Program-made: the position numbers and the translations under genes
Origin: Spiroplasma attinicola
GTDB lineage: Bacteria; Bacillota_I; Bacilli_A; Mycoplasmatales; VBWQ01
Length of the DNA stretch: 64,000 bases
Reading direction: 5' to 3'
Assembly (NCBI RefSeq): GCF_023509825.1
Contig: NZ_JAKQXY010000001.1
Location: 434,001-498,000, forward strand
Part shown: positions 1 to 64,000 of the stretch, one piece after another
Position numbering within the stretch: the first letter of the stretch is position 1
How the letters are laid out: each line of letters opens with the position of its first letter
The notes under the pieces: generated by a model
What the model saw: the letters and a program-made list of their open reading frames with translations, nothing else
Database searches by the model: none
What the model was told of the DNA's origin: nothing

Positions 1-208
1 AACACCATTGATTGCTAATATTGCCATTGCACCAATGATGTATCGTATTAATGGACACCCTCATTATTTAAGTATTGCTGGAGGGATTTTAATTAGTACC
101 CTTCATGAAGTAAGAGTTATTAGTGATACAATTCAAAATCGGCCAGGTACTAAAGAACTTGAAAGAAATGATCCTGAAATCAAGAAACGATTAGGAACTG
201 AAGATTAG
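1..208 (+). CDS. C-terminal end of a membrane protein (5' end outside window)
   Basis: The reading frame is open from the window edge and ends in TAG at 206-208. It starts with a hydrophobic, probably membrane-spanning stretch (IANIAIAPMM, then LSIAGGILIST) and finishes with a charged cytoplasmic tail ending KKRLGTED. The last residues faintly recall the C-terminus of the glycerol-3-phosphate acyltransferase PlsY, but the match is too weak to name it and an extra ~20 residues would be needed. It lies 11 bp before a DUF1146 gene on the same strand, so the two are probably co-transcribed. Confidence 0.6.
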   Translation, partial: TPLIANIAIAPMMYRINGHPHYLSIAGGILISTLHEVRVISDTIQNRPGTKELERNDPEIKKRLGTED

Positions 209-219
209 TCGAGGTAATT

Positions 220-447
220 ATGGATAATAGTATTTTAAAATATATAATTGAAATTAGCGTTTATATATTTAGTTTTATTATTAGTGCAGTTGCAATTAAA
301 GCAATTCCGTTTCATAAATTTTTAGATCATAGTAAAGTTAAAGAAGCTTGAATTTTGTATATTTTAACAGTATTAGTGTTTACTTTTTGTATTGGTGGTT
401 TAATTACTAATTTTATTGGTTTAGATATTTGATTTCCTAGTAAATAG
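220..447 (+). CDS. DUF1146 (YwzB-like) small membrane protein
   Basis: A 75-residue protein with two predicted membrane segments (about residues 5-25 and 43-65) joined by a basic loop containing IPFHKFLDHSKV. This pattern, a first helix, a short loop with an F-x-KF-like motif and a second helix with LLY/ILY, is what I recall for DUF1146 (B. subtilis YwzB). Two TGA codons (AWIL, DIWF) are read as Trp. The start ATG has GAGG 5 nt upstream. The function of the family is unknown. In B. subtilis ywzB follows the ATP synthase operon, which is not visible here. Confidence 0.6.
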
Positions 448-817
448 TTGAATATTTTTTAAAATTTATTCTTAATAAATATAATCTTTGATTTTTATTG
501 ATGTATAATAAAAATGGTATAGATTTATTAAAATTATTAAATTTTATTAATTTAATTATTTTTGTTTATGAGTTTAATTAATATAAATTATTCATACTAT
601 TGTGATACAAGAGTACAGAGCAAAAAGGGTTTATTATATTTATTTATGTATAAAATTTGGTCGTTAAACTTTAAATGAAAATAAAATATAAATGATAGTA
701 GTTATAGCAATATGACTACTATTTTCATTTTTTGATAAAAAGTAATTAAAAGTAAAGTGAATTGTAATAATTTTAAAAAAAGAATTATAATAAATGAGAA
801 AAGAGAGGTGTAGAAGA
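448..817 (+). other. Intergenic stretch with one hairpin
   Basis: No convincing gene is seen. An 8-bp hairpin (695-702 with 715-722, loop of 12 nt) is followed by a T-rich run and may terminate the upstream operon, although it lies far from the DUF1146 stop. The rest is simple AT-rich sequence. Confidence 0.4.
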
Positions 818-1999
818 GTGAAGAAATTTTTACTTGCTTTATTAACAATAATTCCAATTTCTAGTGGTGTAATATCAATAGTAGTAGGTTCACAAGTAGT
901 AAGAAATAATATTACTTATGTTAATAAAACTATTTATTTAGATAATAAGAAACAAAAATTAGTTGAAAACCAAGATTCTTTTGTAGTTAATGGTAATTAT
1001 TATGATACAACTCATCGAATTTATATGAGTTCTAATAAAGATAAAACTCTGCCAGAACAAGATAACAGAGATGATTATATTATTGGAAAAGGTAAAAAAG
1101 ATAAGTGATATAATAAATTATTTTCTGCTTTATCATTAGATATTACAAAATATGCTGCTAATAAAACTGAGTTTTTAAATAGATATAACTCAGTTAATAT
1201 TAATTATTCATATATGGATAATTTTTGAAATGGTTTACAAGGTTGAACTAATTTATATCAAAAAAAACCATCAATTTTACCAGGAATTTATATTTTGAAT
1301 TTAAAAGCAAATGACGAAAAAAATGAAGTATTTCAAGATACAGATAAAAAACATAAGGGTAATGAAAAGGTAAGATTCATTTTAAATAGTTCTTGAAATG
1401 GTAATATTTTAAATCTTAATTGAGAATTAGGTGTTTGATATCATTGAGCTCTAGGAAGTATTTTTAATCATGCTGCTTTAGCAAGCTTTACAAATGATCA
1501 ATATACTTTTTTGAAAATGCCAAGAGATAATAATAAACTTAGTGCTGAAATCAAGAATAGTACAATTGTTAAATCTTCTAGTTTTACTTTAGCAAATGAG
1601 TCTAAAGTATCGGGTTTAAGCAGTGTAGATAGTGAGTTAAAAAATAAGTCAAAACAAAAAGATATAAATAATTCACTTTTTAAATTTATTCCAATGATTG
1701 TTCAAACTTATGTTGGTGGAAAAATTGTTCATGTCTCAAATGGAACTTGATTTTTTACTTTAGCAGTAGTTATGACATGATATTCAGATTCATGAGTTGC
1801 TTTGGATTCTAATTTAATATTAAGTTCAGGGCTTGATATTAATCGATCACTTAGTATAAATACTCTAGGTTCAATTTATAGTATGACTTATAAATCGATT
1901 TCTGGTGTTGATTATGGTAATTATGAACCACTTGATCCAAGATTTATTGGAATGAAATTATTTGGAACGATTATTGTTCCTTATATTTATCTTGCTTAA
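818..1999 (+). CDS. Secreted or surface-anchored protein of unknown function
   Basis: A GTG start at 818 is preferred because AGAGAGG lies about 9 nt upstream; an in-frame ATG at 794 lacks such a site. The 393-residue product begins with a signal-peptide-like segment (basic VKKF, then a hydrophobic core to about residue 27), so it is probably exported. No lipoprotein cysteine follows. The mature part is polar with many Asn, Lys and Ser, and has a hydrophobic region near WFFTLAVVMTW. Ten or more TGA-encoded tryptophans are present. I recognise no domain. It stands alone upstream of the PTS permease gene and may be a lineage-specific surface protein. Confidence 0.75.
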
Positions 2000-2120
2000 A
2001 ATAAAAAATAATTAAAAAAGATATTTTTTTCTAAATTTTTTATAGTTTTGGAAAAATAATCGTTTATAATTGAATTGTTATTAACAATAATAAAATAATT
2101 GAAAAGAAAGGTGGGGTACG

Positions 2121-4205
2121 ATGAATAAACTTTTTCACAAAAAAGTTGATAATTCACAAAACCAAGAAAATGAAAAAATCAATTTCAAATTGCGTTTTAG
2201 TAATTTTGGTAGCAAATTATTTGGTAAAACCCAAAATTTAGCTCGAGCAATTGTGTTTCCAATTGCGGTTTTACCTGTTGCCGGATTGTTACTTGGTATT
2301 GGTGGTGGTGTTGCTGGTATTCTTACTACTCAACATCCAGGTGCTGTTGGTGCAATTGGTTTTTTCAATGTTCTTAAAGCTGGTGGCGATATTATTTTTG
2401 CCAATTTAGGTGTTATTTTTGCCGTCTCAATTGCTTTTGGATTTGCTAAGCAAAGTAAAGGTGTTGCGGCATTATCTGGTTTTATTACATTTGCAGTTAT
2501 GTCAGCATTGATTGCAGCATTATTTATTCCTCATAGTATTACTGGTACTGATGGTAAAGAACATTTAATTGCTCGTTTTGATCCTTGAAATTTAACTGAC
2601 CATAAACCATTTGATGATAATGAAATCGCTAATTCTGGAATTTTTAAAAATGTTTTAGGAATTCCTAACACTCTTGATGCATCAGTATTAGGTGGAATGT
2701 TAGTTGGATGATTAGTAGCAGTTGTTCATAATCGTTTTTATAATGTTAAAATGCCAAAAGTTCTAGCATTCTTTGCTGGAGAACGTTTTGTTCCAATTCT
2801 TGCTGTATTTTTAGGAATTGGTATGGGTACTGTAATGTTTTTTGCTTGACCAGCATTAATTAAAGCATTCCAAGCAATCGGTACTGGTATGGGTAAAGGT
2901 ATGAATTTAAATACTCTTAAAGATGGAGCATTAAATGGTGCTAATTTTAAACCAACTGCAGGAGGAGCATTTATTGCTATGTTCTTTGGAATTACTGAAA
3001 GATTATTAATTCCAACAGGTTTACATCATGTGCAATATACACCATTTTGATTTACTGATGTTGGTGGTCACTGAATGAATTCTGATGGTGCTGCTTTTAG
3101 TGGTGCTTATTCAATCTTCTTTGGTCAATTTGGTTCAGGGTTACTAGGTCATGCAGATCAAACACCGGGAACAATGTTTATGTCAGGTCGATTTGCTTTT
3201 ATGCAATATGGTTATCCATTTGCTGCTTTAGCAATGTGAAAACTTTCACGACCAGAAAATCGTAAAATGGTTGCTGGAGTATTAGGTTCTGCAGCGTTAA
3301 CTTCATTCTTAACAGGAATTACTGAACCAATTTTATTCTCATTCTTATTTGTTGCTCCTTGAGCTTATGTCTTTGATGCATTTATGGCGGGAATTAGTTT
3401 TATGATGGCATATTTATTTAATGTCGTTGTTGGACAAGGTTTTGCAGCCGGATTTATTGACTTTACATTCTTTGGAATTGTGCCGCATGTAATGGGAATG
3501 AAAACAGGATTCTATTGAATATTTGTTGCTGGTGCCTTAATGATGCCTAGTTATTACTTTGGATTCTACTACATTATTAAATGAAAGAAATATCAAACAC
3601 TTGGCCGTGAAAATAGTCAAGAAGCTACTAATTTAGCAATGCAAGCAACAAAATCATCTTTAGAAAAGAATACTAAAGATGCTGTTGATAAAATTACTAA
3701 TTTACTTAACGGTTTAGGTGGCAAAGATAATATTGTTGATGTCATTGCTGAAGGTCAAATTTTACAAGCAACATTAGTTGATGTAACTAAAATTTCAAAA
3801 GCAGCAATTCGTTTAAGTGATACAAAAACTATTAAAATTGAAGATAAAAAAGTGTTAATTACTTATCTTAATGGTGCTCAATCAGTAGTTAATCAATTAC
3901 AAGCAAAAATTCAACAAGCGCCAGTATCTAATCAAAATAACCCAACTAATAAAAAAATGAAAACTGATCTTAATCGTTTAGAAGCAATTTTTGAAGGTTT
4001 GGGTGGTCGTGATAATATTACTGTCTTAGATAATTGTGCTACTCGTTTACGAGTTACTGTTATTGACCTAACAAAAGTTAATGATGATATTCTTAAATCA
4101 ACAGGTGCAATTGCTGTTGTTAAAAAAGGAACTGCTGTCCAAGTAATTTATGGTCTTGATGTTCCGAATATTAAAAATGATTTAGCAGCAATTTGAAAAG
4201 TTTAA
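2121..4205 (+). CDS. ptsG: PTS glucose-type permease, EIIC with two EIIB domains
   Basis: Membrane component of the sugar phosphotransferase system that imports and phosphorylates a hexose. Residues ~30-490 form the EIIC domain (multiple membrane segments, GITERLLIP then GLHHV, and [10 protein letters not shown]). The [12 protein letters not shown] stretch resembles glucose-specific PtsG more than the N-acetylglucosamine type. The EIIB domain near residues 615-694 carries the phosphorylatable cysteine in DNCATRLRV (Cys639). A second EIIB-like repeat at ~520-600 precedes it and has Glu544 where the cysteine would align. There is no EIIA domain, so the phosphate donor must be encoded elsewhere. 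The gene ends at TAA 4203-4205, reading TGA 4194-4196 as Trp. A strong terminator follows. Glucose specificity is inferred. Confidence 0.85.
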
Positions 4206-4214
4206 TTAATCTGA

Positions 4215-4246
4215 AAAGGCTTTTAGTAATAAAAGCCTTTTTTTAT
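4215..4246 (+). terminator. Intrinsic terminator of the PTS gene
   Basis: A perfect 10-bp stem (4215-4224 with 4231-4240, loop AGTAAT) with a GGC/GCC core runs into TTTTTTT. Confidence 0.9.
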
Positions 4247-4276
4247 TTTTCTTTTAATTAGAGTAATAAATTAAAG

Positions 4277-4305
4277 TTTGCAAAAAAAATAATTAAATAT
4301 ATAAT
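4277..4305 (+). promoter_or_regulatory. Predicted sigma-70 type promoter of secA
   Basis: TTTGCA (4277-4282) and TATAAT (4300-4305) are separated by 17 bp, close to the housekeeping consensus, and lie about 80 bp before the secA start. Confidence 0.6.
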
Positions 4306-4387
4306 TATGCTGAAAGGTTATTTTTTGTTTCTTTAATTTAGAACGAAGAAATAATCAATTAGGAAACAATTGATGGTGATTTAATTA

Positions 4388-6772
4388 ATGTGAGATAGTA
4401 AAATTCTACGCAAAATTAGAAAACAAGTAAAAGAAATAATTGCTTTAGAATCAGAAATGAAACACTTATCAGATTCTCAACTAACAGTTAAAACTGAAGA
4501 ATTTCGTCAAAGATTAATGAAAGATGAAACTTTAGATGATATATTAGTTGAGGCTTTTGCTGTTGCCCGAGAAGCATCACGAAGAGTAACAGGTTTACAT
4601 CCTTACCCAGTACAATTAATTGGTGGTATTGTTTTACATAATGGTGATGTTGCCGAAATGAAAACAGGTGAAGGGAAAACTTTAACAGCTGTAATGCCAA
4701 TTTACTTAAATGCTTTAAGTGGTAAAGGGGTTCATATTATTACCGTTAATGAATATTTAGCACAAAGAGATGCTGAGTCAAATCAACCAATTTTTGATTT
4801 TTTAGGAATTACAATCGGTGTTAATTTAAGAGAGTATACACCTTATTTAAAACGAGAAGCTTATAATAAAGATATTACTTATACAACTAATGCTGAATTA
4901 GGTTTTGATTACCTTCGTGATAATATGGTTCGTAGTTTTGCTGATAAAGTACAAAGACCATTAAACTTTGCCATTATTGATGAAGCTGATTCAGTTTTAA
5001 TTGATGAAGCAAGAACACCATTAATTATTTCTGGTGGCGCAAAAAATCGAACACCATTATATCAAGCAACTGATGCCTTTGCTAAATCTTTAGTTCCAAA
5101 TGATTATAAGATTGATTGAGAAAGTAAACAAATTGCTTTAACTGCATCTGGTGTTAGAAAAGCACAAAATTATTTTAAATTAAAAAATCTCTTTGACATT
5201 GAAAATTCAGAGTTATTTCATCATATTTCGAATGCTTTAAGAGCAAATTATATTTTTAAATTAGATGTTGAATATGTTGTTCGAGATGGCGAAATTGTTT
5301 TAGTTGATCAATTTACTGGTCGTTTAATGGCAGGAAGAGTTTATAGTGATGGTTTACATCAAGCAATTCAAGCAAAAGAAAAAGTAAATATTCAACAAGA
5401 AACAACAACTGTTGCCACAATTACTTATCAAAATTTCTTTCGATTATATAATAAATTAAGTGGTATGACAGGAACTGCAAAAACTGAAGAAGAAGAATTT
5501 GTTAAGATTTATAATATGCGAGTTATTTCAATTCCAACTAATAAGCCAATCATTCGAGAAGATAAACCTGATTTTGTTTTTGCTACTTTAAATGCCAAGT
5601 TTAAATCATTGCTTAAAGAAGTAAAAGAACGAAATGCTAAAGGTCAACCAATTTTAATTGGAACTGCTAATGTTGATGTTTCAGAACGAATATCTAATAT
5701 GTTGCGATTAGAAGGTATTAGACACGAGATTTTAAATGCGAAAAACCATGCTCGTGAAGCTGAAATTATTGCTAAAGCAGGAGAGTTGCATGCTGTTACT
5801 TTGGCAACTAATATGGCAGGTCGTGGTACTGATATTAAATTAGCAAAAGGTGTTAGAGAATTAGGTGGTTTAGCTGTTTTAGGAACCGAAAGAAACGAAG
5901 CCAGAAGAATTGATAACCAATTAAGAGGAAGAGCAGGTCGACAAGGTGACCCTGGATTTTCACGATTTTATGTTTCAATTGAAGATGAATTAATTATGCG
6001 TTTTGGTGGCGAAAAATTAAAAAGAGCTTTTGCTAGTTTAGGTGAAGATTATATTAAATCAAAAATGCTAACAAGAGCAATTACAAGAGCGCAACAAAAA
6101 ATTGAAGGTTTAAACTTTGATGCTCGAAAAAATTTATTAGATTATGATAATGTTATTGCACAACATCGAGAAGCAATGTATCGTCAAAGAGATAAAATTT
6201 TACAATCAACAAATGTTTTACCAATTTTAGAAACAATGCATAAAACAGTTGCTCGTGATTTATTAAGAATTTTTACTAAAATTCAAGGAAGAGAACAATA
6301 TATTGATTATCAAGATTTAATTAAAGCAATTGAAAATAAAATTCTTAAACCAGAAACTTTAGAATTAAAAGTATTAAAAAAAATGGAATCTGAAGCAGTA
6401 ATTAATTTAATTAGTGCCAAATCTTATGAATTTTATTTAGAAAAACGAGCAAACTTAAATGAAGTAATTGCTGAACAAATTGAATACTCAACTTTATTAC
6501 AAGTTTTTGATAAATACTGAACAGAACATATTGATGCTTTAAGTAAATTAAGAGCAGGAATTCATTTACGAGGTTATGCTCAGCTAAATCCACTCCAAGC
6601 TTATATTGAAGAAGCTTCAAAAATGTTTAATCGTATGACAATCAATATTGCTCATCAAGTAATTATTATGTTACATAGTATTGATCCAAATCAAATGCAA
6701 GTTCGTGGCGAAAGAGAAATTTTAGATACAATTTTAGCTGCTAATCCTGAAACAAAGACAAAAATTGGTTAA
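4388..6772 (+). CDS. secA: Preprotein translocase ATPase SecA
   Basis: Motor ATPase that drives secreted proteins through SecYEG at the membrane. The 794-residue product shows the first nucleotide-binding site [10 protein letters not shown], the DEAD-like box [16 protein letters not shown], the conserved [12 protein letters not shown], and the second-domain motifs NMAGRGTDI and [11 protein letters not shown]. The chosen ATG (4388) reads M-Trp(TGA)-D-S-K and leads straight into the usual SecA N-terminal helix; GGTGAT lies about 10 nt upstream. It is slightly shorter than the Bacillus protein because it ends without the C-terminal zinc-binding SecB site, as expected for an organism without SecB. 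Confidence 0.97.
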
Positions 6773-6787
6773 AAATAACGAAAATTA

Positions 6788-6816
6788 AGGTTCATATTAG
6801 ATTATGAACTTTTTAT
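6788..6816 (+). terminator. Terminator of secA
   Basis: Hairpin GTTCATA (6790-6796) with TATGAAC (6803-6809), extended by A-T and G-T pairs and followed by TTTTTA. Confidence 0.7.
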
Positions 6817-6879
6817 TTGCAATTTTTATGATACAATTGTTAATGCTAAAAAATTATTAACTAGTTAGGAGGTCAGAAA

Positions 6880-8781
6880 ATGAAGCAAATTAAATATGAT
6901 TTTGATGTTATTGTCATCGGTGCCGGTCATGCCGGTGTTGAAGCCGCTCTTGCCTCAGCACGAACTGGCCACAAAACTGCAATTATAACCCTAGATAAAA
7001 ATAAAATCGCTTTAATGCCATGTAATCCTTCAATTGGTGGTTCAGCAAAAGGAATTGTTGTTCGCGAAATTGATGCTTTAGGTGGCGAAATGGCAAAAGC
7101 TGCTGATGCTACAGCACTGCAAATGAAATTATTAAATAATTCTCGTGGTCCTGCTGTCTGAGCAATGCGAGCACAATCAGATAAAATTGCTTATTCACAA
7201 TATATGAAGAATGTGCTTGAAGAACAAGAAAATTTAACAATTATTGAAATAATGATTGAATCAATATTAGTTAATGCTAATAACGAAGTTTATGGTGTTA
7301 AAGCAGAATCAGGAAGAACTTTCTTCAGCAAAATTGTGATTTTAACAACAGGAACTTATATGAAATCTGTAACTTTAAGAGGTTTTGACAAAAAAAATGA
7401 AGGTCCAGATCAACAAAGAACAAGTAATGGTATTTCTGATCAATTAGCAAATCTTGGATTTCAATTAGTTCGTTTAAAAACAGGAACCCCACCAAGATTG
7501 CTTCGTAGTAGTATTGATTTTTCACAAACAAAAGTTGAATTGGGTAGTGATTTACCATTGGCATTTAGTCATCAAACAAAGAAATTTTTACCAATTACCG
7601 AACAATTACCTTGTTATTTAATTTATACTAATGATAAAACTCATGAAATTATTAATAATAATTTAGATAAATCACCAATGTATAATGGCACAATTACTGC
7701 TAATGGACCAAGATATTGTCCAAGTATTGAAGATAAGGTTGTTCGTTTTGCTGATAAACCAAGACATCAAATCTTTTTAGAACCAGAATCAAAACAATTA
7801 TCAAGTATTTATGTGCAAGGATTATCAACTTCTTTAGCAATTGAACAACAAGATCAAATTTTAAGAACTTTACCAGGTTTAGAAAATTGTCAAGTATTAA
7901 AATGAGCTTATGCGATTGAATATGATGCAATTGATCCACGACAATTATGACCAAGTTTAGAAACGAAACTTATTAAAAACTTTTTTACTGCTGGTCAAAT
8001 TAATGGTACAAGTGGTTATGAAGAAGCTGCTTGTCAGGGATTAATGGCAGCGATTAATGCTCATCTAAAATTAACTAATAGAGAACCATTAATTTTAAAA
8101 CGTGATGAAGGATATATTGGCGTTTTAATTGATGATTTAACAACCAAAGGTAATGGTTATGAACCTTATCGGTTATTAACTTCATTAGCAGAACATCGTT
8201 TATTATTACGAAATGATAATGCTCAAACTCGTTTAATTAAATATGGTTATGATGCCAATTTAGTTACTGAAAATCAATGAAAGCAATTTCAGCAACAACA
8301 AGCATTAAGTAAAGTTATTGCCGAAAAATTACAAACAATTAAAATTACTAGAAATAGTGACTTTGGACAACTTTTAACAGAAAAATATCAATCATTTATT
8401 CCTGATAATAGTATTAGTTGTTATGAGTTATTAAAACGACCAGAAATTAAATTAGAATATTTTAAAACAGTAATTTCAGAAATTAATGATTTAGACTATC
8501 ATCAATTATTAGAATTAGAAATTTCAATTAAGTTTGCTGGTTACATTAAACAACAAGAAAAAAATGCCCAACAAATGTTAAGTTGAGAAGCAAAACAAAT
8601 TCCAAAAGATATTGATTATAATTTAGTTGAAAACATTACTTTGGCAGCAAAAGAAAAACTACAATTAATTAGACCTTTAACAATTGCTCACGCAACAAGA
8701 ATTCCAGGGATTAGCCCCTCTGATATTCAAATGTTATTATTCTTTTTAAAAAATAAATACCCATACTTGAATGCTAATTAG
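6880..8781 (+). CDS. mnmG: tRNA uridine 5-carboxymethylaminomethyl modification enzyme MnmG
   Basis: FAD-dependent partner of MnmE that modifies the wobble uridine of several tRNAs. The 633-residue protein carries the FAD-binding [10 protein letters not shown] near the N-terminus, the [11 protein letters not shown] signature, and the family core through [10 protein letters not shown] in the middle. Its C-terminal helical domain ends at TAG 8779-8781. TGA encodes conserved Trp at RGPAVWAMRAQ. The start has TAGGAGG 7 nt upstream. The stop codon lies inside the terminator stem. rsmG, parA and parB follow, the order typical of the origin region in many bacteria, although dnaA is not in this window. 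Confidence 0.97.
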
Positions 8782-8803
8782 ATCTTTAATTAGCATTTTT
8801 TAT
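8770..8803 (+). terminator. Terminator overlapping the mnmG stop
   Basis: An 11-bp perfect stem (8770-8780 with 8787-8797) with a six-base loop is followed by TTTTT; the mnmG stop codon is partly inside the stem. Confidence 0.85.
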
Positions 8804-9127
8804 TAAAAATCTAAAGAAAGAACCGATAAAGTTAAAGAAAAATTATGATAAAATTGTTAAAAAGGTTTTTTGTTATTGTGAGTAATGATTTTGTTTTAGA
8901 CCAATTTGATGAATGTGAAATGACTTATTAAAAAAAGTTGTTTTTTAAAAACAACTTTAAATCTTTTGTACTACATTTAAATGCTAATGTAGATAGATTT
9001 TTTTAGAGTAAACTAATCAAATTTACAAAATGTAACTCCTTAAAAGGGCATTTAATGATTAGTATCATAATATAATTATATAATATAATTTACTTTAATC
9101 AATCAATTTTAAATAAAGGAATAATTT
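8804..9127 (+). other. Intergenic region with two hairpins before rsmG
   Basis: No gene is supported. An AAGTTGTTTTT/AAAAACAACTT hairpin lies at about 8935-8957, and a 7-bp CTACATT/AATGTAG hairpin (8971-8977 with 8986-8992) is followed by a T-run. A GTG-started 17-codon frame at 8878 is too short to call. Several TATAAT-like boxes around 9070-9090 probably form the rsmG promoter. Confidence 0.5.
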
Positions 9128-9823
9128 ATGAATTCTAAATGAATAGTAGGTTTAAAAGATTTTCAATTAACTAAAGAAATTGAAGCAAATTTACAAAGAT
9201 ATTATCAATTAATTATTGAATATAATCAAAAGTTTAACTTAACAACAATTACTGAAGAAGATGAAGTTTATAATAAACATTTTTATGATGCTTTATTAAT
9301 GACAAATGTGATTAAACTTAATGATCAAAGTCTTTGTGATGTTGGTTCTGGTCTTGGTGTACCTGGAATTGTTTTAAAAATTTGTTTTCCAAACTTAAAA
9401 TTATCAATTGTTGAAGCTAATCAAAAGAAATGTCAATTTTTAAAAGTAGTTACTGATAATTTAAAATTACAAGATGTTCACATTATTAATCAAAGAGTGG
9501 AAGTATTTGCTCATGAATACCGAGAAATTTTTGATTTAGTTGTTGCAAGAGCAGTTGCACCATTAAATATTCTTAATGAAATTTGTTTGCCATTAGTAAG
9601 AATTTCTGGAAAGTTTATTGCTTATAAAGCTTTGAATGTTAATTCTGAATTAAATAATATCAATTCTGGTTTATCATTATTAGGTGCAACTTTAATTAAT
9701 CAGAATTCTTATCAATTACCAAATAATTATGGAACAAGAAATTTATTAATTTTTCAAAAGCAAAAATTAACACCATTAAAATATCCTAGACCGTACCAAC
9801 AAATCAAGAATAAACCTTTATAA
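9128..9823 (+). CDS. rsmG: 16S rRNA (guanine-N7)-methyltransferase RsmG
   Basis: Methylates N7 of G527 (E. coli numbering) in 16S rRNA using S-adenosylmethionine. The 231-residue product has the family's N-terminal helix ending in YNQKFNLTTI, the SAM-binding loop DVGSGLGVPGIVLK, and the VVARAVAPL strand conserved in GidB proteins. The start at 9128 with AAGGA upstream includes the full N-terminal helix. It is a usual partner of mnmG; parA starts about 60 bp downstream. Confidence 0.95.
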
Positions 9824-9883
9824 TTTAAATTTGCTAAAATTTAAAATGTAATGTATGATAGAAAATGATTAAGGTGAAAAAAT

Positions 9884-10648
9884 ATGAGTAAAATAATTGC
9901 CATTGCCAATCAAAAAGGTGGAGTTGGTAAAACAACTACCGCCACAAATTTAGCAGCCGGACTTGGCTTGGAAAATAAAAAGGTCTTACTAATTGATTTG
10001 GATGCTCAAGGAAGTGCGACAATTTCGATGGGATTTAATTTTAATAATCTTAATAAAGATATTTATGATGTTATTGTTAATGAAACAACGATTGAAGAAG
10101 TAATTAAACCTAATGTTTGCAAAGGTGTTGATTTAGTACCAGCAACAATTTCTTTAGCAGGTGCTGAAATTTTCCTTTTAGAACATTCAAAAACGAAAAA
10201 AAATGTTTTATTAGAAAAACTTGCTCCAGTTCGCAATAAGTATGATTATATTATTATTGATTGCCCACCAAGTTTAGGTTTAATTAATCGTAATGCTTTG
10301 TCTGCTTCTGATTCAGTAATTATTCCGTTACAAGCTGAATTTTATGCTTTGGGTGGATTAGTGCAATTATTATCAACAATTCGGTGAATTCAACAATTAT
10401 TTAATCCGAATTTAAAAATTGAAGGCATTTTACTAACAATGGTTAATATTCATACTAATGCTTCGGTTGAAGTAATTAAAGAAATTAAGAAAAATTTCAA
10501 AGAAAGAGTTTATCGTAATTATATTCCGCGAAATATTACTTTAAGTGAAGCTCCGTCACACGGAAAAAATATTTTTGATTACCGACCAAAATGTCGTGGA
10601 GCCGTTGCTTATCGCAATTTAGTTAGTGAGGTTTTAAATAATGGCTAA
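9884..10648 (+). CDS. parA: Chromosome-partitioning ATPase ParA (Soj)
   Basis: Deviant-Walker ATPase that positions ParB-bound origin regions. The 254-residue protein starts with [20 protein letters not shown] (deviant Walker A with the signature lysine), has the Walker B strand [11 protein letters not shown], and [12 protein letters not shown]. Its last 8 bp overlap the parB start, indicating translational coupling. In-frame TGA (RWIQQLF) is read as Trp. Size is normal for the Soj branch. Confidence 0.96.
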
Positions 10649-11531
10649 TAATAAGAAAAGTAGATTAGGAATTAAAGGATTAGAAACAATTTTTGGTGAT
10701 GGTCTTAATGATTTAGTTGATAATATTGAAAAGTCACCTGAAGTTCAAGAAAGTTTATCGCAAGAAGTTGCTTTAAATAAAATTATTCCAAATCCTCATC
10801 AACCAAGAAAGCATTTTAATTCTCAAGAATTAGAAGAATTGAGTCAATCAATTAAGACTCATGGTTTAATTCAACCAGTTATTATTGCAAAAATTAAAGA
10901 TAGTGAATTTTATCAATTAATTGCTGGTGAACGAAGAAAGAAAGCTTCAGAACTTGCAGGATTAAAAACAATTAAAGCAGTAATAATTGAAGCAACAGAT
11001 CAACAAATTATGGAATTTGCTTTAATTGAAAATATTCAAAGAGTTGATTTAAATGCTTTTGAAGAAGCACAAGCTTATCGAACTTTAATTGATAAAATGA
11101 AATGAACTCATGAAGAGTTAGCGAAAAAAGTTAACAAATCAAGATCTCATGTTACTAATACAATGAGAATTTTAGATTTGCCAGCTGAAGTATTAAAAAT
11201 GGTTAAAGATGATAAGTTAACCATGGGTCATGTGAAACCATTATTACAATTAACACCAAATAGTATTTTAATTGTTAATTTAGCTCATCGTGCTTTTGAA
11301 GAAAAATGAACTGTTCGTAAAGTTGAAGATATGATTAAAGCTCAGCAATTATTAAATTCAAAAAAGAAACCTAATTTAAAACCAAATGATATTTATTTAA
11401 ATGATTTAGAAAATAATTTAAGTCGTAAGTTAAGTACGAAAGTAAAGATTAAAGATAAAAAAATGATTATTAGTTATCATAATAATCAAGATTTAAATCG
11501 TTTATTAGAATTATTGAAGTTGATTGATTAG
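10641..11531 (+). CDS. parB: Chromosome-partitioning protein ParB (Spo0J)
   Basis: CTP-dependent DNA clamp that loads at parS and partners with ParA. The 296-residue protein shows the N-terminal box PNPHQPRKHF, the GERRKKAS motif, the ENIQRVDLN box and a helix-turn-helix (EELAKKVNKSRSHVTNTMRIL), followed by a C-terminal dimerisation segment. It overlaps parA by 8 bp. I saw no obvious parS sequence by eye in the window. Downstream it converges on the DNA methyltransferase gene. Confidence 0.95.
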
Positions 11532-11570
11532 TATTATAAGTGAGTTTCACTTATAATACTAATTTTTTTA
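11530..11570 (+). terminator. Terminator of parB, overlapping the convergent methyltransferase end
   Basis: A perfect 13-bp stem (11530-11542 with 11548-11560, loop AGTTT) is followed by a T-run on the plus strand. The methyltransferase stop on the other strand (11534-11536) lies inside the stem, so the two genes share this end. Confidence 0.9.
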
Positions 11571-12820
11571 TTTATTTTAGATTTATTGTATTTTTGATTT
11601 CATAATTCTTGAATTGTATTACCCATGGTTTTAACTAAATCAACTACCAACGCATTACCCATACAAAAATATCTAAATCTTTCTGGCATATTAGTATTTG
11701 TTCAATTATCTGGAAAACCATTAATTCTTTCTGTTTCAATTGGAGTTAAAAATCTTATCTTTTTATTTAATGAATCATTTATTATATGTGAAGAGCGATT
11801 AATTGTACCTTCACTTGTTAACATTGTTCTTGCAGGTGCATCAATTCTATCAGGAAATGACATTTGTCCTTCTGAATAATAATATTTTTCTCCATTAGGT
11901 TTTTTTCTTTCAATTTGTTTTCTATCTTTTAATAACTTAATTTTTTCATATTGTTTATCATTTAAAAAATATTTTTTATCAACTTTAGTTTTAATGATAA
12001 TATCTTTTAATAATTTTATTTTTTTATTATCAATATTTGGAATGCTTTTGGTTGTAAAAATTTTTGAATCAATCATACAACCGCTATTTTCGAAATCAAA
12101 TTGAAAATTTTTAGATATATCTGATAAATTATCATATTTTTCTTTTATATCTATTGTTTTAATATCTTCTGGATTCAGTTTATTATTAATTGCAAAATTT
12201 TTTGCAAAAAATCCTTTTTCTTGCATTAGATTAATAGCTGTTGAAATATCATTATTTTTAATTTTTAAAAAATTAAGATTTTTTTTATAAGCAAATATAA
12301 AAGTTCGTCTTCTTTTTTGTAAAAAGCCATATTCTGCAGCATTGATTACTCTTCATTCAACATAATAACCATTATCATATAAATTTCTCAAAATTAATCC
12401 AAAATCTCGACCTTTTTGTAATTTAGGTGATTTTAATAAACGATCAACATTTTCTAATAAAATCATTTTTGGTTTTTTTTCCTTAATAATTCAACTAATT
12501 TCTCATCAAAGAACACCTTTTTCACCATTAATTCCAGCAGCTTGAGTTCTAGCTACTGAATAATCTTGACATGGGAATCCCCCGACTAATAAATCAATAT
12601 TATTTGGAATATTAAATTTAGCACTTGCAATATCTTGATTAATATGATTTTTACTATAACCAAAATGTTCATTATAACAATTGAATGCATGTTGTTTTTG
12701 TTTATGAGGTTCTCATTGATTAGCTCAAATTGTTTTAAATGTAGCTTTTGAAGATTTTTCTAAACCTAATCGAAATCCTCCAACACCAGCGAATAGTTCT
12801 ACTACTTTAATTTCTTTCAT
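11534..12820 (-). CDS. DNA (cytosine-5) methyltransferase of a type II restriction system
   Basis: Transfers a methyl group from S-adenosylmethionine to C5 of cytosine in a specific site, protecting it from the divergent endonuclease. The 428-residue protein carries motif I near the N-terminus (ELFAGVGGFRLGLE), the catalytic PCQ loop (GGFPCQDYS, Cys84), ENV (motif VI), QKRRRTFI (motif VIII), a target-recognition region at ~190-330, and GNALVVDLVKTMGN (motifs IX-X). Several TGA codons encode Trp (KTIWANQWEPH). GATC specificity is inferred from the Sau3AI-like partner; the protein does not look like the Spiroplasma CG methylase M.SssI in its motif context. AAAGG lies rather far (about 13 nt) before the ATG. 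Confidence 0.92.
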
Positions 12821-12959
12821 AAATCAATGAATACCTTTCTTTAAGACTATTTGTTTATTTTTTTTATTTATATTATAATATTAATAAATTCAGTATAAAA
12901 GATCAAGGGAAATTTAAATATAATTTAATTATAAATAATTTTATGGAAAGATCAAGGAT
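12821..12959. promoter_or_regulatory. Divergent promoter region between methyltransferase and endonuclease
   Basis: Short, very AT-rich spacer that must hold both promoters. A TATAAT at 12919-12924 points to the endonuclease operon, and a TATAAT-like box on the minus strand near 12870-12880 points to the methyltransferase. Two near-identical 10-base direct repeats, AAGATCAAGG at about 12899-12908 and 12949-12958, each contain one GATC. One lies just upstream of the predicted -10 box, the other next to the start codon. Confidence 0.55.
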
Positions 12960-14360
12960 ATGGCATTAATGGAATTGGAAACAGAAGAACAAGTTATTAA
13001 AATGGCTGAATCTTTAAAAAATAAATCAGTAAATCAGATTATTAAAGAAATAAAATGAATTGATAATGATGTTAATTTAGAAAATAAGGGTTATGTAGGA
13101 AATATTATAGAAAGTTATTTTGGTATTAAAAGGAATAACTTTAGTAAACCAGATTTGCATCATTTGGGAATTGAAATAAAGTCTACGCCACTTAAAAAAT
13201 TAAAAAATAAAGAAGATTTTTCGATAAAAGAACGGATGGTTTTAAATATTATTAATTTTAATCAAGAAAATTTAAATGATTTTTATCAATCTTCTTTCTT
13301 TAAAAAAAATAAAAAGATTTTAATGGTTTATTATTTATTTAATGATGAAATTTTAGATAAAGATTATTTTATTCATAATTTTATTTACCATGATTTATCA
13401 AAGATTCCTTTAAATGATTTAAATATTATTAAAAACGATTGGCAGATAATTGCAAATAAAATTAAAATGGGCAAAGCACATCAATTATCTGAAAGATTAA
13501 CTAAGTATTTAGGAGCTTGTCCAAAAGGTAATACAAAAAATGATAGTTTAATTAATCAACCTTTTTCTGATATTAAAGCTATGAGGCGAGCTTATAGTTT
13601 TAAACCTCATTATTTGAAATATTTACTAATAAAAGACGAATATAAAGATAAATTACCAAGATTGAATATTATTGAAAATAAAAGTGTAATTAATTTTGTT
13701 TTTCAAAAAATTGTTCCCTTTATTAATTTAAATGTTAAAGAATTATGCAAAAAATTTAATATAAATTATAAAAGGAAAGATGTTAATTATGCACTTTTAA
13801 AAAGTATTTTTAATGTTAAAAATTTTAATTATATTGAAGAATTCTTAAAAGAAAATATTAAAATTCGCACTTATACGATTAAATCTAATAATACAATTCA
13901 AGAAGAATTTCCTTTTAATTTAGTAAATCCATATGAATTTGAAAATAATAATGAAATTTCTTTTTATGATTCTGAACTATATAACTATTTTATTAATACT
14001 AAATTTATTTTTATTGGCTTTAAAAAAGATGAAAATAATACTTATATTTCAAAAATATCATCTTTTGAATTTCCTGAAACAAATATTAATGATTTAAAAT
14101 TATTATGAGAAGATACAAGAAAAAAATTTCAAGGCGATATTGTTATAAGTATAAAAAAAACTAAAAATGGAAAACTTAAAACAATTAATAATTTAATTTC
14201 TAAAAAAGATGGATATATTGGTCATATTAGACCAAAAGCACAAGATAGAAATAATCAATATTTAATACCTTGTGGCAAAAAAATTACTAGACAATGTTAT
14301 TGATTAAATAAAGAGTTTGTTCAAAAATATTTTAAAGATTTAACCGAAGAATTAAATTAA
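12960..14360 (+). CDS. Sau3AI/MutH-family type II restriction endonuclease
   Basis: Cuts DNA at a short site, probably GATC as in Sau3AI. The 466-residue length is close to Sau3AI. The N-terminal MutH-like nuclease has KGYVGNIIESYFG, the catalytic Asp65 and Glu72-x-Lys74 (PDLHHLGIEIKSTP), IKERMVLNI, and the family signature GKAHQLSERLTKYLGACPKG at about 171-190. The C-terminal DNA-binding half has GHIRPKAQ and CYWLN, as in the non-catalytic Sau3AI domain. Start codon is uncertain: ATG 12960 or 12969 (AAGGA at 12954-12958 favours the latter). It is divergent from the methyltransferase and leads a three-gene operon. Confidence 0.9.
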
Positions 14361-14387
14361 AAATTTTTGGATAAATAGGGGGATAAA

Positions 14388-15680
14388 ATGGAAAAAGAAA
14401 ATTATATTTTTAAAGCAAGAGAAAATATAGAAAACATATTATTTAATAATAAGCCTATTCAAACTGGAATAACTGTTCAAGTTTTTCCAAATAAAACTTT
14501 TGATGTTTATGAAGTACCTTTAGAATTTTTAAAATTTAATCCATATAATGATCGGATAGCTTCATATATTAAAAGTTATGAATTTGAAAATAGTCATTTT
14601 GATATGGATTGACTTTCAGAAAAAGGACAAACAATTATTTCTGATTTTTTATGAGAATCAGATATTATAAATAATAAAAAAACTGAGGATGATATTAAGC
14701 AAAATAAACAGCATACTTTTGCGATTATTAATAAAAATGGTTTAGTAATTGATGGTAATCGCCGTCTTTGTATACTAAGAAAAATATGTTCTGAATTAAA
14801 TTATCAATCTTCTAATATTGATTTTTTTAATAAATTAAAAACTATTGTTCTTGATGATTCTTTTTCTGAAATTGAAATTATGAGATTAGAAACAGCAATT
14901 CAAATGGGACAAGATGAAAAGTTAGATTATCAAGCAATTGAAAAGTATTTAAAAGTTAATAAATTATTACAAAAAGGCTTTAAAGAAGAAGAAATTGCTG
15001 CTTTAATGAAGAAAAAAGTAAAAGATATTGAAAATTACAAAAAAATATTTTCTTTAATGGAAAATTATTTAAATTATATTGAAGCACCTAATCAATTTCA
15101 TTTTATTAGAAAATCTGAAGACCATTTTATTAATTTAAGCGCAACATTAGAAGCAATGAAAAGTAATAAATATCAAAGTGATTGAAAATATGATTTAACA
15201 GATGTATATGAATTTCAAAATATTGCATTTAATTATATTAGAATTGGATATGAAGGTAAGAAATTTCGAAAATTATTAGGAACACCGAATCCAAGAACTA
15301 AAGGAACAAAAAAGTCTTTATTTTCAAATGAAAAAAGTTGAAATGAATTTAGTAAAGTTATTAAAGATCTTAATGATCGAGCAGAAAAAATTATTACTCA
15401 AAGAAGTGATTTAATAGATAAAAAAGATATAGAAGAATGTTATAAAAAAGAAACTCATACAGATTTTGATAATTATTTAGAATTGGAAACTAATATTTTA
15501 TCGATTACTAGTAAACGTTTTAAAGGCGAAGATTTGATGCATACAGCCTATGAGTATATTAACCAAATAAATGAAATTTTTGAAGAAACTAATATTACAC
15601 CTAATTTTAAGAAAAATTTTAAAAAAATTAAGGAATTAATAGTAGAAATTGATGAAAAACTTTTACAGGGAGAAAATTAG
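14388..15680 (+). CDS. ParB-like protein encoded in the restriction operon
   Basis: A 430-residue protein that I cannot assign to a named family beyond the ParB/sulfiredoxin-like fold. FDVYEVPLEFLKFNPYNDRI (about 45-64) resembles ParB box I; LVIDGNRRL (Asp122-Gly-Asn-Arg-Arg) resembles the GERR box; and the segment around LLQKGFKEEEIAALMKKKV (~205-225) looks like the helix-turn-helix that follows in ParB. The C-terminal half is Lys-rich and helical. It starts 27 bp after the endonuclease stop with a GGGG site, and the helicase starts 1 bp after its stop, so all three are translated from one message. A site-specific DNA-loading or nuclease-regulating role is inferred only. Confidence 0.7.
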
Positions 15681-15681
15681 G

Positions 15682-17715
15682 ATGCTTACTATTAGTCAAA
15701 GTGATGGAAATTATATTGTTATTGGAAATATTAAAGTTTTATCTAAAAATGATGAAAAAAAATTATTTAGCTTTTTACAATTAGATTCAAATATTTTTCA
15801 AAATGTTAAAAGAACAGAAAATGAAATATCTTTTTCAGCTGAAAGTTTAAATAAATCTCTTAATCAACTTGAAAAATATCTTCAAAAGCAAAATATTAAT
15901 GATTTTGAATTTGATAAAAATATTTCAAATTTTAAAAAGCAATTAAAAAATGATGAAAAAAAATTAAATGATTTAAGAAAAATTGGTAGTAATCTAAAAA
16001 TAGGACAGAATATTTCAGAAGAATTTGAATTAGAATATAATGAATTTAAGAAATTTTGTGAAGTTAGTTTTCCACAAAATCATATTCCATATGAAAATCA
16101 AATTAAAAGTGCTTTTTTTCACTTAAAAATGGAAAAATCTTGTAATTTCTCTGCACCTGGTACAGGTAAAACAACAATAGTTTATACTTTATTTAGTTGA
16201 TTAAAAAATAAAAGAAATGAAGTAGATGCAATATTTATTATTGGACCAGTTTCTTCTTTACTTTCTTGAAAACATGAATATCAAGAATGTTTTGGGCGAA
16301 CTCCTAGTTCGACTGATTTTAATTTAAAAACTTTTAGAAGAGAGCTTAATATTGCTAATCCTCATAATACAAAAGATATAATTTATTTTTTAAATTATGA
16401 AAAAGTAAAATCTTGTAAAAAGGAATTAATTAATTTTTTTAAAAAATGAAAAATTTTATTAGTGTTAGATGAAGCACATAGAATTAAAAATCCGAAATCT
16501 CAGAGAACTAATTATTTGTCTGAAATTATAAATAATAATGAAGTAGATATTTCTTATCAAATAATTTTAACTGGAACTCCAATCCCTAATGGTTATGAAA
16601 ATTTGTATTCTTATTTTGATTTAACAAAAAGAGATGAACTACCAATTCTTTCTAAAAGTTATGAAGAGCTTAAAAAAATCAAAAATGATGATGAAAATGA
16701 AATTGATGAAGTTTTTCAACAAGTTGCACCATTTTTTTATTCATTGCGAAAAAAAGATATGGGAAACTTTAAAGAGCCTGATTATATAAAAATTTATTGT
16801 CAAATGGAAAATTTTCAATCAAAATTATTTAATACTATCAGACAACGTTTATTTGAATATTGAATTCATGATGCTGATCAAAAAATAAATTTGGAATTTT
16901 ATCGAAGTAAAATCATTAGATTATTACAAATTCAAACTGATATTAGAATGATTTTAAGGCCTGTTAATGATATTATTTTACAATTAAATGATTCCAATTC
17001 AGATGATTTTTTAGAAGAAGCAAATAATAAATTAAAAGAAACTTTAGAAAAAAAATCTTTTGATGCAGATATGAAGGAATTAAAATTAAGTATTAATACT
17101 TCAGAAATTAAAAATGCAATTGAAAAATATAATAAGGAAGGTAAGATTCCTGATAAATACATTGAATTATTATCTAAAGTAAAAGAGTTAATAAAACATA
17201 ATGAAAAAGTTGTAATTTGATCTAGTTGAATTTATTGTATTAAAGAAATTTCAATTCTTTTAAATAAAGAGGGAATTGATTATGGTTTATTATATGGTGG
17301 CGTTTCATATGATAAACGTGAAGAATATATTGAAACTTTTAATAAAAATAGTCGTGAATTAATGGTTTTAGTGGCTAATCCAGCTTCTGTTGGAGAATCA
17401 ATTTCTTTGCATAAAGTTTGTCAAAATGCTATTTATTTTGATATTAATTATAATGTTACTAATCATTTTCAATCAAAAGATAGAATTCATAGAGTTGGTA
17501 TGCCAGAAGGTAAAGAGCAAGTGACATATTATTATTTATTATCTAAAGATTCTATGGAAGAAAATGTTCTTAATCATATTCAAAAAAAAGAACAAGCAAT
17601 GAATAATTTTTTAGATAAGAATAATAATTTATTTAACTTTAAAGATAGTGACTTTAATAATTTTATGCCAAATATTGAAGATATAAAAGAAACATTAAAA
17701 GAAGAAAAGCAATAA
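15682..17715 (+). CDS. SNF2-type DEAD/H helicase of the restriction cluster
   Basis: ATP-dependent DNA translocase or helicase, 677 residues. After ~140 Lys-rich residues, motif I is SAPGTGKTT (~158-165), motif II is DEAH at 263-266 (LDEAHRIKN, typical of SNF2 proteins), motif III is LTGTPIPNG, and the second RecA domain has LVANPASVGESISLH and a motif VI-like QSKDRIHRVG. The chosen ATG lies 1 bp after the previous stop with CAGGGAG 9 nt upstream. Multiple Trp are TGA. No nuclease domain is visible. Gene spacing indicates it works with the Sau3AI-like nuclease and ParB-like protein. The whole operon is even more AT-rich than the housekeeping genes beside it, suggesting horizontal gain. Confidence 0.88.
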
Positions 17716-17799
17716 TAAAAATTTTATTATGTAAGATAACAGAGATATTTGAGACAAATTATTGCTAATATTTTATAGTTATTATAGAATTTATTATGA

Positions 17800-17899
17800 A
17801 AGACCTATAAAACGCGATTTGGTTTAAATCCGACGATCTAACCTGCATGTGTTGCGGGGCTATTATAGGCGAAAAGAGATGCAAACATCTCTTTTTTAT
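17800..17899 (+). ncRNA. Unidentified structured RNA with its own terminator, upstream of ychF
   Basis: An unusually GC-rich island in AT-rich surroundings. An outer stem CCTATAA (17804-17810) with TTATAGG (17863-17869) encloses two hairpins: GATTT/AAATC (17816-17820 with 17826-17830) and CCTGCA/TGCGGG (17842-17847 with 17853-17858). A third hairpin, AAGAGATG/CATCTCTT (17874-17881 with 17886-17893), followed by six T, is an intrinsic terminator. It could be a free small RNA of about 100 nt or a riboswitch-like attenuator of ychF, which starts 52 bp after the T-run. It does not match the signal recognition particle RNA, tmRNA, or any riboswitch class I know by sequence. Confidence 0.65.
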
Positions 17900-17950
17900 T
17901 TTCGCTTTTTATGTTAGCATAGTATAAGTAAATATATTAAAGGAGTACAA

Positions 17951-19048
17951 ATGTTAAAAGCAGGTATTGTTGGTTTACCTAATGTTGGTAAGTCAACACT
18001 TTTTAAAGCGCTTACTAATTCCCAAGTGCTAATTGAAAATTATCCTTTTGCGACAATTAAACCAAATATTGCAACTTGTATTGTTAATGATCCAAGAATT
18101 AATGATTTAGTTACAATTTTTCAACCAACAAAAGTAGTACCAACAGTTTTAGAGTTACATGATATTGCTGGTTTAGTAAAGGGAGCAAGTAAAGGTCAAG
18201 GTTTGGGTAATCAATTTTTAGCTAATATTAGAGAAGTTGATGCCATTTGCCAAGTAATTCGTTGCTTTGAAGATAATAACATTACTCATGTTGCCAATAA
18301 GATTGATTCTGTTGCTGACTTTGAAGTAATTGAATTAGAATTAATTTTTGCTGACCAAGAAGTAATTAAAAATCGTTTAGAACGAGTTGAAAAAAAAGCC
18401 AAGTCTATTAATGATAAAATACTTTTAGCAGAAATTGCTTTATTAAAGAAAATTAATCAATCATTAGATCAGGGAATTGCTGTTCGTGATCAAAAATTAG
18501 ATGAAGCAGAAAAATTAATTATTAAACCATTTAACTTTTTAACAATTAAACCGTTAATTTTAATTGCTAATATTGCTGAAAGTGATTTAAATAAAAAAGA
18601 AAATCATTATCTTGAAACTTTAAAAGCTTATGCTAAGAAAAAAAATTTAGCAGTAATTGCTGTTTGTGCTAAAGTTGAGAGTGAAATTTCAGAATTTGAT
18701 GAAGCAGAAAAAAAAGAATATTTAGCAATGTTGAATGTTCCAATGTCTGGTATTGATCAAATTGTCTTAGCGACTTATAAATTACTTAATTTAGCAACTT
18801 TTTTTACGGCAGGACCAAAAGAAGTTCACGCATGAACTTTTATTCAGGGAATGAAAGCACCAGAGTGTGCTGGAATTATTCATACTGATTTTATGAAAGG
18901 TTTTATTCGTGTTGAAGTTTATAATTATCAAGATTTAATTGCTTTTGGTAATGAAAAAAAAGTTAAAGATGGTGGTAAATTAAGAGTTGAAGGTAAAACT
19001 TATGAAATGCAAGATGGTGATATATGCTATTTCCGTTTCAATGTTTAA
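17951..19048 (+). CDS. ychF: Redox- and ribosome-associated ATPase YchF (Obg family)
   Basis: Universal P-loop ATPase of the Obg family (365 residues). [15 protein letters not shown] is the G1 motif; FATIKPN and [20 protein letters not shown] are the switch regions. The NKxD motif is degenerate, which underlies ATP rather than GTP preference in this family. A helical arm and the C-terminal TGS domain (from about [11 protein letters not shown] to the end) follow. AAGGAG lies just upstream of the ATG. It follows the structured RNA and terminator at 17800-17899, which may regulate it. Confidence 0.95.
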
Positions 19049-19150
19049 TTAAATTAAAAAAAGATTTTTTTGTCAATTTTAATAATTGTTATAAAATATA
19101 GTAAATAATTTATTTTTTTCAAAAAAATAATATAAAGGAGTAATATGTAA

Positions 19151-19648
19151 ATGTCGAACAAAAATAATCAAATTGAATATAATAAAGAGCGTGAAGCTTA
19201 TGTTCCTCACGATACTAAGTTGAAAGATCCAGTCTTTAAAAAATTAAAACAAGGACGAATGATGCTATTTATTTCATCAATTGTTCATCTTGGAGCTTGT
19301 GCTGTTTTCTTAATCTTACTATTAGTAGGTTTAATTTCTGGTAAAGAATTAACAATTCTTGGATTAACTAAATATCAAACAATTTTAGCTTTATGTTATG
19401 TTGGTATTTCAGTTTTAATTGATATTTTAGCTTTTCTTTTACCAGCTAGAAAAGCAAAGAAAAAGAATTATTTCCGAATTATTGCTATTTTAACTTTAAT
19501 TCTTTCAACTTTAATTCTTAGTGGCTCTTTTGTTTTTTGAGGAACACCAACTTTATTATTTTATTCAATAATTACTTTAATTGCTTGAGCATTCCAAGTA
19601 GTATCTGCAATATTTTTAATTTTAGTAGTTGAAGCACTTCCTAATTAA
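19151..19648 (+). CDS. Small four-helix membrane protein, unknown function
   Basis: 165 residues with a polar N-terminus (~40 residues) and four predicted membrane helices separated by short basic loops (PARKAKKKNYFR). AAAGGAG precedes the gene. The first of three consecutive membrane-protein genes between ychF and gltX; spacing of 8 bp to the next indicates an operon. No family recognised. The C-terminus includes two TGA-encoded Trp. Confidence 0.75.
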
Positions 19649-19656
19649 AAGGTGAA

Positions 19657-20277
19657 ATGATGGAAAACCAAAAACTTTTTTTAAATTCTAAAGCAAGCGA
19701 AAATATTAAAAAACATCGCTTTGTTCCTTATCAAGATAAAATTAGAACAGCTTATTTTGCTTATTCTGGTTTATTTTGATTCTTTGGAATTTTAGTTTTT
19801 GCTTTTAGTCTTTTTATCATTGTTAATTTAGCAGTTAATAATAAATATCAAATTAGTGGCAGTATGAAAGACATTAATATTTTTTGTACACCAATTCTTA
19901 ATATGGTTTTAGTTACTTTTTCTTGAATTTTATTATTTTTTGCACCACACAAAATTTATCATAATCCAAAAAGTAGTCTTATTATGCTTTATTTCAGTTT
20001 CTGATTTTTAGTAGTTAGTGTTCTTTTGAATAGTCAATTACAAATAACATATTCTAATCAGTATTTAGATACAGGATTTTATCATTGAATTAATCGTAGT
20101 GTCTTAATTGTTCTAGTTGTTTTAATGATATTTGCCATGTTTTTTTTGCAAATCTTTTTTTGAATTATGCGTCATAAATTTTCTTTTATGCCGAGTGATT
20201 ATGAAATTTATCGACAAAGATCAATTGATAAGAAAGCTAAAAAAGCATTAAAAAAACAAAATAAATTAAAAAAGTAA
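19657..20277 (+). CDS. Membrane protein, unknown function
   Basis: 206 residues from the ATG at 19657 (a second in-frame ATG follows directly at 19660), with AAAAGGTG just upstream. Four hydrophobic segments can be drawn (around LFWFFGILVFAFSLFIIV, MVLVTFSWILLFF, MLYFSFWFLVVSVLL and VLIVLVVLMIFAMFF) and a strongly basic cytoplasmic tail ending KKQNKLKK. It broadly resembles its upstream neighbour in layout. TGA codons read as Trp keep it open. No family recognised. Confidence 0.75.
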
Positions 20278-20341
20278 AAATCTAAATCAACAAGTAATTC
20301 TTAATAAAATGATATATTTATTCTAAGATGGGAGAATAAAT

Positions 20342-21079
20342 ATGGAAAATAAAAGTAGAATTGCTTGATTTTCAATTTTTTATATTATTTTATTTTTATT
20401 TGGTATTTATAATTTAATATTTTTAGTTATAATTTGAGAGAACCATGAATTACTTAGATTGTATTCTCAAGGATTTAAGGTAATTGGTAATAATGGTGAC
20501 AAAATATCAAGTGCTAGTTCTTTTGCGATTTATGGTCTAATAACAATTGGAACGGTTTTTGCTTTTTTTGGTATTTTAGGTGCAATTCTTAGTCAAACAT
20601 TAGTTTCAATCGCAGATACACCAAGAAAAAAGTTAGTTGGTTTAATTGTTGGTTTTACATTAGTTATTGTTGGGTTTTATTTTGGTTTTATTTCTCAATT
20701 ATTTTATTATCAATGAAATAATAGTGCAATAAAGATTGTTGAAAATTCAAGTGGAATAACTTATAATGCTAATCATTTTTATCAAAATTGACTTAATATT
20801 ATTGAAATTTGATCAGTTTTTGCCATTTTCTTAATTTTATTAATTCTTTCGATTTTTTTAATTCTTAAATTACACCAAAAAAATCTTGATTGAACAAGAC
20901 ATAATAATGCTAATCAAAAAGAAGAATTAAATTTAGAAATTACTGCTCCCTTTCCAAGTAATAGTGAATTTGATCCAAATGAAACGCAAACTATTACTTT
21001 GAATCTTGATACTACTGATAAAATAATGGCACGAAAGAAAAAGAAACAAAGAATAAAAAAACTTAAAAAAAATAAATAA
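20342..21079 (+). CDS. Membrane protein, unknown function
   Basis: 245 residues with four predicted membrane helices (residues ~8-30, ~62-85, ~98-120 and ~158-182) and a long charged C-terminal tail ending in a Lys/Arg-rich stretch (ARKKKKQR). GGGAG lies about 9 nt before the ATG. The gene sits 14 bp upstream of gltX, so it is probably co-transcribed with it. Unrecognised; together with the two genes before it, it forms a small membrane-protein cluster. Confidence 0.75.
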
Positions 21080-21093
21080 AGAATGGATGAAAA

Positions 21094-22545
21094 ATGGAAA
21101 TTCGTGTTAGATATGCTCCAAGCCCAACAGGGTATTTACATATTGGTGGAGCAAGAACCGCAATTTTTAATTACTTATTTGCCAAACATAATAATGGTAA
21201 ATTTATCGTGCGAATTGAAGATACTGATATAGCAAGAAATGTTGCTGATGGTATTGCTTCACAATTAAATAATTTACGCTGATTAGGTTTAGAAATTGAT
21301 GAAACAATTGATACTAAAGGTAGCAAATATGGCCCTTATCAACAAACTGAAAGATTAGATATTTATCGTCATTATGCTAATAAATTAATTGATGAAAATC
21401 ATGCTTATCATTGTTTTTGTACGCCAAAAATTTTAGAAGCAATGAAAAAAGCGCAAGAAAAAGCAAAGGTTCCTGCCTTTAAATATGATGGTCGTTGTGC
21501 TAAATTATCACCTTCTGAAGTTAATAAAAAATTACAAAGTAAAGTTGCTTTTGCAATTCGGTTAAAATCACCAAAACATAGAACTTTTATTGTTAATGAT
21601 ATTGTTCGTGGTGAAGTAAGTTTTAATAGTAAAGATATTGGCGATTTTGTTATTATTAAAACTAATGGTATCGCAACATATAATTTTGCTGTTGTTATTG
21701 ATGATTATTTAATGAAAATTAGTCATGTTTTTCGTGGTGCTGAGCACTTGTCAAATACACCAAGACAATTAATTGTTTATGATTATTTTAAATGAAGTGC
21801 ACCAAAATTTGGTCATTTAACTTTAATTACTAATCAAGAAGGCAAAAAATTATCAAAACGAGATGGTAGTTTAATGCAATTTATTGAACAATACCGTAAT
21901 GAAGGATATTTACCAGAAGCGCTATTCAATTTTATTAGTTTATTAGGGTGAAATCCTCATGAAGAACGGGAAATCTTTTCTAAAGCAGAATTAATTAAGA
22001 TTTTTAATAGTGATTATTTTAGTAAGTCACCAGGAATGTTTGATATTAAAAAATTATTATGAGTTAATAATCATTATATTAAAGAACTTTCTGAAGCAAA
22101 ATATTTAGATTTAGTTACTCCTTTTGTTAAAAAAGCGTATGATTGAAATAGTAGACCTGAAACTTGATGAAAAGAATTACTATTGATTTACCAAAAACAA
22201 TTAATGTATGGTGCTGAAATTACTCAGCTAATTAAATTCTTTTTAGAAGATAAAACAACTTTAACAAAAGATAGTCAAGAATTTTTGAAAAATAATTCTA
22301 CTTCATCACAACTTGTAATAAAAGTTTTTAGTCAAAAGATTAACCAACTTGATGATTGAAATGAAGAAAAGATTCATGATGTTATTAATCAAGTTAAAAG
22401 TGAAACAAAGATTTCTGGTAAATTATTATTTATGACAATTCGGATTGCTTGTTCTCGACAAACAAGTGGTCCAGAATTACCAAAGACAATTAAATTATTA
22501 GGGAAAAAGAATATTTTAACAAATATTAAAGATTTAAAATTTTAG
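21094..22545 (+). CDS. gltX: Glutamyl-tRNA synthetase
   Basis: Class I aminoacyl-tRNA synthetase charging tRNA-Glu (483 residues). The HIGH motif appears as [15 protein letters not shown] and the KMSKS loop as [15 protein letters not shown] and RFEDTD-like VRIEDTD segments are typical. TGA is read as Trp at LRWLGLEID and LLGWNPHE. In low-GC bacteria lacking GlnRS it would also charge tRNA-Gln for amidation by GatCAB; that is known of the group, not visible here. Confidence 0.97.
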
Positions 22546-22554
22546 GGGTTAATT

Positions 22555-23742
22555 ATGAAGCAAAATGAAAGTTTAAATCAGCAAATTTTTATCCGTGACG
22601 CAATTCATAAGAATATTAATATTAACGAACCGGTGATTAAAGCACTAATTGATAGTAAAGAATTTCAAAGATTACGATGAATTAGTCAATTAGGTGGTGC
22701 ACAAATTGCTTTTCCTAGTGCTACGCATACAAGATTTACTCATAGTTTAGGAGTTTATCATGTTTTAACTCGTGTTCTTAACCAAATTGGTAATAATGAA
22801 TTAATTAGTGATAAAGAAAAGTTAATTATTAAAATTGCTGGCTTATTACATGATTTAGGACATGGTCCTTTTTCTCATAGTTTTGAAGGAGTTACTAATT
22901 TTAATAATGATAGTAAGTATCAGTTTAATCATGAATTTTATACTTGTGCTATTATTGGTGATGAAACGACTGAAGTTAATCAAATTTTAAAAAAATATCA
23001 TATTAATGCTAATGACATTATTAATATTATAAAAAAAGATCACAAAAAATGTTCGAAATATCAAATTCAATTAATTTCATCACAACTTGATTGTGACCGA
23101 ATTGATTATTTAATTCGTGATTGTTATTTTACTGGTGTTGATTATGGTTCAATTGATTTAGATTGAGTAATTAGTAATATGATTATTGATCAAAAACATG
23201 GAATTGTTTTTAATTATAAAGCACTCTGGGCAATTGAAAATTATTTAGTAACAAGATTTCATATGTATTTTCAAGTTTATTTCCATAAAAGCAGTATTTT
23301 TTTTGATTTAAAATTGCAAAAATTATTTAGTCAATTAAGAAAATTATTGCAAGAAAACTATCAATGAAAAATTAATATTGCGATAATTATTCCAATTTTA
23401 AAACAAGAAATGATTAGTGTTAATGAATATTTAAAGCTTAATGATGCAACAATTCTTAAACTAGTCCAAGATATTATTTTTTATGAAACTGATGAAACTT
23501 TAATTATTTGAGCAAAAGCAATTTTATTTAATCAAGAACAATATAAGTTAACTTTAGAAAATGAAAAATCTAGTACTTCAAATCAATCGCAAGTAATAAA
23601 AAATGTTATTTATGATGTGACAAAAGAACCAATTATGATTAAACTTAACAATAATAAAATCTTACCTTTAGAAAAAGTTTCGAAAATTTTAAACAGTTCA
23701 ACAAAAGAACATATCCTTTATTATTCTTTAATAAAAAAATAG
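22555..23742 (+). CDS. HD-superfamily phosphohydrolase
   Basis: 395 residues. An N-terminal stretch with RFTHSLGVYHV, then the metal-binding HD signature in LLHDLGHGPFSHSFE, then LISSQLDCDRIDYLIRD matches the COG1078 type (dGTPase-like HD proteins, YwfO in Bacillus). These hydrolyse nucleotides or related phosphate esters; the substrate here cannot be told from sequence. It follows gltX by 9 bp with a weak GGGG site, so the two are probably one operon. Confidence 0.9.
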
Positions 23743-23768
23743 TTTTTGAATTCAAGGTAAAAGGTTGC

Positions 23769-23817
23769 CTTAATTTTAATATTATGTTAAAAGTTATTAA
23801 AATTAAGATTTTTTTAT
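23769..23817 (+). terminator. Terminator after the HD phosphohydrolase gene
   Basis: A 12-bp perfect stem (23769-23780 with 23796-23807) followed by ATTTTTTTATTTTT. AT-rich but long; the next gene starts 19 bp later, so it separates two transcription units. Confidence 0.7.
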
Positions 23818-23835
23818 TTTTAATGAGGAATACCA

Positions 23836-24978
23836 ATGAATATTTTTTCACCACTTAAAAAAGTTTTAACTTATCATGAAGAACAAATTTTAAATATGTC
23901 AGTAAATGATTTTTATCAAGAAATGACAAAATATAATTTTGATTATGATGAAAGTATTGTAATTTTAGGAATACTTTTAAATAAAGTTGCAATTGATGAT
24001 GTTAAAATAAAATTGAATTTACAAGAAAACAACCTTCGTGAAAAAGTTATTATTGATTTTGCGATTTTTACTTATCTTTTTATTGGTGATAAATATAATG
24101 ATCTTGATGAAATTAATAACCTTACTATTGAATTAGCAGAACAAGAACATAAATTATTTGTTGAAACTTTAAGAAAATTAATTAGTAATTATTATCGTAG
24201 AGTTGACTTAACTAGTGTTTTAGGAAATGATAACGATCGTGCCAATATGTTTGCCGTAAATGCTTTGTTAAATATTAAAAGAGGAATTGGTTTTGATAAT
24301 TTTCATATTACTTTATTTATGGTTTATCAATCTTTAGAATTGAAGTTAAAACACTGTTTAAAAAAATACATTAGTAGTGAACCAACAGCTCAAAAAAAAC
24401 AAATTAATTTTCATAATTTAATTCGTTTAATTAAATTAATTAGTATTAATCGGATTGATGATGAAGAATTGGTAATTATTTTAAAGGATTTACGAGAATA
24501 TTTACGATATTTTGAAAAAATTAATCCTGGTGGTCAAGCAGCAAGGTATGAAGCAGGACCTAACAATAGTTATTTTAATGAAAATAGTTATTTAGTTATT
24601 AATGAAAAGGAATTATTAGATAACTTTGTTCATGCTTTGAGTTTGTTACAAAAATTATATTTAAAATTAATTAAAATATATGATAATAAAAATATTAAAA
24701 ATGAGAATTTAGAGCATTTACAATTAGATAAAAGTTTAATTAATCTAATAGGTGCTAATGATTTTGATGATAATAATCAAATTGATAGTAAATTCCGAAA
24801 TTTATTAGATCAAGAAATTTTTGGTGATTATCAAGAATTAATTAATTTAAGTTATCAAGAGTTAGTTAATTTACGTTTTTTCATTCGGATTGGTTTTATT
24901 CAATATGTTAATCAAATTATTAATCAATTTTTAACTAATAAAAATGATCAAGAACAAAATATTTTAATTAAAGATTAA
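23836..24978 (+). CDS. Hypothetical protein, mostly helical
   Basis: 380 residues, no membrane segment or signal peptide, rich in Asn, Leu and Ile. A central region with FHNLIRLIKLISIN and, about 50 residues on, GGQAARYEAGPNN loosely recalls HEPN-type helical domains (a His-Asn and an Arg-x-Tyr-like pair), but this is a guess and the canonical R-x4-6-H motif is not seen. GAGGAA precedes the ATG. It lies between an HD hydrolase and argS. I do not recognise it. Confidence 0.75.
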   Translation: MNIFSPLKKVLTYHEEQILNMSVNDFYQEMTKYNFDYDESIVILGILLNKVAIDDVKIKLNLQENNLREKVIIDFAIFTYLFIGDKYNDLDEINNLTIELAEQEHKLFVETLRKLISNYYRRVDLTSVLGNDNDRANMFAVNALLNIKRGIGFDNFHITLFMVYQSLELKLKHCLKKYISSEPTAQKKQINFHNLIRLIKLISINRIDDEELVIILKDLREYLRYFEKINPGGQAARYEAGPNNSYFNENSYLVINEKELLDNFVHALSLLQKLYLKLIKIYDNKNIKNENLEHLQLDKSLINLIGANDFDDNNQIDSKFRNLLDQEIFGDYQELINLSYQELVNLRFFIRIGFIQYVNQIINQFLTNKNDQEQNILIKD

Positions 24979-25023
24979 TTATCTCAAACAAAATGAAAAA
25001 AATTTATTAAAAGGAGAACAATA

Positions 25024-26682
25024 GTGCAGGAAAAAAAAGAGAATAGTTATATTACTGATCAATTAAAACAAATTCTTATTGTTGCTGTAAAAAAGACTGA
25101 TTATCAAATTAATGAAGCAAGTATTAGTGTCGAATTTAATCAACAAAAAAATGATTTTGGCGATTATTGATCAAATCTTGCTTTACAATTAGCGAAGAAA
25201 TATCAAAAAAAGCCTAACTTAATTGCTAAAGAAATTGTTGATAAAATCGTTAAAAAAGATTTAATTGAAAAGATTACAATTTTAGGACCAGGATTTATTA
25301 ATTTTACAATTAAAATTGATGCTTTTTATCCAATTTTAAAAGCAGTTTTAAGTCAAAAAGAAAATTATGCGAAATTAAAACCAAATAATTTAAAATATAA
25401 TGTTGAGTTTGTTAGTGCTAATCCAACAGGATTATTACATTTAGGGCATGCAAGAAATGCTGCAATCGGTTCAACACTTGCTAATATTTTAGAGCATCGT
25501 GGCTATCATGTTATTCGTGAATATTATATTAATGATGCGGGTAATCAAATTAATATTTTAGTTAATTCAATTTTTGTTCGTTATCAAAATCTTTGTGGAG
25601 CTAATATTTCATTACCAGAAGATAGTTATCATGGTGCTGAAATTATTTCAGCAGCACAAGCTTTCAAAGATAAATATCAATTAAAGTTTTATAAAAAGCA
25701 ATTGGATGAAAAAAATCATAAAGTTTTTGCTGAATTTGGAATTAACTATATGTTACAAGAAATTAAAAATGATTTATCAAATTTTGATGTTGAAATGGAA
25801 ATTTGATTTTCTGAAAGAAGTCTTTATCAAACAGGAGCAATTAAAAAAGTTTTAACAAAGTTAAAAGAAAATGGTAATAGTTATCAATCAGAAGGTGCTA
25901 CTTGATTAAAAAGTACTAGTTTTGGTGATGATAAAGATCGAGTAATTATTAAATCTGATGGTTCTTATACTTATATGCTACCTGATTTAACTTATCACGA
26001 TATTAAATATCATCGTAGTGATTTATTAATTAATATTTGAGGTGCTGACCATTCTGGTTATATTGCTCGAATTAAATCAGGAATGGCTGCTTTAAATGAT
26101 GATCCTAATAAATTAATTATTGTTCCAACGCAATTAGTTCGTTTGATAAGAAATGGTGTTGAGCAAAAAATGTCAAAACGAGCAGGAACTTCAATTACAA
26201 TGAAAGAATTATTAGCAATTGTTGGCAAAGATGTTTTGCGATATTATATGATTTCTCGTGCTTCTGAAAGTCATTTAGATATTGATATTGATATTGCAAC
26301 AAAGAAAAATCAAGATAATCCAGTATTTTATTTACAATATGCTCATGCTCGAATTAATCAAATTTTTAGTCAAGCAGAAAAATTTAATGCTATAAAAACA
26401 ATTAATTTATTAACAAATAAAAAAGAAAAAGAATTATTAATCTTAATTGATGAATATAATTTTGTTTTGAATCGGATTGTTACAACTTTACAACCGCATT
26501 TAATGGCAAATTATTTACAAAGATTAGCAAAATCTTTTCACTCTTATTATAATGAGTGTAAAATTATTAACATTGATAATCAGAAGTTAACTGATCAAAG
26601 ATTAAGTTTAGTTTTAACAATTAAGTATTTATTATTTAATGGTTTAAAATTAATAGGTGTTAATGCGCCAGACAAAATGTAA
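25024..26682 (+). CDS. argS: Arginyl-tRNA synthetase
   Basis: Class I synthetase charging tRNA-Arg (552 residues). The HIGH-type motif is [17 protein letters not shown] and the KMSKS loop KMSKRAG; WGADHSGY and the C-terminal DALR anticodon-binding domain ([10 protein letters not shown] onward) follow. The GTG start at 25024 is preceded by AAGGAGA, which decides it over later ATGs. TGA encodes several Trp. The rpoE gene starts 27 bp downstream. Confidence 0.96.
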
Positions 26683-26709
26683 AACGCAATAAATTTGAGG
26701 TGAAAAGGA

Positions 26710-27159
26710 ATGGAAAATCGTACTAGGTTGCTTGAAGTAGCCTATCAATATTTAATGAAACATAAGAAAGCAAGTTTCAATGATATTTGAAAGTATGTTA
26801 AAAAAGAATTAAATATTTCTTCACAATATGAAGAAAAAGCAATTGGTAATCTTTATACAGGGATGATTTTAGATACTAAATTCTTCTTGAAAAGTGATAA
26901 ATTATGATATCCAAGAAATGAGATTTCTTTAGAAGAAATTAAATCACAAGTAACATCAATTACTAGTGATGATACTGATGATGAATTTGATTTATCAGAA
27001 GAAATTACAGAAGAAACAGAAATCTTTTCAGAAAAAGAAGAAGATTCAGATGATGATGAAGATGAAATCTTTATTGCTGAAGATAATTATGGCGATGGAG
27101 ACGTTGAAACTCTTGATTTAGATTTAAATAAAAGAATCTTACAAGAAGAAGATTTTTAA
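26710..27159 (+). CDS. rpoE: RNA polymerase delta subunit
   Basis: 149 residues: an N-terminal HARE-HTH domain (about 1-80; [13 protein letters not shown], then [12 protein letters not shown]) followed by a strongly acidic tail ([10 protein letters not shown]). This two-part architecture is the hallmark of the Firmicutes/Mollicutes delta factor, which raises promoter selectivity and recycling of the polymerase. AAAGG is directly upstream. pyrG follows 23 bp later, the rpoE-pyrG order known from Bacillus. Confidence 0.93.
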
Positions 27160-27182
27160 AATTAAAAGTTAGGTACAGAATT

Positions 27183-28784
27183 ATGGATACTAAATATATT
27201 TTTATTACTGGTGGTGTTGTATCATCTTTAGGAAAAGGAATTATTGCTGCGTCAGTTGGCCGAATTTTAAAACAAAAAAAATTAAAAGTTTTTATGCAAA
27301 AAATTGATCCTTATATTAATATTGATCCAGGGACAATGAGTCCATATCAACATGGTGAAGTTTTTGTTACTAGTGATGGTGCTGAAACTGATTTAGATTT
27401 AGGACATTATGAACGATTTATTGATGAAAATTTAACTTCAGCATCAAATGTCACAGCTGGTCGAATTTACCAAACAGTGATTGAAAAAGAACGAAAAGGG
27501 CTTTATCATGGTACAACTGTTCAAGTAATTCCTCATGTTACTGATGAAATTAAAAATCGGATTTTTAAAGTAGCATTGTCTAGTCAAGCTGATATTGTTA
27601 TTATTGAAATTGGTGGCACAGTTGGTGACATTGAATCTTTAGCTTTTATTGAAGCAATTAGACAAATTCGCTATGAAAAAGGCAAAGAAAATGTTGCGAT
27701 TTTGCATACAACTTTAATTCCTTATTTAACTGTTGCTGGTGAATTTAAAACAAAACCAAGTCAGAATTCTGTTAAAGAATTATTGTCTTTAGGAATTCAA
27801 CCTGATATTTTACTTTGTCGTAGTGATGCACAAGTTCCTGATACAATTTTAGATAAGTTATCATTATTTTGTAATGTTCAAAAAGAATATGTTTTATCAG
27901 TGCCTGATTGTAATAGTATTTATCAAGTTCCTTTAATTTTGGTTGATCAAAAAATTGATTTACTTTTAACTAATTTATTAGGTTTAAATAAAACACCAGT
28001 TAATATTAAAGAATGACAAAAAATTAATAATCAAATTGAAAATCTTAAAAAAGAAGTAAAGATTGCAATTACTGGTAAGTATGCTAATTTAAGTGATGCT
28101 TATTTATCAGTGATTGAATCATTAAAAATTGCTGGTTATAGTTCTAATGTTAAAGTGAAATATGATATTCTTGATGCTGAAAAATTAACTAATAAAAACA
28201 TTAAAGAAATTTTGAGTAAATATCACGGGATTGTTGTTCCTGGTGGTTTTGGTGAAAGAGGTGTTGAAGGTAAAATTTTAGCAATTAATTTTGCCAGAAC
28301 ACATAAAATTCCATTTTTAGGTCTTTGCTTAGGAATGCAATTAGCATGTGTTGAGTTTGCTCGTAATGTTTGTGGTTTAACTAATGCTAATTCAACTGAA
28401 TTTAATCGTGAGACAGAATATCCAATCTTTGACTTATCAAGAGGTAATTCTTTAATTGATGGTATTGGTGGTACTTTGCGTTTAGGTAATTTTCCTTCAG
28501 TACTAGAAAGTAATACTTTAGCAAGAAAACTTTATCAAAAAGATATTGTTGAAGAAAGACATCGTCATCGTTATGAATTTAATAATCGTTTTCGTCAACG
28601 ATTAATTGATAATGGTTTAGTTGTTAGTGGTGTTTATCAAGAAAAAGATTTAGTTGAAATAATTGAATTACCAAACAAGGTTCATCCGTTTTTTATTGCT
28701 AGTCAATTTCATCCTGAATTTACTTCAAGACTTAATCATCCTAATCCTTTATTTTTAGGTTTTATTAAAGCCACAATTGAATAA
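27183..28784 (+). CDS. pyrG: CTP synthase
   Basis: Converts UTP to CTP with ATP and glutamine (533 residues). The N-terminal synthetase domain has [14 protein letters not shown] and [15 protein letters not shown]; the C-terminal class I glutamine amidotransferase has PGGFGERG, the nucleophile in GLCLGMQLA (Cys), and the His/Glu of FHPEF. TGA encodes Trp at KEWQKIN between the two domains. It probably belongs to the rpoE transcription unit. Confidence 0.97.
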
Positions 28785-28865
28785 ATTGCTATTTAATATT
28801 TTTTAAAATGTGATAATATTTTATAAGTGTTTAGAATAAATAATAGAAAATAAGAAGGTGCAAGT

Positions 28866-29735
28866 TTGAAAAATTTTGTTAATGCTAAAGCTTTAGTTGA
28901 TTACGCTAAAGCAGGTAAATATGCCGTTGCTCATTTTAATATTAATAATTTAGAATGAACAAAAAGTCTTTTAGAAGTGGCTCAAGAAACTAAAAGTGGT
29001 ATTATTTTAGGTGCTTCAGAAGGAGCAATTAAATATATGGGTGGTTATAATGTTGTTGCCAATATGGTTAAATCTTTAATGGCAGATTTAAAAATTACTG
29101 TCCCAATTGTTTTACATTTAGATCATGGTCAATCATATCAAGCATGTCAATCAGCATTAGAAGCAGGATTTACTTCAGTTATGTTTGATGGTTCACACTT
29201 GAGTTTTCCAGAAAATTTAGAAACTACTAAAAAAGTTATTGCTTTAGCTAAAAAATATCATGCTTCAGTTGAAGCCGAAGCTGGTAGTGTTGGTGGCGAA
29301 GAAGATGGTGTTGTTGGTTTGGGTGAAGTTGCTGATCCACAAGAATGTCAAAGTTTAGCTAAATTAGGAATTGATATTTTAGCCGCAGGAATTAATAATG
29401 TTCATGGTCGTTACCCAGATGGTTGAAAAGGTTTAAACTTTGATGTTTTAAAACAAATCGCTGAAGCAAGTAACAAACCATTAGTATTACACGGTGGTTC
29501 AGGAATTCCCAAAGAACAAGTAGCAAAAGCAATCAGTTTAGGAATTGCTAAAGTTAATGTTAATACTGAATTACAAGAAGCATTTGCTGGAGCAATTAGA
29601 AACTATATTATTAATAATAAAGACCAAGAAAATAAAGGTTATGATCCAAGAAAATTAATGAAAGATGCAACTTTAGCAATTAAAACTAAAGCGATTGAGT
29701 TATTAAAAGAATTTGGTTCTTATGGTAAATCATAA
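28866..29735 (+). CDS. fba: Class II fructose-bisphosphate aldolase
   Basis: Zinc-dependent glycolytic aldolase (289 residues). AHFNINNLEW, LHLDHGQ (metal ligands), EAEAGSVGGEEDG, NNVHGRYP and LHGGSGIP are the family motifs. A TTG start at 28866 is chosen because GAAGGTG lies 5 nt before it and it restores the full N-terminal FVNAKALVDYA. It provides the aldol cleavage step downstream of both PTS sugars taken up by systems in this window. Confidence 0.95.
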
Positions 29736-29750
29736 GAAAGAAAAATAAAT

Positions 29751-29915
29751 ATGGGGAAAAAAATTATTAAGATATTTTGAATTATACTATTCATTGGTTT
29801 TATATGTGCTAGTATTATTTGATTTCCATTCCAGTGTATTTTTCAAGTTTTATTGGGTGATAAAAAAGAAAATTCAAAGAAAGCAACTAAAAATAAGTTT
29901 TGAAACAAAAAATAA
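29751..29915 (+). CDS. Small single-span membrane protein
   Basis: A 54-residue product with an N-terminal basic segment, one hydrophobic helix (residues ~7-29, with three TGA-encoded Trp) and a basic tail ending FWNKK. It starts 15 bp after fba and is followed directly by a terminator, so it is probably the last gene of that operon. No function assigned. The ribosome binding site is weak (AAGAAAG). Confidence 0.55.
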
Positions 29916-29927
29916 TTAACAAGATAA

Positions 29928-29962
29928 AATAACTAATATTTTTGATATTAGTTATTTTTTTT
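29928..29962 (+). terminator. Terminator after fba and the small membrane gene
   Basis: A 12-bp perfect stem (29928-29939 with 29945-29956) followed by a T-run. Confidence 0.85.
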
Positions 29963-30046
29963 AAATTTTGTTAAAATTGAAACAATAAGAATTATTTTTT
30001 AATAGCAAGATTAAAATAATAACTCTTGATAGTGAGGAGTGATTTT

Positions 30047-30487
30047 ATGGAAAAGAAAATTAGAGTAGCAATTGCTAACGATCATACTGCTTTTGAGTTT
30101 CGTAAACCAATTATTGAATATTTAAAAAAGCAAGGTTATCAAGTTTTGGATTTGGGAACTGTTAATTCTAAACCAGTTGATTATCCTGATTATGGTTTTA
30201 AAATTGGTAAAGCAATTTCAGATCAAAAAGCCGATGTTGGAATTGCAATTTGTGGAACCGGAATCGGAATTAATATTGCAGCTAATAGAGTTCCTGGAAT
30301 TAGATGTGCATTAGCTTATGAAGAAGAAACAGCACGGTTAGCTCGCTCACACAATAATGCCAATGTTCTTGCTTTAGGAGCAAGAATTATTGCTGCTGAA
30401 AAAGGTGTTGAATTAGTAAAGGTATTTTTAAATACACCAACGAGTACTGAAGAACGACATCAATTTAGAATTAAAAAATTAAATTAA
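30047..30487 (+). CDS. rpiB: Ribose-5-phosphate isomerase B (RpiB/LacAB family)
   Basis: 146 residues. ANDHTAFEFR at the N-terminus and CGTGIGINIAANRVPGIRCA (with the catalytic Cys) mark the family; EETARLARSHNNANVLALGAR completes the active site. It interconverts ribose 5-phosphate and ribulose 5-phosphate; a LacA/B-type role in galactose 6-phosphate metabolism cannot be excluded but would normally need two subunits. The ATG at 30047 has GAGGAG 6 nt upstream, which makes the in-frame ATT/TTG upstream unlikely. Confidence 0.9.
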   Translation: MEKKIRVAIANDHTAFEFRKPIIEYLKKQGYQVLDLGTVNSKPVDYPDYGFKIGKAISDQKADVGIAICGTGIGINIAANRVPGIRCALAYEEETARLARSHNNANVLALGARIIAAEKGVELVKVFLNTPTSTEERHQFRIKKLN

Positions 30488-30526
30488 TACAAAATCAAGA
30501 AAAAGTAAGAATGCGAGCAAGTCTTT

Positions 30527-31903
30527 ATGAAAAAATCAGATGAAATAAAACCAATTTTAAATTATCAAACTAAGGTTGATCAAGCATTTAATAAAGGGTT
30601 AGATCCAAAGTTAACTGATATTGTTAGAAATGAAATCAAACGCCAACAAAATCATATTGAATTAATTGCTTCAGAAAACTATGTTTCACAAGCAGTATTA
30701 AAGTTAGCAGGTAGTGTTTTAACTAATAAATATGCTGAAGGATATCCTCATGCTCGTTATTATAATGGTTGTGAAAATGTTGATATTGCCGAAGAATTAG
30801 CAATAACAAGATTAAAAGCGTTATTTGCTTGTGGTCATAAACCAGGCGAAAAATTTAAAGATAGTAATGGTAAAGAATGAACTTGTAAACAAGCTAATGC
30901 TCATGCCAATGTCCAACCACATTCAGGAAGTCAGGCGAATGCTGAAGCTTATGCAGCAGTTTTAAATCCGTTAGATGCAATTTTGGGTATGGCTTTAGAT
31001 GCTGGAGGACACTTAACTCATGGTTATCCTGTTAATTTTTCTGGGAAAACTTATCATGGTTTAGCTTATGGTGTTAATGAAAAAAATGAACAATTAGATT
31101 ATGAAGCGATTTTAAAATTAGCAAAATCATATCAACCAAAAATTATTGTCGCTGGAGCTTCTGCTTATTCAAGAACAATTGATTTTGCCAAGTTTCGTGA
31201 AATTGCTGAATCATGTAATGCTTATTTAATGGTTGATATGGCTCATATTGCTGGTTTAATTGCAGCAAAACAACATCCAACACCAGTTTGCCATGCTGAT
31301 TTAATTACGACAACAACTCATAAAACTTTAAGAGGACCACGAGGCGGAGCAATTTTAACTACTGCAGCATTAGCAAAAAAGGTAGATAGTGCTGTTTTTC
31401 CTGGTAATCAAGGTGGACCATTAGAACATATTATTGCGGCAAAAGCCCAAGCATTTTATGAAGCATTAACTCCTGAATTTGTTGAATATCAAAAACAAGT
31501 TATTAAAAATGCCAAAGCGTTTGCCAAAGAATTTAGTAATGCTGGTTTTTATGTTGTTGCAGGTGGAACTGATACTCATTTATTAACAATTAATGTTTTA
31601 AAAATTAATGGTTTAAATGGTCAAAAAGCGGTTGATATTTTAGAAAAAATTAATATTGTTGCTAATAAAAATGCTGTACCATTTGATAAATTATCACCGA
31701 AAATTTCTAGTGGTGTTCGTTTTGGTTCGCCAGCAATGACAACACGAGGTTTTAAAGAAAAAGAGTTTCAGCAGTTAGCAAAAATTATTATTAAAGCATG
31801 AAAATTACCAAAAGGAATTGAAGATTCTGGTTTGATTGCTTTGAAAGATGAAGTTGATCAATTATTAGCACAGTTTCCGATTTATCCGAATATCGTATTT
31901 TAA
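30527..31903 (+). CDS. glyA: Serine hydroxymethyltransferase
   Basis: PLP enzyme interconverting serine and glycine and charging tetrahydrofolate with a one-carbon unit (458 residues). [23 protein letters not shown], the PLP-lysine segment [14 protein letters not shown], and NQGGPLEH are present. An insertion of roughly 20 residues ([20 protein letters not shown]) sits between the LFA helix and [13 protein letters not shown], a place where most SHMTs have only a few residues. The region encoding it is in frame and codon use looks normal, so it is not a sequencing artefact on its face. Confidence 0.95.
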
Positions 31904-32012
31904 ATAATAGCAATTTCAAATAATATTTAAAAATCTGCAATTAATTTTGCATTTTTTGTATTTGTTTTTGGATAATGGATTCTTGTTTTCATTTTTTAAA
32001 GTGTTAAAATAA

Positions 32013-32234
32013 AAATATAATAAAGAACGAAAAAATTTAGAAGAAAAAATTAGCACTGGAATCATTGCATTTAATGATATTTTTACTTTAGGTCATTTAC
32101 CTTATACTATTCTTAGTGCTTCTTTGTCAGCAATTGAAGGTACATTAAGTGCAACATCTTGAGCTTTTCCAGCAGATGTAGCCTTAATTGGAGTTATAGC
32201 AGGAATATTAGGTTGAATTAGTTTTTATAAATAG
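32013..32234 (+). pseudogene. Orphan reading frame without a start codon, probably a 5'-truncated gene
   Basis: The frame is open from a TAA at 32010-32012 to TAG 32232-32234, yet has no ATG, GTG or TTG near its beginning. It encodes a hydrophobic peptide (STGIIAFNDIFTLGHLPYTI, then LIGVIAGILGWISFYK with TGA as Trp) that would be a small membrane protein. A TATAAT at 32016-32021 overlaps its 5' end. It lies at the edge of an accessory stretch, so a truncated remnant is more likely than an unusual ATT start. Not recognised. Confidence 0.4.
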
Positions 32235-32243
32235 GAAAATGAT

Positions 32244-33041
32244 ATGTCTTATTCTTGAATTTATGTAGTATGTATTTTACTTTCTTTAAATGTTGGATTT
32301 TTAGCTGGTTTAGGTTCATACTTACCTCCTTATATTGGATTATCACGATTTAAAAATGCTATGATTATTTTTGCTAAAGAACCAGAATTTGATAATTTTT
32401 CTTTTATGCTTAAAAAATTTAAATATCATTATTTAACTGCTTATTTTATAATTGGTGGAATGTCTTATATGAGCTATGGTGTGTTATTATGAGGTTCTTG
32501 ACTTTTATTTCAAGAAAAAATCCTTATACCTGAGGTAATTATTCTTTTATTTTCTTTTATTGGCTATTATTTCAGATTAAGAAGATTATGAAGAAACATT
32601 AAAAAATTGGGTATACAAACTAATGAAGAAGTTCTTACTAGTTTTCAAATTCATAGAGAAAGAATTAATATTGAAGAAGTGAAATCTTTTCAATTGTTTA
32701 AATATTATTTTAATGATAAATCTAAAAGTAAAATTTCTAGATATAATTTACCTTTACAACATAATCAAAAAAGAATTGCTAAAATGACTAAGCAATTAGC
32801 AAAAAAAAGAAATCATCTTAGTCAGGAAAAATATAATTTTAAAATATTAATCCTTTATATTAATTATCTAAAAAGACATGCTACTTTTTACAAATGACTT
32901 GAAAATGATTCTAATAATTATATTGATAATCAATATGTTGTAATTGAAAAAGAAAAATATGAAAATGTAAAAATTTTGAAAAAAGTATTAATTAATAATT
33001 TCTTTGCTTTTGTTAATCAAGCAGAGCAAGAATTTAATTAA
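32244..33041 (+). CDS. Membrane protein of unknown function
   Basis: 265 residues. Three or four hydrophobic helices in the first ~115 residues (IYVVCILLSLNVGFLAGLG, YFIIGGMSYMSYGVLLWG, IIILLFSFIGYYF region) are followed by a basic, coiled-coil-prone cytoplasmic part with NQKRIAKMTKQLAKKRNHL. TAGGAAA precedes the ATG. It follows the start-less frame by 9 bp and is itself followed by a transposase relic, so the block looks acquired. No family recognised. Confidence 0.65.
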
Positions 33042-33060
33042 AAATAAAGTCTAAGCAACT

Positions 33061-33543
33061 TAATTAAATATTTATTAAACTAAAAACATAAATCAATCTC
33101 ACAAATAGCTAAAGACCTTAAAAAACGAAAGCACAATTTCAAGAGAAATTAAAAGAAATATTCAAATTATTTATCATCGAAAATGTGGTGACTATGAAAT
33201 AGATTTAATTAATTCAAAACAAGGAAGTAAAAATTCGTTACTAACACTAGTTAATTGCAAAACTCGTTATGGTTGCTATAAAAGTAACATCAAAATATAT
33301 GAGTCATATTAATGAAAAATTACTTGAACTAATTAATAAAAATGAAATTAAAATTAAAACAATTATCAAAGATAATAAGCCAGAATTTAATGATCTAATT
33401 AAAGTCACTAAAGACTTAAACATTAAAGTTTATCGATATAATCTTTATGCTTCTTGTGAAAAAGAAACAAATGAAAATTTTAATGATTTAATAAGAAGAA
33501 TATTTTCAAAAGGAAGTAATTTTGTAGATTTTATTTATTTTTA
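33061..33543 (+). pseudogene. Decayed IS30-family transposase
   Basis: Pieces of an IS30-type transposase in several frames. KSISQIAKDLKK (frame with a stop) continues after a frameshift as NESTISREIKRN, the N-terminal helix-turn-helix. Most of the linker is missing. Then YEIDLINSKQGSKNSLLTLV with the first catalytic Asp and NCKTRYG, a further frameshift near 33270, KVTSKYMSHINEKL, DNKPEF with the second Asp, and ETNENFNDLIRRIFSKG with the catalytic Glu. At least two frameshifts and an internal deletion make it inactive. No flanking terminal repeats were identified by eye. Confidence 0.85.
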
Positions 33544-33586
33544 ATTATAAAAGTGGCACAATAATTTTAAAGAAGGGGGCCTAAAA

Positions 33587-34237
33587 ATGATTAAAACTAG
33601 AATTTCTTTACAATCAATATTGTTAGCTTCATATTTACTTTTAATTTTTGCAATGATATTTAATGTTACTTTTGATTTGATTGATTGACAGAAAAATGAA
33701 ATTTTACCAGCAAGCATTTGTTTGATTATTTTTATTATTTGTTTTATTAGTGGTATTTTCAATGTTTTTTATTGCAAAAAAATTAATAAAAAATTAGTTT
33801 GAACTTTTATGTTTTATTTATTTTTACCTTTTTCAGTTCCATTAATAATTTTAGAAACAAAATATAAAGTCAAAATTAATAATGAAAATGATTTTCAACA
33901 AGTAAAGCAATCAGATTTTATTTGAAAATTTCTTATTATTACAACCATATTACAAGTAGTTAGTTTATTTTTAATTATTAGTGGAGTAATAATATTTTTT
34001 CAATTTAATGCTAGCGATTTAAATTTAATCGGTTGATTTTTTTTAATTATTGTTATTTTAATGTTAATTGGGTTAGCATCCTCATGAGCTTATTTTTTAA
34101 CTAATAAGAAAGTTTTTAAAATTATGATGATTTTTAATTTACAATTTGGTTGGCCGTTATTTTTTCTTAATTTTATTATCACAAATAATAATCGAGAAAA
34201 TAAAAATAATATTGAATTGAAGAGACTGGAAAACTAA
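33587..34237 (+). CDS. Membrane protein of unknown function
   Basis: 216 residues with five or so predicted membrane helices and short basic loops (KYKVKINNEN; TNKKVFK). A strong AAGAAGGGGG lies just upstream of the ATG. It sits between the transposase relic and a bidirectional terminator. Multiple Trp are TGA. Unrecognised. Confidence 0.7.
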
Positions 34238-34282
34238 GAAATATATTAAGAAAAGTAGAAAAATAATAATTTTTTTAATTAA

Positions 34283-34333
34283 AAAAGGAATGAACTTAAT
34301 CAAATCTTGATTAAACCATTCCTTTTAATTTTG
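34283..34333. terminator. Bidirectional terminator
   Basis: Outer stem AAAAGGAATG/CATTCCTTTT (34283-34292 with 34317-34326) and inner stem TTAATCAA/TTGATTAA (34296-34303 with 34307-34314), with T-runs on both strands. It ends the plus-strand gene at 34237 and the minus-strand symporter gene at 34383. Confidence 0.85.
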
Positions 34334-34382
34334 TTTCATGACTAAATATTATGGAATTCAATATATTTAGACAAATTAGTTT

Positions 34383-35972
34383 TTATTCATTTGTCGTTTC
34401 ATTCACGATATTTGTTTCTTTTTCTTTTGATTTTTTATTCTTTGAAATTTTACTTTTTAATTTATTAACTTTAATTTTAATTGTTTGGTAGTAAGTAAAG
34501 ATTGCCGCAGTAATTAAAGTAAAAAATGCACCTAAGGTTGTACCAATTGTTAAGAAAACAAAAATATTATTTTCAATATTATTTATTAGTTGATATAAAG
34601 CGAAACCAAGATTTAAAACAATTATAAGTGGGATTATGATTAAGCAAAGAATTCTAAAACCATATTTATCTCATTTAAATCATGATTTTTCATTATTAAA
34701 TTTTCGTAAATCAGGATAAATTTTTCATAATCAACAAACACCGATTAATTCAAAGATTCCAATAATCATTTGTAAAATTCCAGCAGATCAAGTAGCAACA
34801 CCATCAATCAAAGCAGCACTATTATTAAAGATAAACAAAATATCAACTAAAAGACTAATAATAATTACTCCAATAATTATTTTTGATCGTTTTATTTTTC
34901 ATTCTATTGCAACAGGATTAACAATTGCTTCTAATAATGCAATTAATGAGGAAATTCCGGCAAAAAATACTGAAAGAAAAAAGAAGATTGCCAAACTATG
35001 ACTAAGCACCAGTAGTCCGATATTATTATTACCAGCAATAATGGCAAAGATTTGTGGGAAAACTTGAAATATTAATGTTGGACCTGGTTGAAATATTTTT
35101 TCAATTGGTTGATTTAAGTTTTTAGCAATTGCTCCGATGCCAGTAAAAACAGTACAAGATGTAATTAAAGCAACAATAATTGTACCACCAGCAATTATTA
35201 ATGTTTTATTAACATTATCTTGATTTTTTGGAGCATAACTAGCAAAAATAATCATTGCTCCAGTACTAGTAGTTAACATAAAAAAAGCAGAACCAAAGGC
35301 ATCAGTTCAAATGCTTGGGTTTAAAAGACTATTACTATGAAAACTGAACATTTTTTTTAAACCACTTCCAGCACCATCTAAAGTCATAGTATAAATCATC
35401 ATAATTATCATTAATATAAATAAACCAGGAACAAGAATTTTGTTAGCAATATCAAGTCCTTTTGTGACGCCACCTAAAACAATCAGCCCTGTTAATAATC
35501 AAACTGCTAATAAACTAAGTAAAACTCAAATGCTAACATTTCCTAATTGTGAAAATCCTTGCGGATTAGCATTAGTTTGACCAATTAAAACTTTTAAAAA
35601 ATAATCTTCTTTAGTTAGACCTGGCAGAAATGCCATAATTAAAGCTAACAGTGATCAAGCAACTAGAACACTATAGAAAATGCTTGTTAATCAAGACATT
35701 GCTGATTGTAAAAAACCAAAGAATTTCCCTGGTTTATTAGCTAATTCTTCAAAAATCATCACATGATTTTTACGATATTTTGTTCCAAGATTAAATTCTA
35801 TTAATAATAAAGGAACGCCACAAACTAATAAGGCAATTAAAAATGGTATCAAAAAGATACCACCATATTGATTCATTTTTGTTGGGAATCCTCAAATTCC
35901 ACCAAGACCAATAGCCGTACCCAGAGCTGACATGATAAATCCTCATGCTGAAATTGTTTTCTTATTTTTCAT
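34383..35972 (-). CDS. Sodium-dependent neurotransmitter-symporter family (NSS) transporter, copy 1
   Basis: A 529-residue, roughly 12-helix transporter that would import an amino acid or similar solute with Na+. The N-terminus SAWGFIMSALGTAIGLGGIW is the conserved first helix of the bacterial NSS (LeuT-like) family; GGIFLIPFL, NHVMIFEEL and GAMIIFASY follow. The substrate cannot be told. The start has CAGGAG 7 nt upstream. The gene is a close paralogue of the one directly upstream (36074-37609), evidently a tandem duplication including the promoter area. Confidence 0.88.
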
Positions 35973-36015
35973 GACATACTCCTGGTATTTAATTATATAT
36001 AAATTTATATATCAG
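35973..36015 (-). promoter_or_regulatory. Palindrome in front of NSS copy 1
   Basis: A perfect 18-bp AT palindrome, ATATATAAATTTATATAT (35995-36012), lies about 23 bp before the start codon. The second copy has a degenerate version upstream of its start. It may be a -10 region or an operator; AT-richness makes chance possible. Confidence 0.35.
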
Positions 36016-36073
36016 CAAATTTTATAAGATTATTATGATAATTACAAGTTTTTTTATTTTTTATTTGAAGATT

Positions 36074-37609
36074 TTAATTTAAATGATTTTTTTTATCTTT
36101 TTGAAAGAATTTTTTAATATCTTGGAAATAAGTAAAGATTGCTGCAGCGATTAAAGTAACAAATGCACCCAAAGTTGTTCCAATTGTTAAGAAAACAAAG
36201 GTATTGGCTTTAATATTATTTACTAATTGATATATAGCAAAACCAAGATTCAATGCAATAATTACAGGAATAATAATTAAACAAAAAAATCTAAAACCAT
36301 ATTTATCTCATTTAAATCAAGATCTTTCATTATTGAATTTTCGTAAATCAGGATAAATTTTTCAAATTCATGAAACACCAATTAATTCAAAGATTCCAGT
36401 AATCATTAATCAAATTCCTGCTGCTCAAGCAGCTAATCCATCAATTAATGCTGAGCTATTATTAAAAATAAATAAGATATCAACTAAAAGACTAACGATA
36501 ATGATGCCAATAATTAATCTTGAACGCTTTGCTTTTCATTCAATTACTAAAGGATTAACAATTGTTTCTAACATTGCGTATACTGAAGAGATTCCGGCAA
36601 AGAAAACTGATAAAAAGAAAAAGATTGCTAAGATATGGCTAAGTACTAATAATCCCATATTATTATTACCAGCAATAATGGCAAAGATTTGTGGAAAAAC
36701 TTGAAAGATTAAAGTAGGTCCTGGTTGAAAAACGTCGTTAATTTCTTTTCCTTGATGATGAGCAATAACACCAATTCCAGCAAAAACCGTACAAGCGGTA
36801 ATTAAAGCAACAACTGTTGTACCACCGGCAATGATTAAACTTTTATTAGTATTGTCTTGTTTCTTTGGCGAATAACTGGCAAAAATAATCATCGTTCCAA
36901 TACCAGTTGTTAACATAAAGAAAGCAGAGCCAAAGGCATCAGTTCAAATACTTGGACTTAAAAGTTTATCGCTATGAAAACTAAACATTGTTTTTAACCC
37001 TGTTCCAGCGCCATCTAAAGTCAAAGTATAAATCATCATAATTATCATTAAAACAAATAAACTAGGAGTAAGAATTTTGTTAGCAAGATTAAGTCCTTTT
37101 GCGACACCACCTAAAACAATGATTCCTGCTATTAATCAAACTGCTACTAAACTAAGCAAAACTCAAACACTAATATTTCCTAATTGTGAAAAACTTTTCG
37201 GATTGGGATTAGTTTCGCCAATTAAAACTTTTAAAAAATAATCTTCTTTAGTTAGACCTGGCAGAAATGCCATAATTAAAGCTAACAGTGATCAAGCAAC
37301 TAGAACACTATAAAAAATACTCATTAATCAAATCATTGCTGATTGTAAAAAACCAAAGAATTTCCCTGGTTTATTAGCTATTTCTTCAAAAACCATAACA
37401 TGATTTTTGCGATATTTTGCTCCAAGGTTAAATTCAATTAATAATAACGGCACAGCACAGACAATTAAAGCAATTAAGAATGGTATTAAAAAAGTACCAC
37501 CATATTGGTTCATTTTAGTTGGAAATCCTCAAATTCCACCAAGACCAATGGAAGTACCCAAAGTTGACATGATAAAGCCTCATGCTGAAATTGTTTTCTT
37601 ATTTTTCAT
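36074..37609 (-). CDS. Sodium-dependent neurotransmitter-symporter family (NSS) transporter, copy 2
   Basis: 511 residues, same architecture as copy 1 and mostly identical in the first 450 residues (SAWGFIMSTLGTSIGLGGIW; NQYGGTFLIPFL; IFASYSPKKQ). Differences concentrate in the loop after GVIAHH (HQGKEINDVFQPG versus NLNQPIEKIFQPG) and in the C-terminal tail, which is shorter here (ends DKKNHLN). Located immediately upstream of copy 1 with its own GGAG site and promoter-like TATATATT. Both copies appear intact, suggesting either a dosage benefit or divergence in substrate. Confidence 0.88.
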
Positions 37610-37803
37610 TAAGATACTCCGGACTTATTTATATATTTTATATATTACCAAATTGTATAGAATTATTATTATAATTACAAGATTTTATTACTATTTTGAG
37701 TTTTAGTTAAATCATTTTTGGTAACAAAAACCAATTTTATTGGTGAAATGTACTATAATTTAATTAGAAAGTTAAATTAATAATTAAATATTAATGGTGA
37801 GTT

Positions 37804-39828
37804 ATGTTTAAACTAGTTGCTCCTTATCAACCAACTGGTGATCAACCAGCAGCAATTAAGCAAATTGTTAAAGGAATTAAAAATAATATTAAAAATCAAG
37901 TTTTACTTGGTGCCACAGGAACAGGTAAAACTTTTACTATGGCTAATGTCATTCAACAAGTGCAAAAACCAACCTTAATTTTGGTTCATAATAAAACTTT
38001 GGCAATGCAACTGTATGGTGAATTAAAAACTTTTTTTCCAGAAAATCGTGTTGAATATTTTGTTTCTTATTTTGACTTTTATCAACCAGAAGCTTATTTG
38101 CCAAAAACCGATACTTATATTGATAAAAATTCAAAAATTAATCAAGAAATTGAAATGTTACGATTGAGTACTTTAAATGCTTTGTCAACAGAAAAAGATG
38201 TAATTGTTATTGCTTCTGTCGCAGCAATTTATGGTGCTCAAGATCCAAAAGAATACCAAAAGTCTTTTTTTGAATTACGAAAAAATACTAAAATTAATCG
38301 TCAAGAATTATTAAATCGTTTAGTTGTAATTGGTTATCAACGCAATGATTTAGAATTAGTACCAGGAAGTTTTAGTGCTAAAGGTGATGTCATTAAAATT
38401 GCACCATCATGAACTGACCAGTATTTTTTGCGGATTAGTTTATTTGATGATGAAATTGAAGAGATTGCTAAAGTTGATATTTTAAATAGTAATGTTTTAG
38501 AACGCTTTCCATTTTTAACTATTTTCCCAGCTGAAGATTATGTTAGTACTAGAGAACGAGTTAATTTTGCTGTTGGTGAAATTGAAAAAGAATTAGAAAA
38601 AACATTAGCAAAAATGAGAAAAAATAATTATTTATTAGAAGCACAAAGATTAGAACAAAGAACAAATAATGATTTAGAAAGTTTAAGAGAATTTGGTTTT
38701 TGTAATGGGATTGAAAATTATTCTCGTTATTTAGAAAAAAGAGCAGCAGGTTCATCGCCTTATACTTTGTTTGATTTTTTTCCACAAGATTATTTAACAA
38801 TTGTTGATGAGTCACATATGACTTTACCACAAGTTCGAGGGATGTATAATAATGATCGTAGTCGTAAAGAAACTTTAGTAAAATTTGGTTTTCGTTTACC
38901 AAGTGCTTTAGATAATCGACCATTAAACTTTCAAGAATTTTCTCAAAAGTTAAATTATGTTGTTTATACTTCAGCAACTCCAGGTGATTATGAATTAGAT
39001 TTAATTAAGAAAGAACCAAAAGAATTTAATCAAACAATTCAGCAAGTAATTAGACCAACTGGTTTATTGGATCCAACAGTTGAAATTAAACCATCAGTGA
39101 ATCAAATTAATGATATTATTAAGCAAATTAAATTACGCTCAGCAAATCAAGAACGAGTATTTATTACTACTTTAACAATTAGAATGGCTGAAGAATTAAC
39201 AGCATATTTACAAGAACAAAAAGTTAAAGTTGCTTATTTACATAATGAATTAAAAACTTTGGAAAGAACAAAAGTTTTATTGGATTTACGCCGTGGTGTT
39301 TATGATGCGATTGTAGGTATTAATTTATTACGAGAAGGATTAGATGTTCCTGAAGTTTCTTTAATTTGCGTTTTAGATGCTGATAAAAGTGGGTTTTTAA
39401 GAAATACGAGATCATTAGTACAAACAATTGGTCGCGCTGCAAGAAATGTTAATGGTCATGTTATTCTTTATGCTGATGAAATTAGTTTAGCAATGAAAGC
39501 AGCAATTGATGAAACAAATAGAAGACGAAAAATTCAAATTGCTTATAATGAAAAACATCATATTACTCCTACTAATGTTAAAAAACCATTAAGTGAAATT
39601 ATTAGTACCAAAGAATTAGATTCTGATTTACAAAAATTACGAACAGCAAAAGGTAAAGCAAAAGTTACTGCTAAAGAAAAGATTATTGCTGAAATTCGAC
39701 TTGAAATGTTGCAAGCAGCAAAGGAATTAAATTTTGAAAAAGCGGCAGCATTACGAGATTTAATTTTAAATATTGAAGCAGATGATGGTCCAAAAACATC
39801 AAAACCAGAAAAGAAAGGTAAAAAATAA
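37804..39828 (+). CDS. uvrB: Excinuclease ABC subunit B
   Basis: Damage-verification helicase-like subunit of nucleotide excision repair (674 residues). N-terminal PTGDQPAAI, Walker [11 protein letters not shown], the beta-hairpin region [12 protein letters not shown], the DESH box [11 protein letters not shown], motif [11 protein letters not shown], and the C-terminal UVR domain ([13 protein letters not shown]) that contacts UvrC. The last base of its stop is the first base of the ogt start. uvrA lies on the other strand at 52.5-55.4 kb. Confidence 0.98.
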
Positions 39829-40301
39829 TGGCAAGTTATGGTTATTATCAAAGTCCAATTGGTTTAATTAAAATTACTGCTGATGAAGCAAGTGTGCTTA
39901 GTTTAGAGTTTATTGAAACAAAAGTTAATCAAGAAACCTTAAATTCAAATAATCTTGTTATTAATAATTGTCTGGAGCAATTAGATCAATATTTTAAGCA
40001 AGATTTAACTACTTTTGATTTACCATTAGCACCAAAAGGAACAAAGTTTCAAGAGTTAGTATGAAAAGAAACCCTTAAAATTCCTTATAATCAAGCCATT
40101 ACGTATCAAGAGTTAGCACAAAAAATTAACCACCCAAAAGCATGTCGCGCAGTTGGTTCTGCCTTGGGTAAAAATCCGTTAGCAATTTTTATTCCTTGTC
40201 ATCGTGTTGTTTCTCGTAATAAGAAAATAATTAATTACTCATCAGGAAAAGAACGAAAAATCTTTTTACAAACATTAGAATCATTACAACAAAAAAAATA
40301 A
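39828..40301 (+). CDS. ogt: Methylated-DNA--protein-cysteine S-methyltransferase
   Basis: Suicide repair enzyme that removes alkyl groups from O6 of guanine (157 residues). The active-site IPCHRV motif is present (IFIPCHRVVSRNKK), preceded by YQELAQKINHPKACRAVGSALGKNP, the DNA-binding helix-turn-helix with its arginine finger. The loop after the active site reads INYSSGKERK instead of the common GYAGG pattern. The start overlaps the uvrB stop by 1 bp, so the two repair genes are translationally coupled. Confidence 0.93.
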
Positions 40302-40330
40302 AAGAAAGATATTTTTCTTTTATTTTTTTA
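40291..40330 (+). terminator. Terminator overlapping the end of ogt
   Basis: A long A-T hairpin with one G-C pair (about 40291-40307 with 40314-40330) ending in seven T; the ogt stop lies inside the left arm. Confidence 0.65.
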
Positions 40331-40352
40331 TTTGAAAATTCATTTTTGAGCA

Positions 40353-40407
40353 ATATAATTAGTTTAAACCAAACTTATCATTTTGTAGAAAGGGGTTGAA
40401 AAATGAT
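40353..40407 (+). promoter_or_regulatory. Promoter and possible operator of Panacea cassette 1
   Basis: ATATAATT (40353-40360) can serve as -10 box and is followed by the interrupted inverted repeat AGTTT-AACC-like (40361-40365 with 40371-40375) and a strong GAAAGGGG. Almost the same sequence recurs before cassette 2 (41576-41629), with a single change inside the inverted repeat. Conservation of this spacer argues for regulatory function, perhaps binding of the antitoxin. Confidence 0.45.
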
Positions 40408-40932
40408 ATGGAAAATTTTAATATTGATTTAAAAAAAATTAGCGAATATGTTGTCAATATAATTTATGATGTCAATAATTTTGATATTAATAATACTGAA
40501 GAGCAAAAAGTTTCACCTTTGAAATTACAAAATATTCTTTATTTTCTTTATGCTTATGCTTTATCAACATGAAATAAAACATTATGATCTAATAATTTTG
40601 AAAAATGAGTAATTGGTCCAGTGATACCAGAACTTTATTATGATTATTCAAAGAATGGTGTTACTTTATATAATCGAGAAAAACATTTTGTAAAATTTCC
40701 TGAAATTCCAAATTGAGAAAGAACAAACTTAGAAGCATTAGTAATGGATTTAAATGAAAAGTATAATGATGTTGAATTAGCAAGACTTGCATATGATGAT
40801 GTTTGAAGAAACACAAAAGCAAATGCAATTATTAAAGCAGAAGATATTGTAAATTATTATTCTGAAAATAATACATTTTTTGATGATTTATATGACTCAT
40901 CATTAGAAGCAAAAGTTAAGTTTTTTTCTTAA
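40408..40932 (+). CDS. Panacea-domain (DUF4065, SocA-like) antitoxin, copy 1
   Basis: 174 residues. VSPLKLQNILYFLYAYALST, then LWSNNFEKWVIGPVIPELY, is the core signature of the Panacea domain, a promiscuous antitoxin domain (also found in SocA and GepA) paired with many unrelated toxins. The gene is followed after 2 bp by a 199-residue gene, the expected toxin position. The ATG at 40408 is used; the ATG at 40403 opens a frame that stops after 9 codons. Confidence 0.85.
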
Positions 40933-40934
40933 AA

Positions 40935-41534
40935 ATGAAAAAACGCCAAGGACCAGTCGTTGGTACAACAATTCATATTGGTAAACCTTTTGAAAGTTAT
41001 GATGGCATTATTTTAAAAAATCGATTTATGGGTGTATTTTCAGTTGAAAACGATAATCTAATATTAATACCAATGTCTACTTTTCATAACAAAGAAAAAA
41101 GAGATAAAAAATTAAAAATGTTAGTTAATTTTGAATATTCACAAAAGCACGGTAATAATCGTGATGGTTATCTTAAATGTAATCAATTTTATTTTTTAAA
41201 TAAAAAAGAATACGATAATTTTAAAGAATTATATGTATCTCGTACTATGAATCAAAAACGTTTTGATGAATTACAAGAACATGTAGAAAATTTACAAAAG
41301 AATAAAGTGAAATTTTTGAAGAAAAGAATTGTTTTTGAAGATTCATTTACTTTCCAACAAAAAGACTCAGATTCTGAAAGTGTTTTTACTAGTGATGAAT
41401 TAGTGAAAATCAAAAAAGATGAGCAAAAATTTATGGAGCGATTTAAAAAAGCTGAAGCAGCTTTAAAAAAATCACAGCAATTAGGACAAGAAGTAGATGA
41501 AGATGATAATGAATTTGATGATTATGAACGCTAA
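40935..41534 (+). CDS. Predicted toxin partner of the Panacea antitoxin
   Basis: 199 residues, no membrane segment. N-terminal part (GTTIHIGKPFESYDGIILKN, then MGVFSVENDNLILIPMSTFH) suggests a small beta-rich fold faintly like MazF/PemK, but no diagnostic residues allow a call. The C-terminal third is a charged coiled coil ending in an acidic tail (EVDEDDNEFDDYER). It starts 2 bp after the antitoxin stop, so the pair is co-translated. Its role as toxin is inferred from position and from the decay of the second copy. I do not recognise the family. Confidence 0.65.
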   Translation: MKKRQGPVVGTTIHIGKPFESYDGIILKNRFMGVFSVENDNLILIPMSTFHNKEKRDKKLKMLVNFEYSQKHGNNRDGYLKCNQFYFLNKKEYDNFKELYVSRTMNQKRFDELQEHVENLQKNKVKFLKKRIVFEDSFTFQQKDSDSESVFTSDELVKIKKDEQKFMERFKKAEAALKKSQQLGQEVDEDDNEFDDYER

Positions 41535-41558
41535 ATAAAATAAATATTTATTTTATTT
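41533..41558. terminator. 26-bp A-T palindrome after the toxin gene
   Basis: A perfect palindrome beginning at the toxin stop codon and centred on TATA; could act as a weak bidirectional terminator before cassette 2. No G-C pairs, so efficiency is uncertain. Confidence 0.4.
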
Positions 41559-41575
41559 AAAATTGAATTTCGGTC

Positions 41576-41629
41576 ATATAATTAGCTTAAACCAAACTTA
41601 TCATTTTGTAGAAAGGGGTCGAAAATGAT
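41576..41629 (+). promoter_or_regulatory. Promoter and possible operator of Panacea cassette 2
   Basis: Near copy of 40353-40407: ATATAATT, then TTAAACCAAACTTATCATTT and GAAAGGGG before the ATG. Retention of the regulatory region fits continued expression of the second antitoxin. Confidence 0.45.
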
Positions 41630-42196
41630 ATGGAAAATTTTAATATTGATTTAAAAAAATTTAGCGAATATGTTGTCAATATAATTTATGATGTCAATAA
41701 TTTTGATATTAATAATACTGAAGAGCAAAAAGTTTCACCTTTGAAATTACAAAATATTCTTTATTTTCTTTATGCTTATGCTTTATCAACATGAAATAAA
41801 ACATTATGATCTAATAATTTTGAAAAATGAGTAATTGGCCCGGTGATACCAGAACTTTATTATGATTATTCAAAAAATGGTGTTCGTTTATTTAATCTTG
41901 AAGAACATTTTGTAAAAATTCCTGAAATTCCAAATTGAGATCGCTTTGATTTAGAAGCATTAGTAATAGATTTAAGTAAAAAATATAATGACATTGAATT
42001 AGCAAAATTAGCTCATGACGATGTTTGAAAAAATACAGATATAAGTTCAATCATGAAAGCTGAAGATATTGCAAAATATTATTCAGAATATGAAACATTT
42101 ATCGATGAAATTGTAAATGATCCAACAATAGAAAATAATATTAGTATTTTTTCTGAAAAATGTCTAAAGATACGAAATATAAAATTGGTGGAGTAA
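41630..42196 (+). CDS. Panacea-domain antitoxin, copy 2
   Basis: 188 residues. The first ~95 residues are almost identical to copy 1 at protein and DNA level; the rest has diverged (for example DDVWKNTDISSIMKAEDIAK). The stop used by copy 1 (TCT TAA) has become TCT GAA, so the frame runs on for about 13 codons into the start of the decayed toxin and overlaps it by 37 bp. The core signature KVSPLKLQNILYF is intact, so the protein is probably functional. Confidence 0.85.
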
Positions 42197-42364
42197 TTCA
42201 CATTGGTTTACCTTTTAAAAAATCGATTTATGTGTATCTTTGCAATTGATAATATAATTTAGTTGAGCAAAAACTTTTGGAAAAAATAAAAAAGCTGAAG
42301 CATTTTAAAAAACTCACAAGAAGTAGACGAAGAATATAATAAGTTTGATGACTATGAACGCTAA
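42160..42364 (+). pseudogene. Decayed second copy of the Panacea-linked toxin
   Basis: Starts like the intact toxin (KIGGVIHIGLPFKK against VVGTTIHIGKPFES) but lacks about 21 bp after LPF, which puts the following conserved DNA out of frame and gives stops at 42250. A further ~380 bp of the middle is missing; the last ~75 bp again match the intact gene's coiled coil and acidic end (through GACTATGAACGCTAA). It is thus an internally deleted and frameshifted remnant. Confidence 0.85.
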
Positions 42365-42380
42365 ATAAAATAAATATTAA

Positions 42381-42410
42381 AAAATTCTCTTTGATTAAAG
42401 AGAATTTTTA
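42381..42410 (+). terminator. Terminator after Panacea cassette 2
   Basis: A 12-bp perfect stem (42381-42392 with 42397-42408, loop GATT) with a T-run. It probably also works for pepA on the minus strand, because A-runs precede the stem. Confidence 0.85.
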
Positions 42411-42437
42411 ATTGTCATAAGACTAAAATTATATATA

Positions 42438-43823
42438 TTATTTATTGTTTTTCATATACTGCACTAAAGTTTTAACTAGAACAGCTTGACCACGGTCATT
42501 GCCATAAGCAGTTCCAGCAATGTCTAAATGTAAGAATGGTTTGTCTTCACAGAATTCTTGAATGAAAGCAGCAGCACTTGATGAACCACCATAACTATCT
42601 TTAGTAACATTACTTAAATCAGCAATTGCGGAACTTTTAATACCAACAATGTTATCTTCATGAATTGGCATTCTTCAAATTTCTTCATTTGCTTGGTCAG
42701 CAGCAGTTTGAAAATTATTAAATAATTGATCGTTATTACTAAAGGCACCAGTCATATAATTACCAAGAGCAATTAAGATTGCTCCTGTTAAAGTTGATAA
42801 TTCAATAATTTTTGTTGCTTTACCTTTTCTTATTGCATAAGTAATACCATCTGCTAAAACTAATCTTCCTTCAGCATCGGTATTATTAATTTCAACAGTT
42901 TTACCATTCATTGATTTAACAATACTTTCAACTAATGTTCCATGACCACCAATTTTATTTTCTGTTAAACAAGCAACAGCAATAAAGTTAGTTTTTAATC
43001 CTAATTTAGCAGCAGCAAGAGCACTATTGCAAACAATTGCTGCCCCTGACATATCAAATTTCATCCCTTTCATATATTGACTTGGTTTTAAAGAGTAACC
43101 ACCAGTATCAAAAGTGATTCCTTTTCCAACTAATCCTAAGATTTCATTTTTATTTTTGGGGTCACCATTATAAGTTAGAACAACAACTCTTGGTTCGTAA
43201 TGAGAAGCGGCATTAACTGCTAATAATAAATTCATATCTAAGTCTTGAATTGCTTTTTTATCTAAAATTGTTACTTTTAAATTTGCAATTCCTTTCGCTT
43301 TTTCACTAATATGATTAGCAAAAATTTCTGGATATAAAATATTAGGCGGCATATCTTGTAAATCACGAGCAAAGTTTAAAAATTCACTTTGAGTCTTAAT
43401 TTGTTCTTCTGATGTGTATTCAGGTAATTTATTAGTTGTTAATAAATTGTATTTAATTGTTACTTTTTCAGGACTTTTGCTTTTTAAAGTATAAGCTTTA
43501 TGATTTGCATAAAGAATTGCTTCATAAATTGTTTGTATTGCTTCTGAGTCATTAATTTTTTCATTAGTAAATGATTTAATTTCAATATCAACATCATCTT
43601 GAATTTCTTGATTTCTAATAATATTAATAAATAATTTTCTTAAACCAGTTCTTGTTAATTGATTTTTTTCACCTAAATAAACGAAATAAGTTTTTTCTTG
43701 ATTAATTAAAGTAATTTTATTATTAACTTTAACAATTAAATCGTTTTTTAAATTACTTTTTGTAATACCAACTAAATTTAATTGATAAAGTTTTTTTTGA
43801 TTAATTTGAACAGGACTATCCAT
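42438..43823 (-). CDS. pepA: Leucyl aminopeptidase (M17 family)
   Basis: Two-metal aminopeptidase releasing N-terminal residues from peptides (461 residues). The metal-binding and catalytic segments are GKGITFDTGGYSLKP, MKFDMSGAA and the M17 signature NNTDAEGRLVLADG. A non-catalytic N-terminal domain of ~160 residues precedes. The TGA at 42672-42674 is Trp in EEIWRMPIH. It stands back to back with pepF, another cytosolic peptidase, across a 131-bp spacer holding both promoters. Confidence 0.95.
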
Positions 43824-43954
43824 ATATTTGTTCTCTCTTTCGATAACTCTAAATATTTAATAAATAATTATGTCTTTTATTATAATATATTTTTGTCAAT
43901 TCTAATAGATGGTATGATATATATTGTGATTAATTCTTTATATGGAGGTTAAAA

Positions 43955-45775
43955 GTGACACGAAGTCAATTAACTAAAGAACAACAACAAAAATATTGTT
44001 GAGATTTTTCTCATTTATTTAAAAATGATGATGCATGAAAACAAGAATTAAATAATTGTGACAAAATTGTTGCTAAAATGGTGCAATTAAAAGGTAAATT
44101 GAAAGATTTAAAAAACTTTAAAACTTATTTAGGATTGAGTAAAGAACTTTCATTAACTTTTATGAAATTAGGCCAATATTTACATTATAGTGATTTAGAC
44201 CAAACAAATTTAACTTATCAAAATTTAAATAATTTATTTGCGATTAAAACTAGCAATCTTGGACAACAATTATCTTGAATCGAACCAGAGATTAAAACAA
44301 TTGGTGCTAAGAAAATTCAACAGTGAGTTAAAGATAATGCTGATTTGGCAAATTACCAACATAGTATGAAAGTGTTTTTTCAATTTGAAAAGTATATTTT
44401 AAGTGAGCACGATGAAACTTTATTAAGTAAAGTTAGTAAATCTCGTGGCGCAGTTGGCGATTTATATGATTCATTAGTTTTTGCTGATAAACAAAAGATG
44501 ATGATTGATTATCAAAAGAAAAATCAAGAATTAACTCAAACTTTATATTTAAATATTTTGGAAACTACTGATCCAATTAAAGATCAAAAATTGCGAATTG
44601 AAACAAATAAAAAATTTTATCAAGATATTAAGAGTAAGAAACATTCTTTAGCGCAAGTTTATCAAGGAATTATTGAATCATCAATTGAAGAAATAAAAAT
44701 CCGTAATGTTGATAATGATAAAAATTTGACACCATTAACTTATAGTTTACTTGGTGATAATGTTAGTTTGAAAGTTTATCAAAATTTAATTGCTGTTGGT
44801 AAAAAATATTCATATTTAGTTCGTGAATTTTATAAAATTAAAAAACAATTTTTTAAATTAAAAAAACTTTATCCAACTGATACAAGTTTAAAAATGGCTT
44901 CTTTACCAGAACAAAAATATGATGTTGAAACAGGAATTCAAATTATTAAATCAGTTTTAAGTGTTTTAGGACCAGAATATTTAGCACAATTAGATTTAGC
45001 ATTATTACCGGGAAGAATTGATTATTTTGAAGATACTAACAAAACAACTGGTGCTTATTCAACTGGTGGTGATGGTGTTGAACCAATTATTTTAATGAAT
45101 TGAGATGATACAATTAATTCAATTAATACACTTGGTCATGAATTAGGGCATTCAGTTCACACTTTGTTATCAGAAAAATATCAACCTTATCCAAATAATA
45201 ATTATCCAATTATTCTAGCTGAAGTTGCATCAACAGTTAATGAACATTTAATTTTTGATTATTTATATAATAAGGCAACAAGTAAGGAAGAAAAAATTTA
45301 TTTATTACAAACTCATATTGAAACAATTATTGGTACTTTCTTTCGTCAAATTCAATTTGCTAAATTTGAATGAGAAGCACATAAATTAGTTGAACAAGAG
45401 CAACCATTAAATGCTGATATTTTAGCTGATTTATATACTAATATTTCTAATGAATATGGTCAAGATGTTTTAGATGTTATTGATGAAAAAGAAAAACATT
45501 ATAGTTGACCACGAGTATCACATTTTTTTCATTCACCATTTTATGTTTATAAATATGCGACATCAATTACAGTCTCTTATAAACTTTATGAAGATGTTAA
45601 GCAAGGTAATAAAGATAACTTATTAAACTTCTTAAAATCTGGTGGAAATGATTATCCATTAGCAATTTTAAAGAAGGCAGGTGTTGACTTAGAGACAATA
45701 AATGTATATAATCCTTTAGTCAATAATTTAGAAAGTTTACTTAATCAATTAAAAGATTTAATTAAAACAAAGTAA
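43955..45775 (+). CDS. pepF: Oligoendopeptidase F
   Basis: Zinc metallopeptidase of family M3 that degrades oligopeptides in the cytosol (606 residues). The HExxH motif appears as [15 protein letters not shown], with the downstream glutamate in [31 protein letters not shown]-like ALLPGR and the [10 protein letters not shown] region are typical of PepF. The GTG start at 43955 has GGAGG about 9 nt upstream. Conserved Trp are TGA. Confidence 0.95.
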
Positions 45776-45791
45776 CTTGAGGAGAAAATAT

Positions 45792-46781
45792 ATGGACATA
45801 AAATTTGATTTTGAAGACATTAATTTAATTGCTAATAAATGTTTAGTTAGTTCAAGAAGAGAATGTAATCCTAGTGTGCAATTAAATGGTTTTAAATTTA
45901 AAATTCCCGTTGTTCCTGCTAATATGAGTGCTGTTGTTGATGAAAAACTTTGTTTTTGATTAGCAAAAAATAATTATTTTTATGTTATGCATCGTTTTAA
46001 TATTGATCAAATTGCTTTTGTTAAAATGATGAAGCAAGCTAATTTATTTGTTTCAATTAGTGTTGGTGTTAAAAAAGAACATAAAGACTTATTATTAGAA
46101 TTAAAAAAATTAGACTTAATTCCTGATTTTATTACAATTGATATTGCTCATGGTCATAGTTTAGTTATGGAAGATATGTTGAAGTTTATTAAAACAACTT
46201 TTAAGAATACTAAAATTAAACCATTTGTTATTGCTGGTAATATTATGAGTGCAGAAGCTGTTAAAGATTTAGAAGCATGAGGTGCTGATGCTTTAAAAGT
46301 TGGTGTTGGACCAGGGAAAGTTTGTATTACGAAATTAAAAACTGGTTTTGGAACTGGTGGTTGACAATTAAATGCTTTGCAAGATTTAAGCAAAGTTGCT
46401 AAAAAACCATTAATTGCTGATGGTGGTATTCGTTGTAATGGTGATATTGCTAAAGCAATTTGTTTTGGTGCCGATATGGTAATGGCGGGAAGTATTTTAT
46501 CTGGTCATGATGAATCACCAGGAAAATTAGTAGTTAATAATGGCAAAAAATATAAAGAATATTATGGATCAGCTAGTGTTTTCAATAAAGTTGAAGCCAA
46601 AAATATTGAAGGAAAAAAGATTCTGGTTTCTTATAAAGGGCCAATTGCTCATACTTATCAAGAAATGGAAGAAGATTTACAGTCAGCAATTTCTTATGCT
46701 GGAGGTAAAGAATTAATGGCTTTAAGAAAATGTCAGTATGTTATTGTTAAGGGTACAATTAACAATGGTGATGATCGTTAA
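45792..46781 (+). CDS. guaC: GMP reductase
   Basis: NADPH-dependent conversion of GMP to IMP in purine salvage (329 residues). [21 protein letters not shown], the catalytic cysteine in GPGKVCITK, and [16 protein letters not shown] followed by [14 protein letters not shown] fit the GuaC branch of the IMPDH/GMPR family; the CBS domains of IMP dehydrogenase are absent. ATG 45792 with TTGAGGAG upstream is chosen over the in-frame ATG at 45777, which overlaps that site. Confidence 0.93.
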
Positions 46782-46810
46782 AACTTTGATTAACTCGTAA
46801 GGATATGTTT

Positions 46811-46877
46811 TATCTTAATTAGTTAAGATAAGAAATTAAAAAACTTGGTTAAAATATTTAAAATAACCAAGTTTTTT
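46811..46877. terminator. Two consecutive hairpins between guaC and the GDSL hydrolase
   Basis: TATCTTAA/TTAAGATA (46811-46830) and then ACTTGGTTA/TAACCAAGT with flanking A and T runs (46838-46877). The second is a good intrinsic terminator on both strands for the two convergent genes. Confidence 0.8.
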
Positions 46878-46897
46878 ATTTATGAATAATCTTTAAA

Positions 46898-47947
46898 TTA
46901 TCAAGTTTCTTGTACTATATCGTATAACATTTCTCCTACTTTTGCATGAACAAGTTCAGTTGGGTGAACAAAATCAAAAAAGAAGTGATTATTAATAGTT
47001 TCAAAGTTAACTCCTTGATTATATTTTGGTGTGATTTTACCGTTTAGAAGAGCATTTAAATCAAGATTATAATCAGTAGCACCTTGTTCAATATTTACAC
47101 CTTGTTGTGCAAAATCAATTAATAATTGATTAAATTGCTTGTAAACATCAAAAACTTTAATATAATGCGGATACTCTACTTTCAAATTAGCAATCATATT
47201 TAATCATAATTGATTATAATGAGCAGTTAAATTTGATGCTAGTATTGCTTTAGTACTACCACGATATCGAGGAATTTTTCCTAAGTCTGGTGTATTCATT
47301 ACTAAAATATGTTTATTACCATTTATAATTAATTTTTTCAAAGCACTTTGCTGATCACTAAGAAGGTTTTGTATTATTGATTCTTGTTCAGTACTTGATG
47401 AAGTTTCTAAGATTTCTGACATAAAATCATTGCTTCCAATTTGAAAAAAAGTTAAATCATCATCTTCAATTTTATGTTGTTGTAATAAAGCATCAACTTG
47501 TTTATTAATGGTAAAGTTATTAAAAAACATTCCTTGAAGGTCTGTTGTTGGCAGTTCGGATGCGTGTGCACCACCAAGAGCATAATTATTACCAATATGA
47601 TTATATGTTTTAGAATAAAAATCAAAATTTCAGCCGGCATCTAAATTTAATTCTAGTTTATCTGCTAAAATTTCAACTGCGACTTTGCCATTAGAAAATG
47701 AGTGATTTTGATAAAATGGATCATCCATAGTAAAGCCATGTCCAATTATTGTTTTTAAAATTTCACTACCAGCACCAACTACTGCGCCATTATCTGATAA
47801 ACTATCACCGACAACATATAATTGATGATAATTAACAGAATTATCAATAATTGTTTTATTAGGTGTTTGATTAATTAAACTAAGATTTAATAAAATAATT
47901 GAACTTGCTAATTCAAGACCAGCAAAAATTAATAAAAGTTTTCTCAT
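46898..47947 (-). CDS. Secreted GDSL/SGNH-family esterase or lipase
   Basis: 349 residues with an N-terminal signal-peptide-like helix (MRKLLLIFAGLELASSIILL). Block I is VVGDSLSDNGAV with the nucleophile Ser, block II has the oxyanion Gly in ALGGAHASE, block III is FFQIGSNDFM, and the catalytic dyad is DFVHPTELVH near the C-terminus. This is the plant-type GDSL arrangement also found in autotransporter esterases. It is probably anchored in or released from the membrane and acts on external lipids or acyl esters; the substrate is unknown. Trp are TGA. Confidence 0.88.
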
Positions 47948-48127
47948 AATATTTTGTGCCTTTCATAAGGGTAAACTTATTTTATATTATTTTTGATAAA
48001 ATGATATTGCTTTTTTTAAGCTGATAGTTGTAATGTAATAAAATTTAAAGTTATCTGATTTAATAATTATATGATATTATAAAATTAACATATAATATAT
48101 GAATTTGAAAAGTGAAAGGAGAAAAGA

Positions 48128-49765
48128 ATGGCAATTGAAAAAGATTCTGGAGCTAAAACTGTAAACAAAACAACAACAAAAAAATCTCCAGAAGTAATTG
48201 CAATTACTGCTTGTCCAACTGGAATTGCTCATACTTATATGGCAAAAGAAAAAATTCTTGAAGCCGCCAAAGAATTAAAGATGACATGTAAAGTTGAAAC
48301 TCAAGGTCGTAGTGGTAATGAAGATGTTTTGACTGCTGAAGATATTGCTAATGCTAAGGTAATTATTTTTGCTAATGATAAAGCTTTAACAGGTTTAGAT
48401 CGTTTTAATGGTAAAGAAGTTATTCAAGTAGGAACAAAAGAAGCGATTTTAGACAGTAAAAAGTTAATTAATGATTATTTAAATAAGACTGGGAAATTAA
48501 CAACAATTAATCAAGCTGCTAAAGAAGGAGAAGCAGTTGATTTTTCATTTGATAACTTCAAACATGTAACACGAAACTTATTAGGTGGTGTTTCACGAAT
48601 GTTACCTTTTGTTGTTGCTGGTGGAATTATTTTAGGAATTGGATTCTTAATTGATAGTGGTAATTCAGGTGGTAACTTTGGTGTTACTAGAGGTGCTGCT
48701 GCTTGATTTTCTGGTTTAGGAAAAGTTATTTTCTCAATGATGATTCCAATTTTAGGAGCTTATATTTGTTATTCAATCGTTGGCCCACAAGGGTTATTAC
48801 CGGGAATGGTTTGTGGATTGGTCGCTAATGCTCCCGCAATGTTATATAAAGATGATGGTGGTGCTGGCTGAGAAAATACTTGAGGACGAATTTTTCCTGA
48901 TAGTATTAAGAATTTTAACTCCGGTTTTTTTGGCGCTATTATTGGTGCTTATTTAGTAGCCTTTGTTGTTTATGGTTTAACAAAAGTTTTGAAAAAAACA
49001 CCAAAATCATTACGAGGTGTTAAAGATATTGTTTTTGTACCAGTTGTTACTGCATTAGCAGCTGGAGTAATTATGTTTGCAATTAATATTCCTTTAGGTT
49101 ATCTAAATTATGGTTTAGGTTTAGGATTAAAATATTTATCAGAATATAATTTAAGTGCTCTTGCTGGATTAATTATTGGAATTATGATGGCTGTTGATAT
49201 GGGTGGTCCAATTAATAAGGCTGCTTATGTTTTTGGAACAGTAACAATTGATGCTAGTCAAACTGCTTATGAATCAATTCGTTCAAGTAATGGTGGAACA
49301 ACTTTTATGGCTGCTGCAATGGTAGCAGGAATGGTACCACCTTTAGCAATTGCGTTATCAACAAGAATTTTTAAAAAATATTGATCTGCAAAAGATATTG
49401 ATGGTGGAAATACGAACTGATTCTTAGCTGCTTGCTTTATTACTGAAGGAGCAATTCCTTATGCAGCAGAAGATCCAAAACGAGTAATTCCTGCTTCTGT
49501 TGTTGGTAGTGGTGTTACAGGTGCGATCCTAGCTGGTTTTGGTATTACCTTAAGTGCTCCGCACGGGGGGGTATTTGTCTTTCCATTATTAAATATTCAA
49601 GATAATGGTTCAAACTGATTTAAAATGCCAACCCAAGGCGGCTCAATTGGTGTTGCTATTGCAATTACAATTGTTGCTTTAGTTGTTGGTGCTTTGATTA
49701 GTGCTTCTATTCTTGGTTTTTGAAGAATGAGTGCAATTAAAAAAGGTAAATTAATTTTAAAATAA
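48128..49765 (+). CDS. fruA: PTS fructose-type permease, EIIB and EIIC domains
   Basis: Imports fructose and phosphorylates it (545 residues). The EIIB domain (about 20-125) has the phosphocysteine loop ITACPTGIAHTYMA; the EIIC domain has GGVSRMLPFVVAGG, MMAVDMGGPINKAAYVF, ITEGAIPYAAEDP and SAPHGGVFVFPL, all fructose-family signatures. No EIIA domain is attached, so a separate EIIA is needed. AAAGGAG is 7 nt upstream. fruK begins 12 bp downstream, forming a two-gene operon ending in a strong terminator. Confidence 0.94.
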
Positions 49766-49777
49766 GGAAATAACACA

Positions 49778-50713
49778 ATGATTTATACATTAACTTTAAA
49801 TCCGGCAATTGATCAAATGATTAGTACTAAGAACTTTACCTTAGATGCTACTAATAAAGCAATTGAACAGTATCAAATTCTTGGTGGCAAAGGAATTAAT
49901 GTTTCGATAATGCTAAAACATTTAGGTTTTAATAATACTGCTTTAGGTTTTATGGGTAAAGATTATCATCATCAATTTGAGACTTATTTAGCAAAAGAGA
50001 AAGTTAATAATGATTTTCATATTGTCCCAGGACAAGTAAGAATTAATTTAAAAATTAAAGATTTAAATAATAATCAAGAAACAGAGTTAAATTGTTTAGG
50101 GTTTAATGTTAATAAAAATGATGAAAAAGCAATTCTCACTTTATTAAAAAAACATTTAAAAAAAGATGATTTTTTAATGATTGCTGGCTCAATTGCTTCT
50201 GGAGCAAATAATTGTTTATATCAAAGTATTGCTGAATTTTGTTTTAAACAAAAAATTGCTTTTGCAATTGACACAACAAAAGTTAATTTAATTCCAACTC
50301 TACAATACCGACCATTATTAATTAAACCTAATTTAGCTGAATTAAATGAAATTTTTAATACTAATTATCATTTTGATAATCAAAAAGCAGTGATTGAACT
50401 AGGACAAAAATTATTAGCACAAGGTGCTCAAAATGTTTTGATTAGCAATGGTAAAGAAGGTAGTATTTTAGTTACTGCAACTAAAGGAAATTATTTTGCT
50501 AATGCTGCTAGTGGTAATCTAATCAATTCTGTTGGAGCAGGTGATTCAATGGTAGCAGGTTTTCTTGCAACATATCTTGAAACTACCGATCCAAAAATAA
50601 GTTTACAAATTGCGACAGCAGCAGGTGCTGCAACTGCTTTTAGTCAAGGAATTGGTGATTTATCACTCGTTAATAAACTGAAAAATCAAATTAAAGTTGT
50701 AATAATTAATTAA
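49778..50713 (+). CDS. fruK: 1-phosphofructokinase
   Basis: PfkB-family kinase converting fructose 1-phosphate to fructose 1,6-bisphosphate (311 residues). LNPAIDQMI at the N-terminus, GGKGINVSIMLKHLG, KPNLAELNEIF, and the ATP/anion-hole signature SVGAGDSMVAGF are present. Its position after fruA sets the pathway: imported fructose 1-phosphate feeds glycolysis through the fba product at 28.9 kb. Confidence 0.94.
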   Translation: MIYTLTLNPAIDQMISTKNFTLDATNKAIEQYQILGGKGINVSIMLKHLGFNNTALGFMGKDYHHQFETYLAKEKVNNDFHIVPGQVRINLKIKDLNNNQETELNCLGFNVNKNDEKAILTLLKKHLKKDDFLMIAGSIASGANNCLYQSIAEFCFKQKIAFAIDTTKVNLIPTLQYRPLLIKPNLAELNEIFNTNYHFDNQKAVIELGQKLLAQGAQNVLISNGKEGSILVTATKGNYFANAASGNLINSVGAGDSMVAGFLATYLETTDPKISLQIATAAGAATAFSQGIGDLSLVNKLKNQIKVVIIN

Positions 50714-50747
50714 AAATGTTATCTCAACCGAGATAACATTTTTTTAA
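50712..50747 (+). terminator. Terminator of the fruAK operon
   Basis: Stem AATGTTATCTC/GAGATAACATT (50715-50725 with 50730-50740, loop AACC) followed by TTTTT. Confidence 0.92.
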
Positions 50748-50763
50748 TATTAAATTTTGTTTT

Positions 50764-51348
50764 TTAATAAACCATTCGCACTTCAGAACCAGTTATAGCT
50801 GCAATTTCACCATAATAATTATTTGGAGTATCGTCAATATAACCTCGATATTCTAAATCCAACATAAGTTGTCTTTCGTTGTTCTCTCATTTAAATCAAA
50901 CTGTAGAGCGAGCAGTAAGATATATTCTCATAGTTGATGATAATTTTATATCTTGTTTTTCATATCAAGATTCTTGGCCTGGTAAAATACTACCAATTTT
51001 TCAAGTATCTTTTGTAAGTAAGAAAGTTTGACCATTATATCCTCGATAGGCAACCTTTAAACCAGGAACTTCAAATCCTTCAAAGAGTGATGTTAACTCT
51101 GGAAATTCATGGACTCCTGAAATAGCAGTTACATTAATACCGTAAATTCCAAAAGCAGCATACTCGTGTGGTTTGACAGTTTTTCTAACAGACTGTTCTT
51201 GAAATCTTCATATGTAATCATAATCGGTTTGATTAGCATTGATAGTTTCTTGTTTGTTTTGCTCTGATGAAGTTGCTGATGTTGCTATGTTTCCAACTGT
51301 CATACCTGCAAGGATAATTAATCCAATTGTCATTAAGAATTTTTTCAT
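50764..51348 (-). CDS. Secreted protein of unknown function, paralogue A
   Basis: 194 residues, kept open only when TGA is Trp. The N-terminus is a signal peptide (MKKFLMTIGLIILAGMTVG, then a polar Ser/Thr/Gln region SATSSEQNKQE) without a lipoprotein cysteine. The mature part has many aromatic residues (YIWRFQEQS, WYEKQ, RSTVWFKWENNERQL) and looks like a compact beta-rich domain. AAGGAG lies upstream of the start on this strand. A related gene follows at 51502-52053, sharing the signal and the pro-region; mature parts have diverged. Unknown function. Confidence 0.75.
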
Positions 51349-51501
51349 AATTTATATTCTCCTTTTTAATTAAGTATATACATCCTCCTTTCTTATTGAT
51401 TAGTATAGTATCATGTTTTATTTTTAAAGTAAAAATCCAATGATATATTTTTTTATACCATTAGATTTATGATTACAACTTTAAGTTTTTCTAAATTGAT
51501 T

Positions 51502-52053
51502 TTAATAAAATAAAACTAGAGAACCAGTATCAATACTAACACGGGCATAGTCTGGCGCTCAATAAGAACCAAATGCAATTTTATATGCTAAACGCATCAT
51601 TAAGTTACCAGATTGATCATATCATAATGTTGAAGCAGTATAAAGATCTGCTCCTCTTTCTCCAATTCATTCTGAATATTGGTGATATCAATCTTCTGAA
51701 CCAAGGTTACGATTAGTTTTTCATTTATCACCATTAATTTTAAGAATATCATTGAATCTATATTCAATTTTTAAATCAGGGACATCAATTACATTATATT
51801 TATGTAATTGAGTAAGATCTTTAATGCCAATAGCAGTTAAATTAATATTATCAATTGCACAGTAAATATATTCGTTTCATGCTATTTCTGTGTGAATACT
51901 TTGTTCTTTAAAATGTCACTCAGTAGGATTAATTTGTGCAGTTGCATTAATTTCTTGTTTATTTTGTGCTGATGAAGTTGTTGATATTGCTATGTTTCCA
52001 ATTGTCATGCTTGCAAGACTAGTTAATCCAATTGTTGTTAAGATTTTTTTCAT
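51502..52053 (-). CDS. Secreted protein of unknown function, paralogue B
   Basis: 183 residues; ATG 52051-52053 with AAGGGGG-like site. Signal peptide MKKILTTIGLTSLASMTIG matches paralogue A in most positions, as does the following TSSAQNKQE; both then have W/F-x-F-x-EQS and an AIxxxxLTAI-type segment (NLTAIGIKDL here, INVTAISGV there). The mature domain has nine TGA-encoded Trp. The pair suggests duplication and rapid divergence of exposed proteins. No family recognised. Confidence 0.75.
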
Positions 52054-52144
52054 TATTTATACCCCCTTCTTTTGTTAATTAGTATAATATCATAGTTTTT
52101 TTTGATCTGTATTTTTTTGATTTTTAATTTTTGATATTAAAAAA

Positions 52145-52237
52145 TGGACCTTCATTTTTGAAAGCCCATCTGGGGGGGGTGTTTAGTTACCACACCACTT
52201 TCTCCCCCCAGAATTTAAGTCAGTAATAAAAAGTCCA
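52145..52237. repeat. Small inverted-repeat element with a G8/C6 hairpin (possible MITE or IS relic)
   Basis: Ends are TGGACCTT at 52145 and, inverted, TGGACTTT ending at 52237. Inside, TCTGGGGGG (52169-52177, part of a run of eight G) pairs with CCCCCCAGA (52204-52212), and GGTGT pairs with ACACC between them. There is no T-run after the stem on either strand, so it is not an ordinary terminator. Such G/C content is exceptional here. No open reading frame. Confidence 0.45.
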
Positions 52238-52389
52238 ACTTAACTTCTTTAAACTACTATAACATATTCTTATTTTTTAATCTAGATAATATCAATGTTA
52301 TTTTTAGATTAAAAATAAGAATTAAAGATAAAATAAAAATTATCTAATATCATATTTGTATCGATATTTAAGAGTTAAAAAATTAATAT

Positions 52390-52418
52390 AAAAACCCCTT
52401 TATATTAAAGGGGTTTTT
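52390..52418. terminator. Terminator of uvrA
   Basis: Perfect stem AAAAACCCCTTTA/TAAAGGGGTTTTT (52390-52402 with 52406-52418); the A and T arms make it usable in both directions. Confidence 0.85.
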
Positions 52419-52537
52419 CAATAGATTTTAAGAAAAATCTAAGTTACTTAATAAATGACCTTGATAGGTATGTCTTACCGCTAAGACATAATATAAATAT
52501 ATTTATTAATATTCTATTTTAATTATTTACTTAAAAA

Positions 52538-55408
52538 TTATTTTCTTTTTAGATCACGAGCAAGAATTGGTTTTAGGAATTGGCCAGTATAAGATTTTTC
52601 ATTAGTAATTACTTGTTCTGGGGTTCCTGTAGCAATAATTTTTCCACCATATTTACCACCTTCTGGGCCTAAATCAATAATATAATCAGCAACTTTAATT
52701 ACTTCTAAATTATGTTCAATAACAATAACAGTATCACCATTATTAGCGATTTGGTTTAAAACTTTAATTAGTTTTTTAATGTCATCAATATGTAAACCAG
52801 TTGTTGGTTCATCAAGAATATACATTGTTTTACCAGTAGCTCTTTTTTGTAAATGAGCAGCTAATTTAATTCTTTGTGCTTCGCCACCTGATAATTCTGT
52901 TGCTTGTTGACCAAGTTTAATATAGCCCAAACCTACTTCTTCTAAGACTGTTAGTTTCTTATTAATTTTTGGATGATTAGTAAAGAATACTAAAGCAGCT
53001 TCAACTGGCATTTCTAGAACATCATAAATATTTTTTCCTTTATATTTAACTTGTAAAGTTTCACTATTATATCGTTTACCATCACAAATTTCACAGGCAA
53101 CATAAACATCAGGTAAAAAATGCATTGAAATTTTAATGACACCATCACCGTTACATCTTTCGCAGCGCCCGCCAGGAACATTAAATGAAAACCGACTTTT
53201 ACTATAACCACGAACTTTAGCTTCAGGACTGCTAGCAAATAAATCACGAATGTCATCAAAAACTGAGGTATAAGTTGCTGGATTACTTCTTGGTGTTCGA
53301 CCGATTGGATCTTGAGAAATAGCAATAATTTTATCAACATTTTCGTAACCTTTGATTGTGCTACTTGTTTTTTGTTTTTTAGTTAAAATTTTATGAAGAT
53401 CATTATATAAAACTGAGTTAACTAAAGTTGATTTACCACTTCCTGAAACTCCTGTAACACAAATAAACTTTCCTAAAGGAAATTTAACTGTTAAATTATT
53501 TAAGTTGTTAGCAGTAACATTTTGTATTTCTAAAACTTGACCATTGCCACCACGACGAGTTTTTGGTAGTTCAATAAATTTTTTGCCAACTAAGTATTGT
53601 CCAGTAATTGATTTTGGATTTTCCATTATTTGTTCTGGAGTTCCTTCAGCGACAATTTTCCCACCATGAATTCCTGCTTTTGGTCCGACATCAATTAATC
53701 AATCAGATGCTAACATTGTATCTTCATCGTGTTCAACTACTAATAAAGTTGTTCCTAAATCACGCATTGTTTTTAAGGTTGCAATTAATTTATTATTATC
53801 TCTTTGATGTAGTCCAATTGATGGTTCATCTAAAACATATAGAACACCTGTTAATTGGGCACCAATTTGGGTTGCCAAACGAATTCGTTGTGATTCACCA
53901 CCTGAAAGGGTTTGAGCACTTCTTGCCAAATTTAAATAATTCAAGCCAACATTAATTAAGAAATTCAATCGTTTATTTATTTCATCTAATACTAAACGAG
54001 CAATTTCTTTTTGATTTTCTGATAACTCAAGATGACTAATTGCTTCTAAATTTTCTTCAATATCTAAATTAGTTAACTGACTAATATTTAATAATGTATT
54101 TTTACCTTTTAAAATTGTGCTAAGTTTGACACTTAAAACATCTTGGTTCAATCTTGAGCCCTTACAAGTAACACAAATTTTTTGTTCCATAAATTTACGA
54201 TAATATTCACGAGCAAAATCACTAGTTGTTTCTAAATAACGGCGTTCAATTGCGGTAGCAATTCCTTCAATATAATCATGATTAGGATATTTACGGCCGT
54301 TAGCAGAAGTTAAAGTGTAGCTAATTGGTTCTTGGCTCCCACGCATAATAACTTGAATTTGTTCTTTACTCAAAGTATTTAGTGGTTGATTTAAATCAAT
54401 TAAATAATGATGACATAAAACTTGTAATTTTTGTCACTCTAAATTAGTAGTATTAACAAGATTTTTAAAATATTCAATGCCACCTTGATTAATTGATAAT
54501 TTCATATCAGGCATAATTAGATTTTCATCAACTTCTAAACGCATACCAATTCCCTTACATTCAGGGCAAGCGCCAGCAGGAGCATTAAAAGAAAATAAGC
54601 GTGGTTCTAAATCAGGTAAGGCAAAACCGCAAACTTTACAAGCGTACTTTTGTGAAAACAATCAAGTTTCATCGGGCTCACTAACTGTCACTTTTGCTAA
54701 ACCATTACTTTGATTTAAAGCAACTTCTAAAGCATCATGAATTCTAGAAATTGTTTCATCATCAGTATGATAAACAATTCGATCAATAACAATATCAATA
54801 TCGTGTCTTGTATTTTTATTTAGTTCAATTTCTTCATCTAAGTTATAAATTTTGTTATCAATTTTTACTCGTAAGAAATTTTCTTTTTTTAATTGTGCCA
54901 ATAAGTCTTGATGAGTTCCCTTTTTGCTTGTGACAATTGGTGCTAAAATTTCCATTCTTGTATTTGGTTTTAAAGTTTGAATTTGTTTAATCATTTCTTT
55001 CAAAGTTTGATGACTAATAATTCCATGACCATTTTTACAATAAGGGGTTCCAACCCGAGCATATAATAATCTTAAGTAGTCATAAATTTCTGTTACTGTG
55101 CCAACGGTTGATCTTGGGGTTGTGCTAGTTGTTTTTTGATCAATTGAGATTGCTGGTGCCAAACCATCAATTGAATCAACATCAGGTTTTTCACTATTAC
55201 CCAAAAATTGTCTAGCATAAGCAGACAACGATTCGACATATCTTCTTCTTCCTTCAGCATAAATGGTATTAAAAGCTAATGAAGATTTACCACTTCCTGA
55301 AACTCCTGTAATTACAACAAGTTTATTTTTCGGAATGTTGATATTAATATTTTTTAGATTATGTTCTCGGGCACCTTTAACGATTATATAATTTTGTTTT
55401 TCTTCCAT
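52538..55408 (-). CDS. uvrA: Excinuclease ABC subunit A
   Basis: DNA-damage sensor of nucleotide excision repair (956 residues). Two ABC-type ATPase modules: Walker [17 protein letters not shown] near the N-terminus and [15 protein letters not shown] in the second half; two ABC signatures ([13 protein letters not shown] and [13 protein letters not shown]); zinc-binding CxxC pairs in [15 protein letters not shown] and [14 protein letters not shown]. Four in-frame TGA codons are Trp. Its partner uvrB lies 13 kb away on the other strand; uvrC is not in the window. Confidence 0.97.
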
Positions 55409-55654
55409 AACTTGGCTCCTATATATGTTTAATTATACTAGAAATTCGTATTCTAACATTATTATTTTCTTTTATTACAAGTAAAATAAATAGTTTGCTA
55501 ATTATATATTAAGAATAAGTTTTTACAAGATTTTAATTTACATAATAAATAAAATTCTTGTACTGTATAAAAGTTTAGTAGTAAAATTACCATAATTAAG
55601 AAATTTAATACATAATATTTTTTCATTTATTAGGTTAAAATTAAGGAGAAATTT

Positions 55655-58471
55655 ATGAAGAATGAAGATTATACAAATGAGTATGATGTAGAGAAAAAAT
55701 TCATAGAGGTTATAACTACAAATTGATATAGGTTTAATAGTTTATCTTCTTATGAAGAATTATTATTAAATTTTAGAGAAAAAATTAATTTAATTAATAA
55801 AGATGTTTTAAATAATACATTTTTGACAGATAGTGAATTTAATGAAATAGTTGTTTATCTTGAAAAGCAATCTATTTTTGAAGCATCTCAATTATTAAGA
55901 AATGCAAGAATAGATATAATTAAAAGAAATGGTCATACACTTTATTTAAAATTAGTTGATGTTAATGATATTGAAAAAAATAATTTTGAAGTTGCACATC
56001 AAATTTCTGTTGCAGGAAAATATTCTGGAAGATTTGATGTTACTCTTTTAATTAATGGAATTCCTTTTGTTCAAATAGAACTTAAAAAACCCGGAGTAGA
56101 GATTAATCAAGCATTTAATCAAGTCTTAAGATATAAAAGAGATAACAATTATATGGGTCTTTTTAACTTTGTTCAGTTATTTGTTATTTCAAATGAACAA
56201 AATACCAAGTATTTTGCTAATAATGATTTAGATGTTATGAAAATGAAAAGCAACTCATTTTTTTGATTAAATAAAAATAATAAATTGATGAATTCCCTCT
56301 ATGAATTTGAAGAAAATTTTCTTTTTTGCCCATTTTTATTTAAAGTAGTTTTTGAATATATGATAGATAGTAAGCAAGATAAAAAATTATATGTTATGCG
56401 ACCATATCAAATTTATGCTTTTGAAGCATTAAAAAAAATATGCTTAAAAGATGAAAAAAATGGATATTGTTTTCATTCTACAGGTTCAGGTAAAACTTTA
56501 ACTTCGTTTAAATTTGCTTTTGAAATGAGTCAAAAAAAAGAAATTGATAAAGTATTTTTTCTAGTAGATAGAAAAGATCTTGATGATAAAACTATTGATG
56601 ATTTTAATTCTTATATGTCTTCTTCAATTGATGATTTTACTAATATTAAAAAATCTAATTTTTTAATTAAAGATATAAAAAATAGTAGCAAGAAACTTAT
56701 TATCTCAACAATTAATAAATTAGCTTATATATTAAAGGGTAAAGTTAATGAATTAAAGGAATATAAAAATAAAAAAATAATTTTTATATTTGATGAATGT
56801 CATAGATCACAAGCAGGTCAAATGCGAAAACTTATTCAAGATTATTTTACTAATGCCCTTTATTATGGATTTACAGGTACACCTATTTTTAATGAAGAAG
56901 ATGCTAAAAATGAAAATGCAAAACTTACTTCTTTATATTTTAATAAACCAGTTCACACTTATACTTTAAAAGAAGCTATAGGTGATAGAAATGTTTTGCC
57001 TCTGTGTATTGATTATATAAAAACTGTAAAAATAAGAGATGAAACTGTTTTATTGGATAAAACTGTACAAGGAATTAACTATGAAGAAGCTTTACTTGAT
57101 GATAAAAGGTGTAATCTTGTAATTGAAGATGTATTAAAACATTTTGAACAAAAAACAGTCGGGCGAAGATATAATGCAATATTTGCTTGTCAATCAATTT
57201 CTTTATTAATTAAATATTATGATTTGCTAGTAAGTAATAAAAATAATCTAAAAATTGCTGCTATTTATTCATATAATCCTAATGAAGAAGTTAAAGAAAA
57301 TGATAATTTAGATATTGCTAAAGATAAAATGGTTGAAATCATTGAAGAATATAATAGAAGAATTGAAAATAACTCAAATTTTAACCTTACTATATATAAT
57401 CAATATGAAAGAGATGTAATAAATAACTTTAGAAATAAAAATTTAGATATTTTACTTGTTGTTGATAAATGTCTTACTGGAATGGATTTTAAAAGATGTA
57501 ATACGCTTTATTTAGATAAATCAATGAAAATGCATGGTTTAATACAGGCTATTTCCAGAACAATTAGAGTGTATGATGATCAAAAAATATGTGGAAATAT
57601 TATTTGTTACCAAACTTCTAAAAAAACTATGGATACAGCATTAGCACATTTTAATAATGATCAAGATGTTTATAATGATGTAACATTGGAACCATTAAAA
57701 ATCTTAATAGAAAAATTAAATGATGCTTATGAAAATAGTTTAGAATGCCATAGAAAAATTAGTTCATCAAAGTCTGAAATAAATAAGGTTGAGTTTGTGA
57801 AAGCGTTTCGAGAATTAATGCATTTTTATAATAAAATTAAGAATTATGTGGATTTTAATATAAATAATACAAAAATGAAAATGAAATCATATTTTAATAT
57901 GCAAAGTTCATATAAAGATATTTATATTGAAATTAAACCAGATTTAAAAAGAGAATCAATTTTAAATGATATTGATTTTGAAATAAATTTATTAAGTAGA
58001 GTAAATGTTAATTTTGATTATTTAGTAGAATTATTAAAGAATTATCAAAATGAACATAAAAATAAAAAAGGTACTAAGAATTCAATTTCTAAGATTAATA
58101 AATTAATTTTAGAAATTAATGATAAATCTAAACAAAAACTTATAAGAAAATTTGTTGATTCTTTTATGAATGAAAACGAAGAAGGGTTGTATTCAGATCC
58201 AATAAATAAATATGAACAATTTATAAATTATGAAAGAAATCAAGAAATTACAAAAATTAGTAAAAAATATAATATTGATAGAAAAAAGTTAGAAAAGATA
58301 ATTGGGAATTATTCTTTTTATCAAGATGATGTTGAACTTAATAGAAAAATTATGTATTTAAATAAAGACAATAAAAACATGGGTTATAAAGAAATTTTAA
58401 ATATGTCTAAAAATTTACCTATTGATATTAAAACTTTTTTTAATAAATACGATGCTATAATTATGTATTAA
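55655..58471 (+). CDS. hsdR: Type I restriction enzyme, restriction subunit HsdR
   Basis: Motor and nuclease subunit (938 residues). The N-terminal PD-(D/E)xK nuclease has Asp128 in GRFDVTL and Glu142-x-Lys144 in VQIELKKPG. The helicase has motif I HSTGSGKTLTS (275-282), motif II FDECHRSQAG, motif III YGFTGTPIF, and a second RecA domain with CLTGMDFKRCNTLYLDK and the motif VI-like IQAISRTIRVY. The Lys-rich C-terminal helices would bind HsdM. ATG 55655 has AAGGAG 8 nt upstream. hsdM begins 30 bp downstream. Confidence 0.95.
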
Positions 58472-58501
58472 AGATATTTGGAAGTTGGAGAAATTTGTAT
58501 A

Positions 58502-60091
58502 ATGAATCAAGAAATTAAGCAAAGAAATGAATTGCATGCGAAACTTTGAAATATGGCAGATTCACTTAGAAGCACTAGTGGAATGGAAGCTAATGAATTT
58601 AAGGATTATATTTTAGGTTTGATTTTTTATAGATATATTAGTGAACATCAAGTTAATGAATTTAATGAGAAGCTTCATATTAGTGTTAAAGATTTTTATA
58701 AAGAAGATCCAAGAGAATGCAGAAATGCTGCTATTGAAAGTTTAGCATTGGGTTATTTTATTGAACCTGAATATTTATTTGAAAATCTTGTTATTGATAT
58801 AGTGCAAGGAAAATTTGAAATAAAAAAAATAGCTGATGCTTTTAAGAATTATTCAGATTCAACAAAAGGAAAAGAAAGCGAAGAAGAACTTTCAAATTTA
58901 TTTAATGATGTTAATTTAGCTTCAGAAAAATTAGGAAAAACATATAAAGATAAAGGAGAATTAATTGCTAAATTAATTAAGTCAATAAATAATATTGACT
59001 TTAAATTTTTAGATAGTCAAATAGATGTTCTTGGTGACGCATATGAATATTTAATTGGACAATTTGCTGCTAGTGGTGGGAAAAAAGCTGGCGAATTTTA
59101 TACACCTCAACAAGTTTCTAAATTACTTAGTTTAATTGTTACTGAAAATCTTGAAAAAGTTAAATTTATTAGTGATCCTACTTGTGGTTCTGGTTCATTA
59201 TTAATTCAAGTTGCTAATAAATTAAAAGAAAAAAATATTGATTTTGCAAAAATTTATGGTCAAGAATTAAAAACTAATACTTGTAATTTAGCAAAAATGA
59301 ATTTATTAGTTCACAGTATTGATTTTAATAAATTTTCTATTTATCAAGGTGATACTCTTAAGCATCCTAGTGAAGATCAAAAAGAATATGGGAAGATGGA
59401 TATTGTTGTTGCTAATCCGCCTTTTAGTGCTATTTGAGAACCAAATGTAATGATGGAAAAAGATGAACGATTTTCAGGTGCTGGCAGACTTGCACCAAAA
59501 TCTTATGCTGATTATGCTTTTGTTGAACATATGATACATAATTTAAGTCAAACTGGATGCATGGCAGTTGTTTTACCTCATGGTCCATTATTTAGAGGTG
59601 GCGCAGAAGAAGTAATTAGAAAATATTTAGTTGAAACAAGAAATTATTTAGATACTGTAATTGGTTTACCTGAAAATTTATTTTACGGTACAACAATAGC
59701 AGCATGTATATGTGTTTTTAAGAAAAATAAGGTTAATAATGATGTTTATTTTATTAATGCAAGCAATGATTTTGATAAGGGTAAAAAACAAAATTTCTTA
59801 AGAGATGAACATATTAAAAAAATAGTTGATGCATACTCATCAAAGAAAGAGATAGAAAAATATGCTCATTTAGCGACATTAGAAGAACTTAAAAAGAATC
59901 AATTCAATTTAAATATTTCTCGATATGTAGATATATTTGAAGAAGAAATTGATAAAAAACAAGTTAAAGAAGAAATTAAACAATTATCAGGTGAAATTTC
60001 AAATTTATTAAAAGAATTTAATGAATTGGTTCCTAAAGTAGAAGAAGCAATTCAAAAAGCACTAAACTTTGAAGAAGATGAAAAAGTCTAA
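58502..60091 (+). CDS. hsdM: Type I restriction enzyme, modification subunit HsdM
   Basis: N6-adenine methyltransferase subunit (529 residues). The helical N-terminal domain (MADSLRSTSGMEANEFKDYI) is followed by GEFYTPQQVSKLL, SAM-binding motif I DPTCGSGSLLIQ, and catalytic motif IV ANPPFSAIW. ATG 58502 with GGAG upstream gives the full N-terminus, reading TGA as Trp in KLWNMADS. The stop overlaps the convergent hsdS1 stop by 4 bp, so the specificity subunit is not transcribed with hsdRM. Confidence 0.96.
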
Positions 60092-61197
60092 TGCTTATTT
60101 TCTTTTATTAATAGTTTTATAAAATTAGTTATTAGATTATCGTAATAATTTATAAGTTCATTTAATTTAATAATAAATTTATATATATTAGAATAATTAA
60201 AATTTACTATTTTTAATACTGTGTTTTCAATTAAAGATTTATTAATTGATTGTTGCGCAGAGCCACTTTTTATTAATTTAAAATAACTGATAGCATTTCT
60301 AATTTCAAAAAATAATTTTTGATTTGATTCGATTTTGGCTATTGATTGGTTAAAAGCTGTTACTTCACTTGCGAAGGAAACTTTAGATATTCTTGGTTCA
60401 ATTATTGAAAATAATATATCATATTTTTTTGCTAATGCACTTTTAGTTAAACCTAGTTGTGTAATCTTTTTGTCAGATTTTTTTGAAATAATAGTATTAG
60501 TTAATTTTCCTGAATTAATTCAGGGAATTTCTCCGTCTCACAATAATTTATTTGATGTACTAGGCGTTCCTCCTATAATAATTTTTGCAATATTTTTGAA
60601 TTTAATTAAATTGCCTTTAAGCAAATTGTAGTGTTTTTCAAAAAGTAAGATGGTTTTTTGAAGAGTTAAATTTAGTAATTTATTCATATTTTCTAATGGT
60701 TCAATAATAGCAATTAAGTTCTTCATATCAATTTGAACATTTTCTAAAGTGTCTATTCTAATACAATTTGAATACTTTAGAAAAAGCGTTTCATTTTGTT
60801 CAATAATATCTATTATTTGTTTTTGAACTTTTAAAGAAACAAATTTATTATTTATTACTCAATTAAAACTAGAAAGTCTTAACGAAGGAACTGTAGAACC
60901 TACTGAATATTTTTTAAAATTATTTGAATATTTAATTAGAAAATAATATAAATATTTATTTAATAATTTATTTGTATTGTTAGATTTTATTGCATAAGTT
61001 CTTTGGTGCAAATCAAACTTACCATTAAAATATTTTGGAGTAAAATCTCCTTCGCCAGGAACAATTATATACTCTCCATCAAATAAAAATTTATCACTTT
61101 TTTTAGCTTCTTTTGATCTATCAAAAAATATAAATTTACCTGTAGAATTTGAATCAACAGTATTTGATTTTCCATTTTTAATACTTATAACACCCAT
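60088..61197 (-). CDS. hsdS: Type I specificity subunit HsdS1 (apparently expressed copy)
   Basis: 369 residues with two target-recognition domains. TRD1 (about 5-120) starts almost at the initiator (MGVISIKNG) and ends near VPSLRLSSF; the central helix KQIIDIIEQNETLFLKY to DMKNLI (~125-160) is encoded by repeat copy A; TRD2 follows with IGGTPSTSNKLLWDGEIPWI, a classic TRD start; a C-terminal helix closes the protein. AAGGAGAG (61205-61212) lies 8 nt upstream of the ATG, and the 17-bp inverted repeat spans the ATG. It converges on hsdM with a 4-bp overlap of the stops. Confidence 0.93.
60732..60832 (-). repeat. hsdS central repeat, copy A
   Basis: 101 bp matching copy B (62418-62518) in inverted orientation with 3 mismatches, all within one 4-base block. 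Encodes the conserved central helix of HsdS1. Confidence 0.95.
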
Positions 61198-61205
61198 TAT
61201 TGAAC
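61189..61205. repeat. 17-bp inverted repeat at the hsdS1 start codon
   Basis: AACACCCATTATTGAAC; its exact reverse complement occurs at 61994-62010 around the hsdS2 start codon. The two copies enclose the recombinase gene and its control signals. Confidence 0.95.
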
Positions 61206-61259
61206 TCTCCTTTTGTATTATTTAATTTTACCTTATATAACTTTATTGGAGGTAAAAAA
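61206..61259. promoter_or_regulatory. 54-bp divergent control segment between hsdS1 and the recombinase gene
   Basis: Carries the ribosome binding sites of both genes (AAGGAGAG for hsdS1 on the minus strand, GGAGG at 61248-61252 for the recombinase) and AT-rich promoter-like boxes (TATATAA region at about 61234-61240). It lies inside the 17-bp inverted repeats, so it would turn with the segment. Confidence 0.6.
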
Positions 61260-61976
61260 ATGAAAGAATATATAAATTATTTAAAAAGAAATAAATATTC
61301 TAAAAATACAATTATTACATATAAAAGTATTTTAGAAATTTATAAAGATGATTTAAGAGATATTAGGTTGATTAAAAAAAGATTAACTTATTATTTTAAA
61401 AGTCCTAATACGGTTTGAACACACTATAATGTAATTTCTTCTTATTTAAAATGATCTAAAGATAAAAGATTAGAATTGTTAAAAGAAATGAAATTACCTA
61501 GAATTCCAAAGAAATTTATGGTTGTCTTTAATAAAAAGTATTTGTTATCAAAAACTGAAATTAAAGATATTGATAATTTGGAAAAAATTAATAAAAAAAT
61601 GATAATTAGGTTTCTATTTGAAACGGGTTTAAGAGCTTGTGAATTAAAACAAATTGTTTCAATAAATAAGAAAACAATAACAATAATTGGCAAAGGAAAT
61701 AAAATTAGAGAAGTATTTCATAATTATGAAACAACAAGCAAAATTAAAACAAGAAATGTTACAACTAAAACAATTAGATTATGAACTAAAGAAATTTTAG
61801 GAAAAAAATATACGCCTCATTCAATAAGAAGATCTCATGCAACTCATTTACTTTTAAAAGGAGCAAATCCTAAAATGGTAATGATGCAATTAGGTCATGA
61901 AAAAGTTGAAACAACATTTAGATATTTACAATTGTCAATTGATCAAAATAAAAAAATATACGACAAGTTCTATTAA
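61260..61976 (+). CDS. Tyrosine recombinase (DNA invertase of the hsdS locus)
   Basis: 238-residue phage-integrase/Xer-type recombinase. The N-terminal SAM-like core-binding domain (KRNKYSKNTIITYKSIL) is followed by the catalytic domain with Arg125 (FETGLRACEL), His187-x-x-Arg190 (TPHSIRRSHATHLLLKGAN), His213 (MQLGHEKVETT) and the nucleophile Tyr222 (FRYLQL). All catalytic residues are present. Position between inverted hsdS genes matches the site-specific recombinases that shuffle hsdS in Mycoplasma pulmonis (hsd loci) and in pneumococcal type I systems. GGAGG precedes the ATG. A strong terminator follows directly. Confidence 0.92.
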
Positions 61977-61993
61977 AAAGAACTTGTTTTTTT
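61963..61993 (+). terminator. Terminator of the recombinase gene
   Basis: Stem ACAAGTTCT/AGAACTTGT (61963-61971 with 61979-61987) followed by T7. It ends just before the 17-bp repeat at the hsdS2 start, so it would block read-through into hsdS2 in this orientation. Confidence 0.9.
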
Positions 61994-62010
61994 GTTCAAT
62001 AATGGGTGTT
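61994..62010. repeat. 17-bp inverted repeat at the hsdS2 start codon
   Basis: GTTCAATAATGGGTGTT, exact reverse complement of 61189-61205; contains the ATG of hsdS2. Confidence 0.95.
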
Positions 62011-63117
62011 TTCAAACTTAAAGATATTGCAACTATAAATATGTGCAAAAGAGTTTTTTCAAAAGAAACTTCTAAAAATGGAGATATACCATTTTATAAA
62101 ATTGGAACATTAGGAAACAAACCTGATTCGTTTATCAAGAAAGAACTTTTTTTATATTTAAAAAGTAAATATAGATATCCAGAATTGGGTGATTCATTAA
62201 TTAGTTGTAGTGGAACAATAGGTAAAGTTATAGAATTTAATGGTAAAGAAGCTTATTTTCAAGATAGTAATATAGTTTGATTAACTACATCAAAATTAAT
62301 AAAAAAATATACATATTATTGGTTATCAAAAAAACCTTTTAAAGGCACTCAATGAGGTACAATAAAAAGACTTTATAATTCAGATATAGAAAATACTTTG
62401 ATTTTTGTACCATCATTAAAAGTTCAAAAACAAATAATAGATATTATTGAACAAAATGAACTCCTTTTTCTAAAGTATTCAAATTGTATTAGAATAGACA
62501 CTTTAGAAAATGTTCAAACTGACATGAAAAACTTAATAGAAATAGTTAAACCACTAGAAATACTTAAAAATAATTTAATTAATCAATCAAATTGTTTTTC
62601 AAAATATTTAAAACTAATATCAAAACAATATAATATTTTAGAAAAAATGAATAAAAATTGTATTTTTGTTAAAGGTGAGTCAGTTTCTAATTCTTTAGAA
62701 GGAAAAACATTATTTTTAAATGTATCTGCAGCAAATAATAACCCCAATAAATATTGTGATAACGAACCAAATATTTTTCCTAAAGATATAACACTTTCAC
62801 TAGATGGTAATATTGGTCTTGTTAATAACAATTTATTAGGCTTTAATGGATATTTATATAAAATTGAATCAAAAACTATACCTAACTGACAAATATATTA
62901 TTCACTTAAACATAAAATTAATCAAAATATTATTAAATTAAATGAAACTGGCATTACTATTAAACATAGTAATAATTCAAAAAAAGACTTATTAATTTTA
63001 GATTTTAAACAAAAAATAATTTTTGAAAATATTTTTATTTTAGAAATAAATTTAAAACAACAAATAAATTTAATTAATAAACAAATCAAAAAAATGAGTG
63101 AAATATTGACTAAATAG
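62002..63117 (+). CDS. Type I specificity subunit HsdS2 (apparently silent copy)
   Basis: 371 residues, complete. TRD1 begins MGVFKLKDIATINMC and includes GDSLISCSGTIGKVIEF, a common TRD feature; the central helix (KVQKQIIDIIEQNELLFLKY) is from repeat copy B; TRD2 includes GESVSNSLEGKTLFLNVSA and LSLDGNIGLV. TRD1 and TRD2 sequences differ from those of HsdS1. Directly upstream lies the recombinase terminator, and there is no ribosome binding site (TTTTTTTGTTCAATA before ATG), so it should not be expressed in this orientation. It converges on hsdS3. Confidence 0.9.
62418..62549 (+). repeat. hsdS central repeat, copy B
   Basis: 62418-62518 matches copy A inverted (3 mismatches in 101 bp); 62443-62549 matches copy C inverted (3 mismatches in 107 bp). 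The mismatches are the same 4-base block (CTCC here, ACGC in A and C). Confidence 0.95.
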
Positions 63118-63126
63118 AAAAAATTA

Positions 63127-64000
63127 TTATTTTATTAAAAGATTTATTATGGATTTTTTAATTTCTTTAATTTTATTTTTTAAAATTAAGAATTTTATAT
63201 AAAATTCATTAATGTATTCATCATTTGCAGTTTTTTTAATCATTTTTAAATTTAAAATATCATCAATTGTAATATTTTTTTGTACAGCTCCTGTAGCATG
63301 TTTTATTAGAAAGTTATTTTGTTTTATTATTGCAATTTTAATATTTAAAGGAATATTACTTCTTAAAACTAAGGTTCTTTGATTTGAAACTCAATTATTT
63401 TCATATACTATAGAAGCAGTTCCAATTGTCCCAGATAAACCTGTAATAACATCTCCAATGTTAATTAAGTTATTCTTTGTTATATTTGTTTTCTCAAATT
63501 TAAATTTATTATTAATATTTTTAACAGTAAAAATTTTATATACTCCATGTAAATTTTTATCAGAATATTTGTATGTATAACCAGCAGATTTTCAATTTAT
63601 ATTTTCTTTAATAAAATTATTAATTTCAAAAGATCTAAAGAAAAAAGATTTTTCAATAAATTTTATTATATTCAAAATTTTATTTTCATATAATTCAAAA
63701 GGCTTAACTATTTCTATTAAGTTTTTCATGTCAGTTTGAACATTTTCTAAAGTGTCTATTCTAATACAATTTGAATACTTTAGAAAAAGCGTTTCATTTT
63801 GTTCAATAATGTCAATTATCTTTTGTTGTAGTTCTATAGTGGGAATAAAAATATTTAATTCTGAAACAGTTGAGGGATTAAATTGAGGTTGACCACTACC
63901 TTCAATGAGTTTTTTTAATTGATTTTTGTATTTATTAGTTTTAGTTCAATAATAGAAATATTTATTATTTAATTTTGAATCATCAAAATTATATCTAACT
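63127..64000 (-). CDS. Type I specificity subunit HsdS3 (N-terminus outside window)
   Basis: Open from the window end to TAA 63127-63129. The visible part holds the end of TRD1 (KLIEGSGQPQFNPSTVSELN), the central helix from repeat copy C (IIDIIEQNETLFLKY), and a complete TRD2 (INWKSAGYTYKYSDKNLHGV, then GDVITGLSGTIGTASIVYEN) with a C-terminal helix. Whether it has a start codon with the 17-bp repeat cannot be seen. Probably another silent cassette feeding TRD sequences. Confidence 0.85.
63704..63810 (-). repeat. hsdS central repeat, copy C
   Basis: 107 bp matching copy B in inverted orientation with 3 mismatches; same orientation as copy A. Confidence 0.95.

Follow-up and report, generated by a model that had tools for sequence, protein, structure and literature searches.

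Inverting hsdS systems are well known from Mycoplasma pulmonis, Listeria and pneumococcus (PMC9465063, PMC4783014, PMC4948785, PMC7394358). In M. pulmonis, inversion at the hsd1 and hsd2 loci is ascribed to the HvsR recombinase in the accounts that later papers give of the original work (Dybvig 1998; Sitaraman 2002, via PMC2268961, PMC9465063 and PMC5149525); hvsR is located near the vsa locus and not in hsd (PMC2268961). Judged from those accounts, the locus described here resembles the M. pulmonis system in being a mollicute Type I restriction-modification (R-M) locus whose hsdS genes point in opposite directions, and HvsR is likewise a tyrosine recombinase, one that acts on several types of inversion site (vip and hrs), altering specificity as well as expression. 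The 1998 work is said to have found that the M. pulmonis hsdR and hsdM genes are expressed only when inversion has brought the locus into the correct orientation to a promoter. In the Spiroplasma attinicola locus, in contrast, hsdR and hsdM lie outside: the start-codon repeats enclose a recombinase and control elements only, and it is this small segment, with its putative promoter, Shine-Dalgarno sequence (SD), terminator and recombinase, that would select an hsdS gene.

In the hsd locus of Listeria monocytogenes ST8, two opposite hsdS genes flank an integrase gene and contain a 5'-terminal as well as a central repeat; the 5' repeats invert 3.3 kb, the central repeats 2.3 kb, and four configurations have been observed (PMC4783014). 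From these sizes we infer that the Listeria genes face each other and that inversion swaps gene content. Here, in contrast, the genes are divergent and only ~0.8 kb separates their 5' repeats; an inversion would move expression signals and leave the coding sequence unchanged. Pneumococcal SpnIII/Spn556II and the inverting loci surveyed in REBASE are also among the closest known systems (PMC4948785, PMC7394358). In the loci examined in the latter paper, silent hsdS copies have neither start codon nor promoter and TRDs are shuffled into one expressed gene (PMC7394358), whereas both hsdS genes retain their start codons here. That survey used 20-bp tiles, so that a 17-bp repeat would be missed. 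The hsd cluster of M. agalactiae has an int gene, with recombination termed unknown and start-codon repeats not described (PMC9465063). By description only, the likeness is that a potential recombinase accompanies several hsdS genes in the hsd locus of a mollicute. The Hin system of Salmonella, in which a serine recombinase turns one operon on or off, also has an invertible segment with its own recombinase and promoter, but the recombinase here is of the tyrosine type and the choice would be between two genes. The primary M. pulmonis papers aside, the literature searched contains no description of a cassette of recombinase, promoter, SD and terminator that acts at the start codons of divergent hsdS genes to switch between them.

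The window, that is, the whole stretch of 64,000 nucleotides analysed, carries a Type I R-M locus: a domain profile search finds in hsdR, hsdM and hsdS the domains typical of each. The hsdR gene (55655-58471, + strand, 938 aa; HSDR_N, SWI2_SNF2 and EcoR124_C) is followed by hsdM (58478-60091, + strand, in its long reading, for which TTG at 58478 is the first possible start; N6_Mtase, E 7e-106, and HsdM_N). Then come hsdS1 (60088-61197, - strand, 369 aa; Methylase_S, E 2.6e-16) and hsdS2 (62002-63117, + strand, 371 aa; Methylase_S, E 1.5e-20). The original prediction counted these two hsdS genes; there are four at the locus, hsdS3 (63127-64248, - strand; Methylase_S) crossing the window end at 64000 and hsdS4 (64381-65556, + strand; Methylase_S) lying past it. 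They are the only Methylase_S matches in the genome, all in this one locus, which reads TGA as Trp in the mollicute manner, and all four ORFs are intact. With at least two hsdS genes, inverted repeats and a linked recombinase, the locus has the make-up of phase-variable Type I R-M genes.

The recombinase gene (61260-61976, + strand, 238 aa, with three TGA codons for Trp) lies within the putative invertible segment between hsdS1 and hsdS2. Its product is a tyrosine site-specific recombinase: the Phage_integrase domain (PF00589, E 1.1e-15; PF02899 is matched with E 1.2e-4) has the Arg, His-X-X-Arg, His and Tyr set, at R125, H187xxR190, H213 and Y222, and these residues are invariant among its relatives. 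The recombinase profile matches the XerD and XerA structures, and scores below the NCBIfam cut-offs set the protein apart from the XerC and XerD equivalogs. It is the sole PF00589 protein found in the genome (assembly 93.8% complete), and the same search of that assembly detects no separate XerC or XerD. Among the genomes compared, the closest relatives are Spiroplasma sp. A83_bin3_2 (recombinase ~86-87% identical) and S. platyhelix PALS-1 (82%). The same chromosomal place in A83_bin3_2 (from uvrA to the first ribosomal-protein genes) also bears an R-M locus; when its contig (L028:3143-7773) is compared with window positions 55655-60091, HsdR is 24% and HsdM 34% identical, next to 87% for the recombinase, as if the switch had stayed in place while the R-M core around it was replaced.

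The recombinase is enclosed by two exact copies of GTTCAATAATGGGTGTT, at 61994-62010 on the + strand and at 61189-61205 on the - strand; no further copies are found with up to three mismatches in the 64-kb window or with up to two in the 836-kb genome. The left arm includes the hsdS1 ATG (61197) and the right arm that of hsdS2 (62002). Exactly 54 bp (61206-61259) separate the left arm from the recombinase gene and form a putative divergent promoter segment, with the hsdS1 SD (AAGGAG) and a TAAAAT -10-like box on the - strand and the recombinase SD (GGAGG) on the + strand; the sequence directly before hsdS1 is AAGGAGAG. At the opposite end, a hairpin with a T run (61962-61988, + strand) is predicted to be an intrinsic terminator facing hsdS2. 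Its folding energy is -10.8 kcal/mol, none of 200 shuffles folds equally well, and a terminator scan calls the same element. SD and TAAAAT box are present on the hsdS1 side only and the terminator on the hsdS2 side only, so that in the present orientation hsdS1 has an SD and a putative promoter and hsdS2 has neither. The anatomy sketched in the original prediction (exact 17-bp inverted repeats around the recombinase and over both start codons, a terminator beside hsdS2, and a 54-bp segment with the hsdS1 ribosome binding site) is thus found as drawn, and the repeat proves unique in the genome. The promoter in the 54-bp segment is guessed from consensus boxes only; the region is AT-rich, and its 51 promoter-like hits do not exceed the 56.5 found in shuffles. 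GTAAAATTAAA and the SD of the segment recur in relatives.

Judged bare, the 17-bp repeat is weak evidence, only mildly unlikely in AT-rich DNA: 0.28 exact repeats of at least 17 bp with a loop of 0.1-1.2 kb are expected by chance per shuffled 64-kb sequence, and the window contains one further 17-bp repeat hit, of low complexity. Among flank-limited shuffles none of 200 reached 17 bp. What argues strongly for more than chance is the placement over both start codons together with recurrence in other genomes, and it is by these, not by its length, that a chance repeat is rejected. Relatives were sought in 320 genomes of the order and in named genome contigs. The arrangement hsdS(-)/recombinase/hsdS(+) with an inverted repeat spanning both hsdS 5' ends is present at 17 loci in other genomes of mollicute type, namely A83_bin3_2, S. 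platyhelix, W. lucivorax (G231), a Mycoplasma MAG (G062), the contigs L030 and L031, and G012, G042, G048, G106, G174, G185, G202, G214, G223, G229 and G314. The repeats measure 11-33 bp and contain the ATG at 15 of the 17 loci; in L030 and L031 the hsdS frame passes through the repeat from an upstream start, and no terminator is evident. An SD stands at the recombinase 5' end in most of the 17, and about 12 show a hairpin and T run on its 3' side; some of those counted have broken hsdS genes or are decayed (G048, G062 and G202). Weaker recombinase homologues (L055-L067, L082-L084, L087-L096, L099 and L100), mostly without a neighbouring hsdS, were left out. The L030 and L031 contigs are labelled Lactobacillaceae and Elusimicrobiota, but their recombinases are 67-71% identical to this mollicute one, which makes misbinning or horizontal transfer likely. 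Contig L073 has a 34-bp start-codon repeat (9304, 11746) of the same site family that joins convergent hsdS genes 2.4 kb apart, one of them overlapping the hsdM end, a layout that would swap whole genes.

The recurrence of GTTNNNNNATGG at both genes and across loci could also be taken to mean that the repeat is no recombination site and represents a conserved HsdS N-terminal motif with its translation-initiation context, and MAIYKLG is a common HsdS N-terminus in the group. That account is very improbable, for several reasons. Synonymous sites are identical within loci but differ between them (GCT/GCA, GGT/GGA, GAA at codon 2): codons 2-4, where they specify the same residue, are identical in 46/46 cases within loci versus 397/493 between. 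Exact identity across the ATG extends over 20.7 bp on average within loci versus 9.8 bp when arms are re-paired between loci; the maximum reached by re-pairing was 15.1 bp, and the observed length was attained in 0/5000 permutations, even though the G185 start used in this test lay 15 nt upstream of the proper one, an error that lowered the observed value. Such covariation is not expected of shared protein sequence and suggests arm exchange, or selection for arm identity. In the window, hsdS1 and hsdS2 have only MGV in common, their remaining N-termini differing, and the 8 bases before the ATG are also identical, though the OFF gene has no SD. The earlier proposal that both genes begin with Met-Gly-Val through the repeat gains backing from this covariation, with the qualification that MAIYKLG is so common.

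When 61189-62010 is inverted in silico, hsdS2 gains the SD and the 54-bp segment and hsdS1 gains the terminator, as had been proposed, and both proteins are unchanged. At a probability of about 0.86, we read the structure as a start-codon inversion cassette that chooses the expressed hsdS; what is said here of promoter activity, catalysis, inversion and expression in cells, and action on a second cassette is read from sequence. The segment between the 17-bp repeats would be an invertible control cassette whose tyrosine recombinase recognises a quasi-palindromic site (GTTYAATAAT-NNNN-ATTATT-like) over each divergent hsdS start codon, and strand exchange at these sites would invert the ~0.8-kb segment. 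One end of the segment would provide a divergent promoter and an SD, the opposite end an intrinsic terminator and no SD; the hsdS gene at the recombinase 5' end would then be transcribed and translated and the opposite one shielded. The recombinase would retain its own promoter in either orientation, and the switch would for that reason be reversible. Since an SD is dispensable for the translation of some mollicute genes, silencing of hsdS2 in the present orientation may be incomplete. Selection of the expressed hsdS by inversion, as originally predicted, agrees with the anatomy, the in-silico flip and the 17 loci, but the selection would be made within one pair of a four-gene array.

The prediction of a single start-codon switch, apt for hsdS1/hsdS2, had overlooked another cassette where the window ends. 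The start codons of the divergent hsdS3 and hsdS4 are separated by 132 bp, and exact 22-bp arms, ATAATGATTATTAATAAACTTA, span both ATGs (64230-64251 and 64378-64399, beyond the window) without a recombinase between them. hsdS3 has an SD (GAGAGG) and a GTAAAATTAAA box, the box resembling that of hsdS1 and of relatives, and hsdS4 has neither; the hsdS3 arm and flank, GTTTAATAATGATTATTAATAAACTT, show three differences over 26 positions when set against GTTTAATAATGGCTATTTATAAACTT, the site common among relatives. On the hsdS4 side the best fold has a z of -1.2 and the terminator scan gives no hit, so that a clear terminator is not established there. This recombinase-free cassette would probably be inverted in trans by the same recombinase.

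The consensus assembly carries a single orientation, the comparison is of one genome per species, and a search for the flipped copy in viral contigs gave no match. Between species, the recombinase 5' end adjoins different hsdS genes: the one nearer to hsdM in the window, A83_bin3_2, G214, L030 and G314, and the one farther from hsdM in the 11 other scored loci. Orientation of the module relative to hsdM requires four changes on the recombinase tree and shows no clustering there (of 500 shuffles, 206 and 224 are equally low), and the window and S. platyhelix, of one genus, differ. These differences fit an active switch. The cassette might instead have inverted in ancestors and now be locked in this genome, with variation invisible in a consensus assembly in any case; L097 and L098 have decayed, with broken recombinase or hsdS frames, and the hsdS of L022 is truncated. 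Such a frozen relic is distinctly unlikely here, however: the arms are exact (17/17 and 22/22), the recombinase is intact with all catalytic residues, and the four hsdS ORFs and the terminator are intact.

Central repeats of 146-209 bp at 81-96% identity link all four hsdS genes. They contain a DIIE motif, in sense ATAATNGAYATTATTGAAC and in antisense GTTCAATAATRTCNATTAT, the latter close to the start site sequence, GTTCAATAATGGCTATTAT. Codons of this motif are identical in 71/72 cases within loci versus 641/792 between (0/5000 permutations), and in 59/60 versus 437/540 when the two window pairs are removed; the within-locus excess of identity fades inside ~30 nt on either side. Candidate central recombination sites are at 60798-60816 in hsdS1 (+ strand; antisense GTTCAATAAT-ATCT-ATTAT), at 62434-62452 in hsdS2 (- strand), which shares the ATCT centre, and at 63801-63819 in hsdS3 (+ strand), whose GTCA centre is common to hsdS4. 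In the repeats themselves (60690-60837, 62413-62560, 63694-63865 and beyond the window), the upstream half pairs hsdS1 with hsdS2 and hsdS3 with hsdS4, and the downstream half pairs hsdS1 with hsdS4 (96% over 146 bp downstream of the central site) and hsdS2 with hsdS3. The mixed pairings point to earlier exchange from one cassette to the other, and the whole suggests pair-specific central recombination with older cross-pair exchange.

The central sites thus probably recombine too, and inversion might serve chiefly to shuffle TRDs or gene content by way of the central repeats, the start-codon site being secondary or decayed. As the principal function this is rather unlikely: start-arm inversion alters no coding sequence, so the start sites would not stay identical for shuffling, and the constant polarity of SD and terminator relative to the recombinase fits a choice of expression. 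Shuffling and the start-codon switch can, however, coexist. The two had been held to be separate, which is so physically but perhaps not enzymatically: the central sites resemble the start sites and only one tyrosine recombinase is found in the genome, so that a single enzyme probably serves both the start-codon choice and the shuffling of domains, with the proviso that the common core could partly be a coincidence with the conserved DIIE codons. Recombination of a start site with a central site was considered and set aside; despite the common GTTCAATAAT, the two run in opposite directions with respect to the gene, and their 4-nt centres are not the same. A more elaborate scheme, possible but doubtful, has one recombinase operating four independent switches with common arms and different 4-bp centres: GGGT at the hsdS1/S2 starts, GATT at the hsdS3/S4 starts, ATCT at the hsdS1/S2 centres and GTCA at the hsdS3/S4 centres. 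Sites would recombine only with partners of matching centre, start sites choosing one gene per pair and central sites shuffling target domains within the pair. If so, each pair would yield four HsdS variants, eight in total, with two expressed at once.

In most inverting Type I systems, the choice of the active specificity gene and the make-up of its product are altered together; the start-codon cassette would take the two tasks apart. It would be self-contained, with a recombination site that doubles as translation start. The layout is spread over Spiroplasma, Williamsoniiplasma, mycoplasma and related genomes, and the culturable relatives S. platyhelix and W. lucivorax would suit a study of how one recombinase may keep several switches apart. 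For insect-associated mollicutes, it predicts epigenetic heterogeneity.
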